64,000 bases of DNA from Arthrobacter sp. zg-Y919 (GTDB lineage: Bacteria > Actinomycetota > Actinomycetes > Actinomycetales > Micrococcaceae), in the NCBI RefSeq assembly GCF_030142045.1, contig NZ_CP126242.1:2914001-2978000 (forward strand), given 5' to 3'. The number at the start of each line of letters is the position of its first letter. Position 1 is the first letter of the stretch. The notes under the pieces are model-generated. The model searched no databases, was not told the DNA's origin, and saw only the letters and a program-made list of their open reading frames with translations. The position numbers and the translations under genes were made by a program. This document shows, in pieces, positions 1-64,000 of the stretch.

Positions 1-591
1 CCCGAGGTGACGGCAGCCGCCCTGGCGAAAGTGAAGGATGACAAAACCCGTGAGGCCGGCGACGGTTTTGACGGTTCCTGGGTGGCCCACCCCGATCTGG
101 TGCCCGTCTGCCGGGAGGTCTTCGACGACGTCCTGGGCGACAAGCCGAACCAGGTGGACCGGCAGCGTGAAGACGTCTCCGTCACTGCCACCGACCTGCT
201 CGATGTCAGCACTGCCGAAGGGTCCATCACGGAGGCCGGGCTGCGGTCCAACCTGTACGTGGCCATCTACTACGTGGCCATCTGGCTCTCCGGCAACGGT
301 GCCGTGGCCATCCGGAACCTGATGGAGGACGCCGCCACGGCGGAGATTTCCCGGTCGCAGGTCTGGCAGCAGGTGCGGAACAACGTGGTGCTCGAAGACA
401 CCGGCGAGACCGTCACGGAAGAGCTGGTCAGCCGGATCCTGGCCGAGGAAACGGAGCGGCTGCGCGGGGAGGTGTCCGCGGATATGTTCACCGGCTACTT
501 CGAGCCGGCCAGCCGCATCATCGGGGAGATCTGCCTCTCCAAGGACTACACCGATTTCCTGACGTTGCCGGCGTACGAACTCATTGACTAG
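1..591 (+). CDS. aceB: Malate synthase A, C-terminal part (5' end outside window)
   Basis: The reading frame is open from base 1 and ends at a TAG at 589-591, leaving about the last 196 residues of a protein that is normally around 540 long. The residues (LLDVSTAEGSITEAGLRSN near residue 65, YYVAIWLSGNGAVAI, and a GYFEPASRIIGEICL stretch near the end) are typical of the C-terminal helical plug domain of malate synthase A. The enzyme condenses glyoxylate with acetyl-CoA to malate in the glyoxylate bypass. The catalytic barrel lies upstream of the window, so active-site residues cannot be checked. The gene converges on, and overlaps by 11 bases, the alcohol dehydrogenase on the other strand. 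Confidence 0.9.
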   Translation, partial: PEVTAAALAKVKDDKTREAGDGFDGSWVAHPDLVPVCREVFDDVLGDKPNQVDRQREDVSVTATDLLDVSTAEGSITEAGLRSNLYVAIYYVAIWLSGNGAVAIRNLMEDAATAEISRSQVWQQVRNNVVLEDTGETVTEELVSRILAEETERLRGEVSADMFTGYFEPASRIIGEICLSKDYTDFLTLPAYELID

Positions 592-1723
592 CGGGACTGT
601 CGAAGCGGATCACCTGGCGGATGGCCTGGCCGTCCGCCAGGGTGTCCATGGCCGCATTGATGTCTTCCAGTGCGATGGTGGCGGACACTAATTCCTCCAC
701 CGGCAGCTTCCCCTCCCGCCACAACTGGGCGTAGACGGGAATGTCCCGGTCAGGGACGGCCGATCCCAGGTAGCTGCCGATGATGGTGCGTGCCTCCGCG
801 GTGAGCGTCAGCGGCGCAATTTCGGCGGTCTGGTCCGGTGCTGGCAGTCCAACAGTGACCGTGGTGCCGCCCGGGGCGGTAATCCGCACGGCGGTTTCGA
901 ACGCGCGGGGATGCCCTGCCGCTTCGATCACGAGCGCGGGCCGGATGCCGGCGTCGAGCGCCTCCTGCGGGGTGTAGACCGCGTCGGCGCCGAGTTCGCG
1001 TGCACGGGCCAGCTTCTCCGGCAGCGCATCGATGCCGATCACGCTGCGCACGTCCAGGGACAGGGCCGTCAGCAACGCGGCCATCCCGACGCCGCCCAAC
1101 CCAACAATGGCGACGTCGTCATCCTTGCCGGGGCGTGCAGGGTTCAGCACCGCGCCGCCTCCGGTCAGCACGGCGCAGCCCAGCAGGGCGGCCACGTGCG
1201 GGGGTATGTCGTCATCCACCGGCACCACGGATCTGCGGTTGACGACGGCGTGCGTGGCGAAGCCGGAGACCCCCAGATGGTGCCGCACTTCTTCGCCGTC
1301 GGCACCGTGCAGGCGTATCCCGCCCCCGAGCAGCGTCCCGGCATTGTTGGCAGCGGATCCGGGGATGCAGGGCATCTTGCCCCCGGTGCGGCAGCCGGCA
1401 CATTCCCCGCAGCGGGGCAGGAAAGCCATCACCACGCGCTGGCCGACGGCGAGGTCCGCCACGCCCTCACCCAGTTCCTCCACCTTTCCCGCAGCCTCAT
1501 GCCCAAGCAGCATGGGCAGCGGCCGGACCCGGCTGCCGTTCACCACCGACAGGTCAGAATGGCACAGGCTCGCGGCCTCGATGCGCACCAGGATTTCGCC
1601 CGGCCCCGGCGGGTCCAGCTGGAGATCCTGGACCACCACCGGCCGGGAATCCGCATATGGCCGCGGGGCGCCAATGGTCTGCAGGACCGCGCCTCTGATC
1701 GACCTGGTGCTGTGGGTACCCAT
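581..1723 (-). CDS. Zinc-dependent medium-chain alcohol dehydrogenase
   Basis: A 380-residue MDR-superfamily dehydrogenase. Catalytic zinc ligands are visible as Cys54 (SLCHSDL) and His75-Glu76 (GHEAAG); the structural-zinc lobe has four Cys at about 105, 108, 111 and 119. A Rossmann GLGGVGMAAL motif sits near residue 208, so NAD(H) or NADP(H) is the cofactor. The family oxidises primary or secondary alcohols or the matching aldehydes; substrate cannot be read from sequence. ATG at 1723 is preceded by a GGGAGAG ribosome site. It stands alone and its 3' end overlaps aceB tail to tail. The AdhE2/Rv0761c-like NDMA-type subgroup is possible but not proven. Confidence 0.85.
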   Translation of the reverse strand: MGTHSTRSIRGAVLQTIGAPRPYADSRPVVVQDLQLDPPGPGEILVRIEAASLCHSDLSVVNGSRVRPLPMLLGHEAAGKVEELGEGVADLAVGQRVVMAFLPRCGECAGCRTGGKMPCIPGSAANNAGTLLGGGIRLHGADGEEVRHHLGVSGFATHAVVNRRSVVPVDDDIPPHVAALLGCAVLTGGGAVLNPARPGKDDDVAIVGLGGVGMAALLTALSLDVRSVIGIDALPEKLARARELGADAVYTPQEALDAGIRPALVIEAAGHPRAFETAVRITAPGGTTVTVGLPAPDQTAEIAPLTLTAEARTIIGSYLGSAVPDRDIPVYAQLWREGKLPVEELVSATIALEDINAAMDTLADGQAIRQVIRFDSPASQ

Positions 1724-1896
1724 GAACTCTCCCTCGAGTAACGTCGAACCGTTTCCGGTCCGGGCCGGCTTTTCTCCACGACAGCCCTATTCCACCATGC
1801 CTGTGCTGCACCGTTCCGGCGGTGGCCCAGGCATCTTTACCCGTGCCGCCCCGCGTTTCCGTGCGCCATGGCCGATTACTTTGGCAAGATGAGGGC

Positions 1897-2355
1897 ATGA
1901 GTGAGAGTTCCAGGACCGTACCGGCACTGCCGGACAAAGACACCCTTGCATTGAAGCGTGCGCTGGCCGCCGGTGACGTCACCGTCTTCGTGGACGGCAC
2001 GGCTCTGCGCCTGCCCGAGGGCGCCCGGGACGCGGTGCTGGACCTGCTCTCCCGCCTCGCGGAGGGCAACCCGGTGACGGTCTCCTCGGCGGCGCCCGCG
2101 CCGATGGACCCGCCGCTTCCCGCCGGGCCCGTGCCGCTGCTGACCACTTCCCAGGCGGCTGCCGCCGCCGGCATCTCCCACACCTACCTGCGGAACCTGA
2201 CGGATGCCGGGATCATCCCGGTTCAATACCGGGGTTCGCACCGCCGCATCCGGATGGAAGACGTGCAGTCCTGGCTTGAATCCCAGCAGGCCGCCAGGGC
2301 TGCCAAGGCGGCAGGCGACGCCGGCGGGAACTCCGCGGACTCCCCGGGCGCCTGA
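1897..2355 (+). CDS. Excisionase-type helix-turn-helix DNA-binding protein (antitoxin-like)
   Basis: A 152-residue protein. Residues about 80-127 form an excisionase/MerR-type helix-turn-helix (LLTTSQAAAAAGISHTYLRN, then RGSHRRIRMEDVQSWL), a DNA-binding fold used by phage Xis proteins and by a class of VapB-like antitoxins. Residues 15-60 (ALKRALAAGDVTVFVDG and following) resemble the N-terminal domain of actinobacterial antitoxins usually encoded just before a PIN-domain toxin. No toxin follows here; the next gene is alanine dehydrogenase. The ATG at 1897 sits behind GATGAGGGC; an upstream in-frame start at 1822 lacks a ribosome site. Role: DNA-binding regulator; target unknown. Confidence 0.65.
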   Translation: MSESSRTVPALPDKDTLALKRALAAGDVTVFVDGTALRLPEGARDAVLDLLSRLAEGNPVTVSSAAPAPMDPPLPAGPVPLLTTSQAAAAAGISHTYLRNLTDAGIIPVQYRGSHRRIRMEDVQSWLESQQAARAAKAAGDAGGNSADSPGA

Positions 2356-2476
2356 CACCCGCCAGCCCGCCGGGAAAGTTGCTCCGACGGGGCCTGCCAG
2401 CCGGTGTGGCTGGCATCTATGCTGGGGCTGTGTCGGCGGAAACCCCGCCGTCTGAACCTACTGACGGAGCACTACT

Positions 2477-3595
2477 GTGATCATCGGTATCCCCAAGGAA
2501 ATCAAGAACAATGAATTCCGAGTAGCAATAACCGCTTCGGGTGTGCATGAACTGCGTACCCACGGCCATCAGGTGCTGGTACAAAGTGGTGCCGGCACCG
2601 GATCGAACATCACGGACGCGGAATACGCCGCGGCCGGCGCGCAGATCCTGAACTCAGCCGACGACGTCTGGTCCCAGGCCGCCATGATCCTCAAGGTGAA
2701 GGAACCCGTTGCCGCTGAATACCGGCATTTCCGTCCGGGCCTGATCCTTTTCACTTACCTGCACCTGGCCGCAGAGCCGGAACTGACCTCAGCACTGCTG
2801 GAACGCGGCGTCACCGCCATTGCCTATGAAACCGTTCAGCGCGGCCGCACCCTCCCCCTGCTGGCACCCATGTCCGAGGTTGCCGGCCGGCTGTCGGTCC
2901 AGGTGGGGGCTCAGTCTCTGATGGCGCCCGCCGGCGGACCCGGCCTACTGCTCGGCGGCGTCCCGGGCGTTCGGCCTGCCAAGGTGGTGGTGCTGGGCGC
3001 CGGTGTCGCCGGGACCAACGCGGCGGCTGCCGCCGTCGGCGCCCATGCCGACGTCACGGTCATGGACATCAACATTGACCGGCTGAGGGAACTCGACGAG
3101 CTGTACGCCGGCCGGATCAAGACAGTGGCTTCCAACGCGTTCGAGATTGACCGGGCCATCGTGGATGCGGACCTCGTGATCGGCTCGGTGCTGGTTCCAG
3201 GCGCCCGCGCACCGAAGCTCGTCACCAATGACATGGTCTCGCGGATGAAACCGGGAAGCGTGCTGGTGGACATTGCGGTGGACCAGGGCGGCTGCTTTGA
3301 AGACAGCCATCCGACCACGCACGAAGATCCCACTTTCCGTGTGCACGGTTCGCTGTTCTACTGCGTGGCCAACATGCCCGGGGCGGTCCCCAATACGTCC
3401 ACTTACGCCTTGACCAATGTGACGCTGCCCTACGCGGTGGCGCTGGCCAATCTGGGTGTGGCCGATGCCTTTGAGAAATACCCGGATCTGGCGCAAGGGC
3501 TCAATATTGCCGGCGGCCGTGTCACCCATTCCTCCGTGTCAGCCGCGCACGGACTCGAACTGGCCACGGATTGGCCGGACCTGGTGACCTTGTAG
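2477..3595 (+). CDS. ald: Alanine dehydrogenase
   Basis: 372 residues, full family length. It interconverts L-alanine and pyruvate plus ammonia with NAD(H). Substrate-binding residues match the family: Arg15 (NNEFRV), Lys75 (LKVKEP) and catalytic His96 (TYLHLA). The NAD-binding loop is VLGAGVAGTNAA near residue 178, and the active-site Asp lies in DIAVDQGGC. GTG start at 2477 with GGAG seven bases upstream. A perfect 13-bp stem terminator follows. The gene is not next to an Lrp-type regulator here, so its control is not evident from context. Confidence 0.96.
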   Translation: MIIGIPKEIKNNEFRVAITASGVHELRTHGHQVLVQSGAGTGSNITDAEYAAAGAQILNSADDVWSQAAMILKVKEPVAAEYRHFRPGLILFTYLHLAAEPELTSALLERGVTAIAYETVQRGRTLPLLAPMSEVAGRLSVQVGAQSLMAPAGGPGLLLGGVPGVRPAKVVVLGAGVAGTNAAAAAVGAHADVTVMDINIDRLRELDELYAGRIKTVASNAFEIDRAIVDADLVIGSVLVPGARAPKLVTNDMVSRMKPGSVLVDIAVDQGGCFEDSHPTTHEDPTFRVHGSLFYCVANMPGAVPNTSTYALTNVTLPYAVALANLGVADAFEKYPDLAQGLNIAGGRVTHSSVSAAHGLELATDWPDLVTL

Positions 3596-3615
3596 CCATT
3601 ACAGAGCTGCCGCGT

Positions 3616-3657
3616 CTGCCCGGCCCGCCCGCAAGCGGGCCGGGCAGTTCCTTTTCC
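3616..3657 (+). terminator. Rho-independent terminator after ald
   Basis: Perfect 13-bp GC-rich stem (3616-3628 with 3635-3647) around a 6-base loop CCGCAA, followed by TTCCTTTTCC. It starts 20 bases after the ald stop and ends just before the stop of the convergent tetR gene, so it may serve both strands. Confidence 0.85.
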
Positions 3658-3663
3658 GCATGC

Positions 3664-4260
3664 TCAGGTGCCCTGAACCCGCATCACCCCGTCCACCAGT
3701 TCCTCCCAGCCCTTCCTCAAGCGCGGCAGGCTCATGCCTTCGGCTCCGTGCAGGTGGAGGAGCAGGCCGGCATCCAGGAAGGCCGTCAGCTGGTAGGCGG
3801 CGAGTTCCGGATCGGGGACGGAACCGGGCTGGCGGAGCAGCCCGGCCAGGTGTTGGCGGGTAAGGATGTGCGACGGGTGCTGGTAGCGGCTCCGGGGGTC
3901 GACGTCGGCCGCCCGGGCCAGTTCGCCGTTTACCTCCAGCGATGCGAGCCGGGCCATGCCGAAGGCCTGCAGCCGGTCCCTAGGCGGGGCTCCCGGTCCC
4001 AGCGGGGGCGGCCCGGAAAGGTAGGCCTTCCGGAAATCCTGCTCCGCGTGGTCCAGGAGCTCCTGCATCAGCCCGGCGCGCGATCCGAAGCGGCGGAAAA
4101 CTGTTCCCTTGCCCACCCGGGCACGGCCGGCAAGGGCATCCATCGTCAGGGCATCGGCACCACCGGCGGCCACGAGTTCCATGGCGGCTTCCATCAGGCG
4201 GCGGTGGTTCCGGGCGGCGTCGTCCCGCAGGCCCGTCTGTGATGGTCCTCTCCCGGTCAT
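3664..4260 (-). CDS. TetR/AcrR-family transcriptional repressor
   Basis: 198 residues with a TetR N-terminal helix-turn-helix at about residues 18-65 (AARNHRRLMEAAMELVAAGG, then VGKGTVFRRFGSR) and a divergent helical ligand-binding C-terminal half. It is divergent from the FMN reductase gene with 114 bases between starts, and a 14-base palindrome lies in that gap. The arrangement is the standard one for a TetR repressor controlling its own gene and the neighbouring flavin reductase. The inducer cannot be told from sequence. Confidence 0.88.
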   Translation of the reverse strand: MTGRGPSQTGLRDDAARNHRRLMEAAMELVAAGGADALTMDALAGRARVGKGTVFRRFGSRAGLMQELLDHAEQDFRKAYLSGPPPLGPGAPPRDRLQAFGMARLASLEVNGELARAADVDPRSRYQHPSHILTRQHLAGLLRQPGSVPDPELAAYQLTAFLDAGLLLHLHGAEGMSLPRLRKGWEELVDGVMRVQGT

Positions 4261-4292
4261 GCCGGAAAGTCTAGCCCCGCGGGGAATAAAAT

Positions 4293-4306
4293 CGGACTGT
4301 AGTCCG
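4293..4306. promoter_or_regulatory. Probable TetR operator between tetR and FMN reductase
   Basis: CGGACTGTAGTCCG is a perfect 6-bp inverted repeat with a 2-base centre (4293-4298 and 4301-4306), placed between the divergent genes. Size, symmetry and place fit a TetR-family operator covering both promoters. Confidence 0.65.
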
Positions 4307-4374
4307 CTTAAGCCACTAAGAAGAATCCGTGCTCGTGCCCTTCAAGCGGCACGACCAAGACAGGAGTTCCAATT

Positions 4375-4932
4375 TTGAGCACCACCATCCTGACCCTCGT
4401 CGGCAGCCTCCGCGCCGGTTCCATTAACCGCCAGCTCGCCGAAGCCGCCGCAGCTGGAGCTCCGGAGGGCGTCGAGGTGAAGGTCTTTGACGGGTTGGGC
4501 GACATTCCGTTCTACAACGAGGACATTGATGTGGAAGGGCAGGTCCCCGAGGCCGCCCAGACACTGCGCGACGCGGCCGCTGCCTCAGACGGCCTGCTGC
4601 TGATCAGCCCCGAATACAACGGCACCATGCCGGCCGTCCTCAAGAACGCCATCGACTGGCTGTCCCGCCCCTTCGGCGCCGGTGCCATTTCCGGGATGCC
4701 GACCGCCGTGATCGGTTCCGCCTTCGGCCAGTACGGCGGCGTCTGGGCGCAGGACGATGCGCGTAAGTCGGTCGGCATTGCCGGTGCCCGCGTGGTTGAG
4801 GAAGTCCGCTTGGCCATCGGCGGTTCCGTCACGCGCTACGCCGGTATCCACCCGCAGGAGGATCCCGATACCGTTGCCCAGCTCGGCGAAGCAGTCCGCG
4901 TCCTTGCGGAAGCCTCGGTCTCCGTAGCCTAG
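4375..4932 (+). CDS. NAD(P)H-dependent FMN reductase
   Basis: 185-residue flavodoxin-fold protein of the NADPH-dependent FMN reductase family. The phosphate-binding loop GSLRAGSINRQ is at about residue 10, and SPEYNGTMPAVLKNAIDWLS near residue 79 is the family signature for flavin binding. Relatives reduce FMN, quinones, azo dyes or chromate using NAD(P)H; the physiological substrate here is open. The start is TTG at 4375, fixed by AGGAG eight bases upstream. The divergent TetR gene and the palindrome between them suggest induction by a redox-active or electrophilic compound. Confidence 0.9.
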   Translation: MSTTILTLVGSLRAGSINRQLAEAAAAGAPEGVEVKVFDGLGDIPFYNEDIDVEGQVPEAAQTLRDAAAASDGLLLISPEYNGTMPAVLKNAIDWLSRPFGAGAISGMPTAVIGSAFGQYGGVWAQDDARKSVGIAGARVVEEVRLAIGGSVTRYAGIHPQEDPDTVAQLGEAVRVLAEASVSVA

Positions 4933-4970
4933 GCAACCGCCGGCAGGAGTGCCGGCATCAGTGCCGGCAG

Positions 4971-5010
4971 AAAAGAGGGGCGGACCGTTACCGGTCCGTC
5001 CCTCTTCTGC
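4971..5010 (+). terminator. Terminator after FMN reductase
   Basis: 13-bp stem with a single G-T pair (4974-4986 with 4993-5005) and a 6-base loop GTTACC, followed by TTCTGCG. It lacks a long U run but is the only strong hairpin after the gene. Confidence 0.65.
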
Positions 5011-5080
5011 GTTTCGTGGCTTTGCGTTTCGTGGCTTTACGTCTCTCGTCTTCGCGTTCCCGCCTTTGCGTTCCCCGCTA
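5009..5080. repeat. Short degenerate tandem repeat, 15-bp unit
   Basis: GCGTTTCGTGGCTTT occurs as a perfect tandem pair (5009-5023 and 5024-5038), then continues as two to three degraded copies (ACGTCTCTCGTCTTC, GCGTTCCCGCCTTT, GCGTTCCCC) up to the stop codon of the small gene on the other strand. It is noncoding and looks like slipped-strand expansion. Confidence 0.8.
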
Positions 5081-5266
5081 GTACCAAACCTCGTCCGCCC
5101 AGGCTGCGTCCCGCAGGTACTCGCGGGCGGGTCCTACGTTCCAAGCTTCGCCGTAGGGTGCCAGGACGCCGCTGGTTTTCAGGTCGGCCAGGACGTCTTC
5201 CGAACAGCCCAGGACCGAGCCGAGTTCCAACGCGTCGGTTACGACTACTTCTTCGTGATCGGCCAC
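5078..5266 (-). CDS. Small unknown protein following the SpaB_C gene
   Basis: 62 residues, GTG start at 5266 with a purine-rich GGGAAGGGGG about 8 bases upstream. It lies 30 bases downstream of the SpaB_C gene on the same strand and is probably cotranscribed. The protein is acidic, with one Cys (Gly-Cys-Ser near residue 21), an Ala-Leu-rich middle and an aromatic C-terminus (REYLRDAAWADEVWY). No family was recognised. It could be a RiPP precursor or leader-binding partner for the neighbouring enzyme, but its C-terminal half has almost no Ser, Thr or Cys, which argues against a lanthipeptide or thiopeptide core. Codon use fits a real gene. Confidence 0.55.
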   Translation of the reverse strand: MADHEEVVVTDALELGSVLGCSEDVLADLKTSGVLAPYGEAWNVGPAREYLRDAAWADEVWY

Positions 5267-5296
5267 CGGATGGGCCCCCTTCCCATTAGTGCGCCG

Positions 5297-6256
5297 TCAG
5301 CGCTTATCGAGCAGAACCGATTCCCGTTCCGGACTCCAGGTCCGTGCATACAGTCCCATGGCCGCTTCCTCGCGAAGGCTCAGACCCAGGCGGTTCAAAA
5401 GCATATGCGCCTGATAGACCGTCAAATGCTGGGCGCTTCGGCTGAGCCGCGCCTTGTCGGCCCGGTACAGATAGGTATCGATTCCGCGGAACCAACGGCG
5501 CCGCCAGTTTTCCACGGCAGATTCTGCTGCGGTCGCCGCCATTAGCCGGTGGGTGGGCATCACCTTGGCGCCCACCTGGACTGTCATGGCCTGCCGCACC
5601 CCGGCCGCCCGCGGCCCGAACCCTGCCGTGCAGCTGCGCAGGTGGCTGTCCCAGTAGTAGTCCCAGGAGAGTCGGCGGCGGTCCGGCCAGGCCGAGGCGC
5701 GCGGTCCCTTCATCATGCTCCTGGCCGCATCGAACAGCAGGAGCGAGCCAAGCGCCCAGCGGTTCTGGACCTTGGGGAAACGTGCAGTGGCCCAAGTGGC
5801 CAAATCGGAGGAGAGTTCAAAAACCTCTTCAGCGAGGGAAAGTCCTTCCACCCCGCCGTACTTGGCGAGATCCGCCTCGACCCGGGGGTCCTGGGGTTCC
5901 GCGCCACCGGGGCTGAGCCGGTCCGTGGCGGGTTCGGTGATCTGTTGGCTGGTCTCAAGGTGCCCGATGACACCGCTCGACTGGTCCTGCAGGGCCACCA
6001 ACAGTGACTGCAGCCGGTCCAGGGTGTTCGTCGTGGCCAGCACCCGCAGTTTCACGTGTGCGTGGGCGGGGTCCGAGCAGCGGGTGTAGTACCAGCGCTG
6101 CGCCCCCAGGACCTGTGCCTGAGCTGCCAGCGGGGTAACCAGTTCTCCGACGATGCCGTCCGCTACATCGAAGCCCCCTGTATGAATGGAGAGCGACCAC
6201 CAATGAGTGCCCGGTTGCGTCCGTGAGGCTGGTCGAACTGCAGCTAGCTGGCTCAT
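5297..6256 (-). CDS. Stand-alone lantibiotic dehydratase C-terminal (SpaB_C, thiopeptide-type) protein
   Basis: 319 residues matching the SpaB_C/thiopeptide-type bacteriocin biosynthesis domain, which in full LanB enzymes eliminates glutamate from glutamylated Ser/Thr and in thiopeptide systems also occurs as a separate elimination or [4+2] cyclisation enzyme. Visible family landmarks: WW at 19-20; RWYYTR at 54-59 followed by HAHVKLRV at 65-72 (family form RY.DP..HLRLR); an acidic KYGG segment at 132-135 with EE at 143-144; and AHMLLNRLG at 283-291 with the conserved His and Arg. No glutamylation domain, cyclase, peptidase or transporter lies nearby. ATG at 6256 follows GAGGGGAAAG. A second copy lies at 46402-47352. 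Substrate unknown. Confidence 0.75.
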   Translation of the reverse strand: MSQLAAVRPASRTQPGTHWWSLSIHTGGFDVADGIVGELVTPLAAQAQVLGAQRWYYTRCSDPAHAHVKLRVLATTNTLDRLQSLLVALQDQSSGVIGHLETSQQITEPATDRLSPGGAEPQDPRVEADLAKYGGVEGLSLAEEVFELSSDLATWATARFPKVQNRWALGSLLLFDAARSMMKGPRASAWPDRRRLSWDYYWDSHLRSCTAGFGPRAAGVRQAMTVQVGAKVMPTHRLMAATAAESAVENWRRRWFRGIDTYLYRADKARLSRSAQHLTVYQAHMLLNRLGLSLREEAAMGLYARTWSPERESVLLDKR

Positions 6257-6325
6257 ATGCGTCTTTCCCCTCGGGGTATGGTTACCGCCGCCGGCGGCCT
6301 TGCATTGTTTTGTCTACGTATCTTT

Positions 6326-6340
6326 GGCCCCTTGGGGGCC
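6326..6340 (-). promoter_or_regulatory. Hairpin just after the tiny ORF
   Basis: GGCCCC and GGGGCC pair around a 3-base loop, 5 bases after the stop of the 7-codon ORF on the minus strand. There is no following U run, so it is not a classic terminator; it could be an attenuator, a processing site or chance. Confidence 0.4.
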
Positions 6341-6345
6341 CTCAG

Positions 6346-6369
6346 TTAGAACCAATCCCAGCTCTTCAT
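6346..6369 (-). CDS. Possible 7-codon ORF, MKSWDWF
   Basis: ATG at 6369 to TAA at 6346-6348 reads Met-Lys-Ser-Trp-Asp-Trp-Phe. A GGGGG-containing Shine-Dalgarno-like run at 6379-6383 lies 9 bases upstream, as good as those of neighbouring genes. It precedes the SpaB_C gene on the same strand by 89 bases. Two readings are open: a very short substrate peptide for the SpaB_C-type enzyme, comparable in size with the five-residue biarylitide precursor, or a Trp-rich leader peptide for attenuation. It is short enough to occur by chance. Confidence 0.35.
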   Translation of the reverse strand: MKSWDWF

Positions 6370-6616
6370 GATTGCTATCCCCCTTGGGTCTCAGGCTGTT
6401 GCTCAGCCGGCGCCTTGATTTGACTCCGAAAGCTTCCCCCGCCGTCGCAGGGCCTGTAAATAGCCTCCGGTGCCCGGTTCCTGACATGTCCGGATGTGGA
6501 CCCGGAGGTACCGGGCTGTGGCCGGAGCCGAGGTGAAATCGGCCCGGCGCAGGAGATTTGCGCGGGAGCGGTGCCCTACCGGCGAAGTTGGCATTAACCT
6601 GTCATGACCTGCAATC

Positions 6617-6647
6617 CAAAGTGTGTTGCAGACACAAAACACATTTG
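6617..6647. promoter_or_regulatory. Imperfect inverted repeat upstream of the LuxR-type gene
   Basis: CAAAGTGTGTT at 6617-6627 is mirrored by AACACATTTG at 6638-6647 around a 10-base spacer, with one extra base in the left arm. It lies 80-110 bases before the regulator start in the divergent gap, a suitable place for an activator or autoregulatory operator. Confidence 0.4.
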
Positions 6648-6726
6648 CCACACGCGGACCGGAAACAGGACCCGCTGGGTAGTGTAGCGGTGGGTGCTTC
6701 AGCTGATGCTTTTGAAAGGATTCGCC

Positions 6727-7695
6727 GTGCTGTCTCAGGTTTCGCTCGACGTTTACCGTTTTGCCGTAAGCCGTCCGGGGTGGACGGCCGGAGAGGCTTC
6801 CGAGGCGCTGGGGTACACGAGCCGGGCCATCGATACCGCAATTGGGGAATTGACTACGCGCTGCCTCCTGCTCAAGCAGTCCGACGACTGCCCGAGCTAC
6901 ATCGCGGTGTCCCCGGATGTGGCCCTCGCCGAACTGGTTGATCCGGATGAACGTGCCCTCCTGGAGCTGCGGGGCAGGATCTATGCCCGCCGGAGGGAGA
7001 TGGCCGCATTGACGCCGGCCTACACCGAAGCACGTAAGCGTCTGGCCGCCGATGCCTCGGTGGAAGTGGTGGAGGACCAGGAAAAGGTCCAGCGGGTGCT
7101 GATCGAGTACGGGCGAAGCGCCACCGACCGGGTCCTCATCGCGCGTCCGGGGCATGGCGCCAATGCCGACATCCATGAGGAAAGCGTGCAGAAGGACCTT
7201 GACCTCCTGCGCAGCGGCGTCCGGCGGCAGACCCTGTACCACGCCAGCACCCGGGACCACGTGCCCACCCGCAAGGCTGTCGAGACCATCACCGCGGCCG
7301 GGGGGCAGTTCCGCACCCTTCCGTACATGCCGCTGCGGACCCTGATTTTTGATGAAAAAGTGGCAGTGGTTGCCCGCGAGCTGTATCCCGGCGATGTGGC
7401 GGGCCTGGTGGTCCGGGATCCGAACCTGATCCGGATCTTCGGGCTCCTTTTCGAGTTCGCCTGGGGCCTTGCGGAACCATACCTGTCCGACAATCCCGGC
7501 GGCGAAGGCCTCACGAGCACACAGCGCTCTGTCCTCACGGCACTGGCGTCCGGCTATTCGGACGAGGCCATTGCCCGCCGGGTGGGAATCAGCGTCCGGA
7601 CGTGCCGCCGCCATATTGCCTGGATGCTGGAGGAACTGGGCGCCGAGAGCCGGTTCCAGGCGGGAATCAAGGCGCATAAGGCCGGGTGGATCTAG
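6727..7695 (+). CDS. LuxR-family regulator with N-terminal TrmB-like winged helix
   Basis: 322 residues from the GTG at 6727, chosen because AAAGGA lies six bases upstream; an in-frame start at 6694 has no such site. Residues about 5-55 form a TrmB-like winged helix (WTAGEASEALGYTSRAID), the middle resembles the phospholipase D-like sensor part of such regulators, and about 255-310 form a LuxR helix-turn-helix (LTSTQRSVLTALASGYSDEA, ISVRTCRRHIAWML). This two-HTH architecture is common beside small peptide and natural-product loci in actinobacteria. Being divergent from the SpaB_C gene, it is the likely regulator of that locus. Confidence 0.8.
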   Translation: MLSQVSLDVYRFAVSRPGWTAGEASEALGYTSRAIDTAIGELTTRCLLLKQSDDCPSYIAVSPDVALAELVDPDERALLELRGRIYARRREMAALTPAYTEARKRLAADASVEVVEDQEKVQRVLIEYGRSATDRVLIARPGHGANADIHEESVQKDLDLLRSGVRRQTLYHASTRDHVPTRKAVETITAAGGQFRTLPYMPLRTLIFDEKVAVVARELYPGDVAGLVVRDPNLIRIFGLLFEFAWGLAEPYLSDNPGGEGLTSTQRSVLTALASGYSDEAIARRVGISVRTCRRHIAWMLEELGAESRFQAGIKAHKAGWI

Positions 7696-7758
7696 GAACC
7701 GGTACTGCCCTCAGATGTACTGGACAGCCGGTGCCTGCCGGGGAAGGTGCGGGCTAGC

Positions 7759-9057
7759 ATGGCTGCCATGACCCCCGAGGAATTCGCCGTCGAACTACCC
7801 GTGAACACCATGGCCGCGCTGGAGCGTGCTGCGGGTTCACACCGTCATGAAGTCCTGTTCTCCAACCGCGCCTTCCACATCAAACAGTCCGCCGTGCGGG
7901 ACGTCTTCGATATTTCCATCCGTCCCGGCCTGATTTCCCTGGCCGGAGGCAGCCCCGACCTGCGTTCACTCCCCCTGGCGGAACTGGGCCGCACGGCCCA
8001 GCAGATCATTGCGGAACACGGACTGGAGGCACTGCAGTACGGCGGCGGGCAGGGCATGGAAGAGCTGCGGAGACAGGCATGCGAGGTCATGGCTGCGGAG
8101 GGAATCCTCGACGCCGATCCCGCGGACATCGTCATCACCACCGGGTCGCAGTCCGCGCAGGATGTTGCCGCCAAAGTTTTCTGCGATCCCGGCGATGTCA
8201 TCCTCTGCGAGGACCCTACCTATGTGGGTGCACTGAATGCCTTCGAGGCCTACGAGGTGGACGTGCGCACCGTCCCCATGGACGACGGCGGCCTGGTTCC
8301 GGAGGCGCTCGAGCGGCGGATCCGCGAAGTGCGTGCCGAAGGCAAAACCATCAAGCTGCTCTACACCATTCCAAGTTTCAACAATCCAAGCGGTATTACG
8401 CTCACCGCCGGACGGCGCCAGGAAGTTGTCGGGATCTGCCGGCGGAACAACATCCTGGTCCTCGAGGACAATCCCTACGGGCTGCTGCGGTTCGACGGCG
8501 AACCGCTGGCACCGATGCGGGCGGAAAACCCGCACGACGTGCTGTATCTGGGCTCGTTTTCCAAGATTTTCGCCCCCGGTGTCCGGCTGGGCTGGGCGCT
8601 GGTTCCCCGCCACCTGTACCGGCGTTTCTACCTCGCCTGCGAGGCCGTTGTCCTCTGCCCCTCGCCGTTGACCCAGATGCTGGTTTCGGCCTATCTGCGG
8701 GACTACGACTGGAGGGGCCACATCCGCACTTCCCGCAGCCGCTATGCCGAGCGGTGCGCCGCGATGCTGGCAGCACTGCAGGAACACCTGCCGGAGGGCG
8801 TCACCTGGACCCGGCCGGACGGCGGATTCTTCGTCTGGGTGACGCTCCCCGAGGGTGTGGACACCTATCCCCTGCTGTATGAAGCCATCAATGCCGGCAC
8901 GGTGTTCATCCCGGGTGCGGCCTTCACCCCCGGCGAGCAGCAGTCAAACAAACTGCGCCTGGCTTTCAGCTCCGTCTCCCCGGAGGACATTTCCGAAGGC
9001 GTGCGCCGGCTCGCACCGGTCCTGCGTGCCGCCGTCGGCGCCGTCAAGGTGCGCTGA
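7759..9057 (+). CDS. PLP-dependent aminotransferase (class I/II, 2-aminoadipate aminotransferase-like)
   Basis: About 432 residues. The PLP lysine is in SFSKIFAPGVRLGW; the fold type I signatures LQYGGGQGMEELR, NPSGITL and LEDNPYGLLRFDGE are present. The closest family pattern is the MocR-related/LysN-type aminotransferases, which act on 2-aminoadipate, aromatic or branched-chain amino acids. ATG at 7759 is preferred, with GGGAAGG 11 bases upstream; ATG at 7768 is also possible. It converges on the bkd operon, so a role in branched-chain or aromatic amino-acid breakdown is reasonable but not shown. Confidence 0.85.
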   Translation: MAAMTPEEFAVELPVNTMAALERAAGSHRHEVLFSNRAFHIKQSAVRDVFDISIRPGLISLAGGSPDLRSLPLAELGRTAQQIIAEHGLEALQYGGGQGMEELRRQACEVMAAEGILDADPADIVITTGSQSAQDVAAKVFCDPGDVILCEDPTYVGALNAFEAYEVDVRTVPMDDGGLVPEALERRIREVRAEGKTIKLLYTIPSFNNPSGITLTAGRRQEVVGICRRNNILVLEDNPYGLLRFDGEPLAPMRAENPHDVLYLGSFSKIFAPGVRLGWALVPRHLYRRFYLACEAVVLCPSPLTQMLVSAYLRDYDWRGHIRTSRSRYAERCAAMLAALQEHLPEGVTWTRPDGGFFVWVTLPEGVDTYPLLYEAINAGTVFIPGAAFTPGEQQSNKLRLAFSSVSPEDISEGVRRLAPVLRAAVGAVKVR

Positions 9058-9064
9058 GCAGGCG

Positions 9065-10516
9065 TCAGTCCAGCAGCAGCGCCGGTTCTTCCAGGATGGC
9101 GGCAACGTCGGCCATGAAGCGTGCCGACAGGTCGCCGTCGACCACGCGGTGGTCGAAGGAACCACCGAGCGTCGTGATCCAGCGCGGCACAACCTCGCCG
9201 TTGACCACCCAGGGCTTCTGCTTAATGGTGCCAAACGCGACGATGGCCACTTCGCCGGGATTGATGATCGGGGTGCCCGTGTCGATGCCGAGCGAACCGA
9301 TATTCGTGACCGTCAGCGTGCCGCCCCGCATGTCAGCCGGGGGCGTCCGGCCCTCCCGTGCGGTTGCCGCCAGGGTGTTGAGGGCGATCGCCAGTTCCTT
9401 CAGCGAGAGCTCGTGGGCGTCCTTGATGTTGGGCACCATCAACCCGCGCGGGGTGGCTGCCGCAATGCCGAGGTTCATGAAGTGCTTGACCAGGATCTCC
9501 TCCCCGGCCCAGGTGGCGTTGACGGACGGGTTCCGTGCCGCCGCCCAGATAACGGCCTTCGCAAGGATCAGCAGCGGGGAGACCTTAATGCCGTCAAAGT
9601 CCTTCGACGTCTTCAGCCGCTTCACGAACTCCATGGTCCGGGAAGCATCCACGTCCACGAAGATGCTGACGTGCGGTGCGCTGAAGGCGCTTTCAACCAT
9701 GGCCTTTGCCGTGGCTCGGCGCACTCCCCTGACCGGGATGCGTTCAATGCGCGAGTCCTCCGCTCCGGCGCCCGGCGCCCAGAATTCCCCGGCCGAATCG
9801 CGCTCGGCCTCGCGCTGCGCCTGGTAGCTGATCAGGTCCTGCTTGGTCACTTCGCCGCTGGCTCCGGTGGCGGTGACGTCCGCGAGGTTGATGCCCAGGT
9901 CCTTTGCGGCCTTCCGCACCGGGGGCTTGGCCAGCACGCGCTGGATCAGCCGGTTGACCCGGTCGGAGACAGCGGCGGTTCCGGACGACGCCGGGGCGGG
10001 CGCGGTTTCCGGGGTAGTGGGCCGGACGGGTTCCGGGGCTGGTTCTGCCGCAGGTGCCGGGACGGGTGCCGGTTTGACGATGCGTTCCGGTTTCGCGGAC
10101 ACCTGGGCATCGGCCGCGGCGGGCCGGCGCAGGCGGCGGCGCACTGCATCCGGTTTGGGACCGGTACCGGTCAACGAAGCTGCCGGAGCTTCCGTTTCCG
10201 CGGCGGGCGCCGAGGCTTCTTCCGCTTCCGCGGCGGGCGCCTTGGCTTCTTCCGCCTTCGGCGCGCCGGCGCCGCCGTCGACCGTCACGCTGATGATGGC
10301 CGTCCCGACGTCGACCGTTTCCCCTTCGGCAACCAGCAGCGAAGACACCGTGCCGGCATACGGCGAAGGAAGCTCGACCAGCGATTTCGCCGTTTCGATT
10401 TCCACGATCACGTCGTTGACGGCAACCGTGTCGCCCGGCTGAACCTTCCACTGCACAATGTCGGCTTCGGTCAGGCCTTCGCCCACGTCCGGCAGGCGGA
10501 ATGTCTTTTCAGTCAT
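9065..10516 (-). CDS. bkdC: Branched-chain alpha-keto acid dehydrogenase E2 (dihydrolipoyl acyltransferase)
   Basis: 483 residues with the domain order of a 2-oxo acid dehydrogenase E2. A single lipoyl domain spans residues 4-78 with the modified Lys in [13 protein letters not shown]; then an Ala/Pro/Glu-rich flexible linker; an E3-binding domain around 190-225 ([15 protein letters not shown]); and a catalytic domain ending in [15 protein letters not shown], which holds the active His and Asp. It moves the acyl group from E1 to CoA. It is the last gene of an E1alpha-E1beta-E2 operon; no E3 lipoamide dehydrogenase is in the window. A pyruvate dehydrogenase-type E2 is the alternative. Confidence 0.93.
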
Positions 10517-10586
10517 GGCTTCTCTTCTTTAGGTACTGGGGCGCTTTAGATACATGGGCGGGCGAACAGGCTCAGGAGGAGGAGCG

Positions 10587-11564
10587 TCAGTAGGCGAAGG
10601 AGCGGTCCAGGGCTTCGAGCAGCCGGTCGATATCCGGCAGATAGTGCTCTTCGACCTTCGCTACCGGATACGGCATGTGGAATCCGCCCACACGCAGCAC
10701 CGGTGCCTCCAGGGAGAGGAAGGCACGTTCGGCCACGCGGGCAGCAATTTCGCCGCCGATGCCGCCAAACGTGGGCGCCTCATGGGTGACGATCAGGCGT
10801 CCGGTTTTCCGGACGGAGTCGGTGACGGTGTCGAAATCGATCGGCGAAATGGACCGCAGGTCCACCACTTCCACTGACCGTCCGTCCTCTTCCGCAGCTG
10901 CGGCCGCTGCCAACGCCACCGGGACCAGGGGCCCGTAGGCCACGATGGTTGCGTCGGTTCCCTCGCGGACCACATGGGCAGAGAACGGATCGGACGTTGG
11001 TGCGGTGGTATCGACGTCGCCCTTGAGCCAGTAGCGGCGCTTGGGTTCGAAGACAATCACGGGATCCTTGCACGCCACTGCCTGCTGGATCATCCAGTAG
11101 GCGTCCTGAGGGTTCGACGGCGTGATGATGCGCAGTCCCGCGGTGTGGGCAAAGAGGGCCTCGGGCGATTCGGAGTGGTGCTCAATCGAGCCGATGCCGC
11201 CGCCGTAGGGGATCCGGATAACCACGGGAGCGCTCAACGCACCGTCGCTGCGGGAGTGCATCTTGGCCAGCTGGGTGGTGATCTGATTGAAGCCCGGGAA
11301 GACGAAGCCGTCGAACTGGATCTCGCAGACGGGCAGGTAGCCCCGCAGGGCCAGGCCGATGGCAGTGCCGATAATCCCGGATTCCGCCAACGGCGTGTCC
11401 ATAACGCGGTCCGCGCCGAAGTCGGCCTTCAAGCCTTCCGTGACCCGGTAGACGCCGCCGAGGGAGCCGATGTCCTCGCCCATCAGGAGGGAATTCGGGT
11501 GGGATTCCAGGGCCGCGCGCAGGCCAGCGTTAATGGCCTTGGCCATGGTCATGGTGGTGCTCAT
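10587..11564 (-). CDS. bkdB: Branched-chain alpha-keto acid dehydrogenase E1 beta subunit
   Basis: 325 residues, the usual E1beta length, with MGEDIGSLGGVYRVT near the start, DTPLAESGIIGTAIGLALRG and EAPTFGGIGGEI. With E1alpha it forms the thiamine-diphosphate decarboxylase that transfers the acyl group from branched-chain 2-oxo acids to E2 lipoate. Its ATG overlaps the E1alpha stop by four bases (11561-11564), so the two are translationally coupled. The 70-base gap to E2 contains no evident promoter. Confidence 0.93.
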   Translation of the reverse strand: MSTTMTMAKAINAGLRAALESHPNSLLMGEDIGSLGGVYRVTEGLKADFGADRVMDTPLAESGIIGTAIGLALRGYLPVCEIQFDGFVFPGFNQITTQLAKMHSRSDGALSAPVVIRIPYGGGIGSIEHHSESPEALFAHTAGLRIITPSNPQDAYWMIQQAVACKDPVIVFEPKRRYWLKGDVDTTAPTSDPFSAHVVREGTDATIVAYGPLVPVALAAAAAAEEDGRSVEVVDLRSISPIDFDTVTDSVRKTGRLIVTHEAPTFGGIGGEIAARVAERAFLSLEAPVLRVGGFHMPYPVAKVEEHYLPDIDRLLEALDRSFAY

Positions 11565-12811
11565 GCGGTGTGCTCCCGGGAAGGGGTCGAGGAGGTGGCG
11601 GTGTCGTGCGGAGCTACAGCGTCGGCGTTCGCGTCGGCGTCGGCGTCGGCGAAACCGGCTTCGTACCGGCGGTGGGCGTCCAGTTCCTCGCGGATCAGCG
11701 GGTGCGCTTCGGCGTACACATCGGCAAAGGCGTCCTCGAAGCCCGGCGCCTCCATCTGCTGCACGTTGTCCCGGAGCCGGACGGCCATGGTGCGGCCTTC
11801 CTCGCGGAGCTCCTCAAAGAACGCATCATCCGCCAGTCCCTGGCCACGCAGGTATTTTTCCATCCGGAGCAGCGGATCCCGGTCCAGCCAGGCTTCCTCG
11901 TCAGCGCTCAGCCGGTATTTGGTGGGGTCGTCCGCCGTCGTATGCGCGCTCATCCGGTAGGTGAATGCCTCGATCAGCACGGGGCCGCCGCCCGAACGGG
12001 CGTGTTCGAGCGCCCAGCGCGTCACGGCATGGACAGCGAGGACGTCATTGCCGTCCACGCGGACGCCGGGGAAGCCGTAGCCCTGGGCGCGGTTGGCCAG
12101 CGGGATCCGGGACTGCACTTCGGTGGGGACGGAGATGGCCCAGTGGTTGTTCTGGCAGAAGAACACCACCGGAGCGTTATAGGACGCAGCGAATACCATG
12201 CCTTCATGGACGTCGCCTTCAGAGCTTGCACCGTCGCCGAAGTAGGCAACCGTGGCGGCTTCGGGAAGCTTGGGATCCACCAGCCGGTCGCGGGCCATGC
12301 CCATGGCATAGCCGACGGCGTGCGGCACCTGCGCGGCCAGTACCAGGGTGTAGAGATGGAAATTCACCTCGCGGGGATCCCAGCCGCCGTGTGAGATGCC
12401 GCGGAAGCGGCGCAGCAGCTGGGCAAGTTCCAGGCCGCGGGTATAGGCGACCCCGTGCTCGCGGTAGGTGGGGAAAACGTAGTCCTGTGGGAGCAGGGCC
12501 CGGCCCGAGCCGATCTGGGCGCCTTCCTGGCCGGTGAGGGGAACCCACATCACGAGTTCGCCCTGGCGCTGAAGGGCGGTGGCTTCTTCATCGAACCGGC
12601 GGACCAGGAACATGTCCCGGTAGAATCCGCGGAGTTCCTCGGGGCTCAGGTCCTTGACGTAGCTGCTGTACTCGTCATCCTGCAGAAGCTCACCGTCGAT
12701 GGTGAGCAGCTGGACCATGTCCGGGACAGGGTTGTCTTCGGGAGCACCCATGAGGGAGTGCTCCAGTCCGGCCGCGTCGAACTCGCTGGCCGGCAGGTTT
12801 CCTACGTCCAT
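11561..12811 (-). CDS. bkdA: Branched-chain alpha-keto acid dehydrogenase E1 alpha subunit
   Basis: 416 residues. The thiamine-diphosphate motif is seen as GDGASSEGDVHEG ending in CQNNHWAISVP, and the phosphorylation-loop-like EAFTYRMSAHTTADDPTKYR is conserved. The C-terminus has a low-complexity FADADADANADA stretch. ATG at 12811 has GAGGAG seven bases upstream. It begins the bkd operon. Two GGAA-TTCC palindromes lie 60-100 bases upstream. Products (branched acyl-CoAs) are precursors of the iso/anteiso fatty acids typical of Micrococcaceae. Confidence 0.93.
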   Translation of the reverse strand: MDVGNLPASEFDAAGLEHSLMGAPEDNPVPDMVQLLTIDGELLQDDEYSSYVKDLSPEELRGFYRDMFLVRRFDEEATALQRQGELVMWVPLTGQEGAQIGSGRALLPQDYVFPTYREHGVAYTRGLELAQLLRRFRGISHGGWDPREVNFHLYTLVLAAQVPHAVGYAMGMARDRLVDPKLPEAATVAYFGDGASSEGDVHEGMVFAASYNAPVVFFCQNNHWAISVPTEVQSRIPLANRAQGYGFPGVRVDGNDVLAVHAVTRWALEHARSGGGPVLIEAFTYRMSAHTTADDPTKYRLSADEEAWLDRDPLLRMEKYLRGQGLADDAFFEELREEGRTMAVRLRDNVQQMEAPGFEDAFADVYAEAHPLIREELDAHRRYEAGFADADADANADAVAPHDTATSSTPSREHTA

Positions 12812-12868
12812 GCCTACTCCTCGCCTGGACAGCCGAAAGCCGCACCGCGCTAGAAATATGCCTCATCA

Positions 12869-12910
12869 GGAATACATTCCCGGGTTTGCATATATGTGGA
12901 AGTTACTTCC
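12869..12910. promoter_or_regulatory. Pair of GGAA-TTCC palindromes upstream of the bkd operon
   Basis: GGAATACATTCC at 12869-12880 and GGAAGTTACTTCC at 12898-12910 are perfect inverted repeats with the same GGAA...TTCC ends, centres about 30 bases (roughly three helical turns) apart, and AT-rich sequence between. Position before bkdA suggests a dimeric repressor or activator binding side by side. Confidence 0.5.
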
Positions 12911-12954
12911 CACAGCCTAACGATGGCACGGCTTTCGGCCCTACCTAAGACACG

Positions 12955-14094
12955 CTAGGAAACCCGTGGGCCTTTTGTATAAGTCGCACATAGAGCCAGG
13001 AACCGGGTGTTTGCTTCCTCCTCGCCAATGGTCACTCTCACACCCTCGTTTCCGAAGGCCCGTACCGCCAGGGCCTGTTCCTCCGCCAAGGCCGCAAACT
13101 CGCGGGTATTCTCTCCAAGCGCGAGCCATACGAAGTTGCCCTGCGCCGCGGGAATGGACCATCCCAGCGCCTTCAGGCCGTCGACCACCCGGGTCCGTTC
13201 CGCCACGAGTCCTTGTATTCTCTCCACAAGTTGGTCGTGGTGGCGCAGCGACGCAACCGCCGCCTGTTCGGCGATGGTCGAGACCGCGAAGGGGACTGCT
13301 GACACGCGGAGGTGCTGGGTAATGGGAGCGTGCGAGACCGAATAGCCGACGCGCAGTCCGGCCAGGCCGGCGCCCTTGGAGAAGGTCCGCAGCACCACGA
13401 CGTTGGCGTGGCTGCGGTACATGTCGATGCCGTTGACGGCGTCGTCGTCCCGGACGAAGTCCTCATATGCCTCATCGATTACCACGATGACGTTTTCCGG
13501 GACCTGCCGGAGGAAGTTTTCCACCTGCAGGGTGGTGAGCACCGGACCGGTCGGGTTGTTCGGGGTGCACAGCAGAATTACTTTGGTCCGCTCGGTGATG
13601 GCCGCGGCCATGGCGTCCAGGTCGTGGGTGCCGTCCGACTTAAGCGGCACCTGGACACTCTCGGCACCCGCGAGGCCCACACTGATGGGGTACGCCTCAA
13701 AGGACCGCCAGGGGTAGATGACCTCGTCGGCGGTTCCGTCCGGGTTCTGGCCGGCAAAGGTGCTGAGCAGCTGGTTCAACGCACCTAGGCTGCCGCCGCC
13801 CGTCACGATGTCTTCAGCGGGCACGTCCAGGAACATGGAGAGCTCGTTGCGGAGGGCCGTGGAAAGCGGGTCCGGGTACCGGTTGACCGTTGCGTGCTCG
13901 TTTATCGCTTCCAGCACGGCCGGCAGCGGAGGGAACGGGTTCTCGTTGGAGGAGAGCTTGTAACTTTGAAGTCCTTCTACAACCACCGGCGGCTTGCCTG
14001 CCGTGTACTTGGGCAGCTTCCCAATGACGGGCCTGGGGACAATGCCGGATGCGGGAACTTCAGCTGCGTCGGTGTCATTCTCGGTAGTGGTCAT
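12955..14094 (-). CDS. Histidinol-phosphate/aromatic aminotransferase
   Basis: 379 residues of the HisC-type fold I aminotransferase family. The lysine lies in LRTFSKGAGLAGLRVGYS; SSNENPFPPLP near the N-terminus, CTPNNPTGPV and VIDEAYEDF are diagnostic. It carries amino transfer between 2-oxoglutarate/glutamate and histidinol phosphate or aromatic 2-oxo acids. It is not in a his operon but directly upstream of the bkd genes on the same strand (143-base gap), so the Pat-type phenylalanine aminotransferase reading is at least as likely as histidine synthesis. Confidence 0.85.
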   Translation of the reverse strand: MTTTENDTDAAEVPASGIVPRPVIGKLPKYTAGKPPVVVEGLQSYKLSSNENPFPPLPAVLEAINEHATVNRYPDPLSTALRNELSMFLDVPAEDIVTGGGSLGALNQLLSTFAGQNPDGTADEVIYPWRSFEAYPISVGLAGAESVQVPLKSDGTHDLDAMAAAITERTKVILLCTPNNPTGPVLTTLQVENFLRQVPENVIVVIDEAYEDFVRDDDAVNGIDMYRSHANVVVLRTFSKGAGLAGLRVGYSVSHAPITQHLRVSAVPFAVSTIAEQAAVASLRHHDQLVERIQGLVAERTRVVDGLKALGWSIPAAQGNFVWLALGENTREFAALAEEQALAVRAFGNEGVRVTIGEEEANTRFLALCATYTKGPRVS

Positions 14095-14135
14095 GGCGTT
14101 AACAGTAACGGCCGCTTTTCTGTCAGCATGAGGGC

Positions 14136-14555
14136 ATGATTTTCCTCCTGCTGCGGATAGTCCTGAATGCTGTGGCCCTCTGGGTTGCCAGTTGGCTTTT
14201 GCCCGGGCTCACGGTGAGTGCACCCACGGGGAGCCTCAGCGGAGATCCGATGATCGATACTGGGCTCGCCTATCTCTTCATCGGCCTGATTTTCGGTGCA
14301 GTGAATGCGCTGGTCCGGCCGATTGCCCAGGGCATCACCCTTCCTTTGGCCATCCTGACGCTGGGGTTGTTCCGCATTGTCATCAATGCCGCCATGCTCG
14401 AACTCACCTCGTGGCTCAGCAGCTACACCCCCATCCGTTTCGAGGTCGATTCCTTCTTCTGGACTGCCATTCTGGGCGCTGTTGTCATCAGCCTCATTTC
14501 CCTCGTGCTGGAGACCGTGACCGGAAGTCGTCGGCGGAGCAAAGGCCTGCGGTAA
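14136..14555 (+). CDS. Small four-helix membrane protein (phage-holin-like family PF04020)
   Basis: 139 residues with four hydrophobic helices (about 1-22, 43-63, 66-88 and 104-127). The pattern FIGLIFGAVNALVRPIAQGI followed by LPLAILTLGLFRIVINAA is that of the bacterial membrane family loosely named phage holin family 4 / YvlD. These are chromosomal housekeeping proteins of unknown function, not phage lysis genes. Its last codons fall inside the first copy of a 69-bp tandem repeat. Start ATG at 14136 follows GAGGGC. Confidence 0.8.
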   Translation: MIFLLLRIVLNAVALWVASWLLPGLTVSAPTGSLSGDPMIDTGLAYLFIGLIFGAVNALVRPIAQGITLPLAILTLGLFRIVINAAMLELTSWLSSYTPIRFEVDSFFWTAILGAVVISLISLVLETVTGSRRRSKGLR

Positions 14556-14673
14556 GGGTCTGGCGGGGGATGTGCCGACGCAGACGGCACAGCGTCAAAA
14601 CTAAGGAGCAAAGGCCTGCAGTCAGTGTCTCGCGGGGCATCTGCCGAACCAGACGGCACAGCGTCAAAACGGC
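14536..14673. repeat. 69-bp tandem duplication overlapping the end of the membrane protein gene
   Basis: Two imperfect copies start at 14536 and 14605 with GGAGCAAAGGCCTGC and end with CAGACGGCACAGCGTCAAAAC. Each carries a small hairpin (GTGCCG/CGGCAC in copy 1, TGCCG/CGGCA in copy 2), conserved despite changes around it. Copy 1 includes the last five codons and stop of the upstream gene; copy 2 runs into the convergent HNH gene. Confidence 0.85.
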
Positions 14674-16424
14674 GGTAAGGCCTCCGTTGGTTCCGCAGAC
14701 ACTCCCATAGTCCCCGGCTGGCCACTTCCTGGCTGGCTACTTCGTGGCTCGCTTATTCCCGGCTGGTTACTTCCTGGCTCGCTTATTCCCGGTTGGTTAC
14801 TTCCTGGTTGACCAGACCTGGCCACGGCATAAGTCGTGGGGTCTGTTCCAGTGAAGTCGCGGCCGTGCAGCAGTGCGTGGGTGCGGTAGACCCGTCCCAT
14901 CGGGGAGGTCCACTCGACCACGCCGGGCACCGGCTGCCGGGCTTTCCACAGCCCGACTGTCTTGAACCGGTGATGCTTCTTGCACAGGTGAGCCAGGTTC
15001 CCGTGGTCGGTCCGTCCACCATCACCCCATGCCCGGGTATGGTCGATTTCGCAGTTCCCTGCCGCTACGCTGCATCCCGGAAACCGGCAGGTTCCGTCGC
15101 GTGCCTGCAGCCAGCGCTTGAGATCCGGCGGAATCCGACGCTGCCGTCCGACAGACAGGATTTCTCCGTCCGCATCCTGCAACAATCCCGTCCAGCGACC
15201 TGTGTTCAGCAGCAGCTCACGGGCTGCATCGGCACTGACCGGACCGTAACCGTTCAACTCCGCCGGTGTGTCCGAAAGGCCCAGTAAGGATTCGGCCGAC
15301 ACCAGCACCATCACCTCCGCCCGCACCCCTCGCCCCGTCGGCGGATCCTGCGGCGAGTTGCCCAAGCGGCCCGGACTCCCGCCCGGTTCAGTATCCGTTT
15401 CCGCCATGGAGCGGGTTGGCTGACCGGTCAGGGCCGAGACGAAGACGTCCGCACGCAGTTGATCCAGGGTCCGTGGATCCCCCGCCTTCTGTTCCCCGCG
15501 GGCACAGAAGGCGGTCAATCCGTTGAAAATCCCGTGCGCGGCAGCGGCAGGAAGGAACCCGGAAAGGACACTGATCCCGTCCGGCAGGTCCTCCAGCCAA
15601 ACCCGGCGCTCCCCCTCAGCAGCGCGGTGACGTTCGGGAATGGTTGCCGGGAACATACGCTCACGCATCCTGCGGGCCGCCCGGTCGAACTGCGGCCCGG
15701 TCTTCCCGGGCGCCAACGGCAGCAGCACCGCTTCCAGCCGCTTCGAGTCCTCAAGCCGCAGCCCGGCGGTCTGCTCCACAACCGTCCGAGCCCTACGGTA
15801 ATCAAGAACACCGTGTTCCAGCTCCGCGAGCGTGTCTGGGCACCTGCTGCAAAGCAGATCGGCATCCGAAACCAGCCGCTGAGCGGCAAGACCCGTCATG
15901 CTCAACAGCGCCCCGACCTCGGCGGCAGTGGTGCGGAGCACCCAGTTCCCATCCTGGTTCCAGTTCCGGTCGGTGGCCGGGGCGTCCGCGTCTGCCGCAG
16001 CCGTGCTCTGTGCCGCGAGATCCGGATGCGGACACCGGCTTAGGTTCCCGGCGGTAAGTTCCTGCAGCCGGAACAGCGTGAGGGCCTGCTGCGCCTGCGC
16101 CCAGCAGACCAGTGCGTGAAGACGTTCCAGGGTCTGCAGGACCGCTTCCTGATCCAACTCCTCGGGCGCCTGGAGGGAGAGCATGCCCATAAGCCCGGCC
16201 GGCAGAACGGTACCGGCAGCCGGGGCGTCGCTGGCCGCAACACAGAACACACCCTGCAACACCAAAGGCGTGTCCGGATTCGGCTCCGCTGTCCGTGCGC
16301 CGGACGGCTGATTAGGGCTCTCAGTGTTTCCCGTAGCTGCTCGGTCAGTGTTTCCGGTAACTGCTCGATCAGTGTTTCCGGGAACTGCTTGGTGGGCTGT
16401 ACGGGTAGTGGTGGCCTGTTCCAT
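14664..16424 (-). CDS. DUF222 / HNH endonuclease-signature protein
   Basis: 586 residues. The middle is the helical DUF222 region (ALTLFRLQELTAGNL ... YRRARTVVEQTAGLRLEDSKR). An HNH nuclease signature follows: CRFPGCSVAAGNCEIDHTRA, then an Asn and LCKKHHRFK, with paired Cys for zinc. This family is multicopy in high-GC actinobacteria and its function is not established. Both ends are low complexity: an N-terminal TGNTDRA repeat and a C-terminal SNQPGISEPG repeat, each written by near-identical DNA repeats. ATG at 16424 is chosen over an upstream TTG at 16457 that has no ribosome site. Confidence 0.85.
   Translation of the reverse strand: MEQATTTRTAHQAVPGNTDRAVTGNTDRAATGNTESPNQPSGARTAEPNPDTPLVLQGVFCVAASDAPAAGTVLPAGLMGMLSLQAPEELDQEAVLQTLERLHALVCWAQAQQALTLFRLQELTAGNLSRCPHPDLAAQSTAAADADAPATDRNWNQDGNWVLRTTAAEVGALLSMTGLAAQRLVSDADLLCSRCPDTLAELEHGVLDYRRARTVVEQTAGLRLEDSKRLEAVLLPLAPGKTGPQFDRAARRMRERMFPATIPERHRAAEGERRVWLEDLPDGISVLSGFLPAAAAHGIFNGLTAFCARGEQKAGDPRTLDQLRADVFVSALTGQPTRSMAETDTEPGGSPGRLGNSPQDPPTGRGVRAEVMVLVSAESLLGLSDTPAELNGYGPVSADAARELLLNTGRWTGLLQDADGEILSVGRQRRIPPDLKRWLQARDGTCRFPGCSVAAGNCEIDHTRAWGDGGRTDHGNLAHLCKKHHRFKTVGLWKARQPVPGVVEWTSPMGRVYRTHALLHGRDFTGTDPTTYAVARSGQPGSNQPGISEPGSNQPGISEPRSSQPGSGQPGTMGVSAEPTEALPPF
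14715..14830. repeat. In-frame tandem repeats at the 3' end of the HNH gene
   Basis: Multiple copies of GGCTGGTTACTTCCTGGCTC with CGCTTATTCC spacers encode the SNQPGISEP-type tail of the HNH protein. Length variation here would change only the tail. Confidence 0.75.
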
Positions 16425-16760
16425 GGGCTCATTCCAGCAGCCTGCACGACGCCCCAAACCGGTGGTCCGCGGCTGTGTGTAAAACGTCAGGGAGACATAC
16501 CAGCGGGGTGTGTTGTGGAGGAATTCTCATTCTCTCTAAGCCCTTGGGCGGACGTCAGGAGCACAGACAAGCTCCGATACTGGCAACGCAAGGAAGCAGC
16601 TGCTGAACCCGCATGGTCCGGTATTGCCACCTTTGCGACCCGCATCGTCCGGCTTCGCTACCCTTGCGGCCCGCATCGTCGGGTTTTCCACCCTTGCGGC
16701 CCGGCCCACCCGAGCGGGCCCGGCACTGTTCGGGCGGGGCACCGGCACCGGCACCGGACC
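16425..16760. other. Intergenic region with three ~30-bp imperfect repeats
   Basis: No gene seen. At 16626-16706 a 30-31 bp unit occurs three times (core CCTTGCGGCCCGCATCGTC in the middle copy). The rest is unremarkable sequence upstream of the HNH gene and downstream of the hydrolase gene. Confidence 0.6.
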
Positions 16761-18194
16761 TTACGACCCGCCCCGCGGAGGTGCCGGCGGCACTGTCGGT
16801 ACAGGCGCAGGTTGCACTGTCGGTACAGGCGCAGGTGGCAGTGTCGGTACAGGCACCCGCACTGGCGCCCTCGAAACGGCCCGCGAAGACGTCGGCGAAG
16901 ACGTTCGAACTGAACCCACCGGCGACTGCTCCCGCTCCAAACGGTACAAGAATCTGGTCGCCACACTTCCAGCACCAACAGCAGCAGCCAGCGATCCCAG
17001 CGAACTCTCCAGCGAAGCGTCATCGCTGACATCCGCGAGCGCAGCACCAGCAAGATAATTGTCCAACCGGTGCGCGGGACCCAGCCCTGCATCCTCCCCC
17101 TCGGGCGTGGCCACCGGATTGGTCAGCGTCATGGTGACCCGGTCCGGAGTATCGGGGTTCGCAGAAGCATCGATTCCTGGCACCCAGTCCTGCACATGCT
17201 CCAGATGCAGTGCCGGCAGTCCGGGCGGCAAGTCGGCCGAGCCTGTGGCGCTGCCCGCCGTCAGTACGAACGCGGGTTCGTACTCCCCCTCCTCTGTCAG
17301 ATTGGCAGCAACATGCGCAGCGTGTTCCCCGCCCTGGCTGTAACCGGACAAGATCACCGAAGCTCCTGCTTCCGCTCCTGCACGCCGCAGCGCCTCCGCC
17401 ACAGCAGCGGAGATGAATCTGCTCTCCTCGACCCGCCCTTCCAGATTGCCCGCAGAATCGAACGGATTCCGGCCTCCCATACCGGTTCCCTGCGTACCGG
17501 GAAGGGTGACGACAAACGTCCCGTTGGCACCCCCATCCAGCGCGAGCACCTCAATCACGCCTGGATCGTTCTCCCGCTTCAGGACCTCCGAACGTTTCAA
17601 AATACCGGCAGCAGTTCCATCGAGTGGGACCTCCTCCGGCTCCCCGGGAAGAGGCGTGACAACGATTGGCCGCAGCACCCCCTGCGTTGGACCTCCCAGA
17701 AGAAACAGGCCTCCCCGCGCCACCAGCTCAATAGCCGGAGTGATGGCCAGACCCTGTTCCACCTGGGCAAGGGTGGGAAATCCTTCAGCCCGGGGCAACA
17801 ACCCTGATGTGATCCAGGGAATCAGGGGAAAGAGACCCCCAGAAGGCAGCCGCGCCTGGATCCGCCCCTCGGCTTCGGCGTAGGCACGTGCGCTTTCCCG
17901 CACGCCGTCCGCGACTTTATCCACTCCCGCCGCACAGTTCCTCAGTACATGGGCTGCTTCCTGCAGCGTCAGTCTGACCCGGTCAGCGGTCGGAGAACCG
18001 CCGCCCCACGCACTGGCCGCCAGCCAAAGGTCAGCGACCCGCTGCTCAAGGTTCCGCAGGCGGGCGGTGGTCCCGGCCAGCCGGTCCGCTGCCCGGGCCA
18101 AGTCCTCGTACTGAACCAACAGTCCTGCAGATCCTCCCCTGACACCGTACGGCTGCCGGTCCGTACCGCGGTCGAATCCACCTATGGCTGCCAC
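16761..18194 (-). CDS. Alpha/beta hydrolase with N-terminal WXG/ESX-like helical domain
   Basis: 477 residues. Residues about 25-110 are an alpha-helical segment (LVQYEDLARAADRLAGTTAR onward) like the N-terminal targeting parts of type VII secretion substrates. Residues about 195-400 are a hydrolase with nucleophile motif LSGYSQGGEHAAH, as in cutinase-like esterases, and a later HxxxN near GLGPAHRLDNYL. The C-terminal 40 residues are PAPVPTV repeats encoded by a 24-bp DNA repeat at 16790-16861. No signal peptide or membrane helix. It starts seven bases after the WXG-like gene and is surely cotranscribed. Substrate unknown. Confidence 0.7.
   Translation of the reverse strand: MAAIGGFDRGTDRQPYGVRGGSAGLLVQYEDLARAADRLAGTTARLRNLEQRVADLWLAASAWGGGSPTADRVRLTLQEAAHVLRNCAAGVDKVADGVRESARAYAEAEGRIQARLPSGGLFPLIPWITSGLLPRAEGFPTLAQVEQGLAITPAIELVARGGLFLLGGPTQGVLRPIVVTPLPGEPEEVPLDGTAAGILKRSEVLKRENDPGVIEVLALDGGANGTFVVTLPGTQGTGMGGRNPFDSAGNLEGRVEESRFISAAVAEALRRAGAEAGASVILSGYSQGGEHAAHVAANLTEEGEYEPAFVLTAGSATGSADLPPGLPALHLEHVQDWVPGIDASANPDTPDRVTMTLTNPVATPEGEDAGLGPAHRLDNYLAGAALADVSDDASLESSLGSLAAAVGAGSVATRFLYRLEREQSPVGSVRTSSPTSSRAVSRAPVRVPVPTLPPAPVPTVQPAPVPTVPPAPPRGGS
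16790..16861. repeat. 24-bp tandem repeat coding for PAPVPTV units
   Basis: Three copies of a 24-base unit around GCACTGTCGGTACAGGCGCA in the 3' end of the hydrolase gene. The 24-base period keeps the frame and adds eight residues per unit. Confidence 0.8.
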
Positions 18195-18200
18195 TTTCGA

Positions 18201-18452
18201 TCAGCTCCCTGCGGCCAAGGCGAGCGGGTCCTGCCGCAGTTCCCCGGCGGCAGCACGCAACTGGTGAGCTATCCCGGGCAGGGGCCGCACTGTTCCCGCC
18301 AAGCCATGCCGGAAAGCGTCTGCAGCCTGCGACTCCCACCGGACGTTGGCGGACTCGGCAACCTCGTACTCCAATTCATCGATTTCCACCGAAAACTCCA
18401 GAAGCAGCCGTTCCATCTCCGCCGCCAATGCGGCCGAAGCCACTTGGTCCAT
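18201..18452 (-). CDS. WXG100-like small protein
   Basis: 83 residues, ATG at 18452 with AAGGAGG upstream. It is predicted as two helices with a turn holding RWESQAADAFRHGL, close to the Trp-x3-Ala-x3-Phe form of ESX/WXG100 proteins. Such proteins usually form helical-hairpin dimers and leave by type VII secretion, often with a partner in the next gene. Here the partner is the hydrolase starting seven bases downstream, itself with a WXG-like N-terminus. No secretion ATPase or membrane component is in the window. Confidence 0.6.
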   Translation of the reverse strand: MDQVASAALAAEMERLLLEFSVEIDELEYEVAESANVRWESQAADAFRHGLAGTVRPLPGIAHQLRAAAGELRQDPLALAAGS

Positions 18453-18480
18453 CGATTCCTCCTTCCGCGACGTATGCCCC

Positions 18481-18540
18481 GGCCCCGCCCCCGCCGTCCC
18501 GGCCCCGCCCCCGCCGTCCCGGCCCCGCTCCCGCGGCCCC
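18481..18540. repeat. 20-bp GC-rich tandem repeat upstream of the WXG-like gene
   Basis: GGCCCCGCCCCCGCCGTCCC twice (18481-18500, 18501-18520), then a degraded third copy to 18540. It lies 30-90 bases upstream of the WXG-like start, in the likely promoter or 5' leader. Confidence 0.85.
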
Positions 18541-18697
18541 GGTCCCGCCGGCCCGCTCAAACTAGCCGGACAACCGTCCCCAATCGAGCGCCGCCGGAGC
18601 CCATCAGGAGAAACAATCCTGCCCTTCCCTGACGTAACCCCCTGTGGAGGGGAAGTCACTCACCGGTTGCCACCCGCAGGCATGAAAGAATTGCCGC

Positions 18698-20113
18698 ATG
18701 GCCGAATCCGAACCCCGTGTCTCCCTTGCCTCCGTGACCCCCGCTATTGCCTTGGGCCCGCTGGACGGCCGCTACCGCAGCGCCACCGCCCCGTTGGTGG
18801 ATTACCTTTCCGAAGCGGCCCTGAACCGGGACCGGACCCACGTCGAGGTGGAATGGCTGATCCACCTGACCTCCAACGCGGTCCTGCCCGGCACCGCCCC
18901 GCTCAGCGAAACCCAGCAGAACCAGCTGCGGGAAATCGTCACGGGCTTCGACGGCAACGCCGTGGCCGAGCTGGGCGAGATCGAAAAGCGCACCGTGCAC
19001 GATGTGAAGGCCGTCGAGTACTACATTGCCGACCGGCTGCCGGCCATCGGCGTTGAAAACCTGACCAGCCTCGTGCATTTCGGCTGCACTTCCGAGGACA
19101 TCAACAACCTGTCCTACGCGCTCGGCATCAAGGGCGCAGTGGAAAACGTCTGGCTTCCGGCGGCACAGGACCTGGTGCAGCAGATCGCCGCCATGGCCGA
19201 GGACACCCGCGCGGTCCCGATGCTCTCCCGGACACACGGCCAGCCGGCCACCCCGACCACCCTGGGCAAGGAACTGGCCGTCACCGTCCATCGCCTCGGC
19301 CGCCAGCTGCGCCGCATCCGCAACACGGAATTCCTGGGCAAGATCAACGGCGCCACCGGCACCTACGCCGCCCACTACGCCGCAGCCCCGCAGGCCGACT
19401 GGCAGCAGGTGGCACGCAGCTTCGTGGAGGGCCTCGGCCTGACCTGGAACCCGCTGACCACGCAGATCGAATCCCATGACTGGCAGGCCGAGCTGTACGC
19501 CGACATTGCCCGCTTCAACCGCATCCTGCACAACTTCTGCACGGATGTGTGGAGCTACATCTCCATCGGCTACTTCGCCCAGGTTCCGGTGGAAGGTGCC
19601 ACCGGCTCCTCCACCATGCCGCACAAGGTCAACCCCATCCGCTTCGAGAACGCCGAAGCCAACCTGGAGATTTCCAACGGACTGCTGGACACCCTGGCCT
19701 CCACCCTGGTGACCTCCCGCTGGCAGCGCGACCTCACCGATTCCTCCTCGCAGCGGAACATCGGCGTCGCTTTCGGGCACTCCATCCTGGCCATCTCCAA
19801 CGTGGCCAAGGGCCTCGAGCGCCTGCACGTCGCCGAGAAGGTCCTCGCGCAGGACCTGGACTCCAACTGGGAGGTGCTTGGCGAAGCCATCCAGATGGTC
19901 ATGCGGGCCGAAGCTGTTGCCGGCACGGAAGGCATGGAGAACCCGTACGAACGGCTCAAGGACCTTACCCGCGGCCACCGCGTGGACGCGGACCGGATGA
20001 AGGAATTCATTGCCGGCCTCGGTCTCCCCGCGGATGCGGAAGCGCGCCTGCAGGCGCTGACCCCTGCCCGGTACACGGGCATCGCGGACACCCTGGTGGA
20101 CCACCTGAAGTAG
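18698..20113 (+). CDS. purB: Adenylosuccinate lyase
   Basis: 471 residues, long-type PurB. It cleaves adenylosuccinate to AMP and SAICAR to AICAR, both releasing fumarate. The superfamily signature GSSTMPHKVNPIRFENAEAN holds the mobile catalytic loop; the catalytic His is in RTHGQPATPTTLGKE, and the N-terminal GPLDGRYRSATAPLVDYLSE is the usual family opening. It is not in a pur operon. A bidirectional terminator follows, separating it from the convergent rlmN. Confidence 0.97.
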   Translation: MAESEPRVSLASVTPAIALGPLDGRYRSATAPLVDYLSEAALNRDRTHVEVEWLIHLTSNAVLPGTAPLSETQQNQLREIVTGFDGNAVAELGEIEKRTVHDVKAVEYYIADRLPAIGVENLTSLVHFGCTSEDINNLSYALGIKGAVENVWLPAAQDLVQQIAAMAEDTRAVPMLSRTHGQPATPTTLGKELAVTVHRLGRQLRRIRNTEFLGKINGATGTYAAHYAAAPQADWQQVARSFVEGLGLTWNPLTTQIESHDWQAELYADIARFNRILHNFCTDVWSYISIGYFAQVPVEGATGSSTMPHKVNPIRFENAEANLEISNGLLDTLASTLVTSRWQRDLTDSSSQRNIGVAFGHSILAISNVAKGLERLHVAEKVLAQDLDSNWEVLGEAIQMVMRAEAVAGTEGMENPYERLKDLTRGHRVDADRMKEFIAGLGLPADAEARLQALTPARYTGIADTLVDHLK

Positions 20114-20130
20114 GAAGACCTTAAACGACG

Positions 20131-20174
20131 ACGACGGCGGGAGCCGGGCACGCAGCCCGGCCTCCCGCCGTCGT
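20131..20174. terminator. Bidirectional terminator between purB and rlmN
   Basis: A 19-bp stem (20131-20149 with 20155-20174, one bulged C at 20161) around the loop ACGCA, between convergent genes. The minus strand has TTTAAGG after the stem. Confidence 0.8.
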
Positions 20175-20220
20175 GGTTAACGCTTCGGTGCTGTCCGCCG
20201 CAGGGGCGGGCACAAAACGG

Positions 20221-21483
20221 TTAGTCCGCCGCAGCGAGCTGGCCGCAGGCGCCGTCGATTTCCTTGCCGCGGGTGTCGCGGATGGTGGTGGGGATGCCGG
20301 CGTCGATCAGGTGGTTAATGAACTCCTGCATAACCTCCGGCTCCGGCGACGTCCAGATGGACCCCGGGGTCGGGTTCAACGGGATCGGGTTCACGTGCAC
20401 CCAGCCCCGGCCGCGGGCATTGAGCTTCTTGGCCAGCAGATCCGCGCGCCAGGCGTGGTCGTTCATGTCCTTGATCAGCGCGTACTCGATGGAGACGCGG
20501 CGGCCGGTGACGCGGTAGTAGTTGTACGCGGCGTCCAGGGCCTCGTCCACCTTCCAGCGGCTGTTGACCGGGATCAGTTCGTCGCGCAGCTCGTCGTCCG
20601 GGGCATGCAGGCTCAGCGCGAAGGTCACCGGGATGTTCTCCTCGGCAAGCTTCTTGATGGCCGGCACCAGGCCGACGGTGGAGACAGTGATGTTACGGGC
20701 GCTCATGCCCAGGCCCTCGGGAACCTCGGCGGCCATCCGGTGGACGGCGTTCATCACGCGCTTGTAGTTGGCCAGCGGCTCGCCCATGCCCATAAAGACA
20801 ATGTTGGTGACGCGCTCGGCGTCGTGGCCGCCGTCGCTCCGTTTGCCGCCGAGCCCGCCTTCCTTGATCACCCGGTTGGCCTGGACAATCTGGTCCAGGA
20901 TTTCCGCGGTGGACATGTTGCGGGTCAGGCCGGCCTGGCCGGTGGCGCAGAACGGGCAGTTCATGCCGCAGCCACACTGGCTGGAGACACACAGGGTGAT
21001 CCGGCCGGGGTAGCGCATCAGCACGGACTCCACGAGGGAGCCGTCGAAGAGGCGCCACAGGAATTTGATGGTGTCGCCGTTGTCCGTGGTCAGGCGCTTG
21101 ATCTCGGTGAGCAGCGTGGGGAACATCTCGCCCACCAGCTCCCCGCGGCGCTCCTTGGGGAGGTCGCTCATGGCTTCCGGATCAGTGGTGTAGTGCTGGA
21201 AATAGTGCACGGAGAGCTGCTTCGCGCGGAACGCGGGAAGGCCCAGCGACTTCACTTTCTCCTGGCGTTCGGCCAGCGTCATATCGGCCAGATGGGCCGG
21301 CGGCTGGGACACGCGGGGCGACTTGAACTGCAGCAGCGGGCGGCCGTCGGGCTCCTTGGCCTGTTCCCAGCCCTCCGTGGCGGGGCGGACCTGGGGCCCG
21401 GTGGCGGTGGGAACCGAGCGGACACGGCGCAGCTCGGACTTTTTGGCGGGGTTCTTGGCGGGGGAAGAATCGACAGTTGACAT
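20221..21483 (-). CDS. rlmN: 23S rRNA (adenine2503-C2)-methyltransferase
   Basis: 420 residues from ATG at 21483. The radical-SAM cluster motif is CGCGMNCPFCATG; FMGMGEPLANY and SLHAPDDELRDELIPVN are RlmN signatures, and a Cys near the C-terminus (DGACGQL) is the methyl-carrying residue. RlmN methylates A2503 of 23S rRNA and A37 of some tRNAs, tuning translation accuracy. The N-terminal 40 residues are a basic, low-complexity extension. An upstream ATG at 21540 would add 19 residues without a ribosome site. Confidence 0.96.
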   Translation of the reverse strand: MSTVDSSPAKNPAKKSELRRVRSVPTATGPQVRPATEGWEQAKEPDGRPLLQFKSPRVSQPPAHLADMTLAERQEKVKSLGLPAFRAKQLSVHYFQHYTTDPEAMSDLPKERRGELVGEMFPTLLTEIKRLTTDNGDTIKFLWRLFDGSLVESVLMRYPGRITLCVSSQCGCGMNCPFCATGQAGLTRNMSTAEILDQIVQANRVIKEGGLGGKRSDGGHDAERVTNIVFMGMGEPLANYKRVMNAVHRMAAEVPEGLGMSARNITVSTVGLVPAIKKLAEENIPVTFALSLHAPDDELRDELIPVNSRWKVDEALDAAYNYYRVTGRRVSIEYALIKDMNDHAWRADLLAKKLNARGRGWVHVNPIPLNPTPGSIWTSPEPEVMQEFINHLIDAGIPTTIRDTRGKEIDGACGQLAAAD

Positions 21484-21609
21484 CGCCACTATTCTCGCAC
21501 GGTTCGCATGTCCGGAACATTCCTTTTGCCAGGTGGGCACACAGTCGAAACACAGCCGAAACCCCGGCCTCCTAGCGTGGAAGGCATACCCCTGGCCGCT
21601 GGAGGCAGC

Positions 21610-22134
21610 ATGTCGGATTTGAGACCCTTTTCCGGATTCCGTCCCTACTCAACACCGCACCTGCGGATCCGCGAAGTGCCGTGGAGCAATCCCGTAGGTG
21701 CCGACCTCCGTGAAGCCCAGCAGGCCGAACTCGACGCCCGCTACGGCACCGTGGAGCACGATCCCAGTCCACCCCGGGCCGCCGACGCGGCCGTCTTCCT
21801 CATCGCCTACGAGCGCAGCACCGGCCAACCGCTGGGTTGCGGCGGGCTGCGGCGGCTGGATACGACGACGGCGGAAATCAAGCGGGTGTATGTCCTGCCG
21901 TACGCACGCGGTTCCGGGGTGGCGACGGCAATCCTCGGGGCGCTCGAGGCACGGGCCAAGCAGATGGGATTCGCCGTTCTCACGGCGGAGGCCGGGTCCG
22001 CCCAACCCGATGGACAACGCTTTTATGAGAACGGCGGCTACCGGGTGGTGCCGAACTTCGGCCCGTACATCATGTCCGACGGGTCCACCTGCTATTCCAA
22101 GACCATCGGCGCCGCTTTGGAACGCCGGTTCTAG
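21610..22134 (+). CDS. GNAT-family N-acetyltransferase
   Basis: 174 residues from the ATG at 21610, which has CTGGAGGC upstream; a longer frame from 21508 has no site. The acetyl-CoA motif A is VYVLPYARGSGVATAILGAL, and the fold continues with the motif B RFYENGGYR. It transfers an acetyl group to an amine of unknown identity. It is divergent from rlmN. Confidence 0.85.
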   Translation: MSDLRPFSGFRPYSTPHLRIREVPWSNPVGADLREAQQAELDARYGTVEHDPSPPRAADAAVFLIAYERSTGQPLGCGGLRRLDTTTAEIKRVYVLPYARGSGVATAILGALEARAKQMGFAVLTAEAGSAQPDGQRFYENGGYRVVPNFGPYIMSDGSTCYSKTIGAALERRF

Positions 22135-22159
22135 GAACCGGTCAGGGAGCCCACCGCCC

Positions 22160-22642
22160 CTAGTAGTCGACCCGCTCCGCAGCCGCAGTCCAGGCATTAA
22201 ACGGAGCCATGGCGGGTGCGCCGTCCACGGCCAGCTGCGAGACCTGCATGGACCGTTGCTCCCGCGGCGTTTCGAAGTACTCGTAGAAGGCCGCGTCGTC
22301 GAACCCCGCGCTGGCGGCGTCGTGCCGGTCAGCAGCGAAGACCACGCGGTCCACCCTCGCCCACAGCGAAGACGCCAGGCACATGGGGCACGGTTCGCAG
22401 CTGGTGTAGAGCACCGCACCGGTGAGGTCGAAGGTGCCCAGGGTGGCGCACGCGTTGCGGATGGCCGTGACCTCGGCGTGCGCGGTGGGGTCATTGTTTG
22501 CGGTTACACGGTTGACGCCTTCAAACGCGGCGCCTTCTGCCGTGACGATGACGGCGCCGAACGGGCCGCCGCCGTTGGCCACGTTCCCGGTGGCCAGGGC
22601 GATGGCCTGGGCCAGGTAAATGTCGTCCGGATTGGTGCTCAT
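22160..22642 (-). CDS. Cytidine-deaminase-fold nucleoside/guanine deaminase
   Basis: 160 residues. The zinc site is HAEVTAI (His and catalytic Glu) with PCPMC in TSCEPCPMCLASSLWARV, which places it in the CDA/TadA superfamily. The C-terminal tail and GGGPFGAVIV start look most like GuaD-type guanine deaminases, which turn guanine into xanthine. TadA tRNA deaminase is a weaker alternative. It converges with the GNAT gene. Confidence 0.85.
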   Translation of the reverse strand: MSTNPDDIYLAQAIALATGNVANGGGPFGAVIVTAEGAAFEGVNRVTANNDPTAHAEVTAIRNACATLGTFDLTGAVLYTSCEPCPMCLASSLWARVDRVVFAADRHDAASAGFDDAAFYEYFETPREQRSMQVSQLAVDGAPAMAPFNAWTAAAERVDY

Positions 22643-22877
22643 TGGCTTCTCCCTAGGTTTGGTGATGCCAGGTAGATAGCCGGTGATACCGGCCCGCCTT
22701 CGCAGCTGGAAGATTAGCAGTTATTGCTGCGCGGCCGGGCATGGAGAGGGCATCATGACGGCGACCCGTTGCCAGCAGGGGCGAGCGGTGGCAACGTGAA
22801 GGCACAGCGCGTTACCCGTATCCTCCATGGGTTCTCCGCCATGAAGCGCACCCATGGGCCTCCTGGAAGGAGCAGTC

Positions 22878-23351
22878 ATGGAACGCATGATTTTCCCCAA
22901 TCTCCCGGTTGCGGACCTGCCGGCAGCTGAGAACTTCTACCTCGGCCTCGGCTTCACCAAGAACCCGCAGTTCAGCGACGAACGCACCACCGCCATTGTC
23001 GTCTCGGACAGCATTGTGGTGATGCTGCTGCAGCAGGACTATTACCAGGAGTTCCTGCCCGAAGGGGACACCCCGCATCTCGCATCAGCGGGCAAGGAAG
23101 TCCTGAACGGCATCAGCTGCGACAGCAGGGACGAAGTCGACCGTTTCCTGGCCGCCTGCACGGCGGGAGGAGGCGCAGTCTATGCACCGGCCGAGGAAAG
23201 GATGCCGGGGATGTACAGCGGTTCGGCCACCGACCCGGACGGACATGTCTGGGAGTTTATGTGGATGGATCCCGCCAACGTCGAGCCGCCCGAGCGGACC
23301 TTCGAAGTCTCCTCCAACGCCACAGTGCAGGAGCAGAACTCCGCGCTGTGA
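22878..23351 (+). CDS. VOC-superfamily (glyoxalase/bleomycin-resistance fold) protein
   Basis: 157 residues from ATG at 22878, fixed by AAGGAG six bases upstream. Two beta-alpha-beta-beta-beta modules are visible (FPNLPVADLPAAENFYLGLG and the ATDPDGHVWEFMWMDP segment, a family signature). Members bind metals and act as lyases, dioxygenases or drug-binding proteins; the function here is not defined. Its stop lies in the stem of the following terminator. Confidence 0.8.
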   Translation: MERMIFPNLPVADLPAAENFYLGLGFTKNPQFSDERTTAIVVSDSIVVMLLQQDYYQEFLPEGDTPHLASAGKEVLNGISCDSRDEVDRFLAACTAGGGAVYAPAEERMPGMYSGSATDPDGHVWEFMWMDPANVEPPERTFEVSSNATVQEQNSAL

Positions 23352-23377
23352 CCGGGCCGGCGCGGCCCGGTCACAGC
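23345..23377. terminator. Perfect 14-bp hairpin between VOC gene and ABC operon
   Basis: GCTGTGACCGGGCC (23345-23358) pairs fully with 23364-23377 around GGCGC. It lies between convergent transcripts and probably ends both. It includes the VOC stop codon. Confidence 0.8.
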
Positions 23378-23384
23378 GTGCCGT

Positions 23385-24278
23385 TTACTTGACCGCCCCC
23401 ATGGACAGTCCGCGGACGAGTTGCTTCTGCGCCACCCAGCCGGCGATCACCACCGGCAGCGAGGCCAGTACGGACGCCGCTGAGAGCTGCGCCAGGAACA
23501 GGCCTTCGCTGGTCATCTGCGCGACGAGGAAAACCGGCACCGTGGCCGATTGCCCGGCCGTGAGGATCAGGGCGAAGAAAAACTCGTTCCAGGCAAAAAT
23601 TACGCAGATCAGAGCAGTCGCGGCCAGCCCGGGTGCCACCATGGGCATCAGGACCCGCCAGAGGGTCTTCATCAATCCGGCTCCGTCCATCTGCGCCGCC
23701 TCCAGCACCTCGCCGGGCACCTCCAGGAAAAACGAGCGCATCATCCACACCGCGATGGGCAGGTTCATGGAGGTGTACAACACCACCAGGGTCCACACGT
23801 TGTCCAGGACCTTCAGCTGCCCGGCAATCACGTAGATCGGCATGATCACCGCGACCACGGGCAGCATGCGGGTGGAGATAAAGAAGAACAGCACATCGGA
23901 GGTTTTCTTCACCGGGCGGATGCTCAGGGCATAGGACGCCGGAACGGCCAGGAGGATCACGAGGATGGTGGAGACGCCCGTGGCAATCGCGGAGTTGGCG
24001 AAGTAGCTTCCGGCACCGCTGTCCAGCACCGCCCGGTATTGATCCAGCGTGGGGGCGAAAAAGAACACCGGCGGATCGGATGCCGCAGCGGATTCCTGCT
24101 TGAAGGACGTGAGCACCATCCAGAGCACCGGCGAGAAGAAAACCAGTGCGAGCACCCAGGTGACTGTGGTGAGGAGAGGACCGGCGTTGAACCGGCGGGC
24201 AGGTTTCCGGACCGGGTCTGCGCCGGCGCGGGTCTCCTTCCCAGCGGGAGGAGTAGGTGCAGCGGTTTGGGTAGCCAC
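23385..24278 (-). CDS. Sugar/polyol ABC transporter permease (MalG type)
   Basis: 297 residues, GTG start with AGGAA upstream. Six membrane helices are likely, with the EAA loop EAAQMDGAGLMKTLWRVLMPM that contacts the ATPase. The N-terminal 20 residues are hydrophilic. It pairs with the MalF-type permease 4 bases upstream in the same operon. The ending LVRGLSMGAVK is typical of this permease group. Confidence 0.9.
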   Translation of the reverse strand: MATQTAAPTPPAGKETRAGADPVRKPARRFNAGPLLTTVTWVLALVFFSPVLWMVLTSFKQESAAASDPPVFFFAPTLDQYRAVLDSGAGSYFANSAIATGVSTILVILLAVPASYALSIRPVKKTSDVLFFFISTRMLPVVAVIMPIYVIAGQLKVLDNVWTLVVLYTSMNLPIAVWMMRSFFLEVPGEVLEAAQMDGAGLMKTLWRVLMPMVAPGLAATALICVIFAWNEFFFALILTAGQSATVPVFLVAQMTSEGLFLAQLSAASVLASLPVVIAGWVAQKQLVRGLSMGAVK

Positions 24279-24282
24279 GTCG

Positions 24283-25227
24283 TTATTCCTTTACGTCGAA
24301 GCTCTTGAAGATCAGGCGAAGGGCCAGGGTGGCCACAATGATGGTCGCGATGACGACCACTACGCCCATGGCGGCGGCCTGGCCGATATCGAAGCCCAGG
24401 AAAGCCCGCTGGTAGATGTAGAACGGCAGGTTCGCGCTGGCCGTCCCAGGTCCGCCGGCGGTCATGAGGTAAATCTGGTCGAAGGTGTTGACCACGTAGA
24501 TCGCGCCGAGCAGGATGCCGAGTTCGATGTAACGGCGCAGCTGCGGAAGCGTGACCGAGATGAAGGTCCGCCACCAGCCGGCGCCGTCCACCTGGGCCGC
24601 CTCCAGCACGTCCTTGGACTGGGCCTGCAGTCCGGACAGGACCAGCAGCATCATGAACGGGGTCCACTGCCACACCAGGGCCATCACGATGGAGACGATG
24701 GGATGCTGCGACGTCCAGTCCACCGGGGGGATCCCCACCAGGCCGATGACCCAGTTAAGCAGGCCATAGCTGGGATTCAGGATGGAAATGGACCACAGCA
24801 GGGAGCTGGCCACCGGCATGATCAGGAATGGTGTGATCAGCAGGGTCCGCACCACTCCCCGCCCCGCGAAGCTTCGGTCCAGCAAGAGGGCGAAGATGAT
24901 CCCCAGCAGCATCGCAATGAACACACAGGCCACGGTGAAGAGGACACTGTTCAGCGCCGCCCCGCGGAACGTGGAGTCGGAGAAGATGTCGATGTAGTTC
25001 TCCAGCCCCACAAACTGGTTTCCCTCCGTCCGCAGCAGGTTCCAGTTCTGCAGGGAGTACCAGATAGTGAAGAGGAAGGGCACCTGCGTCACGATCAGGG
25101 TGAAAATGAGGGCCGGCAGCAGCGGCAGGCGCCGCCGCCATCCCTCAGCGGAGGACATTCCCCCGCCCTCCCTTTCCGTCGCGGCCTTCCTGGCGCGGAC
25201 CTGTTGCCGCTCAACCAAGGTGGACAT
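24283..25227 (-). CDS. Sugar/polyol ABC transporter permease (MalF type)
   Basis: 314 residues with about six membrane helices and the EAA loop EAAQVDGAGWWRTFISVTLP. The start ATG at 25227 overlaps the binding-protein stop by one base. With the MalG-type partner it forms the channel of a carbohydrate uptake ABC importer. Family pattern agrees with sorbitol/mannitol (Smo-type) importers, judged mainly from the binding protein. Confidence 0.9.
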   Translation of the reverse strand: MSTLVERQQVRARKAATEREGGGMSSAEGWRRRLPLLPALIFTLIVTQVPFLFTIWYSLQNWNLLRTEGNQFVGLENYIDIFSDSTFRGAALNSVLFTVACVFIAMLLGIIFALLLDRSFAGRGVVRTLLITPFLIMPVASSLLWSISILNPSYGLLNWVIGLVGIPPVDWTSQHPIVSIVMALVWQWTPFMMLLVLSGLQAQSKDVLEAAQVDGAGWWRTFISVTLPQLRRYIELGILLGAIYVVNTFDQIYLMTAGGPGTASANLPFYIYQRAFLGFDIGQAAAMGVVVVIATIIVATLALRLIFKSFDVKE

Positions 25228-26609
25228 TAACCCGCTCCGTCCTGGTAGCTTTCCGCCACCGTTTCGGCGTAGCCCTGGGATTGCTCCAGCGCTTCTTGGA
25301 CTGTCTGCTGTCCGGCGATGGCCGCCGAAATCTGCTGCGCCACGCGCGTGCCCAGGTCCTGGAACTCCGGGATACCCACAAATTGGAGTCCGGTGTAGGG
25401 CACACCGCGGACCATGCTGCTTTCCTGGGACGCCCCGGCCATGGCTTCCAGAGTGGGCTCGGCATAGGCCTCGGCCACCTCGGCGTAGTCAGGGATCTCA
25501 TATGTGGAGAGCCGGCTGCCCGGCGGCACCCGTTCCCAGCCGATCTCTTCGCCGACCAGTTGGATGTATTCCTTGTTGGTCATCCACGAGACGAAGTCCC
25601 AGGCGGCGTCCTTGGAGTCGCTGGTGGAGGGGATGGCCAGGGACCAGCTGTAGAGCCAGCCGGAGGACTCCGTCTCCTTGACCGGGGCCGGCGCATACCC
25701 GCTTTTGCCGACTACGAGGGACGATGCCGGGTCCTCAATGGCGGAAACCATGGCCGTGGCGTCGTACCACATGGCCGTGTTGCCCTGGCTGTAGAGGGTC
25801 AGGCAGTCCCCGTATCCGCTGGTGGCGGCACCGGCCTGCCCGTAGCTCTGCACCAGGTCCACATAATCGGTGACGGCTTCTTCGACTACCGGCTCGTCCA
25901 GGCGGGCGTTCCAGTCCTCATCGAACCAGCGGCCGCCGTAGGTATTGATCATGGTGCCCAGCGGTGCCATGACCTCACCCCAGCCTGCCAGGCCCCGCAG
26001 GCAGACTCCGGACATGTTGTTTTCCGGATCGTTGAGCGCTTCGGCGAAGCCGCGGATGTCCTCCCAGGTGGGGGCTTCCGGCATAGTCAGGCCGGCTTGA
26101 TCAAACAGGTCCTGACGGTAGACAAGGAAGGAGGATTCGCCGTAGAACGGAACGGAGTAGAGATCCCCCTCGTAACTCAATGCGTCCCGGATAGTAGGAA
26201 CGAAATCGTCGGGGTCGTACCCTTCGGTCGAATCGGCGTAATCCTGCAGATTAGTGATCCATCCGTTTTCCGCCCACATCGGCGTTTCGTAATTGGAGAT
26301 CATCACGACGTCGAATTCCCCGCCCTGCGTGGCAACAGAGGCAGTGATCTTCGCCCGTGCCTCGTTTTCGGGGAGGGAAACAAAGCTGACGTCAATATCC
26401 GGATACTGTGCCTTGAATTCATCCTGAAGCGAGATTGCATCCTGCATCTGCGGATTGGAGACAATGGCTACGACAATCTCGTCCCTGCCCTCCGCCTCGG
26501 ACCCGCTGCAGCCGGTCAGCGCCAAGGCGGCGGCTGCGGCCGACGCCAGCCCCGTTCGAAGCCGGGAATGACGGTTGCAGTGATTCCCCCTGCTGTGTCG
26601 AAATCTCAT
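25227..26609 (-). CDS. Sugar/polyol-binding lipoprotein of ABC importer (SmoE-like)
   Basis: 460 residues from the ATG at 26609, chosen because AAAGGTGA lies just upstream. A lipoprotein signal peptide ends in LALTGC, so the mature protein is anchored to the outer face of the membrane. The body (FYGESSFLVYRQDLFDQAGL, GVCLRGLAGWGEVMAPLGTM, NTAMWYDATAMVSA) looks like sorbitol/mannitol-binding proteins of the SmoE group rather than maltose-binding ones. That assignment is from memory of the family, so the ligand is inferred. It is the first gene of the operon; no ATPase gene follows. Confidence 0.85.
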   Translation of the reverse strand: MRFRHSRGNHCNRHSRLRTGLASAAAAALALTGCSGSEAEGRDEIVVAIVSNPQMQDAISLQDEFKAQYPDIDVSFVSLPENEARAKITASVATQGGEFDVVMISNYETPMWAENGWITNLQDYADSTEGYDPDDFVPTIRDALSYEGDLYSVPFYGESSFLVYRQDLFDQAGLTMPEAPTWEDIRGFAEALNDPENNMSGVCLRGLAGWGEVMAPLGTMINTYGGRWFDEDWNARLDEPVVEEAVTDYVDLVQSYGQAGAATSGYGDCLTLYSQGNTAMWYDATAMVSAIEDPASSLVVGKSGYAPAPVKETESSGWLYSWSLAIPSTSDSKDAAWDFVSWMTNKEYIQLVGEEIGWERVPPGSRLSTYEIPDYAEVAEAYAEPTLEAMAGASQESSMVRGVPYTGLQFVGIPEFQDLGTRVAQQISAAIAGQQTVQEALEQSQGYAETVAESYQDGAG

Positions 26610-26658
26610 CTGGTCACCTTTGCTCATTTGAGACAGCGGTTTCGTTCACGTGCGCGGA

Positions 26659-26687
26659 ACACTACGTTCATCCATTCCAGTGGACAA
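26659..26687 (-). promoter_or_regulatory. Possible promoter of the ABC operon
   Basis: On the minus strand, TTGTCC (26682-26687) and TAGTGT (26659-26664) are separated by 17 bases, a fair sigma-70-type match, about 50 bases before the binding-protein start. Confidence 0.4.
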
Positions 26688-26791
26688 GGGCTGTCCCCGG
26701 GTACTGGATCAATTGGCGTAAAAGCACTCCTCGGGCAGGGTGGGAGGCGAATGCTCCGGAATAGGGAAATGCCAATGCCCGCGCTGCGGAC

Positions 26792-26807
26792 CTGCAATCA
26801 TTTGCAG
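26792..26807. promoter_or_regulatory. 16-base palindrome near the ABC operon
   Basis: CTGCAATCATTTGCAG has perfect 6-bp arms around a 4-base centre. It lies upstream of the putative ABC promoter and 2 bases past the AlaX stop, so it could be an operator for the importer or a weak terminator hairpin for alaX. Confidence 0.35.
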
Positions 26808-26808
26808 A

Positions 26809-27696
26809 TTAAGCCTCCGCGGCGCGGGTGCAAATGGTATCCATGACCACTTCCGCGGCTGCCTCGCCGGGTTCGCAGCTCAACCGCACTTCAATTTCCG
26901 AAACCGAGGCCAGCGAGGTCAGATGGGTGCCGCCGCAGGGAATACTGACCGGGCCGCCCGGCAGGTCGCAGACCCAGCGGCGCATACCGGTGAGGAGGTC
27001 CGATTCGCGTTCGATGCGGACCTCCGCGTCGGATGCCACCCACTCAGCCAACGTTGCATTCACGCCTTTTTCCACGGCTGCCAGATCCGTCAGCAGCGCA
27101 TCCGGCAGGAAGCCCTTGCGCCGCAGAGACTTCCCCAACCGGTACACGTCCCGGGATCCGCCGGGCAGAATCGTTGTTGCCTCAACCGCCAGGGCGTCGA
27201 AGTTCGGGTTCCCCGCTGCGTCTGCCTGCACCTCTTTTTTCCAGGCCCCGGCCAGCTGCCGGTTCAGGGCCAACGACGCCAGGTGGCAGGCAGTGTGCCC
27301 GGCCGAAAGCCCGGCGCGGTATTCGCCGTCCACCCGAAGCCCTACACGATCTCCTTGGGTAATGCCGGTGTCCCCCGGCACCACATGAACCACCACGAAG
27401 ACCCAGCCCTCGGTGCCCTTCCGGACCGGGATGTCCCGGCCCAGGAACAGGATGGACCCGTCCGTGGCGCCCACGACGCAGTCAAGCAGGGGCACCTCGG
27501 TGCCGGCCGGCGTCGTCAGGGTTGCCCGGTCCGGCCCCTGGTCGGGCCAGGCCGCATCGACAGGGTGTACGGGGGTGGAATCCAGCAGGACGGCCAGCCG
27601 TCCGTCGGGCCGGGTTTCGATATGGAGAACGGTTCCGGTTCCGGTGAGGACTCCGGCTGGATAAGTGACGGCGGTATCAGTTTTCGGCAGGCTCAC
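26809..27696 (-). CDS. AlaX-type alanyl-tRNA editing / metal-dependent hydrolase
   Basis: About 295 residues from GTG at 27696; in-frame ATG-like starts reach 27759. The zinc ligands of the AlaRS editing domain are clear: HTACHLASLALN (two His) and CGGTHLTSL (Cys and His). The N-terminal part is the beta-barrel seen in AlaX-2/AlaX-3. It hydrolyses Ser- or Gly-mischarged tRNA(Ala) in trans, protecting translation fidelity. It is divergent from the initiator tRNA gene, a fitting neighbour though probably chance. Confidence 0.85.
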   Translation of the reverse strand: MSLPKTDTAVTYPAGVLTGTGTVLHIETRPDGRLAVLLDSTPVHPVDAAWPDQGPDRATLTTPAGTEVPLLDCVVGATDGSILFLGRDIPVRKGTEGWVFVVVHVVPGDTGITQGDRVGLRVDGEYRAGLSAGHTACHLASLALNRQLAGAWKKEVQADAAGNPNFDALAVEATTILPGGSRDVYRLGKSLRRKGFLPDALLTDLAAVEKGVNATLAEWVASDAEVRIERESDLLTGMRRWVCDLPGGPVSIPCGGTHLTSLASVSEIEVRLSCEPGEAAAEVVMDTICTRAAEA

Positions 27697-27748
27697 CCGG
27701 CCCAGCGTACCGAAGCCCGCAGTCTGCAGTGTGAGCGGGGCCACTGGA

Positions 27749-27778
27749 TTACGCCGCACGCCCGATCTGCGGTAAAGT
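27749..27778 (+). promoter_or_regulatory. Possible promoter of the initiator tRNA
   Basis: TTACGC (27749-27754) and TAAAGT (27773-27778), 18 bases apart, end 11 bases before the mature 5' end of the tRNA. Confidence 0.35.
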
Positions 27779-27789
27779 CGTAACCACGC

Positions 27790-27866
27790 CGCGGGGTGGA
27801 GCAGTTCGGTAGCTCGCTGGGCTCATAACCCAGAGGTCGCAAGTTCAAATCTTGCCCCCGCAACCA
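27790..27866 (+). tRNA. Initiator tRNA-fMet (CAU)
   Basis: 77 nucleotides with an encoded CCA end. Acceptor CGCGGGG pairs with CCCCGC except for the C1-A72 mismatch, the hallmark of bacterial initiator tRNA that blocks EF-Tu use and allows formylation. Anticodon CAU sits in CTCATAA on a stem with three successive G-C pairs (GGG/CCC), needed for P-site entry. The T arm is GGTCGCAAGTTCAAATCTTG-like and intact. Confidence 0.95.
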
Positions 27867-27870
27867 AGTA

Positions 27871-27910
27871 AAAGATCCCGATCCGGAAAACCGGATCGGG
27901 ATCTTTTTTT
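27871..27910 (+). terminator. Strong rho-independent terminator after tRNA-fMet
   Basis: A 16-bp perfect stem (27871-27886 with 27891-27906) around AAAA, ending in a run of seven T. It starts 4 bases after the tRNA CCA, so the tRNA is a single-gene transcript. Confidence 0.92.
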
Positions 27911-27942
27911 GCTGCCCGGGCAGGTATGCCAGACTGGCGGGC

Positions 27943-28584
27943 ATGAGCGCCCTACGGCCCCTTCCCACGGTTCTTTCCGGCCGGTATGTCCGGCTCGAGC
28001 CGCTGACCCCCGGACTGCTGCCGGACCTGCACCGGGCCATCGCGGTGCCCGAGGTCTTCGCCGGCGGATACGGCGGCGGTCCGGCCGGGCTGCACCCTGA
28101 TCTTGAGGGCTTCACGGCGTGGGCGCAGGCCTACTACCGATGGGATGAGCTGCCGTTCGCGGTGCGCCTGCTGAACGGGAACGGTGCCGGCCCTGTAGTG
28201 GGAACCAGCAGCCTGGCCGATCTGGACCTGCCCGGGGAAGCGGCCCAGCTGGGCTGGACCGCGTACGCTCCCGCCGTTTGGGGCTCAGCAGTGAATGCAG
28301 AAACAAAGCTGCTCCTGCTTGGCTACGCCTTCGCGGCCGGCTTTGGAAGGATCACCCTCCAGGCGGACTCCCGAAACGACCGTTCCCGCGCGGCGATCAG
28401 TGGAATCGGTGCGGTATTCGAGGGGATCCGCCGCCGGGACAAGCTCCGCGCAGACGGCAGTTGGCGGGACACTGCGGTGTACTCAATCCTGTCCCGGGAA
28501 TGGCCCGCCGTCCGGGCCGGACTGGAACGGCGGCTGGACCGGTTGGCAGCGGGTCGGCATGGTGTACCGCCCCTGCGGGAGTAG
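27943..28584 (+). CDS. GNAT acetyltransferase, RimJ/RimL type
   Basis: 213 residues. The opening SGRYVRLEPLTPGLLPDLHR and the later ITLQADSRNDRSRAAISGIG with GAVFEG are the pattern of RimJ/RimL-like N-acetyltransferases, which acetylate protein N-termini or small amines. The target cannot be told. It is followed after 57 bases by lactate monooxygenase on the same strand, perhaps one transcript. Confidence 0.85.
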   Translation: MSALRPLPTVLSGRYVRLEPLTPGLLPDLHRAIAVPEVFAGGYGGGPAGLHPDLEGFTAWAQAYYRWDELPFAVRLLNGNGAGPVVGTSSLADLDLPGEAAQLGWTAYAPAVWGSAVNAETKLLLLGYAFAAGFGRITLQADSRNDRSRAAISGIGAVFEGIRRRDKLRADGSWRDTAVYSILSREWPAVRAGLERRLDRLAAGRHGVPPLRE

Positions 28585-28641
28585 CATCCGGGACACAGCA
28601 GAAACCCGGCAAAGCGGCCGGAAAGAGAAGGTGGAGCCTCA

Positions 28642-29799
28642 ATGAGCACGAACTACGGCGATTATCAGCTGGGCATTTATCTGAACGGTGCCGGCGGCGT
28701 CCAACCCGAACTGCCTATGGACTTCGCTTCCATGGAGGCACTGGCGGAGAGCCGGATGGACCCGCGGATCCTCGGCTACGTGGCCGGAGGTGCCGGAAAC
28801 GAGCACACCCAACGCGCCAACGTAGTCGCCTTTGAGCGGCTCGGCATTATGCCGCGCATGCTGGTGGGTGCGGCACAGCGCAGCATGGGCATCGATTTGC
28901 TGGGCCACCAGCTGCCTTCGCCGCTGTTCTTCGCGCCGGTGGGGGTATTGGGCGCCGTGGCCGACGACGGCGACCTGGCCACCGCCGCCTCCTCCGCGGA
29001 ACTGGGCATTCCCATGGTGGCCTCCACCCTTTCCGCTGCACCGCTGGAACAGGTGCGGACCGCAGCAGGCGAAACGCCGGGCTTCTTCCAGCTCTACCCG
29101 CCGGCGGACCGGGAACTGGCGGAGTCCCTGGTGCACCGCGCCGAAGCCGCAGGTTACTCCGGCATCGTCATCACCCTGGACACCTGGGTAAACGGCTGGC
29201 GCCCCCGGGACCTCAGTGCCGCCTATCTGCCGATGCTGTCCGGTCAGTGCCTGGCTAACTACCTTTCCGATGACCGGTTCCGCAAGCTCCTGGCCGAGCA
29301 GGGGTCCACCGACCCCGCCGCCGTCGTGATGCTCTGGGCCTCCCTGTTCGGCAACCCCACCATGACCTGGGAGGACCTGGCCTGGTTCCGTTCCCTGACG
29401 TCCCTGCCGATTGTGCTCAAGGGCATCTGTTCTCCGGAGGACACGCGGCGGGCGCTCGACGGCGGCATGGACGGGATTTACTGCTCGAACCACGGCGGGC
29501 GGCAGGCCAACGGAGGAATCCCCGCGATTGATTGCCTGCCCGGCGTGGTGGAAGCCGCCAACGGCGCACCGGTGCTCTTTGACTCCGGCGTGCGGTCGGG
29601 TGTGGACGCCCTGCGCGCGCTGGCACTGGGCGCGACGGCGGTGGGCATCGGCCGGCCCTATGTATACGGACTGGCCGTGGGCGGGCAGGCGGGGATCACC
29701 CACGTGATGCGCAGCCTGCTGGCGGAGGCTGACCTGACCATGGCCGTTAACGGATATCCGGACCTGGAGTCGCTCCGGGGCAGCCTGCACCGGCTCTAG
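28642..29799 (+). CDS. Lactate 2-monooxygenase (FMN-dependent alpha-hydroxy-acid oxidase family)
   Basis: 385 residues. The FMN barrel enzyme signature SNHGGRQANGG holds the catalytic His and Arg; YVAGGAGNEHTQRANV, FFAPVGVLG and VLFDSGVRSG are also conserved. Order and wording follow the mycobacterial L-lactate 2-monooxygenase closely, including ITLDTWVNGWRPRDL, rather than ordinary lactate dehydrogenase or glycolate oxidase. That enzyme turns lactate and O2 into acetate, CO2 and water without releasing pyruvate. Substrate is inferred. The convergent TetR gene may control it. Confidence 0.85.
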   Translation: MSTNYGDYQLGIYLNGAGGVQPELPMDFASMEALAESRMDPRILGYVAGGAGNEHTQRANVVAFERLGIMPRMLVGAAQRSMGIDLLGHQLPSPLFFAPVGVLGAVADDGDLATAASSAELGIPMVASTLSAAPLEQVRTAAGETPGFFQLYPPADRELAESLVHRAEAAGYSGIVITLDTWVNGWRPRDLSAAYLPMLSGQCLANYLSDDRFRKLLAEQGSTDPAAVVMLWASLFGNPTMTWEDLAWFRSLTSLPIVLKGICSPEDTRRALDGGMDGIYCSNHGGRQANGGIPAIDCLPGVVEAANGAPVLFDSGVRSGVDALRALALGATAVGIGRPYVYGLAVGGQAGITHVMRSLLAEADLTMAVNGYPDLESLRGSLHRL

Positions 29800-29841
29800 C
29801 TCCGCCCGCGACAGCGCAGGGCAGACAGGGCTGCCCCGAGG

Positions 29842-30468
29842 TCAGGCCTCCGGGAAGCCGTCCCGCGGCCACCACGCAGGCAACAGGTAGCGCAGCGACG
29901 CCAGCCGCGCCTCGACGTCGTCATAGTCGCTGACCACCCACTGTTCGAACCAGGAGGCGTAGGCACCGCCGAGGAAGGCGGCTGTCGCATCCAGATCCGG
30001 GACGGGGTGCACTTCGTGCGCCCGCCAGACGTGCAGGGCCAGGAGGATGCGCACGGTCAACTGGTCGGCCAGGATCCCCAGGAAGGTCTCGGTGTGGAAC
30101 AGCGCCCGGTACACCCGCTGCTCGGCCTTGGTGTGCTGCAGGATCTGCCGGATGGACTCGACATACAGGTCCCCGATCTCCGCGATCGTTCTTCCCGTTC
30201 CGCGCTGGTCCAGTTCCACCGTGCCCAGACGGTCCACAACCCCGGCATACACGGATCCGGCAAAGTCGAAAATGTTGCGGTGGTGTCCGTAGAAGGTGGT
30301 GCGGTGAACTCCGGCCTGGCGGCAGAGTGCGGCCACGCTGATCTCCGCCAGCTCGTGGTCCCGCAGCAGCTCCCACAGGCCGGCCTCGAGCGCTTCCCGG
30401 GTGCGGGCCGTCCGCGGTTCGGCCGATGGTGCGCGCCGTGGCGGCTTGGGAAGGTGCAGTCCGGGCAT
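29842..30468 (-). CDS. TetR-family transcriptional regulator
   Basis: 208 residues. The HTH at about residues 20-70 includes LRDHELAEISVAALCRQAGV and HRTTFYGHHRNIFDF, the TetR recognition helix. The C-terminal half looks like the TetR_C AcrR-type domain. It converges on the lactate monooxygenase gene and its target is unknown. Confidence 0.85.
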   Translation of the reverse strand: MPGLHLPKPPRRAPSAEPRTARTREALEAGLWELLRDHELAEISVAALCRQAGVHRTTFYGHHRNIFDFAGSVYAGVVDRLGTVELDQRGTGRTIAEIGDLYVESIRQILQHTKAEQRVYRALFHTETFLGILADQLTVRILLALHVWRAHEVHPVPDLDATAAFLGGAYASWFEQWVVSDYDDVEARLASLRYLLPAWWPRDGFPEA

Positions 30469-30489
30469 GGGTCTTATCTTCTCAGATAC

Positions 30490-30523
30490 ACGGAAGGGCC
30501 CCGCCGAAGCGAAGCCCTTCCGT
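30490..30523. terminator. Possible terminator hairpin upstream of tetR
   Basis: ACGGAAGGGC pairs perfectly with GCCCTTCCGT around 14 bases. It is just upstream of the tetR start and about 180 bases past the DUF1295 stop on the same strand. Role uncertain. Confidence 0.4.
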
Positions 30524-30699
30524 GCCGCGGCGCTGGGGGACGCCGCAAGCTTTTAGTTGGTGCCTAGTGGTTGGCCAGGCCCGCGGTCTCGCCGCCGGCT
30601 TCAGGTTACTTACTATCCTGCCCTATTCAACACCTGTAGAAGAACCTTCCATTCCCGAAACCCGCCGAATGTGACGGAGGAGACAGGACGGCGGTGGCC

Positions 30700-31515
30700 T
30701 CACCCGGCGTGCTGCGGACGCAGCCGCGGGGGAAGCGGGATGATCCGGGACGTCCGCCTGCGGTAGTCCGCGTAGTCGGGGTAGCGGGTGAGGGAAATGC
30801 TCTCGGTGAAGACGGTGGAGCCGGCGAAGAGCAGCGTCACCAGGATGGGCCCGGCCAGGGTCCAGTGCAGCACGGCGCCCGTCGCGGCAACGGCAAAACC
30901 GTAGAAGAGCCACCACTGGGCCTGTTCGAAGAAGAAGTTCGGATGGCGCGAGTAGCGGAACAACCCAGTCTGCAGGAAGCCGGTGGCCGGGCTCCGCCCC
31001 GCGGTGCGCAGGGTCTTTTTCCACTGCTGGAAGTTCCACTGCTGCTGGTCTGCCAGCGTCTCCCCCGCCAGCGCAAGCACAAACAAGGTGGCCAGCAGCC
31101 AGTCCCAGCCCGTAAGCGGGCCGGGGTGCCGGTAAACCGTCAGGACCGGAAGCGTCATCACCCAGATGACGATGTTCTGGTAGATGCTGATGAACAGCAG
31201 GTTGAAGACCTGGAACTGCCACGGCTTCAGGCGTCGACGCAGGATGCCCCAGCGGTAGTCCTCGCCGCCGGGTGCGTACCCGCCCTTGCGGGCAAAGTTA
31301 AAGGTCAGCCGGGCACCCCACAACGTCACCAGCACCGCCATCAGCGTTACCCGCGGGTCGCCGTCGGACGCTGCGGCGAAAACCCACAGGTAGGCCAACG
31401 GAACTACGGACCAGATGCGGTCCGTCCAGGAGTACTCCCGCGTGAGCAATGACAGCAGCCAGGTGCCGGCGCAGGTGCCGGCAAAGATCTCCAAGCAGAC
31501 GCGGACCGGGTCCAT
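30700..31515 (-). CDS. DUF1295 membrane protein (steroid 5-alpha-reductase-like fold)
   Basis: 271 residues with about six or seven hydrophobic helices. The C-terminal block TGLFRYSRHPNFFFEQAQWW and SLTRYPDYADYRRRTSRIIP is the signature shared with isoprenylcysteine methyltransferases and 5-alpha-reductases, where the RHPN-type motif binds cofactor. Family members in bacteria are mostly uncharacterised NADPH-linked membrane enzymes. No partner in context. Confidence 0.82.
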   Translation of the reverse strand: MDPVRVCLEIFAGTCAGTWLLSLLTREYSWTDRIWSVVPLAYLWVFAAASDGDPRVTLMAVLVTLWGARLTFNFARKGGYAPGGEDYRWGILRRRLKPWQFQVFNLLFISIYQNIVIWVMTLPVLTVYRHPGPLTGWDWLLATLFVLALAGETLADQQQWNFQQWKKTLRTAGRSPATGFLQTGLFRYSRHPNFFFEQAQWWLFYGFAVAATGAVLHWTLAGPILVTLLFAGSTVFTESISLTRYPDYADYRRRTSRIIPLPPRLRPQHAG

Positions 31516-31555
31516 GCTTGGAGGATACGGGCGCGTTCCTTCCTACGGGAACCCT

Positions 31556-32245
31556 TCAGCCCAGCAGCCGGTGTTCGTAGGCGAAGGCCACCATGGCTAT
31601 CCGGGTGGCCAGCCCCAGCCGATCCTGGATCCTGCGGATGTGGGTCTTGACCGTGGCCTCTGAAAGGAACACGCTGCCTGCGATCTCCGCGTTGCTCAGG
31701 CCCTTGGCCACCAGGAGAAACACGTCCTTTTCCCGTGCGGTCAGCTCGGCAATGGCCGCAGTATCCGGTTCCGGTGGATCGGCGCTGCGGGTCAGGTGCG
31801 CAAAGAGATCGTGGGCCGAGCCGGGGGCCACCACGGAATAGCCGGCATAGACGGTCCGGATGGCGGAAAGCAGGAACTCGGGTTCGGCGCTCTTGAGCAG
31901 GTAGCCGCTGGCTCCGGCACGGATGGCTTCCACCACCGCCTGGTCCCGGTTGAAGGTGGTCAGGGCTATCACCTTGGGGCGCTCCCGGCCGGCTTCGTCC
32001 GCTGCCGCCATGATCCGGCGGGTGGCCGTGATGCCGTCCACCACGGGCATGCGCAGGTCCATCAGCATCACGTCCGGGGACGCGGCGTCCGCCAGCTCCA
32101 CGGCCTCCAGTCCATTGCCTGCGCTGCCGCAGTAAGCCAGGTCCTGCTGCGAACGGATGAGCATCTGGATACCGGTCCGGAACAGCGGCTGGTCATCCAC
32201 CAGGGCCACGGTGATCGGTGCGGCGTCGGCCGCCGGGTCACTCAT
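31556..32245 (-). CDS. NarL/LuxR-type response regulator
   Basis: 229 residues from ATG at 32245. Receiver domain with DDQPLFRTGIQ, phospho-acceptor Asp in DVMLMDLRMPVVDG, Thr in ALTTFNRD and Lys in YLLKSAEPE; C-terminal LuxR HTH (LTAREKDVFLLVAKGLSNAE, LSEATVKTHIRRIQDRLGL). Its start overlaps the stop of the upstream histidine kinase by 8 bases, so the two form a coupled two-component system. Target genes are not evident. Confidence 0.93.
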   Translation of the reverse strand: MSDPAADAAPITVALVDDQPLFRTGIQMLIRSQQDLAYCGSAGNGLEAVELADAASPDVMLMDLRMPVVDGITATRRIMAAADEAGRERPKVIALTTFNRDQAVVEAIRAGASGYLLKSAEPEFLLSAIRTVYAGYSVVAPGSAHDLFAHLTRSADPPEPDTAAIAELTAREKDVFLLVAKGLSNAEIAGSVFLSEATVKTHIRRIQDRLGLATRIAMVAFAYEHRLLG

Positions 32246-33518
32246 CTGCGCCAACCAGCTCCGCGGCATAGATCTCCGCACCCGGGGCGTTCAACATCAG
32301 GCCGTAGGGCAGGAATGCGGTGACCCGGAAGCTGTCCCCGTCCGGACCCGCCGTGAGCCATCCGCCGGCAAGGTGGGCCCGCTCGCGCATCCCGGGGATG
32401 CCGCGGCCGGTGCGGGCCGTGGTGGCTGCTTCGGCAACCAGTTCTCTTCGGGCCGCGTAGGACGCTATCTGCAGCGAAAGCCCGGGACCGCTCCAGTCCA
32501 GGTGGACGGTGACCCGGGTCCCTGTTCCGCCGTGGCGCAGGGCATTGGTCAGGGATTCCTGCACAATCCGGAAGACGGCCATTTGCTGACCCTCCGGCAG
32601 GTCCACGGGTACCCCGGATTCCGTGCGTTCCACCTGCAGGCTGTTGCCCTGCTGCTCCACAAGTTCCCCGATATCCTCCAGCCGCGGCTGCGGGAGGGAG
32701 GAGCCGTCGTCGCCCACCCCCTCGATCACCCGCTGGGCGTCCGTCAGGGCGCGCCGGGCAGCCGAAGCGATGTTCTCCAGCGCGTCGAGCACCGGCTGTG
32801 GCTGGTCCTTGCCCAGATACCGGGACCCGTCCGCCTGGGCTGCAATCACGGCCAGCGAGTGGGCCAGGACATCGTGCAGGTCCCGGGAGATGCGGGTGCG
32901 TTCCTGTTCCACGATCAAATCCACTTCGGCTGCCCGCAGATCTTCGACGGCAACTGTGCGCTGGTCGGACAACGTCCGGCGGTCTTCCCAGCTGCGCAGT
33001 GCAAAACCGGCCAGCCATCCGACGGCCAAGATGACCAGCAGGAAAGATGAGTAGAGGAACCAGTAATCCCGCATAGTCACCCGTGAGACATTATCGATCG
33101 GAAGCCACCCGAGACCGGAGGAGTGGCTGCGCGAAAGCATGAGGAAAGCCATGGCAGCGGAAAAGAAGGGGGCAGCGGCTACCGCGGCCGCCTGCTTCCA
33201 TCTGTCCCCTGTGAGCGCAGCAAAGAACAGGACGACGGCCGCACCGATGTAGATAGGCCAGGTATGGGAATCGGGAGCGGGGACTATACGGAGGATCTGC
33301 GCGCCAAGCAGGGCAAAAAGCACCAGCAGGGCGGCGTAGGCATGCCTGGCGGACACGCCGATGGCCAACGTCAAAGCGAGCAACGGAAGGGCCGGGGGCC
33401 AGGCCAGGAAACCGGTACCGTACATGCGGTGCCCCTGCCCCAGGAGCCAAAGCGCCAGGAAGACGGCCGCGGCGGTTGGAGCACCCCAGGTTTTTGTATA
33501 TTTCAAGACTTTGTTCAT
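32238..33518 (-). CDS. NarX/DesK-type sensor histidine kinase
   Basis: 426 residues. About six membrane helices occupy residues 13-185; the HisKA_3 dimerisation box ERTRISRDLHDVLAHSLAVI places the phospho-His at about 215; the ATPase part includes NALRHGGTGTRV and RGIPGMRERAHLAGG. It senses through the membrane helices, with no extracellular domain, as in DesK-like or drug-sensing kinases. Operon with the NarL-type regulator. Confidence 0.92.
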   Translation of the reverse strand: MNKVLKYTKTWGAPTAAAVFLALWLLGQGHRMYGTGFLAWPPALPLLALTLAIGVSARHAYAALLVLFALLGAQILRIVPAPDSHTWPIYIGAAVVLFFAALTGDRWKQAAAVAAAPFFSAAMAFLMLSRSHSSGLGWLPIDNVSRVTMRDYWFLYSSFLLVILAVGWLAGFALRSWEDRRTLSDQRTVAVEDLRAAEVDLIVEQERTRISRDLHDVLAHSLAVIAAQADGSRYLGKDQPQPVLDALENIASAARRALTDAQRVIEGVGDDGSSLPQPRLEDIGELVEQQGNSLQVERTESGVPVDLPEGQQMAVFRIVQESLTNALRHGGTGTRVTVHLDWSGPGLSLQIASYAARRELVAEAATTARTGRGIPGMRERAHLAGGWLTAGPDGDSFRVTAFLPYGLMLNAPGAEIYAAELVGADE

Positions 33519-33649
33519 GGCACCGAAGCTATCCCGCCCCCAACGACTTTCGGATGAAATGGCATTCTTTCATCCCTGGGGCTGGGAATCCTGACCATTT
33601 GGCTGATTTCCCGTGAACCGACCGAAACAAATAGCCATAGAATTCCCCA

Positions 33650-34183
33650 ATGGCAACCCTGATTACCCCCGATGCCCGTTTCCGGAACAGTTGGCTGGCC
33701 GCGGCCGAAGAATTCGACGGCGAACGGATGGACGGTTCCGGCGTGTACGGGGACACCTCGCTAAAGCGCATTCGCACGGAAATTGCCGGGCACTTCCCCG
33801 GTTTCGTCGACGGCCTGGTGGCGTACCGGCTTCCGGATACACCGCTGCCGGAGGGCTATGTGCACTGCACGCATCTATGGCTGGTCGACGGTGACGAGTT
33901 CCTCGGCTCGCTTGCCATCAGGCACACCCTGAATGATTTCCTGTTCGAGCAGGGCGGCCACATTGGTTACAGCATCCGGCCTTCCGCACGCCGGCAGGGG
34001 CATGCCGCGCGTGCGCTGCAGGACGCACTGCCGATTGCCCGCGAGCTGGGCATTGCACGGGTACTGGTCACCTGCGCTGAGGATAACGCCGGTTCGCGGG
34101 CAGTGATCGAGAAAAACGGCGGAGTCTACGAGGACAGCCGGAAAGGAGCCCGCCGGTACTGGATCGACCCGACCGGGCAGTGA
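33650..34183 (+). CDS. GNAT-family N-acetyltransferase
   Basis: 177 residues. IGYSIRPSARRQGHAARALQ is the acetyl-CoA motif and VTCAEDNAGSRAVIEKNGGV the following segment typical of YjhQ/YobR-like acetyltransferases. Substrate unknown. It is convergent with the MprB-like kinase gene, two bases from its stop. Confidence 0.87.
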   Translation: MATLITPDARFRNSWLAAAEEFDGERMDGSGVYGDTSLKRIRTEIAGHFPGFVDGLVAYRLPDTPLPEGYVHCTHLWLVDGDEFLGSLAIRHTLNDFLFEQGGHIGYSIRPSARRQGHAARALQDALPIARELGIARVLVTCAEDNAGSRAVIEKNGGVYEDSRKGARRYWIDPTGQ

Positions 34184-34184
34184 T

Positions 34185-35720
34185 TCAGCGGGTCCCCGCC
34201 AGCGGCAGCACCACCGTGAAACAAGTTCGGCCGGGTTTACTTTCGACGTCGACCGTCCCCCTGTTGGCTGTGACGAGGGCGGAGACAATGGCGAGGCCAA
34301 GTCCCGTGCTGCTGCCCGAACCGCGTGTTCGGGCGAAGTCGGCCTTGCTGAACCGGGAGAATAGTGAATCGATGAAGTCCGGGTCGATGCCCGGGCCGTC
34401 ATCCGTCACCGTCAGCGTCACCCACGCGGACCCCGACTGAAGTCCGACGTCCACCCGGGTACCCGGGGGTGTGTGACGGTGGGCGTTGGACAGCAGGTTA
34501 ATCAGGATTTGCCGGAGTTCCGAGTCAACGGCGGACACAGTCACCGGCTCCTCGGGCAGAGTCAGTGTCCATTGATCCTCCGGGGCGGAGACCTGCGCAT
34601 CGCTCACCGACTCAATAATCAGCTCGGTGAGGTCAACCTCTGCCGGCTCACCGCGCTGGCCCTCGTCCAGGCGGGCAAGCAGCAGCAGGTCTTCGACCAG
34701 GGCGGACATCCGCCTTGATTCACTGTCCACCCGTTCCAGCGCAGCACGGCCCGGCGGACTGACGTGTTCGCTGAGCAGGACCAACTCCGTATAGCCGCGG
34801 ATGGCGGTCAGCGGAGTACGCAGTTCGTGGCTGGCATCCGCCACGAACTGCCGCACCTTTGTTTCGCTCGCCTGCCGGGCACGCAGCGCATTGGTGACGT
34901 GGTCGATCATTCCGTTCAGGGCTGACCCCACGGTTCCCACTTCCGACCCCGGCCGGGCGGCCGCTTCGGGGACCCGGACGGGAATTTCCACCTCCCCGGA
35001 AGCCAGCGGGAGCTTCGACACCGACGTTGCGACGGCAGCAAGTTTGTCCAGCGGCCGCAGCGACCGGCGGATGATCACCGTGCCCGTGAACCCGGTGACA
35101 AGCAGTCCCGCGAGGGACAGGACAACCATGGTGATATCCAGCGACGCAAGGGTGCGGTCCCGCGGCCCAGTCGAGAGTCCGGTGACGAACATCCCCTCCG
35201 CCGTGCCGGGAGGCGACGCGAAGGCATCCACCCGGTAACGCCCGCTGGACAGGTCGATATTGCCGGGGCTGCTGCCGGGGTCGGCGGCAGCCAGCAATTC
35301 CAGGTCTGCCGCAGTCAGGGACTCCGCGCTTCCGTCCTCAAGCACCAGACTGGATCGACGAGGCAATCCGTCCTCAACAACGACACTGAACGAACCCGGG
35401 CGCCGTCCGTACTGGGTCCCGTTTCCCTTTGCTCCCGTTCCGTTGTCCGCACCGGCTGGGTCCTGTGCCCTACCCGTCCCGGAGGCCTGGTTCTGTTCAC
35501 CGGCCTGGCCCGGGCTGAACCCTGCCCTCCCCGCGGCACGTTCCAGGCTGTCGTCGAGCACTCCGGTGAGATACCGGCTCATGGCGACATGGCTGAACAG
35601 CCCCAGTGCCGCGCAGGTGGCCGTCAGGAGGGCCAAAGTGGCGAGGATCAGCTTGGTACGCAGGGGATGGCTGCGCAGTTCGGCTGTCCCCCCAGCTGCG
35701 TGCCGTGCCTTCCCGCTCAT
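34185..35720 (-). CDS. HAMP-domain sensor histidine kinase (MprB/TrcS-like)
   Basis: 511 residues from ATG at 35720, whose ATGA overlaps the regulator stop. Two membrane helices (about residues 25-47 and 190-210) flank an extracellular region of about 140 residues rich in Gly, Asn and Ala; then HAMP, HisKA box FVADASHELRTPLTAIRGYT and ATPase motifs NAHRHTPPGT and TVTDDGPGIDP. The architecture matches actinobacterial envelope-stress or TcrY/TrcS kinases. Signal unknown. Confidence 0.92.
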   Translation of the reverse strand: MSGKARHAAGGTAELRSHPLRTKLILATLALLTATCAALGLFSHVAMSRYLTGVLDDSLERAAGRAGFSPGQAGEQNQASGTGRAQDPAGADNGTGAKGNGTQYGRRPGSFSVVVEDGLPRRSSLVLEDGSAESLTAADLELLAAADPGSSPGNIDLSSGRYRVDAFASPPGTAEGMFVTGLSTGPRDRTLASLDITMVVLSLAGLLVTGFTGTVIIRRSLRPLDKLAAVATSVSKLPLASGEVEIPVRVPEAAARPGSEVGTVGSALNGMIDHVTNALRARQASETKVRQFVADASHELRTPLTAIRGYTELVLLSEHVSPPGRAALERVDSESRRMSALVEDLLLLARLDEGQRGEPAEVDLTELIIESVSDAQVSAPEDQWTLTLPEEPVTVSAVDSELRQILINLLSNAHRHTPPGTRVDVGLQSGSAWVTLTVTDDGPGIDPDFIDSLFSRFSKADFARTRGSGSSTGLGLAIVSALVTANRGTVDVESKPGRTCFTVVLPLAGTR

Positions 35721-36466
35721 GGGGCCACCGGTTTGAGTACGTAACCGACACCCCGGACCGTGTGGATCATGGGCGGGCGTCCGGCGTCGATCTTCTTGCG
35801 CAGGTAGGAAATGTACAGTTCCACGATGTTCGCCTGGCCGCCGAAATCGTAGTTCCAGACGTGGCTCAGGATCTGGGCCTTGCTCAGCACCCGCCGGGGG
35901 TTTTCCATGAGGTACCGAAGCAGCTCCCACTGAGTGTTGGAGAGGGCAATCTCCTCCCCGCCTCTGGTGACTTCATGGCTTTCCAGGTTCATCACCAGGT
36001 CATCAACCACCAGTTCCGCGGAGTTTGACGCCGTAACGCCGGAACGCTGCACCAGCCGGTGCAGCCGGAGCCGCAGCTCTTCCATGCTGAACGGCTTGGT
36101 TACGTAGTCATCCCCTCCGGCGGCCAGACCCAGGATGCGGTCCTCCACCGCGTCCTTGGCGGTCAGGAACAAAGCGGGAACCTGCGGAGAAAACGACCGG
36201 ATCTTCTGCAGGGCCTCCAGACCGTCAGCGCCCGGCATCGTCACGTCCAACACAACGACGTCGGGGCAGAACTCCCGCGCCGCAGCAACCGCACCCGGTC
36301 CATCACCGGCGGTAATGACGTTCCAGCCCAACGTCCGCAGACCTATGCCCACCAGCTCGGCGAGGGCCGCCTCGTCGTCCACCACCAACGCCCGGATGGG
36401 ACTGCCGTCCGGGTGCGCCAGGCGCGGAAGAGCTCCGGCGGGGAACCGGGACAGTACGTCTGCCAT
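35717..36466 (-). CDS. OmpR/PhoB-type response regulator
   Basis: 249 residues from ATG at 36466, set by AAAGGA upstream. Receiver with VVDDEAAL, phospho-Asp at about 74 (VVVLDVTMPGADG) and Lys in DDYVTKPFSMEEL; C-terminal winged helix with LSNTQWELLRYLMENPRRVL and IVELYISYLRKKIDAG. First gene of the pair with the HAMP kinase. It is divergent from the FNT channel gene (192-base gap), a possible target. Confidence 0.93.
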   Translation of the reverse strand: MADVLSRFPAGALPRLAHPDGSPIRALVVDDEAALAELVGIGLRTLGWNVITAGDGPGAVAAAREFCPDVVVLDVTMPGADGLEALQKIRSFSPQVPALFLTAKDAVEDRILGLAAGGDDYVTKPFSMEELRLRLHRLVQRSGVTASNSAELVVDDLVMNLESHEVTRGGEEIALSNTQWELLRYLMENPRRVLSKAQILSHVWNYDFGGQANIVELYISYLRKKIDAGRPPMIHTVRGVGYVLKPVAP

Positions 36467-36658
36467 GGGTACGTCCTTTGGCTCTGGTGGCTCTCGTGGC
36501 TGGCACAAGCGTAAGCGCAAAGGGCGGTTTTGCCTCCGGTATTTTCGGCCGGCGGGAGTCAGGGGGTGAAGCCGGGGCCGCAGCGGACCCTGCGGCATCA
36601 TCAGCAGGCTTATGGTTGCATAGGTAGGCGCACAGCATTTCCGCACTGAAAGGACGTC

Positions 36659-37498
36659 ATGAGCGAGGAACGCCGCAGGGAAATCGGAGAATCCTCGGCA
36701 CCGGTGGAGGACGAACTCAAGCAGTCATTTGATAACACCGTGACGGAAGGTGCCGAACGGCTGCACCGTACCCTCCGGACGATCCTGGTGACCGGAGTAT
36801 TCGGCGGCATGGAGGTTGGCCTGGGCGTGATGGCGTATCTGGCCGTTATGCATGAGACCGGCGACCACCTGCTGGCGGGCCTGGCGTTCAGCGTCGGCCT
36901 GATTGCCCTCTTCCTGGCACACAGCGAGCTGTTTACCGAGAACTTCCTGATGCCGGTCGCCGCCGTCGCGGCCAAGGAAGGCAGCATCAAAGCCCTGGCG
37001 AAGCTCTGGGGTGGAACCCTGCTGGCCAACCTGGCCGGCGGCTGGATCTTCATGTGGATTGTGATGCAGGCCTTCCCCCAGTGGTCTCCGACAGTGGCAA
37101 CGTCGGCACTCCACTTCACGGAGGCTCCCTTTTCGCTCCAGACCGTCGCGCTGGCGGTCCTGGGCGGCAGCACCATCACCCTCATGAGCCGGATGCAGCA
37201 GGGCACCTCCTCGGATCCGGCCAAGATCGTGGCAACGGTAATCGGCGGTTTCCTGCTGGCCGGCCTCCAGCTCTTCCACTCAATCCTGGATTCACTGCTG
37301 ATCTTCGGCGCCATCGTCTCCGGCGCCGAAATCACGTATCTGGAATGGCTCGGCTGGTTCGGCTACACCCTGCTCTTCAACATGCTCGGCGGGCTGGTGC
37401 TGGTCACGGCACTGCGGCTGGTGCGGACCAAGGAGCTGGTGGCGCAGAGACGCAGGGAGGCGCCCGGGGACCCCGACGCCGCCCGCAGCGACGCCTGA
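36659..37498 (+). CDS. Formate/nitrite transporter family channel
   Basis: 279 residues with six membrane helices; AAAGGA precedes the ATG. The FNT features GVFGGMEVGLGVMAYLA, LFTENFLMPVAAVAAKEGS and the second half NMLGGLVLVTALRLVR are present. FNT proteins are pentameric channels for formate, nitrite or hydrosulfide; YfdC-like members, which this resembles, have no proven substrate. It stands alone and is divergent from an OmpR-type regulator. Confidence 0.85.
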   Translation: MSEERRREIGESSAPVEDELKQSFDNTVTEGAERLHRTLRTILVTGVFGGMEVGLGVMAYLAVMHETGDHLLAGLAFSVGLIALFLAHSELFTENFLMPVAAVAAKEGSIKALAKLWGGTLLANLAGGWIFMWIVMQAFPQWSPTVATSALHFTEAPFSLQTVALAVLGGSTITLMSRMQQGTSSDPAKIVATVIGGFLLAGLQLFHSILDSLLIFGAIVSGAEITYLEWLGWFGYTLLFNMLGGLVLVTALRLVRTKELVAQRRREAPGDPDAARSDA

Positions 37499-37516
37499 GC
37501 TCCCCGGGCAGGCGCC

Positions 37517-38011
37517 TTACCGGGCCATGACGTTTCGCATAAACTGCCCGCTGCGCTCACGCAGGCCCGAGATCCGCTCGGCAATCACCAGTTCCGGATC
37601 GGGATGGATGGGATTAGGCAGAACCGCCGCACGGACGTTTGCGGAGCAGGTGAAGTCCGCGTGGATGAGTGTTCCCACCGTGTTGCCGTCGCGGCCGCGC
37701 TGCCCCGCCCGGCGGGCTACATAGAGGAAGACCGGCTCTTCGGAATAGACGTCCTGGCAGAGGGCGCACATGACCCGGCGGTTCTTGGGCGCACTCAACT
37801 CCGGAGCGCGCAGCAGCACACCGACAGCTTTCCCGTCCACCGGCAGGACCAGATAGGCGCGCTGGGGCATTTTGTGGTCCCGCCAGCCCAGCTGGTCCAG
37901 GTGTTCCCACTCCAGGTCGGCGAAACCGGCGGGGAGGTTCATCGCGGCCACCTCCGAGCGGCTGGCGTTAACGAAGGATTTGCGGATGGTTGATTCAGTC
38001 AGGGGTTCCAT
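37517..38011 (-). CDS. FBP-domain (FusB-like) elongation-factor-G-binding protein
   Basis: 164 residues. The C-terminal treble-clef region has CALCQDVYSEEP and a further Cys in ADFTCSANVRAA, the zinc site of the FusB/FBP fold. FusB rescues EF-G stalled by fusidic acid; chromosomal actinobacterial versions may help ribosome recycling. The N-terminal half (MEPLTESTIRKSFVN...) is the helical domain usual in this group. A longer frame to 38140 lacks a ribosome site. Confidence 0.75.
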   Translation of the reverse strand: MEPLTESTIRKSFVNASRSEVAAMNLPAGFADLEWEHLDQLGWRDHKMPQRAYLVLPVDGKAVGVLLRAPELSAPKNRRVMCALCQDVYSEEPVFLYVARRAGQRGRDGNTVGTLIHADFTCSANVRAAVLPNPIHPDPELVIAERISGLRERSGQFMRNVMAR

Positions 38012-38510
38012 GATGTCTTTCAAGGCTTTCGTCAGCAGGAAGGAGCGCACCGTTCCGGGCGCGTAAGGGCGGAGGCAGCAAAGGCCGCGGTGCAGGCCGC
38101 ACGGCCCACCTGCCCTTCCGCTGCGGCGGTCCGCGCGCACATCATGTTGACCCTGTTAGACACCGCGCCATCCTAGCAACTGCGCCCCGCCCCCTGGGCA
38201 GTACCGCGCCTGGAAGACTCCTCCCGCGGCGCTGACCACCGGTGGAATGCTTCATTGTTTTTACGCCTCGAAAAAGGCACTTGCGCAGGGAGGATAAGCT
38301 AGCTGAACAGCGTGGGCACCGCGGGCGGACAGTTAATGACTTAATCCGTCAATCATCCGAGCAGTATCCGCACCCCTCGCCTGGAAATTGACTCCTTCTC
38401 TATTGCCCGCCCGTCCAGCCGCCACCTCACCCGTGACCGGCCTGGACAGGTCCAAGCGGTCTTGGGAGCCGCTTCCGAAGCAATTCCGGAACCAACAGAG
38501 GAACGTCATT
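38012..38510. other. Intergenic region between FBP gene and carD
   Basis: About 500 bases between divergent starts with no convincing gene. The sequence 38260-38310 is AT-richer than the rest (CATTGTTTTTACGCC to GGATAAGCTAGC) and is the likeliest promoter area for carD, but no clean -35/-10 pair was settled. Confidence 0.5.
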
Positions 38511-39029
38511 TTGAATTTCACCGTCGGGCAGACCCTGGTGTACCCGCACCACGGCGCCGTTACCGTTACCGACATTTCGCCCATGACCGTCAAGGGAGTC
38601 GAGCGTGAAACGCTGACCTTCCGCGTGCATGCCACCGAACTGACCATCAAGCTTCCGGCGGACAACGCCGAAGACGTGGGCGTCCGCCGTGTCATCGACG
38701 AAGACGGCGTGGAGGCCGTGTTTGCAGTGCTGCGCGGTCCGGTGGGGATGGAACCGGATAACTGGTCCCGCCGCTTCAAAGCCAATGAAGGCAAGATGTC
38801 CACCGGTGAGCTTCACCTGATCGCTGAAGTTGTCCGCGACCTGTGGTGCCGCGAGCGTACCCACCCGCTGTCCACCGGGGAGAAGCGGATGCTGCTCAAG
38901 GCCCGCCAACTGCTCGTCTCCGAACTTGCCCTGGCCCGCTCCTCGTCCGGTGAGGAAGCCGGCGACCTGCTCGATTCCGTCCTGCTGGAAACCGTCTCGG
39001 AGCCGGAGCCGGAGCTGGCCACCAGCTAG
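38511..39029 (+). CDS. carD: CarD-family RNA polymerase-binding regulator
   Basis: 172 residues from TTG at 38511 with AGAGGA eight bases upstream; starting here gives the normal CarD length, while the open frame reaches back to 38388. The N-terminal RNAP-interaction domain opens FTVGQTLVYPHHGAVTV; the C-terminal domain (LLKARQLLVSELALAR) binds DNA at the promoter edge and carries the conserved Trp-containing helix (EVVRDLWCRERTHPLSTGEK). CarD stabilises open promoter complexes, notably at rRNA promoters. The acidic tail EPEPELATS is family-variable. Confidence 0.93.
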   Translation: MNFTVGQTLVYPHHGAVTVTDISPMTVKGVERETLTFRVHATELTIKLPADNAEDVGVRRVIDEDGVEAVFAVLRGPVGMEPDNWSRRFKANEGKMSTGELHLIAEVVRDLWCRERTHPLSTGEKRMLLKARQLLVSELALARSSSGEEAGDLLDSVLLETVSEPEPELATS

Positions 39030-39567
39030 TCCTCTCCCCCGCCCCGCCCGCCCGGCGCAGTGCCTGCCGGGAGGTCGGGGGCGCACCCGCAGGCCCGTTT
39101 TGAATCCGGGTGGGGTGGCGTTGTATCAAGGAAAGTAGGACGGCTTCCGCCTCCCGGCAGGCCGTCCGCTGCGGATTAAGAGAACTTCGAGGGCCTTGAT
39201 GCCGTGGGCCCGGAAAGGCGCCCGTGAATTTTCCCTGTACGTGTTTTTACCGGCCCGTGCCCGGCACCGGCCGCCTGGGAATTGAAATCTATGACCCGTT
39301 TTGTCTGGTGCGCCAGCACCGGGTGGCGGCCTCCACCAACCATGAACCGACGTACAGGCACGACCAGGGCAGCTGGTAGCCGGTTCGTCGCGGATACCGG
39401 CTGCTTCCAGGGACGCACCTTGGAATGGGTCGCAGGTCCGTCCTGTATTATTTCTTGGACTATGGATGACCCTCCCTCACATAAACCCATGCCCCTCCCC
39501 GTCCTGACCGTGTTGCAGACTGTGTTCACCCCGGCTGCACCGGCTATCGCGAGAGAGGGGCAGCCCC
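39030..39567. other. Intergenic region with nested inverted repeats before the CNNM genes
   Basis: 538 bases. A perfect 13-bp inverted repeat (39062-39074 and 39150-39162) encloses 75 bases, and an overlapping local 7-bp stem (39138-39144 with 39161-39167) would exclude it. No protein gene is credible; a 97-codon frame at 39282-39575 has weak codon bias and no ribosome site. Confidence 0.5.
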
Positions 39568-40929
39568 ATGTATGAATGGCTCATGGTCGGCGTGGGTTTG
39601 CTCCTCACCGTCGGTACCGGACTGTTTGTCGCCTCCGAGTTTTCCCTCGTCAACCTGGACCGCGCAGAGCTTGAAGCCCGCCGCGACCAGGGCGAGAAGC
39701 GCCTTAATCCCACCATCAACGCGCTGAAGATCACCTCCACCCATCTTTCCAGCGCCCAGCTCGGCATTACGCTGACCACACTGCTGACCGGGTACACCTT
39801 TGAGCCGGCAATCAGTTCCCTGCTGCGCTCCCCGCTCACCACCCTGGGCCTCCCCGAGGGGATGGTGCCGGGAATCGGCGCCGTCGCCGGCATTTTCCTC
39901 GCCACCATCTTCTCGATGATTATCGGTGAGCTGGTTCCCAAGAACTTTGCCATGACCCTGCCCCTGGCCACCGCGAAGCTGGTGGTGCCGTTCCAGACCG
40001 TCTTCACCACGGTATTCAAGCCAGTGATCCTGCTGTTCAACAACACCGCGAACGCGATCATCCGGTCCTTCGGCATCGAACCCAAGGAAGAACTGTCGGG
40101 CGCCCGAAGCGCCGAAGAACTCAGCTCCCTGGTCCGCCGCTCCGCCCTGGAAGGCGTGCTGGACCTGGACCACGCCGTGCTCCTGAACCGGACGCTGCGC
40201 TTTGCGGACCACTCCGCTGCGGACGTTATGACCCCCCGGGTCCGCATGCGGACCGTACACGAGTCCGATACTGCCGAGCAGATTGTCGCCGTTGCTACGG
40301 CAACCGGCTATTCCCGCTTCCCCGTGATCGGACGGGACTCGGATGATGTCCTCGGCGTCCTCCACCTCAAGCAGGCCTTCGCGGTTCCGCTGGCTGCACG
40401 GACGTCGGTCACCGCTGCAGAGCTCATGGTGGAACCGCTGCATGTACCCGAGTCCATGGGCGTCGATACCCTGCTGGGACTGCTGCGGGCCCAAGGCCTG
40501 CAGGTAGCGATCGTTTCCGACGAGCACGGCGGTACCGCCGGCATTGCCACCCTCGAAGACCTCGTGGAGGAAATCGTCGGCGAACTCGAGGACGAACACG
40601 ACCGGGCACGAATCGGCGTCGTCCGCACGGGCCGCGCCATCACGTTCGACGCCTCACTGCGGCCCGACGAACTCCTGGACCGCACCGGCGTCGAGGTTCC
40701 CGACGGCGAGGAATACGACACCATCGCCGGGTTTGTCACGGACGAACTGGACCGTCTGCCGGAACTGGGCGACGAGGTGGAGATCGAGGGTGGCACCCTC
40801 CGCGTGGAGCGGGTGGTCCGAAACCACATCGAACGCCTGCGCTTCACACCGTCCGGCTCACTGGAAACTCCGGTGAGTGCGCATGACCGCATTGTCGACT
40901 CGCTGACCAAGGAACTGACCCATGAGTGA
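39568..40929 (+). CDS. CNNM/hemolysin-family membrane protein, full length
   Basis: 453 residues in family order: DUF21 membrane domain (four helices, residues about 1-190, with IGELVPKNFAMTLPLATAKL), paired CBS domains (about 205-330; DVMTPRVRMRTV and GIATLEDLVEEIVGELEDEH) and a C-terminal CorC_HlyC domain (GYDTIAGFVTDELDRLPELG-like). CNNM/CorB proteins export or sense magnesium or cobalt; the name hemolysin is historical. ATG follows GAGAGAGGGG. It overlaps the next, related gene by 8 bases. Confidence 0.92.
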   Translation: MYEWLMVGVGLLLTVGTGLFVASEFSLVNLDRAELEARRDQGEKRLNPTINALKITSTHLSSAQLGITLTTLLTGYTFEPAISSLLRSPLTTLGLPEGMVPGIGAVAGIFLATIFSMIIGELVPKNFAMTLPLATAKLVVPFQTVFTTVFKPVILLFNNTANAIIRSFGIEPKEELSGARSAEELSSLVRRSALEGVLDLDHAVLLNRTLRFADHSAADVMTPRVRMRTVHESDTAEQIVAVATATGYSRFPVIGRDSDDVLGVLHLKQAFAVPLAARTSVTAAELMVEPLHVPESMGVDTLLGLLRAQGLQVAIVSDEHGGTAGIATLEDLVEEIVGELEDEHDRARIGVVRTGRAITFDASLRPDELLDRTGVEVPDGEEYDTIAGFVTDELDRLPELGDEVEIEGGTLRVERVVRNHIERLRFTPSGSLETPVSAHDRIVDSLTKELTHE

Positions 40930-41962
40930 ATACCTGCCCGGAATCATCTGGCTCGTAGTGCTGCTGGTGGTCAACGCCTTCTTCGTGGGCGCTGAATTCG
41001 CGGTCATCTCGGCCCGCCGGTCGCAGATTGAGCCCAAGGCCGAAGCTGGAAGCAAGGCCGCGAAAACCACGCTGTGGGCGATGGAACACGCCACCCTGAT
41101 GCTGGCCACCAGCCAGCTAGGCATCACCGTCTGCTCCCTGGTCATCCTGAACGTCTCGGAACCGGCCATCCACCACCTGCTGGAGATCCCGCTGGGCCTG
41201 ACGCCGCTGTCCGCGGACGCCATCGGCATCATTGCCTTTGTGGTGGCGCTGCTCGTGGTGACGTTCCTGCACGTGGTGGTGGGCGAAATGGTGCCGAAGA
41301 ACATCTCGTTCTCCGTCCCCACCCGCGCCGCACTCCTGCTCGCTCCGCCCCTGGTGATGGTGTCCCGCATTGTCCGTCCGGTCATCTGGACCCTGAACGG
41401 CATTGCCAACGGGGTCCTGCGCCTGTTCAAGGTAGAGCCCAAGGATGAAGCAACCAGCGCCTACACCCTGGACGAGGTTGCGAACATCGTGGAGCAGTCC
41501 ACCCGCGACGGGGTCCTCTCGGACCGCAGCGGCACCCTGACCGCGGCGTTCGAGTTCACGGAAAAAACCGTGGCCGACGTCGAGGTTCCGATCAGCCAAA
41601 TGGTGCTGCTGCCCGAGACCGCCACCCCGGCGGACCTGCAGCAGGCCGTGGACGTCCACGGGTACTCGCGCTACATCCTCACCAACGACGACGGCGACCC
41701 CGACGGCTACCTTCACCTGAAGGACGTTATGGACCTCACCACGCCGGACGAATTCGCCGCACCGGTGCCGGCCAAGCGGATCCGCCGGCTGGCCTCGGCT
41801 TACCGGGGCAGCGAGCTGGAAGATGCCCTGGCCACCATGCGCCGTACCGGCGCGCATGTGGCGAGGGTCTTCGATGCCAAGGGCACCACCACCGGCGTGC
41901 TCTTCCTCGAGGACATCATTGAAGAGCTGGTGGGCGAAGTGCACGACGCCACCACGGTCTAA
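40922..41962 (+). CDS. CNNM/hemolysin-family membrane protein, short form
   Basis: 346 residues, homologous to the gene just upstream. It keeps the DUF21 domain (VVNAFFVGAEFAVISARRSQ, VGEMVPKNISFSVPTRAALL) and the CBS pair, ending in TGVLFLEDIIEELVGEVHDA. The CorC_HlyC domain is absent, so the protein stops where its partner still has about 100 residues. The 8-base overlap and same reading direction suggest coupled synthesis and a possible heteromeric complex. Confidence 0.9.
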   Translation: MSEYLPGIIWLVVLLVVNAFFVGAEFAVISARRSQIEPKAEAGSKAAKTTLWAMEHATLMLATSQLGITVCSLVILNVSEPAIHHLLEIPLGLTPLSADAIGIIAFVVALLVVTFLHVVVGEMVPKNISFSVPTRAALLLAPPLVMVSRIVRPVIWTLNGIANGVLRLFKVEPKDEATSAYTLDEVANIVEQSTRDGVLSDRSGTLTAAFEFTEKTVADVEVPISQMVLLPETATPADLQQAVDVHGYSRYILTNDDGDPDGYLHLKDVMDLTTPDEFAAPVPAKRIRRLASAYRGSELEDALATMRRTGAHVARVFDAKGTTTGVLFLEDIIEELVGEVHDATTV

Positions 41963-41965
41963 CGC

Positions 41966-42559
41966 CTAGCGCCTGCGTTTCCACCACGGCCGCCGCTGCT
42001 CCGGTTCCGGAGCGGCGGCGGATTCAGTTTCGGCGGCCGCCGCCTTCCGGTCCCGCCAGCGCTGCACTTCCCGTTCGACGTCGCGGGGCTGGGTGATGAC
42101 GGGCGGCCCGCCTTCGAGCTGGCGGCGGGCGTCGATGACCCGCGCATTGAAATCCTCGACGATTTCCCGGACCTGCCTTTCGGTCCACCGCGTGTCCAGC
42201 CGGGCGTCCAGTTCGGCGTCTTCGGTGCGGAGCAGGATGGCCTGAGGTCCCAGCCCGGTCACGTTCTCCCGCTGCATCAGCCCCTTGATCCACCAGTCCG
42301 GGTCGTGGCCGTCACCGAGGTTCGGAATGGGCTTGCCTGCATATTTGAGGTTGTCGAAGTCGCCCCGCGCCATGGCGTCGCGGACCAGGTAATCCGCCTT
42401 CGCGGCGTCGTCGACCTTCCGGCGTTTGTGCTGCAGCTCGTCCTCAGCGGCCGCCTGCTCAACGTCCGCTTCGTCGAGCCCGCCGCCGGCAGCTGCCGCC
42501 CTCATCCGCGCGGCCCGCTCCATCCTGCGCCGGTACTGCTCCGCACCCCTGCCGTCCAT
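41966..42559 (-). CDS. DUF1992 (DnaJ-C28 conserved region) protein
   Basis: 197 residues. The DUF1992 core is GDFDNLKYAGKPIPNLGDGH then DPDWWIKGLMQRENV, the signature of a small DnaJ-associated family also found in eukaryotic DNAJC28. No J-domain is present here. The molecular function is not known. Predicted mostly helical and charged, with a basic C-terminus PWWKRRR. It is convergent with the CNNM pair, 3 bases from the stop. Confidence 0.85.
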   Translation of the reverse strand: MDGRGAEQYRRRMERAARMRAAAAGGGLDEADVEQAAAEDELQHKRRKVDDAAKADYLVRDAMARGDFDNLKYAGKPIPNLGDGHDPDWWIKGLMQRENVTGLGPQAILLRTEDAELDARLDTRWTERQVREIVEDFNARVIDARRQLEGGPPVITQPRDVEREVQRWRDRKAAAAETESAAAPEPEQRRPWWKRRR

Positions 42560-42674
42560 GATCTCCCGTCACCATCGATTCACCTGTTTAGTGTTTCAAC
42601 CGGTCCGGACCTTTCCAGTATTCCTCCGGGCTGGAACCCGGTCCACTGTTGAACGGAGTCACTTCTGAACGGAG

Positions 42675-43250
42675 TCACTTCCGCAGCCGCCGCACCACTG
42701 CACCGACGGCGGTGGCCGCCCCGGCACCGGCCAGCAGCCACGGACCGCCGACGAGGATCGGATCAATCCACTGGTGGTTTACGTCCGCCCGCTTCCGGCC
42801 AACCCGGGAGGAGTAGCCGTGGCGGGAGAACTCGCTGAGGATGCCGGTCTCCGTGACCGGGTTGTCCGGGTGCAGGGTGGCGAAGGACGCCAGGTGGCTT
42901 TCCACCGCGTCCACCCGGTCAGCTGCCAGCAGGATCAACCAGTGCGCCGCACGGGCCTCACTGAACCGGCGGTAGGCGTACCGGCGCATCACCCCGGAGA
43001 GCCCCTTGGGCGGGCAGGAAGTCCCGAACACGGGAGTGAGGAACTTGTGCTCGATCGACCGTTCCCGGGGATACTTTTCCTCCTGCCGCACCGGGAATTC
43101 CCAGTGCGCACCGCTGAGGGTCGGGTCGAACTGCAGTTTGGGGACGGCGGGGCGGTCCTTGGGATCAAGATCCGCGCCCCACCCCGGGATCCGGGCGCGC
43201 AGTTCCTCGCTGGTGGGGGTCAGGGCGGGCTTTTGCGGCGTGTACGGCAT
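42675..43250 (-). CDS. Conserved actinobacterial protein of unknown function beside an alcohol dehydrogenase
   Basis: 191 residues from ATG at 43250, preceded by AAGGAAGG. The N-terminal half is polar (RIPGWGADLDPKDRPAVPKL), the middle has SCPPKGLSGVMRRYAYRRFS and AHWLILLAADRVDAVESHLA, and the C-terminus has one hydrophobic helix (PWLLAGAGAATAVGAVVRRL), suggesting a membrane-tethered protein. It follows the zinc alcohol dehydrogenase by 16 bases, so the two are one operon. No family function recognised. Confidence 0.7.
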   Translation of the reverse strand: MPYTPQKPALTPTSEELRARIPGWGADLDPKDRPAVPKLQFDPTLSGAHWEFPVRQEEKYPRERSIEHKFLTPVFGTSCPPKGLSGVMRRYAYRRFSEARAAHWLILLAADRVDAVESHLASFATLHPDNPVTETGILSEFSRHGYSSRVGRKRADVNHQWIDPILVGGPWLLAGAGAATAVGAVVRRLRK

Positions 43251-43266
43251 GGCGGCGTCCTTCCTT

Positions 43267-44412
43267 TCAGGATCCGGGGATGATGACGGGCTTAATGCAG
43301 TTATCCAGCTTGGCTGAGAACATGTGATAGCCCTCGGCAATGTGTTCCAGCGGAATCCGGTGCGTGATGATCTCGCTGGGCTTGAGGTAGCCGGCCTGGA
43401 TGTGCTCGAACAGGCGCGGCCACTGCCGCTTCATCGGAGTCTGGTTCATGTTCAGTGTCAGGCCCTTGTTCATGGCGTCGCCGAACTTCACCGCACTGAA
43501 CATCGGCCCGTAGGCACCCATAACGGAAATGGTGCCGGCTTTGCGCACCGAATCGATGGCCCAATTGAGCGCCACGGGCGAGCCGCCCTGCAGTTTGAGC
43601 TTGGTAGCGGTGACGTGCTGCAGGAAATTGCCGTCCGCCTCCGCCCCCACCGCATCGATCGCGACATCGGCACCGAGGTGATCGGTGATTTTCTTCATCT
43701 GCACCACAATGTCGTCATACTCGGTGAAGTTGTAGGTCTCGGCATGGGCGAAGGTCCTGGCCTTTTCCAGCCGGTAGTCCAGGTGGTCAATGACAATGAC
43801 CCGGCCGGCCCCCATCAGCCAGGCGGACTTCGCGGCGTACAGTCCCACCGGTCCGGCGCCGAAGACAGTCACCGTGTCGCCCTCGACAATGTCGCCCAGC
43901 TGGGCGCCGAAGTAGCCGGTGGCCAGTGCGTCAGTGCACATGAGTGCGTCTTCTTCGTCCATCCAGTCAGGAATGATGGAGGGTCCGACGTCGGCGAACG
44001 GGACCCGCACGAATTCCGCCTGGCCGCCGTCGTACCCTCCGGTGGTGTGCGAATATCCGTACAGGCTGCCGACGGCGGTGGCGTTCGGGTTTACGTTGTG
44101 GCAGTTCGAATACAGTCCCCGCGCGCAGAAGTAGCAGGACCCGCAGTAGATGTTGGCGGGAACCATCACGCGGTCGCCGGCCTTGAGGTTCCGCACCGAC
44201 GGCCCAACCTCTTCGACCACACCGATGAACTCGTGCCCAAAGGTGTGCCCGACCCGGGTGTCGGGCATCAGGCCGTGGTAAAGGTGCAGGTCGGAGCCGC
44301 AGATTGCCGCCCGGGTGACCCGCACGATCGCATCGTTGGGATGTTCTATCGGCGGGATGTCCTTCTCTTCGACCCTCACCTTGTATGGTCCTCGGTACAC
44401 CATTGCTCGCAC
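43267..44412 (-). CDS. Zinc-dependent alcohol dehydrogenase (glutathione-independent formaldehyde dehydrogenase-like)
   Basis: 381 residues from GTG at 44412, where GAGGAG lies seven bases upstream (ATG three codons later is possible). Catalytic zinc Cys in ICGSDLHLYHG and His-Glu in GHEFIGVVEEVG; structural zinc loop YCGSCYFCARGLYSNCHN; Rossmann loop FGAGPVGLYAAKSA. The long insertion after the zinc loop and ALATGYFGAQL match the threonine/formaldehyde dehydrogenase branch. Substrate not determined. Operon with the unknown gene downstream; 51 bases upstream ends the PAS kinase gene on the same strand. Confidence 0.86.
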   Translation of the reverse strand: MRAMVYRGPYKVRVEEKDIPPIEHPNDAIVRVTRAAICGSDLHLYHGLMPDTRVGHTFGHEFIGVVEEVGPSVRNLKAGDRVMVPANIYCGSCYFCARGLYSNCHNVNPNATAVGSLYGYSHTTGGYDGGQAEFVRVPFADVGPSIIPDWMDEEDALMCTDALATGYFGAQLGDIVEGDTVTVFGAGPVGLYAAKSAWLMGAGRVIVIDHLDYRLEKARTFAHAETYNFTEYDDIVVQMKKITDHLGADVAIDAVGAEADGNFLQHVTATKLKLQGGSPVALNWAIDSVRKAGTISVMGAYGPMFSAVKFGDAMNKGLTLNMNQTPMKRQWPRLFEHIQAGYLKPSEIITHRIPLEHIAEGYHMFSAKLDNCIKPVIIPGS

Positions 44413-44463
44413 TGGGCGTCTCCTCGTCAGAAGCCGGATCTGGCCCCTTAACAATAAGCAGAC

Positions 44464-46014
44464 TTAGTAAGTTTGCAAGCCCCGTTCGGGCCCATCGGCC
44501 GGAAGCTCCACGGTGAACACGGTTCCCTGGCCGGCTTCACTGCTGAAGCCGATGCTTCCCCCGTGTTCTTCCACAATCCGTCGGGTAATCACCAGCCCGA
44601 GTCCAGCCCCGGGGATGGCGGCAGTCAGTGCCCCGCCGGACCGGAAGAACCGGGTAAAGACCTGCTCCTGCTCCTCCACTGTCATGCCGATGCCCGGGTC
44701 GGCCACCTCGATGACGACGGAGTCGTCCTGCCGCCGGGCGCGCACCCGCACCGTGCCGCCGTCGGGCGAATACTTGACCGCGTTGGAAACGAGGTTTTCC
44801 AGCACCTCCCTGATCCGGCCGCTGTCCACCACCGCCCGCAGGTCTGCGGGGACCTCAACACTGAATTCCACCCCGTTGACGCTGGCCCGGGCGCCGAAGG
44901 AATCGACGGCGGCGTGGACCAGGGGGGCGAGTCCGGTTTCCTGCAGGTCCAGCGCAGCGCTGCCGGACGCTACTGAAAGCAGGTCCGTGACCAGCTGCAG
45001 CAGCCGTTCGGCGTTCCGGACTGCCGTCTGCAGGGCCGATTCGACGGTGTTTGGCAGCTGCACCTCCGCCTCCAGGGCCATGTCGAGGTAGCCGAGAATG
45101 GAGGTGAGCGGCGTCCGGAGTTCATGGGAAACGTTCCCGACAAATTCGGCCTGGGCCGCCAGTGCACGCACCAGCTGGGTGACGTCGCTGAAGGCCAGGA
45201 CCGATCCCCTGAAGCCGCTGCCGTCCCGGACCGTCCGCGCACTTACGCTGACGGCCATCTGGCCCTGCCCGGTGCCGATCCAGACGATCTGCTCCGAGAA
45301 GGACTCCCCGGCAATCGCCCGGCTGATGGGACGCTGCTCGTCCGGTATCAGGGTTTTCCGGTCCCGCCCATAGATGGGCCACGTGCCGCCTCCGAAGGTG
45401 GGGGACCCATCCGACGGGATTAATGACCGGGCGTTTTCCATCATGGCGTTGGCGAGGATTTCCCTGCCCTCGTCATCAACCACGAGCACCCCCACATCCA
45501 CCGTGTCCAGGATGGTCTGCAGCAGGGATTCCCGCTGCAGTGCCCGCTGTTCGGCAGCACCCCTGGCGGCTTCGGCGGCCTCCGCCTGCTGGAGTGCCTC
45601 CACCAGGTCGCGTTCATACCGGCGCCGCCCGGGCACGGGGAATACGGTGACCAAATCAAGGGTGCCGGTGCGGGAGGGGATCCGGGCCGCCGAAATATAG
45701 GCCGGCAGCCTGGTGTTGCCGGGTCCCTGGAAGTCGACACTGAGGTTCACCGCAGGTCCGGAAGTCAATGCTGCACTCCAGCGCTGGTATTCCAGCAGGT
45801 CCTCGGGTGACAGAAGGTCGACGAAAAGGGTTCCCTCCAACGCCCGCCGGTCCCTTCCAGCCCACGCGGCAAATGTGGAGTTTGTTTCGAGAATGACGCC
45901 TTGGGGAGATATAAGAACGTGCCCGGACGGGGCAAGGTGGAAAAGGGTCGACAAGTCGGGAATGGACGTCCGCTGCCAGGGGATGCGCGGAAAACGGCGG
46001 GAATGAGGGGGCAT
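44464..46014 (-). CDS. Soluble PAS sensor histidine kinase
   Basis: 516 residues, ATG at 46014 after AAAGGTC. Two PAS modules (about 20-125 and 165-290; GHVLISPQGVILETNSTFAA and LDTVDVGVLVVDDEGREILA) are joined by a coiled coil, then HisKA with FVGNVSHELRTPLTSILGYL and ATPase motifs NAVKYSPDGGTV, VADPGIGM, AGLGLVITRR. No membrane helix, so it senses inside the cell. No response regulator is adjacent, so it is an orphan kinase. It is divergent from the second SpaB_C gene. Confidence 0.88.
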   Translation of the reverse strand: MPPHSRRFPRIPWQRTSIPDLSTLFHLAPSGHVLISPQGVILETNSTFAAWAGRDRRALEGTLFVDLLSPEDLLEYQRWSAALTSGPAVNLSVDFQGPGNTRLPAYISAARIPSRTGTLDLVTVFPVPGRRRYERDLVEALQQAEAAEAARGAAEQRALQRESLLQTILDTVDVGVLVVDDEGREILANAMMENARSLIPSDGSPTFGGGTWPIYGRDRKTLIPDEQRPISRAIAGESFSEQIVWIGTGQGQMAVSVSARTVRDGSGFRGSVLAFSDVTQLVRALAAQAEFVGNVSHELRTPLTSILGYLDMALEAEVQLPNTVESALQTAVRNAERLLQLVTDLLSVASGSAALDLQETGLAPLVHAAVDSFGARASVNGVEFSVEVPADLRAVVDSGRIREVLENLVSNAVKYSPDGGTVRVRARRQDDSVVIEVADPGIGMTVEEQEQVFTRFFRSGGALTAAIPGAGLGLVITRRIVEEHGGSIGFSSEAGQGTVFTVELPADGPERGLQTY

Positions 46015-46401
46015 GCCGACCTTTAGAAAGAACAAGTTATGCAGGGACTTTTCCCGGGACCCGCAGTTATTAATACGATTGCGCATTGTGCCCGGCAAAT
46101 GAATTTATCAGCCAACTTGCAAAAGGCGGGAATGTGACACGGCATGGCGCCCGGGTGGTTCCGTGTGCTCCGCCAGCGGCGGCGGCCGGTACCGCCTCAC
46201 CTCCACGGGGGGGGGTGTGCGGACGGCAGGAGATACTACTACGAATCGGGCACTTCGGCATGGGTTCCGACCGTCTTCGCGGAGAGGATTTCCGGCTGGT
46301 GGACATGGCCATCCAAGTGGGAAAGACTTCCATCCCGGGAGTCGCTCCAAAAGGCGTTCCGGGTGGGGTGGCCCTGCACGAACAGTACCGAAAGGATGGC
46401 C
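46015..46401. other. Gap between PAS kinase and second SpaB_C gene, with a G9 tract
   Basis: 387 bases between divergent starts. Contains an AT-rich stretch at 46066-46088 (likely promoter area), a run of nine G at 46207-46215, and open frames that run into the SpaB_C gene. A frame from 46260 (72 codons, overlapping the SpaB_C start) and one from 46144 in the SpaB_C frame are possible but unsupported by a ribosome site or by the paralogue. Confidence 0.5.
46207..46215 (+). repeat. Nine-G homopolymer upstream of the second SpaB_C gene
   Basis: G9 lies inside the long open frame upstream of the SpaB_C start, 187 bases before it. Runs of this length are prone to slippage and sequencing error. 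Confidence 0.9.
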
Positions 46402-47352
46402 ATGAGCCAGCCAGCCACACTTCGCCCGGCTTCTCCCCCTTCTACCCACCTCCTCTGGTGGAACCTGACCGTTGATGCCGGCACCTTCGATCTGGCCGAC
46501 CGGATCATTAGTGACCTTGTCACCCCCCTGGTTGCGCAGGCGAGGCTGTGGGGAACCAAGCGGTGGTTCTACACCCGGAGAATGCAGCCGTCGAATGCGC
46601 AGCTCCGGCTGCGGATACTGGCCCCCTCGGAAACCCTGGACCGGTTGAAGTCCCTGTTGGGAGCCCTGCAGGAACAGTCCGGGGATCCGGTCCGCAGCCT
46701 AGCGGCAGTGCACGAGTTTAACGAACCGGTCCTGGACCGGACAGTGGGGACGGACGCCCTGCTGCCTTCGGCGGAGGCTGACCTGGCCCGCTACGGCGGA
46801 GTGGAAGGGCTGGCCCTCGCAGAGGAGGTCTTCGAGCTTTCTTCGGATCTCTGCCTCTGGGCCACCGCACGGTTCGGGAAGGCACAGAACCGCTCCGCAC
46901 TGGCTTCGCTGCTGCTCTTTGATTCCGCGTACGCCATGATGAAGGGGCCGCGGGCGTCCACCTGGCCGGACCGCCGTCGGGTCTCCTGGGAGTACTACTG
47001 GGACAGCCACCTCCACAGCTGCACAGCCTCGGATCCCCGGGCCGCCGGAGTCCAGAAGGCAACGGGTGCGCAGGCGCAGGCACAGCTGATGCCCGTGCAC
47101 CGGCTGATGATGGCCACGGCATCCGAATCCGCCGTGATGAACTGGCGCCGCCGCTGGCTGCGGACCATCGACACATACCTGTACCGGGCAGACAAGGCCG
47201 GAGCCAGCCGCAGCGCGCAGCACCTTACGGTCTACCAGGCGCACGGCCTGCTCAACCGGCTCGGATTCACGCTTCGCCAGGAGGCACTCATCGGGGTCTA
47301 CGCGAGGAACTGGAGCAGGGAGAAGGAGGCCGGTCTGACGGACACCACGTGA
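46402..47352 (+). CDS. Second stand-alone SpaB_C (thiopeptide-type) protein, paralogue of 5297-6256
   Basis: 316 residues. AAAGGA lies 5 bases before the ATG at 46402, and alignment with the first copy starts exactly at the shared Met-Ser-Gln, fixing the start against an open frame to 46144. More than half of residues appear identical to the first copy along the whole length, with the best blocks being EEVFELSSDL, MMKGPRAS, YYWDSHL, TYLYRADKA and SRSAQHLTVYQAH. The family landmarks WW near 19, RWFYTR, LRLRIL, YGGVEGLALAEE and LLNRLGF are kept. It has no adjacent RiPP genes. Function unknown; likely acts on a peptide or an aminoacyl intermediate as its relatives do. Confidence 0.75.
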   Translation: MSQPATLRPASPPSTHLLWWNLTVDAGTFDLADRIISDLVTPLVAQARLWGTKRWFYTRRMQPSNAQLRLRILAPSETLDRLKSLLGALQEQSGDPVRSLAAVHEFNEPVLDRTVGTDALLPSAEADLARYGGVEGLALAEEVFELSSDLCLWATARFGKAQNRSALASLLLFDSAYAMMKGPRASTWPDRRRVSWEYYWDSHLHSCTASDPRAAGVQKATGAQAQAQLMPVHRLMMATASESAVMNWRRRWLRTIDTYLYRADKAGASRSAQHLTVYQAHGLLNRLGFTLRQEALIGVYARNWSREKEAGLTDTT

Positions 47353-47409
47353 TGCCGGCGCAGGGAACGGCATTGGCGGGACGCTCACGGGCGGCGATAG
47401 AGTCGACCC

Positions 47410-48141
47410 ATGAACTTATCCTCCGAGCAGCACTCCGTTGCCGCTGAACTGCAGCAGCTTCTACTGCAGACCGAATCGGTGGAGTTCTTCCTCGAAGGCT
47501 TTGTCTCCCATGCCGCGGAGCTTTTCAGCAGCGACGTCGAAGTCCTGGCCGGCGTGACCCTGCTGCGGAATAAGCAGGGTGCCACCGTAGCCAGCAGCAG
47601 TGAGGCCGCCCGTGCACTGGACGAAGTCCAGTACGGCTTCGGGGACGGTCCGTGCATGCGGGCCTCGCGAACGGGAAAAACCGTGCTGGTCGAAGATGTC
47701 CGCACCGACTCGCGGTGGCCGGACTATACCGACGCCATCCGTGACCGCGGGTTCTATTCCATCCTCGGCGTCCCGCTTCTCCTCGGCAGCGACGGGGGCG
47801 CCGGGTTGAACCTCTACGCCCGGGAGCCGGGGTACTTCACTCCGGAGGTCATCCGGACAGCAGATGCATTTGCCGCAGAGGCTGCGGTGACCCTGCGGAT
47901 AGCCGTTCAGATCGCCCGGCACAGGAGCACCGCCAACCACCTCCGGACGGCCATGCAGGCCCGGACCACCATCGACCTCGCCGTTGGAATCGTGATGGCC
48001 CAGAACAAGTGCGGCCAGGACGAAGCCTTCGAGATCCTGAGCCGTGCCTCCGGCAACCGAAACGTGAAACTCCGGGAGCTCGCTGAGCGCGTAGTGCAGT
48101 CCGTAACCTCCCAGACAGTGACAACGCACTTCGTCGACTAG
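47410..48141 (+). CDS. GAF-ANTAR domain regulator
   Basis: 243 residues. A GAF sensor domain spans about 20-165 (GFGDGPCMRASRTGKTVLVE, YSILGVPLLLG), followed by a coiled coil and an ANTAR RNA-binding domain (about 180-235; TTIDLAVGIVMAQNKCGQDE). ANTAR proteins bind paired hairpins in leader RNAs and prevent termination. The single Cys in GPCMRA is usual for this group. It starts 57 bases after the SpaB_C stop on the same strand, so it may share its transcript. Confidence 0.88.
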   Translation: MNLSSEQHSVAAELQQLLLQTESVEFFLEGFVSHAAELFSSDVEVLAGVTLLRNKQGATVASSSEAARALDEVQYGFGDGPCMRASRTGKTVLVEDVRTDSRWPDYTDAIRDRGFYSILGVPLLLGSDGGAGLNLYAREPGYFTPEVIRTADAFAAEAAVTLRIAVQIARHRSTANHLRTAMQARTTIDLAVGIVMAQNKCGQDEAFEILSRASGNRNVKLRELAERVVQSVTSQTVTTHFVD

Positions 48142-48171
48142 GTGTCATCAGGCTGCAGGGCGGTGTACCGG

Positions 48172-49644
48172 TTAATCCACCCGTTCCGCGATGGCTGCCT
48201 TGGCCCCGCTCCTGTGCAGGGTATCCAGTGCGGCAAGGTATGGGTCTGTGAAGCGCGGCTCCCGGGCCAGGTTTGCGAAGAAATGCTGCTGTGAGACAAA
48301 GGCCAGCGGGTCTTCCCGGTTCCGGGCGGCCACAGCCATCACTTCGTCGCGGTGGTTGTCCACCACGCGGATAGGAACACCGGCCTCATCCACTCCCTCG
48401 GCGTACCGCGCCCAGGCGGCAATGATGGTGGCGGAACGGGAAACCTCGCCGCCGGCCGCAATGTTGTCCCGGACTACCGGCACCAGCCACTTCGGAATCC
48501 GGTCCGAACTTTCGGCGCACAGGCGGGCGAGGGTATCCCGGACATGTTCGTTGCCGAAGCGCTGCAGCAGGCGCAGCTTGTAGGCGTCCAGGTCCACGCC
48601 CGGTACGGGAAGCAGCGTGGGGGTGGCTTCGCGGTCCATGTACTCCAGCAGGAACTGCGCCAACTGCGGGTCCCGGACTGCTTCATGCACGTACCGGTAG
48701 CCGGCCAGGTAGCCCAGATAGGCCAACCCCTGGTGGCCGCAGTTCAGCAGGCGCAGTTTCATCCGCTCATACGGCTCCACATCGGCCGCCATGCTCACGC
48801 CGGCGTCCTCCCACGGGGGGCGGCCCTGCGGAAAATCATCCTCCAGTGCCCACTGGGCAAAGTCTTCGGCGACGACCGGCCAGGCATCTTCCACGCCGAA
48901 TTCCGCGGCAATCGAGGTACGGTCCGCATCGGTTGTTGCGGGAGTGATCCGGTCCACCATCGAGGAGGGGAACGGTACGGACTCCTGCACCCACTCCCCC
49001 AGTTCCGGGTCCAGTAACCGTGCAAATTCGCCGAATGCCTTCCTGGCCACTTCGCCGTTGCCCGGTAGGTTGTCGCAGGACATGACCGTGAACGGTTCAA
49101 GTCCGCGGCTGCGGCGGCGCCGGAGAGCCTCGGTGACGAGGCCGAAAACCGTAGCGGGAACAGCGCCGGGCAGCAGATCCGCCGCGATTTCCGGGGCTCC
49201 GGCGTCGAACTCGCCCGTCGTGTCGCTGATGTTGTAGCCGCCCTCGGTAATGGTCAGGGAGACGATTCGGGTGGCCGGAGCAGCCATTTTTTCAATGACC
49301 GCCTCGGGGTCCTCGGGTGCGTACAGGTACTGGGCAATGGACCCGATCACCCGCGCTTCCCGGACGCCGTCCGGATGCTTCAGGACCAGGGTGTACAGGC
49401 AGTCCTGGCTGTCCATAACGGTCTTCATCGCGGCGTCGGAGGGCAGCACCCCCACGCCGCAGATGGCCCAGTCCAGAGCCTTGCCCTGGTTCATCAACCG
49501 GTCCAGGTACATCGCCTCGTGTGCCCGGTGGAATCCCCCAACACCGAAGTGCACAATGCCGGTGGTCAGACGGGAACGGTCATATTCGGGCCGCGGCAGG
49601 GACGCCGGCAGGTCGGAAAGGAACTCTTCGCTGAGTTTGGTCAT
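48172..49644 (-). CDS. Mannitol 2-dehydrogenase / fructuronate reductase family protein
   Basis: 490 residues, the size of long-chain mannitol dehydrogenases. The NAD site opens VHFGVGGFHRAHEAMYLDRL; the catalytic Lys lies in KLRLLNCGHQGLAYLGYLAG with Asn and His following, the family pattern. It oxidises mannitol (or arabinitol/sorbitol) to the ketose, or reduces fructuronate. The SmoE-like ABC importer at 23.4-26.6 kb makes polyol oxidation the more likely role. Not next to the transporter. Confidence 0.88.
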   Translation of the reverse strand: MTKLSEEFLSDLPASLPRPEYDRSRLTTGIVHFGVGGFHRAHEAMYLDRLMNQGKALDWAICGVGVLPSDAAMKTVMDSQDCLYTLVLKHPDGVREARVIGSIAQYLYAPEDPEAVIEKMAAPATRIVSLTITEGGYNISDTTGEFDAGAPEIAADLLPGAVPATVFGLVTEALRRRRSRGLEPFTVMSCDNLPGNGEVARKAFGEFARLLDPELGEWVQESVPFPSSMVDRITPATTDADRTSIAAEFGVEDAWPVVAEDFAQWALEDDFPQGRPPWEDAGVSMAADVEPYERMKLRLLNCGHQGLAYLGYLAGYRYVHEAVRDPQLAQFLLEYMDREATPTLLPVPGVDLDAYKLRLLQRFGNEHVRDTLARLCAESSDRIPKWLVPVVRDNIAAGGEVSRSATIIAAWARYAEGVDEAGVPIRVVDNHRDEVMAVAARNREDPLAFVSQQHFFANLAREPRFTDPYLAALDTLHRSGAKAAIAERVD

Positions 49645-49737
49645 GATGAGCCGCCTTAGGCAAAAGGATGGGCGTCAATCTACCAGACCCCTTCTCCCGG
49701 CACCCGGCCTCGGACGGCCTTTTAACCACGTACTTCG

Positions 49738-49938
49738 TCACTCGACGGCCTGGGTATCCAGTTCGATAAAGGCCCAGTCCGGCTCAGCCAGGATGGGGTC
49801 CATCACCGGTCCGCCGGCCTCGGCGATCCGGTCCTGGACCTTGGGCGGCAGGCCGTCCTGGCGGAGGTTGTTCCTCAGCCAATCCTTGGCGGAGCTGTCC
49901 AGGTACGGCCACCAGCGCTCGATTCGGATAGGTTCCAC
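49738..49938 (-). CDS. Small protein of unknown function
   Basis: 66 residues from GTG at 49938, with AAGGGGG five bases upstream. Opens EPIRIERWWPYLDSSAKDWL and contains RNNLRQDGLPPKVQDRIAEAG. It looks helical and soluble, without Cys. No family recognised. It is 126 bases past the pstS stop on the same strand. Confidence 0.6.
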   Translation of the reverse strand: MEPIRIERWWPYLDSSAKDWLRNNLRQDGLPPKVQDRIAEAGGPVMDPILAEPDWAFIELDTQAVE

Positions 49939-50064
49939 TGCAGCCCCCTTCAGCGTTGCGTAAATCCACGGTGACACCGGCACCGAGGGGGCGCAAGAGG
50001 GCACCGAAAGAGGGGCAGCCGAAGCTCCAGTGCTACCGGCAGGTAGTACCGGAGCGGTCCAGAC

Positions 50065-51180
50065 CTAGTCGCGGACGGTGATGGATTCCAAGGCGGCATG
50101 GGCCTCTTGGGCCAGGGATTCGGGGATGGGTGCGCTCTTTGCCGCGTCCGCAGAGGTCTGCTGGCCCTCCCTGCTGACCACATACTGGCCGAAGGTCCGC
50201 ACGCGTTCCACGAGGGCCTCGTCGGCGTACGAGCTGCAGTAGATCTGGTAGGAAACCAGTACCAGCGGATAGGCGCCGGGCGCGGTGGTCCGCCGGTCCA
50301 GCTGGAGCGCAATGTCATTCTTTCCCCGTCCGGGGACCCGCGTGGATTGCTCGACGGCGGTGCTCGCCGCCTCGGCACTGATCGGCACGAATTCGCTGCC
50401 GACCAGCAGGTTGGCGGTGCCCATGGAATCGTCAATCACCGAGTCATCGGCATAGGTCACGGCTCCCTCGGTACGCGTCACGGTACTGACGACGCCGGAG
50501 CTTCCCTGCGCGTTCTCCCCCTGCAGCCCGCCCGGCCAGGTTCCGGACGGGGCGTCCGGCCAGGCCTCCGGCACTACCTCGTGCAGGTATTCAGTGAAGT
50601 TCTCCGTGGTGCCCGAATCATCGGCACGGCTGACCGGGGTGATCCGTGTGGAGGGCAGCTGCACGTCCGGGTTCAGGGCCGCGATGGCCGGATCGTTCCA
50701 GGCCTCAATCCCACCGCGGAAAATCCGGGCAATGGTGTCGGCATCCAGGTTCAGCGATTCGATGCCGGGGAGGTTGAACGCTACGGCAATCGGGGAAATG
50801 TAGGCCGGAATGTCCAGGGCACCGTCGGGTCCGCACACCGTTTTGGCATCTTCCAGCTCTTCGTCCTGCAGATAGGCATCCGAACCGGCGAAGTTCACCG
50901 CACCGGCCAGCAGGGCGCTGCGTCCGGCACCTGAGCCGTCCGGGGAGTACTGGAGCTGGACCTTGGGGTGCAGCGTGCCGAAACCGGCGATCCAGGAATC
51001 CATTGCCGGCCCCTGCGCGCTCGATCCGGCACCGGAGAGCACTCCGCTGAGGTTGGAAGTACTGTTCTCGGCCGCCTCCCGCTGGGCATCGCCAAGGGGA
51101 TAGTCGGATCCGCATGAGGTAAGGGCAAGCGATGCCAGCACCACCGTGGCCAGGGAACGGGCGGGGCGGATTGGGCGCAA
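50065..51180 (-). CDS. pstS: Orphan phosphate-binding lipoprotein
   Basis: 371 residues from TTG at 51180, preferred because AAGGA lies six bases upstream and it yields a clean signal peptide (SLATVVLASLALTSCG lipobox); GTG at 51195 is the alternative. The phosphate-binding segments SGAGSSAQGPAMDSWI, YSPDGSGAGRSALLAG and RADDSGTTENFTEYL are intact. It delivers phosphate to PstCAB. Neither pstC, pstA nor pstB is in the window, unlike most pst operons. Confidence 0.9.
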   Translation of the reverse strand: MRPIRPARSLATVVLASLALTSCGSDYPLGDAQREAAENSTSNLSGVLSGAGSSAQGPAMDSWIAGFGTLHPKVQLQYSPDGSGAGRSALLAGAVNFAGSDAYLQDEELEDAKTVCGPDGALDIPAYISPIAVAFNLPGIESLNLDADTIARIFRGGIEAWNDPAIAALNPDVQLPSTRITPVSRADDSGTTENFTEYLHEVVPEAWPDAPSGTWPGGLQGENAQGSSGVVSTVTRTEGAVTYADDSVIDDSMGTANLLVGSEFVPISAEAASTAVEQSTRVPGRGKNDIALQLDRRTTAPGAYPLVLVSYQIYCSSYADEALVERVRTFGQYVVSREGQQTSADAAKSAPIPESLAQEAHAALESITVRD

Positions 51181-51411
51181 GGGGTGTCCTTCCACAAGGG
51201 GGCTTCGGCGTCCAACGCCGCAGGAGGCAGCGGCTGGTTCTTCCGCTCATTCAAGGCTAGCCGGATTTTGGCTCCCTCCGCCAACCGAAAGCCCCCTTCA
51301 CCCTTGAGCGCCGGCATTGCCGGCTGTCACGATTGACGGCACTGCGGATTTAATCCGTTTCGGCGCGTCAGCGCCGGGCGGCTCCGCGGCCGCAACGTTC
51401 GAGGAGTACCC

Positions 51412-51792
51412 GTGCTGATAGCCGCAGCCATCTTTGCCGTCGTGGCCGCCGCGGTGGCTTTCTACTTCTTTATGCTCGAGTCGCTGCGCTGGGCGGAACC
51501 CGAAACCGCCGCGGTCTTTCAGCTGCGGGGGTCCAATGCTGCCGCCACGGCCCAGCTGGCCTACAACCTGGGGTTCTACAACCTCTTCCTGGCGGTGGGT
51601 GCCGGGCTGGGAGTGGTCCTGCTCTTCGCCGGCAACGCCGTGGCCGGGCTGACCCTGATGACGTTCACCACGGCCTGCATGCTGCTCGCCTCTGTGGTCC
51701 TGGTGCTCAGCGACCGGAGGATGGGGAAACTGTCCCTGGTCCAGGGCGGTCCGGCGGCGTTCTCCCTTGTCTTTTCGCTGCTGGGCACCTGA
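51412..51792 (+). CDS. DUF1304 membrane protein
   Basis: 126 residues, GTG start with GAGGAG upstream. Four membrane helices; YFFMLESLRWAEPETAAVFQ and YNLGFYNLFLAVGAGLG are the DUF1304 signature. Function unknown. It stands alone between divergent pstS and the alkylation-repair operon. Confidence 0.85.
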   Translation: MLIAAAIFAVVAAAVAFYFFMLESLRWAEPETAAVFQLRGSNAAATAQLAYNLGFYNLFLAVGAGLGVVLLFAGNAVAGLTLMTFTTACMLLASVVLVLSDRRMGKLSLVQGGPAAFSLVFSLLGT

Positions 51793-51816
51793 ACCGGTGC
51801 CACCGCCGGCGGAACG

Positions 51817-52725
51817 TTACCCGGCAGCGCCGGCGGGCACCGCGGGAGCATAGGCGGCCGAGGTCCAGAGATGGAACAAGGCGTAGGAGCGCCACGGACG
51901 CCACGGCTGCGAAAGCCGGGCAGCCTCGCGTCCGGACCCCACTCCCAGCGCCCGCTTGAGCACCAGGTCGTCAGCCGGATACGCGTCGCGGTCCCCCAGT
52001 ACCCGCACGGCCAGATAGTCGGCCGTCCACGGTCCGATTCCAGGCAGGGCCAGCAACCCGGTCCGTACGGCTCCGGGTTCCGCACCGGCGTGCAGCGGCA
52101 GTCCTCCGGCCACTGCCCCTGCCAGGGCAGAGACGGTCCGGGCCCGGGCATGCGTGATCCGCACTGCGGACTGGATGTCCGCAGCCGGAACGGCAGCCAG
52201 CCGCTCTGCCGAGGGAAAGGCGGACAGTCCGGCGGGCCCCGGCTCCCCGAAGGCCGCGACCAGCCGTGATCCGAATGTCCGGGCAGCGGCAAGGGATACC
52301 TGTTGCCCCAGGACAGTCTGGACCCCGGTCTCGAAGCCATCCGTGGAGCCTGGCACCCGCAGCCCCGGGTGCCGCCGCACCAGGGGCTCCAGCAGTTCGA
52401 ACCCGGCGAGGAACGGATCCACGACGGCTGGGTCCGCGTCCAGGTCCAGCCACGCCCGGACCATCGCGGTCAGGGCCGCTTCCTCCGGTTCCGGCAGTCC
52501 GGGCAGGTCGAGGACCACCCCGGCATCCCCGAAGTGCACCGCCGCCGCGACCGGAGCGGAACCCGCCGCAAGCAGCCGTTCCACGGTGGCGCCGCCGTCG
52601 GTCCGGGTGACCCTCTCCAAACCGGGTACGGCGTGCGCCTGCAGCGCGTTCGCCAGGGGCTCCCAGGCGAACGGGGTGCGGTGCTGCAGTACATAACGCC
52701 GCCGGCCGGCGGCGTCTTCGCTCAC
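51817..52725 (-). CDS. alkA: DNA-3-methyladenine glycosylase II
   Basis: 302 residues. The helix-hairpin-helix glycosylase core is TGLLALPGIGPWTADYLAVR, ending in the catalytic Asp within DRDAYPADDLVLKRALGVGS. The N-terminal 120 residues are the beta-rich AlkA domain, so this is an AlkA rather than a MagIII/TAG type; the Ada domain found fused in some actinobacteria is absent. It removes alkylated purines from DNA. ATGA at 52722-52725 couples it to alkB upstream. Last gene of the operon. Confidence 0.9.
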   Translation of the reverse strand: MSEDAAGRRRYVLQHRTPFAWEPLANALQAHAVPGLERVTRTDGGATVERLLAAGSAPVAAAVHFGDAGVVLDLPGLPEPEEAALTAMVRAWLDLDADPAVVDPFLAGFELLEPLVRRHPGLRVPGSTDGFETGVQTVLGQQVSLAAARTFGSRLVAAFGEPGPAGLSAFPSAERLAAVPAADIQSAVRITHARARTVSALAGAVAGGLPLHAGAEPGAVRTGLLALPGIGPWTADYLAVRVLGDRDAYPADDLVLKRALGVGSGREAARLSQPWRPWRSYALFHLWTSAAYAPAVPAGAAG

Positions 52726-53401
52726 TCCAGTCCGGTCATGCGCAGGGTGATGTTGATCCGGCCCGAGGCCAGCCCCGACGCCGGGTCTGCGGTGCCCGCC
52801 AAGGTCCGCGGGACGCCATGATAGGCGAAGCGGGAGGGGCCGCCGAACACGAAAAGGTCTCCGGATTCCAATTCCAGGTCGGTGTAGGGACGGTTCCGGG
52901 TTTCGGTGTTGCCGAACCGGAAAACACAGGTGTCCCCGATGCTGATGGACACCACGGGGGCGCTGGATTTCTCGTCCTTGTCCTGGTGCATGCCCATGTG
53001 GGCGCCCTCCGCGTAGTAGTTGATCAGCGCGGTGTCGGGAGTGTAGTTTTCCGGCCGGAAGTCCTCCCTGGCGTAATTGCCGTCGGGTTGCCGGTAGGCC
53101 TCACGGAGGGCGTCGCGGCCCAGTTCCACCAGCCAGTCGGGCAGTTCCGCGACGCGTCCGCCGCCGACGTCGTCGGCTGTCCTCGTGTATTTGTAGGGCT
53201 GCCAGTGCCAGCCCAGGCACACGGTCTGCACGGACATGGGGTGCCCGCCCGGCAGGACGGCCGCGCGCATGGGAACCGGCCCGATGGCCCACTGCCGGCA
53301 GGCCGCTACGATGTGCTGCTGTTTCTCCGGCGGCAGCCAACCGGGCACATGTACCGCGCCGACGGCGGGTTCGGAACGTTCACGCGGGAACAGGGAGTTA
53401 C

Positions 53402-53405
<4 letters not shown>
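52722..53405 (-). CDS. alkB: AlkB-family 2-oxoglutarate/Fe(II) DNA dealkylase
   Basis: 227 residues from ATG at 53405. NYYAEGAHMGMHQDKDE holds the His-x-Asp iron ligands, and FAYHGVPRTLAGTADPASGL with RINITLRM carries the second His and the two Arg that bind 2-oxoglutarate. It oxidatively removes 1-methyladenine and 3-methylcytosine. Start and stop overlap both neighbours by four bases. Confidence 0.94.
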
Positions 53406-54017
<612 letters not shown>

Positions 54018-54031
<14 letters not shown>

Positions 54032-54497
54032 TGCGGTCCTCCTTGTACAGGGTGCGTAGTTTCTTGATGCCGTCTGCGGCGGACCGCCGGCAGGCGGCCT
54101 CGCTGCCGCCGAGCAGCCGGGCCACTTCGGCGTAGGGAAGACCCGCGAGGTGGTGATAGGCCAGGGCCTCCCGCTGGCGGACCGGCAGGGTTTTCAACGC
54201 CCCCCACAGCCCGTCGGTGTCCGGCGGATTGGCCGCCGCCCGTTCCGGGATGATGTCCACGGGCAGCGGGTTCCGGGCGGCTGAGCGGTGCTGGTCCACG
54301 GCCTTCCGCTTGGCGATGGTGACGAGCCAGGCCTGGACATTGGCGCCGTCGGGCAGGTCCGGGTAGGCGCCGAGCGCGGCGAGGAACGTCTCCGACCAGG
54401 CGTCCTCGGCCTCATCCGGGCCCAGGACGGCACGGCAGACCCGCAGCACGGCCGGACCGTGCTCGCGGACAATCTGCTCAAAGGGTTTCACTTCCAC
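54018..54497 (-). CDS. ECF-type RNA polymerase sigma factor
   Basis: 159 residues, short two-domain sigma factor. Region 2 is FEQIVREHGPAVLRVCRAVL to WSETFLAALGAYPD, and region 4 is LPVRQREALAYHHLAGLPYA with YAEVARLLGGSEAACRR. No anti-sigma gene is adjacent. As the first gene of an overlapping operon with ogt, alkB and alkA it is the natural candidate to direct alkylation-repair transcription. GTG at 54497 has no clear ribosome site, so a leaderless start or the GTG two codons later is possible. Confidence 0.87.
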
Positions 54498-54613
54498 ATA
54501 CGGTAGACGTTTTCCACCGCCGGTTTGTGAGCCCCCGCGGCCGAAAGTTCTTCCCCGTCCAGCGGCAGTGGCTAGACTTCCCCTACGTCACAGATCAAAG
54601 GAGATCTCCCCCC

Positions 54614-56155
54614 ATGCATAATCTCGCCAGCATCCTGACCGAAACGGCGGCACGCTTTCCGGAGCGGACAGCCCTGAAACTGGATGACACCGTCGTGTCC
54701 TATGCGGCCCTGGACGCCATGAGCGCCAAGGTAGCCGGCCTCCTTGCCAGCAAGGGAGTGGTGCCCGGAGACCGTGTTGCGCTGGTGATGCCGAACATTC
54801 CCCAGATGGCTTTCGTTTACTTCGGCGCGCTGCGCCACGGCGCCGTCGTCGTCCCCATGAATCCGCTGCTGAAGGCCCGCGAGGTGGCCTACCACCTGCA
54901 GGACTCCGGTGCCCGGATCGTCTTCGCCTGGGAGGGCGTGGCTGCGGAAGTCTCCGCCGGGGCTGAGGAAGCCGGCGGCGTGGACGTGGTGTCCGTGGAC
55001 TCCGGGGCGTTCCTGCAACTGCTGGCCGGTGCGGACAGCAGCACGGAAGTCGCCGAAGTGGATGACCAGGACACGGCGGTGATCCTCTACACGTCCGGAA
55101 CCACGGGACGGCCCAAGGGTGCCGCGCTCACGCACCGGAACCTGCTCAGCAACGCCCGCGTGGCCCAGTCCCTGCTGAACACCGTGGAGACGGATGTCCA
55201 CTTCGGCGGACTGCCCTTCTTCCACGTATTCGGCCAGACCGCCGCCCTGAACTCCTCGGTCCTTTCCGGAGCCTCCATCAGCCTGCTGCCCCGTTTCGAC
55301 GCCGGCAAAGCCCTGGAGATCATCGAACGCGACGGCGTGACCATCTTCGAAGGCGTTCCCACCATGTACGTGGGCATGCTGCGCCACCCGTCAGTGAAAA
55401 CCACCAACCTCTCCTCCCTGCGCGGAGCCATTACCGGCGGGTCCGCCATGCCGCTGGAAATCCTGCACGAGTTCGAGGAGGTTTTCGGCATCGAACTCCT
55501 GGAGGGTTACGGCCTCTCGGAAACCTCGCCGATCGTGTCCTTCAACGTCCCCGGCGGGAACCGGCGGCCCGGCTCGATCGGCAAGACCGTGGCCGGAACG
55601 GAAGTCCGGATGCTCGACCCGGACGGCAACGACGTGCCGACGGGCGACATCGGGGAGCTCTCCGTCCGCGGCGACGGCGTGATGAAGGGGTACTGGAAGA
55701 ACGACGACGCCACCGCCGCTGCCATCCCGGACGGCTGGTTCCGGACCGGGGACCTCGCCCGCTTCGACGAAGAGGGCAACATCTACATCGTGGACCGCAA
55801 GAAGGACATGATCCTGCGCGGCGGCTACAACGTCTATCCGCGGGAGATCGAAGAGGTGCTCTACGAACATCCGGCGGTGGCCGAAGCAGCTGTCATCGGC
55901 ATCCCCGACCCGCTGCACGGCGAGGAAATCGCGGCCGTGGTGGGGCTCCGGGAAGAGGCCGTGCCTGCTGACGACGCGGCGCGGGAGGCCCTGATCGCAG
56001 ATATCCAGCAGTTCACCAAGGACCGGTTGGCCGCCTACAAGTATCCGCGCCGAATCGAGCTCACCGACGCGCTGCCCAAGGGCCCCACGGGCAAGATCCT
56101 GAAGCGCGAAATCAAGGTCTCCGCGCCCCTGGTGGCTGAAGCGCCTGGGGTCTAG
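54614..56155 (+). CDS. Long-chain fatty acid (acyl)-CoA ligase
   Basis: 513 residues from ATG at 54614, AAGGAGAT seven bases upstream. The AMP-binding motif is AVILYTSGTTGRPKGAALTH; EGYGLSETSP, the hinge DLARFDEEGNIYIVDRKKDM, and the catalytic Lys in PKGPTGKILKRE are present. It makes acyl-AMP then acyl-CoA from a free carboxylic acid. Chain length cannot be told. Divergent from the sigma factor. Confidence 0.93.
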   Translation: MHNLASILTETAARFPERTALKLDDTVVSYAALDAMSAKVAGLLASKGVVPGDRVALVMPNIPQMAFVYFGALRHGAVVVPMNPLLKAREVAYHLQDSGARIVFAWEGVAAEVSAGAEEAGGVDVVSVDSGAFLQLLAGADSSTEVAEVDDQDTAVILYTSGTTGRPKGAALTHRNLLSNARVAQSLLNTVETDVHFGGLPFFHVFGQTAALNSSVLSGASISLLPRFDAGKALEIIERDGVTIFEGVPTMYVGMLRHPSVKTTNLSSLRGAITGGSAMPLEILHEFEEVFGIELLEGYGLSETSPIVSFNVPGGNRRPGSIGKTVAGTEVRMLDPDGNDVPTGDIGELSVRGDGVMKGYWKNDDATAAAIPDGWFRTGDLARFDEEGNIYIVDRKKDMILRGGYNVYPREIEEVLYEHPAVAEAAVIGIPDPLHGEEIAAVVGLREEAVPADDAAREALIADIQQFTKDRLAAYKYPRRIELTDALPKGPTGKILKREIKVSAPLVAEAPGV

Positions 56156-56359
56156 GCGCGCGGGCTTTGGGCCTTTGGGCCCCTACGGGGCCTGGAACGG
56201 CGGCAACGAAATTCTCCGCTCGCAGAGCTCGCGAGAATATTAAAGCCGCCTTCCTCCAGGCCCCTCCAGTGCCCGCGGAAGAGGCCAGCAGGTGCCGGTG
56301 CCCAGTCCCGTGTGTTTGCGGCCTGCGGGCATTGCGGGAATTGAAGGGTTAAGCGGCGG

Positions 56360-57334
56360 CTAGGCGTAGGGCTCGACGTCGGCCGTTGCTTCGCCTGGAA
56401 GGCCCGCCGTTTCGTCGGAGCGGACCAGCACGACGCCGGCGACGATCAGGACGCCGCCCGCCAGCTGCACGGGCCGGGGCAGTTCGGCCAGCAGCAGCCA
56501 CGCCCACAGGACGGCAAACAGCACCTCGGTCAGGGACACGAACGAGGCCACGCGTGAGCCCAGCGAACGGGCCGCGATGATGCCGGTGACATAGGCCAGC
56601 ACCGTGGAGAAAAGCACCAGGCCGGCCACCGGAACCCACCAGGCCGTCTGCCAGCCGCCAAGCTCCACATCCGCGGTGCTCACAGCCATCGGAAGGACGC
56701 CGGTGAGGCCCAGTACGGCCATGGTGGCCCCACCGACAAACATGCCTCCCGTGGCAAGCACCAGGGGCGGAAGGGAGTCGTTCTGTTTGGCGGTGATGAA
56801 GAAATAGCCCGCCAGGCAGACGGCTGCCGCGAGACCCCACAGCACGCCCACCGGGTCGACGCGGATGCTGCCGCCCAGATCCAGGACCAGCACGAGTCCT
56901 GCCACGGCGGCCACCGCGCCGAGGACCGTGCGGAGGCCGGGCCGGCGGCGCGTCACCGCCCACAGCCAGAGCACCATAAGCACCGGAGCCAGGAACTCAA
57001 GCAGCAGGGCCACACCGACGGACAGGCGCTCCACCGCGTTGAAATAGAAGAACTGGCATCCCGCCACCCCAATGAAGCCGAAGACCACGATGGTGCGCCA
57101 GTTGGTCCACACCTGGCTCCAGCGTCCATGCAGGGCAACTGCGGCCGGAATGGCCAGCACCAGGGCGGCCCCGAGCATCCGGACAGCAACGGCGCCGGTG
57201 GAGGTCCAGCCGGTCTCCAGCAGCGACTTCGCGAAGGAACCGGAGAGCCCGAACACAGACGACGATGCAAGCGCTACAAGAATTCCGGCTGCTCCGGGAC
57301 GCAGGCGGCCGGGTGTGGCCCGGGCACGTGCCAT
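56360..57334 (-). CDS. EamA/DMT-superfamily exporter (RhtA-like)
   Basis: 324 residues from ATG at 57334 with AGGGGGA upstream; the frame runs open to 57442. Ten membrane helices in two EamA repeats (ALASSSVFGLSGSFAKSLLE; VASFVSLTEVLFAVLWAWLL). RhtA-type members export threonine, homoserine or purine bases. The substrate is not shown by sequence. Confidence 0.9.
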   Translation of the reverse strand: MARARATPGRLRPGAAGILVALASSSVFGLSGSFAKSLLETGWTSTGAVAVRMLGAALVLAIPAAVALHGRWSQVWTNWRTIVVFGFIGVAGCQFFYFNAVERLSVGVALLLEFLAPVLMVLWLWAVTRRRPGLRTVLGAVAAVAGLVLVLDLGGSIRVDPVGVLWGLAAAVCLAGYFFITAKQNDSLPPLVLATGGMFVGGATMAVLGLTGVLPMAVSTADVELGGWQTAWWVPVAGLVLFSTVLAYVTGIIAARSLGSRVASFVSLTEVLFAVLWAWLLLAELPRPVQLAGGVLIVAGVVLVRSDETAGLPGEATADVEPYA

Positions 57335-57549
57335 GGATCCCCCTGGGTAGGCGTTGTCCGGGACACCGCGCCCGGGTTTTACGACGGCGACGCTACCCGG
57401 GGCGGGGTGGCGTTTCAACAATCCGTCCCAAGGCAACCCCACGTCCCCTTATTGGAGTACAAGGACAGCAGAAACGGCGGCGGGCCTTCCCCCGGGCCTA
57501 GGGTTGATAGGTCAAGAAGACGGCGCCTCCTCCTGCCAGGGATCTTTCC

Positions 57550-57891
57550 ATGGTTTCCATGCTCACCTTCGTCAGCCGCCGCACCGCCTGGCTCGTCCTC
57601 GCCGGCTGCACCGCCTTCTGGGTGGTGCTGATTGCCGGTCTTTTGGAAGCACCGCTGGGTACCCCGCCAACCCTCATGTTCCTGTGGATGTACGCCAGCC
57701 TTATGGTGGCCCTGGCCAGCACGCTGGTGGCCGCAGCCGCCGTCGCCGCGCTGGTCCTGCACCGCAGGGCACCCGCCGCAGGAAAACCCCAGCCGCCTGC
57801 TCCAACGGATCCCGGCCCACAGCAGCCGGCGGAGCCGAACGGTCCGCGGGACTTATACCTTCTGCTCCGTGGCCAGTTCAAGGAGCAGTGA
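57550..57891 (+). CDS. Small two-helix membrane protein, unknown
   Basis: 113 residues, ATG at 57550. Two hydrophobic helices (about 14-34 and 45-66) and a Pro/Ala-rich cytoplasmic tail ending in RDLYLLLRGQFKEQ. No family recognised. It lies 104 bases before the sigma factor gene on the same strand and may be cotranscribed. Confidence 0.65.
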   Translation: MVSMLTFVSRRTAWLVLAGCTAFWVVLIAGLLEAPLGTPPTLMFLWMYASLMVALASTLVAAAAVAALVLHRRAPAAGKPQPPAPTDPGPQQPAEPNGPRDLYLLLRGQFKEQ

Positions 57892-57994
57892 CAAAACAAG
57901 TGGTCCGGACTCTTGATAACGGGTGAGTGCTCTGGTGTTCTGATCGGGCGGTCCAGCAGCGGGCCGGACCTGCTGCTGAAAACCCTGCCCGCAG

Positions 57995-58771
57995 ATGAGC
58001 CCTCACTCCCCCTTTTCGCCGTCCCTCCCGTTTGAACAGGCCCGCCAGGCGCGGGGCGACCTGCAGCAGGCACTGCACAATGAGCTGGTCCTCAAATACC
58101 GTGACATCGCCGAAACCGCGGCCGCCGCCTATGCCGGCAGGGGGCGCGAGCTGGCTGATCTTCGGCAGGTTGCCTACATGGGACTGATCAAGGCGGTCCG
58201 GCGCTTTGATCCTGCAGTCGGCCCGCATTTCCCTGCCTTCGCAGTCCCGACCATCCATGGGGAACTCAAGCGGTATCTCCGGGATCATTCCTGGGTGGTA
58301 CGCCCACCACGGCAGCTTCAGGACCTGCGGACGGCCATTGCCAGGCTGCAGCCGGAGCTGCTGCAGTCGCTCGGGCGTGAGCCCTCACTCCGGGAACTGT
58401 CCGAGGCACTGGGAGTCAGCACCACAACCGTCTCGGAGGCGTGGAACTGCCAGAGCAGTCTCCGCCCGGAGTCCCTCGAGGCCTTGGCCGATACCGCCGG
58501 CGCCGAGCAGTGGGCCGTGGCGGACGGACGGCTGGAACGCGCCGAGAACCTCGCCATGCTTCGCCGCGCCGTGCGGAAACTGACCGACCAGGATAAGGAA
58601 CTGTTGTTCCGACGCTACTTCCACGAGGAGTCCCAGCAGGCCATCGGCGAGCGCCTGGGCATGACGCAGATGCAGGTGTCCCGCGGTTTGGCCCGGATCC
58701 TGGTGCGCCTGCAGCACGAACTACTGGGCGCACCCGCGGCGGCACCCGCTTCCGACGCCGCCACCGCCTGA
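57995..58771 (+). CDS. SigB/SigF-family RNA polymerase sigma factor
   Basis: 258 residues. Regions 2-4 are complete: LVLKYRDIAETAAAAYAG and DLRQVAYMGLIKAVRRFDPA (region 2), EPSLRELSEALGVSTTTVSE (region 3), LTDQDKELLFRRYFHEESQQ with IGERLGMTQMQVSRGLARIL (region 4). This is the group-3 stress sigma family of Gram positives. No RsbW/anti-sigma or anti-anti-sigma gene is adjacent, so its control is not visible here. Confidence 0.92.
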   Translation: MSPHSPFSPSLPFEQARQARGDLQQALHNELVLKYRDIAETAAAAYAGRGRELADLRQVAYMGLIKAVRRFDPAVGPHFPAFAVPTIHGELKRYLRDHSWVVRPPRQLQDLRTAIARLQPELLQSLGREPSLRELSEALGVSTTTVSEAWNCQSSLRPESLEALADTAGAEQWAVADGRLERAENLAMLRRAVRKLTDQDKELLFRRYFHEESQQAIGERLGMTQMQVSRGLARILVRLQHELLGAPAAAPASDAATA

Positions 58772-58796
58772 CCTCCGGCTCCACCGGCACCGCGTC

Positions 58797-59735
58797 CTAC
58801 AGCGCTTCGAGTTTCTCCACCGCGGACAGGACGTCCTCCACTGTGACCGCCAGCAGCGCCGGATCGGGATCCCCGGCAAACGTGTCCCCACGGCGCCGGC
58901 TCTCGTCGGTCAGGGCGATGTGCGGGCCCGGGGGCGGCCCCCATTCGCTGACCGGCGCCGGGCCGAAGAGGACCACCGACGGCCGGGCGTAAGCGGAGGC
59001 CAGATGCGCTGCACCGGTATCGGCGGAAAGTACCAGCCGGGACCGGGCAATCACTGCGGCGAACTCCTCCAGGCGCAGTTTCCCCGCCACCACGCTTTCC
59101 GTCGGCAATCCGGCGGCGGAGGCGACGGCGAGCGCCCGCCGGCGTTCGCCCGCACTGCCCGTGAACAGCACTGGCGCACCGGCAGCGGAGAGTTCCCGGG
59201 CGACGTCGGCAAACCGGTCCGCAGGCCACAGCCGGCTGCCGTACGCGGCACCCACGTGGATGACCACCGCTTCGGGTACCCCGGCGGCGGCCGGCGGCGG
59301 GTCCAGCCGGTAGTCCAGCGGATCGGCGGGGATGCCGTGCCAGGACAGCAGGTCCGCCCACCGGTCGCGTTCGTGGACCCCGTCCTTCCACGGCGGCCCG
59401 TCCCAGCCGGGCCCGGCGTGCCCGATCCGGCGGGCGGGCTGCACCGCCTCCAGCCGGCTGCAGCTCTCCGGCCCGCTGCCGTGCAGGTTGACGGCAATGT
59501 CTATCTGTCCTGGTTCGAGCGGAATGGGTACATCGAGTCCGTGCAGGGGAAGCAGGTCATCCACGGCGCCGGTAAGCGGCAGCACGGGCCGCAGCCACTC
59601 CTGGGCGGCATAGCGGATGCGGTGCCCCGGGAATTCCCGGCGGAGGGCCTTCAGGGCCGGAACCGCCACCAGCAAATCCCCCAGTTTCAGGGCACGCAGC
59701 ACCAGCAGCTCGGGACGGCGGACCAGTTCGGGCAT
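58797..59735 (-). CDS. Glycosyltransferase family 9 (heptosyltransferase-like)
   Basis: 312 residues from ATG at 59735 with GGAAGGA upstream. The family-9 pattern is ALKLGDLLVAVPALKALRRE at the N-terminus, VIHVGAAYGSRLWPADRFAD in the middle and SADTGAAHLASAYARPSVVL in the donor site. GT9 enzymes transfer heptose or related sugars. It is divergent from the gmhB-headed cluster and probably belongs to the same pathway. Confidence 0.88.
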   Translation of the reverse strand: MPELVRRPELLVLRALKLGDLLVAVPALKALRREFPGHRIRYAAQEWLRPVLPLTGAVDDLLPLHGLDVPIPLEPGQIDIAVNLHGSGPESCSRLEAVQPARRIGHAGPGWDGPPWKDGVHERDRWADLLSWHGIPADPLDYRLDPPPAAAGVPEAVVIHVGAAYGSRLWPADRFADVARELSAAGAPVLFTGSAGERRRALAVASAAGLPTESVVAGKLRLEEFAAVIARSRLVLSADTGAAHLASAYARPSVVLFGPAPVSEWGPPPGPHIALTDESRRRGDTFAGDPDPALLAVTVEDVLSAVEKLEAL

Positions 59736-59873
59736 GGGTGCGGCTTCCTTCCGGTCGGGTGCACATCCTCCCAGAACAACCGGCCGCCGGATACGGGTGG
59801 TGCGGCAGTGCACCTGTCCAAGAAGTGGCCCGCGGGATGTTTAGCTCCCCTTCCGGAGGGGAACAGATGCGGT

Positions 59874-60407
59874 ATGGGATTTTTGCCGTCACCGCCGCGT
59901 GCCGTCCTGTTCGACCGGGACGGCACGCTGGTTGTTGACGTGCCCTACAACGCTGACCCGGCCCTGGTGCAGCCCTTGCCCGGCGCCGCCGAAGTGCTGG
60001 ACCGGCTGCGGCGGCAGGGCGTCCGCGTTGGAGTGGTCACCAACCAGTCCGGCATTGGCCGGGGAATGCTGACCGCTGCCCAGGTGGAGAGGGTCAACGC
60101 CGCAGTCGAGAACCTGCTGGGTCCCTTCGATGTCTGGGAACTCTGCCCGCACGCCCCCGGATACGGGTGTATCTGCCGCAAGCCCCGTCCCGGCATGGTG
60201 CTGCGGGCCGCCAGGCGCCTCGGGCTCGATCCGGTCGAGGTCGCAGTGATCGGAGACATCGGCGCCGACATGCGGGCCGCCGCAGCCGCCGGTTCGCGCG
60301 GTGTGCTGGTTCCCACATCGGTGACCCGTGCCGAGGAAACCGCCGCCGCGCCGCTCGTGGCCAGTGACCTGGCCGGCGCGGTGGAGCTGTTGTGGGGCAG
60401 CAGATGA
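59874..60407 (+). CDS. gmhB: D-glycero-D-manno-heptose-1,7-bisphosphate 7-phosphatase
   Basis: 177 residues. HAD catalytic Asp pair in VLFDRDGTLVVDVPYN, the Ser/Thr loop in VTNQSGIGRG, the zinc-loop Cys/His in CPHAPGYGCICRKP, and VIGDIGADMRAAAAAG: all four match GmhB. It makes heptose 1-phosphate for nucleotide-activated heptose. ATG at 59874 is 12 bases after GGAGGGG. TGA overlaps the next ATG. A related HisB-N phosphatase is unlikely because of the neighbours. Confidence 0.93.
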   Translation: MGFLPSPPRAVLFDRDGTLVVDVPYNADPALVQPLPGAAEVLDRLRRQGVRVGVVTNQSGIGRGMLTAAQVERVNAAVENLLGPFDVWELCPHAPGYGCICRKPRPGMVLRAARRLGLDPVEVAVIGDIGADMRAAAAAGSRGVLVPTSVTRAEETAAAPLVASDLAGAVELLWGSR

Positions 60408-61465
60408 CCCGGCGCGTGCTGGTGGCACGGCTCGACGGCGCCGGCGACGTCCTCCTGGCCGGGCCCGCCGTCCGGGCCGTGGCTGCGGCGCCCGACGTCG
60501 AGGTAATACTGCTGTGCGGGCCGCAGGGCGCGGCCGCCGGCCGGCTGCTGCCCGGGGTGTCCCGGGTGCTGGAGTGGTCCTGTCCCTGGATCCTGAACCC
60601 CTCACCGGAACCATCCCGGGACCTGCTGCAGGCGCTTCGGGAGGCGGTCCGCGCTGCCCGGGCCGACGAAGCGGTCATCCTTACGTCCTACCACCAGTCG
60701 CCGCTGCCCCTGGCGCTGCTGCTCCGGGAGGCGGGGGTCTCCACCATCACTGGGGCGTCCACGGATTACGCCGGGGCGCTGCTGACCTGCCGGCTGAAAC
60801 CCGAGGAGGACTTCCCGGAAGACCAGCCGGAGGCGGAACGGGCACTGCGGATCGCAGCCGCCGCGGGTTTCCGGCTTCCGGCCGGCGACGACGGCAGGCT
60901 GCGGCTGGGTCCGCTGCCGGACGTTTCCCATCTGGTGGGCGGCACACCCTACGTCGTAGTGCATCCAGGTGCGGCGGTGCAGGCGCGTGCCTGGCCCGCG
61001 CTGCACCATGCCGCCGCCGTCGAACTGCTCACGGCTGCCGGATACCGCGTGGTGGTCACCGGCGGACCGGGCGAGAAGGAACTGACCGCCACGGTCGCCG
61101 CCGTGGCCGGACTGGACCTGGGCGGACGTACCGATCTGGCGGGGCTGGCCTCCCTCCTGGCGGGAGCCGACGCGGTGGTGGTCGGCAATACCGGCCCCGC
61201 CCATCTCGCCGCCGCAGTGGGAACCCCGGTGGTCAGCCTCTTCGCCCCGGTGGTCCCCGCCATCCGCTGGGCGCCCTACCGGGTTCCACTGGAACTGCTG
61301 GGGAACCAGGGCGCCCCCTGCGGCGGGACCCGGTCCCGGACCTGTCCGGTTCCGGGACATCCCTGCCTGTCCGGCGTCACGCCTCAACAAGTGGTGGACG
61401 CGGTACAGCGGCTGGTCACCGGCGTTCCATCCCTGCAGACGCACCGTGAAATGAGGCACCGATGA
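60404..61465 (+). CDS. Glycosyltransferase family 9, second copy
   Basis: 353 residues from ATG at 60404 overlapping gmhB by four bases. [20 protein letters not shown] at the start, [20 protein letters not shown], and [20 protein letters not shown] with CPVPGHPCL near the end are the GT9/heptosyltransferase pattern. It probably adds heptose to an envelope glycan; acceptor unknown. Start and stop overlap both neighbours. Confidence 0.9.
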
Positions 61466-62496
61466 AGATCCTGCTGTGGCATGTCCACGGCGGCTGGATG
61501 GAGGCATTCATCCGCGGCGCCCACCAGTACCTGCTGCCGGCCACCCCCGCCCGGGACGCCTGGGGGCTGGGGCGCGGCGGCAGGCCCTGGCCCGGGTCCG
61601 CCGTCGAGGTGGCGCCGGAGGCGCTGCGGGAACAGCAGATCGACGCCGTAGTGCTGCAGCGCCCCACGGAAATCGAGGCCTGCACCCGCCTGCTCGGCCG
61701 CCGGCCGGGCAGCGACCTTCCCGCCGTCTACCTGGAGCACAACACCCCGCGCGGCAACGTGCCCTCCACCCGGCACCCGCTGGCCGGGCAGACGGAGATC
61801 CCGATCGTGCACGTCACGCAGTTCAACCGCCTGTTCTGGGACAACGGAGCGGCTCCGGTGCGGGTGATCGAACACGGCATCCCCGATCCCGGCTACCTCT
61901 ACACCGGGGAACGCCCGCATCTGGGGGTGGCCGTGAACGAGCCGGTCCGCCGCGGCCGGGTGGCCGGAACCGATTTACTCCCCGGCTTCGCCCGGACTGC
62001 TCCGCTGGAGGTCTTCGGCCTCGGGACAGAACTATTGCCGGATTCCCTGCACCTCGGGAGTGGACGGGTGCTGGTCCGCGGCGACCTCCCCGTTGCCCGG
62101 CTGCACCGGGAACTGGCCGGCTGCCGGGCCTATCTGCACCCGATGCGGTGGACCTCGCTGGGACTGTCCCTGCTCGAGGCCATGCACCTGGGCCTGCCCG
62201 TCCTGGCCCTGGCCACCACCGAAGCGGTCCGGGCCATCCCTCCCGGGGCCGGGGTGGTCAGCAACGATCCGGAGGAGCTGCTCCAGGCCGCACGGATGTT
62301 CTTGGCGGATCCGGAGCAGGCGCGCACCTGCGGCCGCGCCGCACGGGCAGCTGCCCTGGCCCGGTACGGGCTGGACCGGTTCCTGGCCGACTGGGACGGA
62401 CTCCTCGCAGACCTGCTCACAGAGACGGATTCCGCCGCGCCGTTGGCCGCGGCGGCAGGAGCCACACCGGCATCGACAGGAGGGGGACAACAGTGA
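61462..62496 (+). CDS. Glycosyltransferase (GT4-like)
   Basis: 344 residues. The GT-B C-terminal half has [20 protein letters not shown], the EX7E-type donor-binding region, and [20 protein letters not shown]. The N-terminal half ([33 protein letters not shown]) is less typical. Donor and acceptor unknown; place suggests part of heptose glycan assembly. Overlaps both neighbours by four bases. Confidence 0.83.
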
Positions 62497-63746
62497 GAAT
62501 TTCAATGGTGTCCGAACACGCAAGTCCGCTGGCTGCACTGGGCGGGGTGGACGCCGGCGGCCAGAACGTGCACGTGGCCGCACTCTCCGTGGCGTTGGCC
62601 GCCCGCGGCCACACGGTCCAGGTGTACACCCGTCGGGATGATCCCGGACTGCCGGACCGGGTGCAGGTCCAGGACGGGCTGGAAGTCGTCCATGTCACCG
62701 CCGGGCCGGCACTTCCGCTGCCCAAGGATGACCTGCTGCCCTACATGGGGCAGCTGGCCGACGGCGTTGTGGCCGACTGGGGTGCCGAACCGCCCGACGT
62801 CGTGCATTCGCATTTCTGGATGTCCGGCCTTGCGGCGCTCGAGGCGGCCAATGCAGCGGAGGGCGGCGTGCCGGTGGTCCACACCTTCCACGCCCTGGGC
62901 ACCGTGAAGAAACGGCACCAGGGTGCCGAGGACACCTCCCCGCCGGAGCGGACCTGGCTGGAGCCCTCCGTGGGCCGCCGCGCGGACCGGGTGCTGGCCA
63001 CCTGTTCGGACGAAGTCTTCGAGCTCAAGGCGATCGGGGTGCCGGGCAACCGGATTTCCGTTGCCCCCTGCGGTGTGGACCTGTCCCTTTTCGCGTCCGA
63101 GGGACCCGCGGAGCCGCGCCGGCGGCGGCACCGGATTGCCGCCGTCGGGCGCCTGGTGCCGCGCAAGGGTGTGGACCTGGCCATCCAGGCCCTGGCCCTG
63201 CTGCGGGATGAGGGCCTCGACGACGTCGAACTGCTGATTGTGGGTGGCTCCAGCGACTGCGCCGGGCTGGAATCGGATCCGGAGGCGCGGCGGTTGCTGG
63301 ATCTTGCCCGGTCCCTGGGGGTCGAGGACCGGGTGCTGCTGCGCGGACAGGTGCCGCGTGAACAAATGCCGGCGGTGCTGCGCAGTGCGGATGCCGTGGT
63401 GTGCGCGCCTTGGTATGAGCCCTTCGGCATCGTGCCGCTGGAGGCGATGGCGTGCGCGGTGCCCGTGGTGGCCTCCGCGGTGGGCGGACTGATCGATACC
63501 GTGGTCCACGGCAAGACCGGCCTGCATGTGCCGCCCCGGGACCCGGCGGCCCTGGCCGCGGCACTCTCTGAGCTGCTGCAGAATCCGCGCTACGCCCGGC
63601 GGCTGGGTGCGGCGGGCCGGCAGCGCGCCGCCGCCCGCTATTCCTGGGACCGGGTGGCGCTGGATACGGAGAAGGCGTATCAGCTTGCCCTGGGCACGGC
63701 GGCCCGGCCGGTCCGGCTGCAGCCGCTGGGAGGGAAGGCACTGTGA
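62493..63746 (+). CDS. Glycosyltransferase family 4 (MshA / sucrose-phosphate-synthase-like)
   Basis: 417 residues from GTG at 62493, AGGAGGGGG upstream. [20 protein letters not shown] is the N-terminal acceptor loop shared with MshA and sucrose-phosphate synthases; [18 protein letters not shown] and [20 protein letters not shown] hold the nucleotide-sugar site. MshA itself is usually elsewhere, so a retaining hexosyl- or heptosyl-transferase of the cluster is likelier. Stop overlaps gmhA by four bases. Confidence 0.85.
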
Positions 63747-64000
63747 GCATCGAATCGCCGATCACCCCGGCGCCGGCATCCTTCGCGGGTGCGGGTGCGG
63801 AGCAGGCGGTGCTGGACCATCTGGCCGCCGCGCAGCCCGCGCTGCTCTCCGTCCAGCGGCAGGCACGGCACCTTACGGAGTGGGGCATTGAGCTGGCGGC
63901 CCGCCTGCTGGCAGGGCACCGGCTGCTGTGCGCTGGAAACGGCGGTTCCGCCGCGGAAGCGCAGCATCTAAGTGCGGAACTGGTGGGCCGGTTCGACGGG
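63743..64000 (+). CDS. gmhA: Sedoheptulose-7-phosphate isomerase, N-terminal part (runs off window)
   Basis: The first 86 codons from GTG at 63743. [20 protein letters not shown] followed by VGRFDG is the SIS-domain signature of GmhA, which makes D-glycero-D-manno-heptose 7-phosphate from sedoheptulose 7-phosphate. It is the first committed enzyme of the heptose route, so the cluster is likely to continue with a kinase/adenylyl- or guanylyltransferase. Confidence 0.93.

Follow-up and report, generated by a model that had tools for sequence, protein, structure and literature searches.

The window, a 64,000-nucleotide stretch of the Arthrobacter sp. zg-Y919 genome, contains a small cassette made up of a seven-codon peptide gene, a gene for a stand-alone SpaB_C protein, a gene for a 62 amino acid protein and a divergent regulator gene (Table 1). 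These four parts, including the ribosome site of the seven-codon frame, lie where the original prediction had placed them. It had described the regulator as a TrmB/LuxR protein with two helix-turn-helix (HTH) domains; the C-terminal LuxR (GerE) domain is a full Pfam match and the only one in this protein (PF00196, 36.2 bits against a cut-off of 23.5), whereas the TrmB-like N-terminal HTH is recognised by eye only. Pfam searches with the regulator and the SpaB_C protein return HTH-type families, a weak DUF7436 and PF14028 (69.1 bits for the 319 amino acid protein; cut-off 24.4), and no TPR domain in either.

Table 1. Features of the cassette and its surroundings in the window
Feature	Position	Strand	Remarks
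62 amino acid protein, conserved C-terminal motif YLRDAAWADxxW	5078..5266	-	58 of the 64 genomes carry the tail motif
Stand-alone SpaB_C (Lant_dehydr_C) protein, 319 amino acids	5297..6256	-	PF14028
G+C hairpin immediately 3' of the peptide gene stop codon	6326..6341	-	Stem compared with shuffles (see text)
Seven-codon peptide gene, MKSWDWF	6346..6369	-	W-[D/E]-W peptide family; G-rich ribosome site
20-nt block GGGGAAGCTTTCGGAGTCAA, 5' of the peptide gene	6420..6439	-	Near-invariant within Arthrobacter
Conserved box CATGTCAGGAACCGGGC, candidate operator	6472..6488	-	Putative function
Conserved box CATGACAGGTTAATGCC, candidate operator, CATGnCnGG core as in CATGTCAGGAACCGGGC	6590..6606	-	Putative function
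Divergent LuxR-type regulator, 322 amino acids	6727..7695	+	GerE domain at residues 262-312; N-terminal TrmB-like HTH seen by eye
Second stand-alone SpaB_C paralogue, 64% identical	46402..47352	+	Context, outside the cassette

The best stem of the hairpin has on average 4.7 G-C pairs over 18 Arthrobacter sequences, against 2.5 +/- 0.23 (maximum 3.17) in 300 mononucleotide shuffles; no U run follows it. The near-invariance of the 20-nt block was seen in a comparison of 16 Arthrobacter sequences. When up to two mismatches are allowed, an 18-nt part of this block has one copy in each of three Arthrobacter genomes and none in four of five genomes of other genera; the fifth (G193) has a single two-mismatch match, far from its cassette.

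A conserved cassette across five genera

The original prediction proposed a conservation test of the small ORFs next to SpaB_C orthologues. Among 64 genomes picked by SpaB_C similarity alone, a small ORF with a W-[D/E/G]-W motif ends 5' of the SpaB_C relative in 59, and the tail motif of the 62 amino acid protein occurs in 58. Peptide, regulator and tail motif are found together in 55, and this conserved cassette co-occurs across five genera. Such a small ORF is absent beside 37 SpaB_C paralogues and appears beside only one of 422 other control genes. Of the 59 genomes with the peptide, 56 have the regulator next to it and the remaining three have it 8.8-9.1 kb away. All 24 Arthrobacter members found retain the cassette, and in 23 of them SpaB_C is a single open frame. 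Counts from our genome candidate searches are lower bounds, at most the best seven (SpaB_C search) or the best five candidates per genome having been scored.

In every one of the 24 Arthrobacter genomes examined, the tiny ORF reads M..K-[S/V]-W-[D/E]-W-[F/I/L]. Its last six codons align without gaps within the genus and both Trp codons are invariant, while the D/E codons vary synonymously, i.e., D/E is kept as an amino acid and not as a codon. The gap-free codon alignment, the invariant Trp codons and the contrast with the paralogues and control genes argue that this conservation is more than chance.

The precursor exists in two forms, with and without a leader. The "very short substrate" of the original prediction holds for one genus only; in the other four genera the precursor bears a leader and is often multi-copy, with up to six copies of the core (two to six per genome in 17 of the 59 peptide-bearing genomes). 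By eye, a signal-like leader with a basic start, a hydrophobic stretch and AxA-like sites is present in 35 of the 59, all outside Arthrobacter, and the other 24 are leaderless (hydropathy was computed for seven leader-bearing and five leaderless examples). In the family peptides compared, the W-[D/E]-W core has no conserved Ser, Thr or Cys. A limited literature search gave nothing on these Trp peptides among the matches listed, which does not establish their absence from print.

The 62 amino acid protein is best conserved at its tail, which is retained at three loci (L069, L070, L090) where the N-terminal half is divergent. Across 35 members the best Pfam match (E 0.014) reveals no known domain, the AF2 model is poor (pLDDT 60), and the top matches of a fold search, phage Xis and TniQ at E 3.7, are not significant; a winged-helix identity is a guess. 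Crude pairwise dN/dS values against one other Arthrobacter genome (G131) are 0.034 for SpaB_C, 0.050 for the regulator and 0.064 for the 62 amino acid protein, the last with a dS of 1.6, near saturation.

SpaB_C proteins and the LanB partner

SpaB_C has the same fold as the LanB elimination domain and the thiopeptide pyridine synthases, in agreement with the likeness drawn in the original prediction. A search of solved structures with the single SpaB_C sequence gave no match; with a SpaB_C profile it gave MibB (E 0.003) and one unrelated weak match. The glutamylating partner, predicted to be missing locally, is not found in the whole genome either, by the Pfam model for Lant_dehydr_N or by a LanB-N homologue search. 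The homologue search finds no LanB-N in 28 module genomes; its positive controls (G005, the source of the query, G598, G022 and G253) were all found, G253 being missed by the Pfam model. The Pfam glutamylation model PF04738 has a match in one of 25 module genomes (G256, on another contig) and none in the other 24. By eye, we likewise recognise no cyclase nearby and no exporter or protease among the adjacent genes, as had been claimed.

Of the two findings that the original prediction named as evidence against itself, unconserved small ORFs are contradicted by the counts above, and a lost catalytic pocket is at odds with the pocket His (HMxxNRLG). This His is retained in 38 of 40 distinct module copies, Gln replacing it in L066 and L071, and R54, E147 and R289 are present in all 40. 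In SpaB_C paralogues lacking the peptide this His is mostly lost (kept in 5 of 38). The HxRxR motif, present in seven of seven LanB-partnered relatives, is eroded in the 40 module copies: H67 is kept in 26, R69 in 24 (with Lys in 12 more) and R71 in 20. The LanB lyase is reported to require His/Arg residues (PMC9011353). Candidate counterparts in the module copies are the pocket His, R54 and R289, beside the eroded HxRxR.

The genome has at least three lone SpaB_C proteins, of which the second in the window and a third elsewhere had gone unmentioned. The second has no W-[D/E/G]-W peptide and no 62 amino acid tail motif nearby. Short Trp-ending ORFs 5' of some C-type paralogues were dropped as candidates: the DNA can be aligned and the frame is not conserved.

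Trp-motif peptides beside relatives of the regulator

In other families, relatives of the regulator have more signal-like, Trp-motif small ORFs next to them than expected. At 88 such loci there are 26 divergent, signal-like small ORFs with Trp within the last 15 residues, whereas 800 kb of control strand, taken from ten of the same genomes, predicts 2.45; in a small same-strand control, 3 of 12 ORFs have Trp. By identical rules 65 of the 88 loci have no peptide, including one (L102) that begins 507 nt upstream of the regulator match and was scored as a miss with its search region misplaced. Twenty of the 23 positive loci come from one family of large genomes. Some of these peptides contain repeats, e.g., DSGWD/N five times or GDMGWQ twice. 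In 20 Trp-peptide loci of 8.9-12 kb each, neither LanB nor SpaB_C is detected (tblastn, E 1e-4). A second small protein of about 100 amino acids at some large-genome peptide loci was considered as a SpaB_C N-terminal subdomain and rejected (profile-comparison probability 0.4%, no sequence support); its profile, run without a positive control, has no match in the Arthrobacter sp. zg-Y919 genome.

Interpretation and comparison with known systems

The best explanation of the cassette, to which we give about an even chance, is a peptide-signal/regulator module. In this module a short, ribosomally made peptide containing the W-[D/E]-W core would be the signal, and the divergent LuxR-type regulator its likeliest receptor, which may control the shared intergenic region through the two CATGnCnGG boxes. 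In the four other genera the leader-bearing peptide would be exported, cut extracellularly and re-imported; in Arthrobacter the leader was probably lost, and a peptide of about mature length would be produced directly in the cytosol. SpaB_C, without its glutamylating LanB partner, and the 62 amino acid protein would be peptide-handling additions in the family to which the window belongs, SpaB_C most likely binding the Trp core in its old substrate pocket and perhaps also the Trp-bearing tail of the 62 amino acid protein. We place the signal/regulator pair first because Trp peptides occur near regulator relatives where no SpaB_C was found, while the 37 SpaB_C paralogues have no peptide. The hairpin 3' of the peptide gene is consistent with more peptide being made than of the protein encoded downstream. 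Several points stand against this explanation: 65 of the 88 regulator loci gave no peptide, and 20 of the 23 that did belong to one family; Trp also occurs in 3 of 12 ORFs of the same-strand control; the Pfam glutamylation model matches in one module genome; SpaB_C rather than the regulator could be the peptide receptor; the retained pocket His argues for SpaB_C chemistry over mere binding; and a leaderless seven-residue peptide has no evident exit from the cell. More tentatively, we may be looking at an unnamed class of actinomycete signals, in which Trp-motif peptides, secreted and often multi-copy in most lineages, are paired with divergent LuxR-type regulators, the Arthrobacter form being a worn-down, leaderless, intracellular 7-mer and the partner-less SpaB_C a receptor or modifier of the Trp-Asp-Trp core.

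A minimal RiPP-like modification is possible but rather doubtful. In this case the target of a glutamylation-independent modification by SpaB_C would be the W-[D/E]-W core or else the Trp-bearing tail of the 62 amino acid protein, and the 62 amino acid protein would recruit the substrate. The retained LanB elimination fold and the pocket residues, kept in module copies and mostly lost in peptide-less paralogues as far as the His is concerned, speak for it, as do two features common in RiPP operons, cores in several copies and a hairpin separating the peptide gene from the enzyme gene. However, neither known SpaB_C reaction applies as known, because the core lacks a conserved Ser, Thr or Cys. 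HxRxR is eroded relative to LanB-partnered relatives, Gln takes the place of His in two copies, a cytosolic substrate seldom carries a secretion-type leader, no adjacent exporter or protease is recognised by eye, and similar Trp-motif peptides occur at loci without detected SpaB_C.

It is unlikely that the peptide is a secreted Trp-rich antimicrobial or autotoxin against which SpaB_C and the 62 amino acid protein would give protection in the cytosol. The signal-like leader in 35 genomes, the tandem repeats in 17 and the richness in Trp would suit such a peptide, but a cationic core is lacking, Sec offers the leaderless 7-mer no route, the cassette persists throughout the Arthrobacter genomes found with a SpaB_C frame open in nearly all, and the constant partner is a transcription regulator. 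Two Trp codons followed by a hairpin past the stop recall a leader ORF controlling SpaB_C by attenuation; this is very improbable, given that in other genera the same core ends a precursor that has a leader and often several core copies, that D/E between the Trps is conserved as an amino acid, and that the hairpin has no U run. A spurious tiny ORF in a decayed LanB cluster, as the failure to find a LanB partner might suggest, is scarcely credible in view of the peptide conservation, which contradicts it, the controls and dN/dS values of 0.03-0.06.

The LanB glutamate-elimination domain, whether in full-length proteins (MibB, NisB) or split (SptBb of SapT), shares the SpaB_C elimination fold. 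The Arthrobacter cassette differs in having no glutamylation protein found in its genome, no cyclase recognised nearby by eye, a core without conserved Ser/Thr/Cys and an eroded HxRxR. The thiopeptide pyridine synthases TbtD, PbtD and TsrL have the stand-alone SpaB_C fold in common with it; they act on bis-dehydroalanine peptides produced with LanB-type enzymes, and the homologue search found no such source of dehydroalanine substrate in the 28 module genomes. Since SpaB_C is under strong selection, has no LanB partner that we could find and sits beside a core unusable by its two known reactions as known, it points to a new chemistry or a new binding role. In the same family, three clusters with a split LanB (L061, L062, L064) have more distant SpaB_C relatives (28-37% identity) and, unlike the cassette, retain a LanB-N protein; no W-[D/E/G]-W peptide was found in them. 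L062 also has a LuxR-type gene of the regulator's family (36%), and an M50-like membrane protein was recognised by eye in both L061 and L062. The cassette would be a RiPP system in the wide sense if SpaB_C, which co-occurs with the ribosomal precursor, modifies it.

In the RRNPP systems of Firmicutes (Phr/Rap, PapR/PlcR, XIP/Rgg), a small leader-bearing precursor with a short C-terminal active part is paired with a cytosolic TPR-domain receptor, which binds the peptide after its re-import by an oligopeptide permease. The leader on a small precursor, signal-like by eye in 35 of 59 genomes, the short conserved C-terminal part and the adjoining regulator resemble this; a large-genome peptide (L256) scores 16.3 bits against NCBIfam Phr_nterm, below the cut-off of 25. 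Unlike RRNPP systems, the cassette has a LuxR/GerE regulator and SpaB_C with no TPR domain detected, one genus is leaderless, and the hosts are actinomycetes. One precursor gene takes two forms, leader-bearing with up to six copies or just seven codons, a size that would escape routine gene finding. To our knowledge, short linear peptides are well-documented signals in Firmicutes but little described as such in actinomycetes. Together, the seven-codon gene, the regulator and the lone SpaB_C look like a bacterial peptide-signalling module of a new kind. They give a concrete actinomycete candidate, conserved in five genera, for which the peptide, the regulator and the DNA boxes can be named.

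The cassette and its conservation

All four features of the original prediction are present in the window sequence where it had placed them. The divergent regulator had been described as a two-HTH TrmB/LuxR protein; Pfam recognizes its GerE domain, while the N-terminal TrmB-like HTH is a reading by eye only.

Cassette genes and a second SpaB_C gene pair in the window
Feature	Position	Strand	Domain match
62-amino acid ORF	5078-5266	-	
SpaB_C protein (319 amino acids; a single Lant_dehydr_C domain)	5297-6256	-	PF14028, 69.1 bits
Seven-codon ORF, MKSWDWF	6346-6369	-	
LuxR-type regulator, divergent	6727-7695	+	GerE (Pfam)
Second lone SpaB_C gene	46402-47352	+	
GAF-ANTAR protein gene, 57 bp after the second SpaB_C gene	47410-48141	+	

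How widely is this arrangement shared? We used the SpaB_C protein as the sole query against 295 genomes of the family, scoring at most seven candidates per genome; at least 64 gave a match, and one locus was fetched from each of the 64. In 59 of the 64 genomes a small ORF with the motif W-[D/E]-W (W-G-W in one case) has its 3' end no more than 200 nt before SpaB_C; RDA[A/V]WA near a C-terminus, the tail motif of the 62-amino acid protein, follows SpaB_C in 58; and 59 fetched stretches include the regulator, 56 of them from peptide-bearing genomes. Peptide, tail motif and regulator occur together in 55. Where it is not adjacent in a peptide-bearing genome (three cases), the regulator is found 8.8-9.1 kb away, and genome G285 is the peptide-bearing one that has no tail motif. 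No W-[D/E/G]-W peptide was found in five of the 64 genomes (G005, G008, G022, G067 and G253), two of which have a small ORF in a similar place with W-A-W-P (G067) or Y-D-W-P (G008), outside the pattern and uncounted. Applied as a control to 422 further genes from these loci, the peptide test yielded one peptide-like ORF.

The most conserved stretch of the 62-amino acid protein is its C-terminal YLRDAAWADxxW, and at three loci (L069, L070, L090) this tail is kept and the N-terminal half is different. A family search recognizes none for this protein, and its structure model is poor.

Peptide forms and adjoining DNA

In Arthrobacter (24 of 24 genomes) the peptide is leaderless, has 7-17 residues and terminates in K-[S/V]-W-[D/E]-W-[F/I/L]; in the window, the preceding in-frame stop is only seven sense codons away from the start codon. 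Both Trp codons are invariant in 30 Arthrobacter sequence rows, which include re-fetched copies of some genomes, and the core acidic codon is GAC or GAT for Asp and GAA or GAG for Glu. This synonymous variation indicates that the amino acid is conserved, not the codon. The precursors of four other genera (35 peptide-bearing genomes) have 44-93 residues and look signal-like: the start is basic, and there is a hydrophobic stretch (hydropathy of seven examples) and an AxA-like region. The core is present in two to six copies in 17 of the 59 peptide-bearing genomes, e.g., four in G025 and six of GVWDWPQQ in G053. In the SpaB_C tree, Arthrobacter with its leaderless peptide nests, along with most of its extra paralogs, within lineages whose peptide has a leader. 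Since the node uniting this genus and these paralogs has a support of 0.34, and other inner nodes are also weak, loss of the leader in the Arthrobacter lineage is likely, not proven.

An alignment of 16 Arthrobacter upstream regions reveals two boxes sharing a CATGnCnGG core and a 20-nt block, nearly invariant and located 50 nt upstream of the peptide start, of which three Arthrobacter genomes each have a single copy. Directly 3' of the peptide stop is a G-C hairpin (18 sequences; mean 4.7 G-C pairs, versus 2.5 +/- 0.23 in 300 shuffles). Outside Arthrobacter, hairpins of different sequence are found at part of the loci, not all.

SpaB_C paralogs

Besides the two SpaB_C genes in the window, a third lies elsewhere in the zg-Y919 genome. 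The test applied to the cassette loci found no peptide and no tail motif beside 37 SpaB_C paralogs. Arthrobacter genomes have up to at least seven SpaB_C matches, fragments counted (e.g., at L036, L042, L049 and L052). The paralogs are scattered single genes in unrelated neighborhoods, many with alignable upstream DNA, and the pocket His of HMxxNRLG is mostly gone; this pattern suggests a gene family that is specific to the lineage and perhaps mobile. SpaB_C/GAF-ANTAR pairs like that of the window also occur in L034 and L081, and L078, L085 and L086 have GAF-ANTAR genes near the main cassette too. In another Arthrobacter (L144, genome G058) the cassette SpaB_C appears as two separate overlapping matches of 188 and 137 residues, with peptide, regulator and 62-amino acid tail still there. 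Three loci of the window's family (L061, L062, L064) are split-LanB clusters; by eye, the first two also encode an M50-like membrane protein. A 64% identical SpaB_C protein recorded as Vibrio cholerae (P0111) is most likely mislabeled or contaminated.

Regulator relatives outside the family

Among 394 genomes of the class, where at most five candidates per genome were scored so that counts are minima, regulator relatives occur in at least 161 (E <= 1e-15) and cassette-type SpaB_C in at least eight (E <= 1e-10), two of them in the window's own family. We examined 88 regulator loci from other families (the 28 best and 60 chosen from the listed matches). At 23 of these, a small ORF in divergent orientation looks signal-like and has a Trp among its 15 C-terminal residues, a count in which one peptide appears twice (L100/L164) and a few are doubtful (e.g., L097); at L102 the search region was misplaced, and the rule missed L121, a clear case with three GFDWG copies. 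Such ORFs number 26 versus 2.45 expected from a total of 800 kb of control-strand sequence from ten of the same genomes, and the small Poisson value is a guide only, since the loci are not independent. The opposite strand of these regions has 12 signal-like ORFs, 3 of them with a Trp so placed. The peptides have endings such as DSLWD, GDNIWM, DPIWG and DSLGWG, and others carry repeats (DSGWD/N five times, GDMGWQ and DLPWT twice each). A single family (f26), with genomes of 5.8-11 Mb, accounts for 20 of the 23 loci that have such an ORF.

No LanB or SpaB_C was found by tblastn (1e-4) in 20 Trp-peptide regulator loci of 8.9-12 kb. The peptide type thus goes with the regulator, and SpaB_C and its 62-amino acid companion look like an addition in the window's family.

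In 7 of 20 large-genome loci (L245, L249, L252, L254, L255, L257, L259) the peptide adjoins a second small protein of approximately 70-120 amino acids (MYLVH...EDGLEH...DLxLFL...), with no Pfam or NCBIfam match in the six scanned. At L256 (3317-3634) and, by eye, at L258 (8092-8439), a multi-copy DSGWD/N peptide is accompanied by a small ORF similar to the N-terminal part of a Rieske oxygenase large subunit.

The simplest account is a peptide that would act as a signal through a LuxR-type receptor, joined in this lineage by peptide-handling proteins. The pocket His kept in SpaB_C makes modification a real possibility as well. Because a defining feature of each of the lanthipeptide, thiopeptide and RRNPP systems was looked for and not found, we do not class the cassette with any of them.
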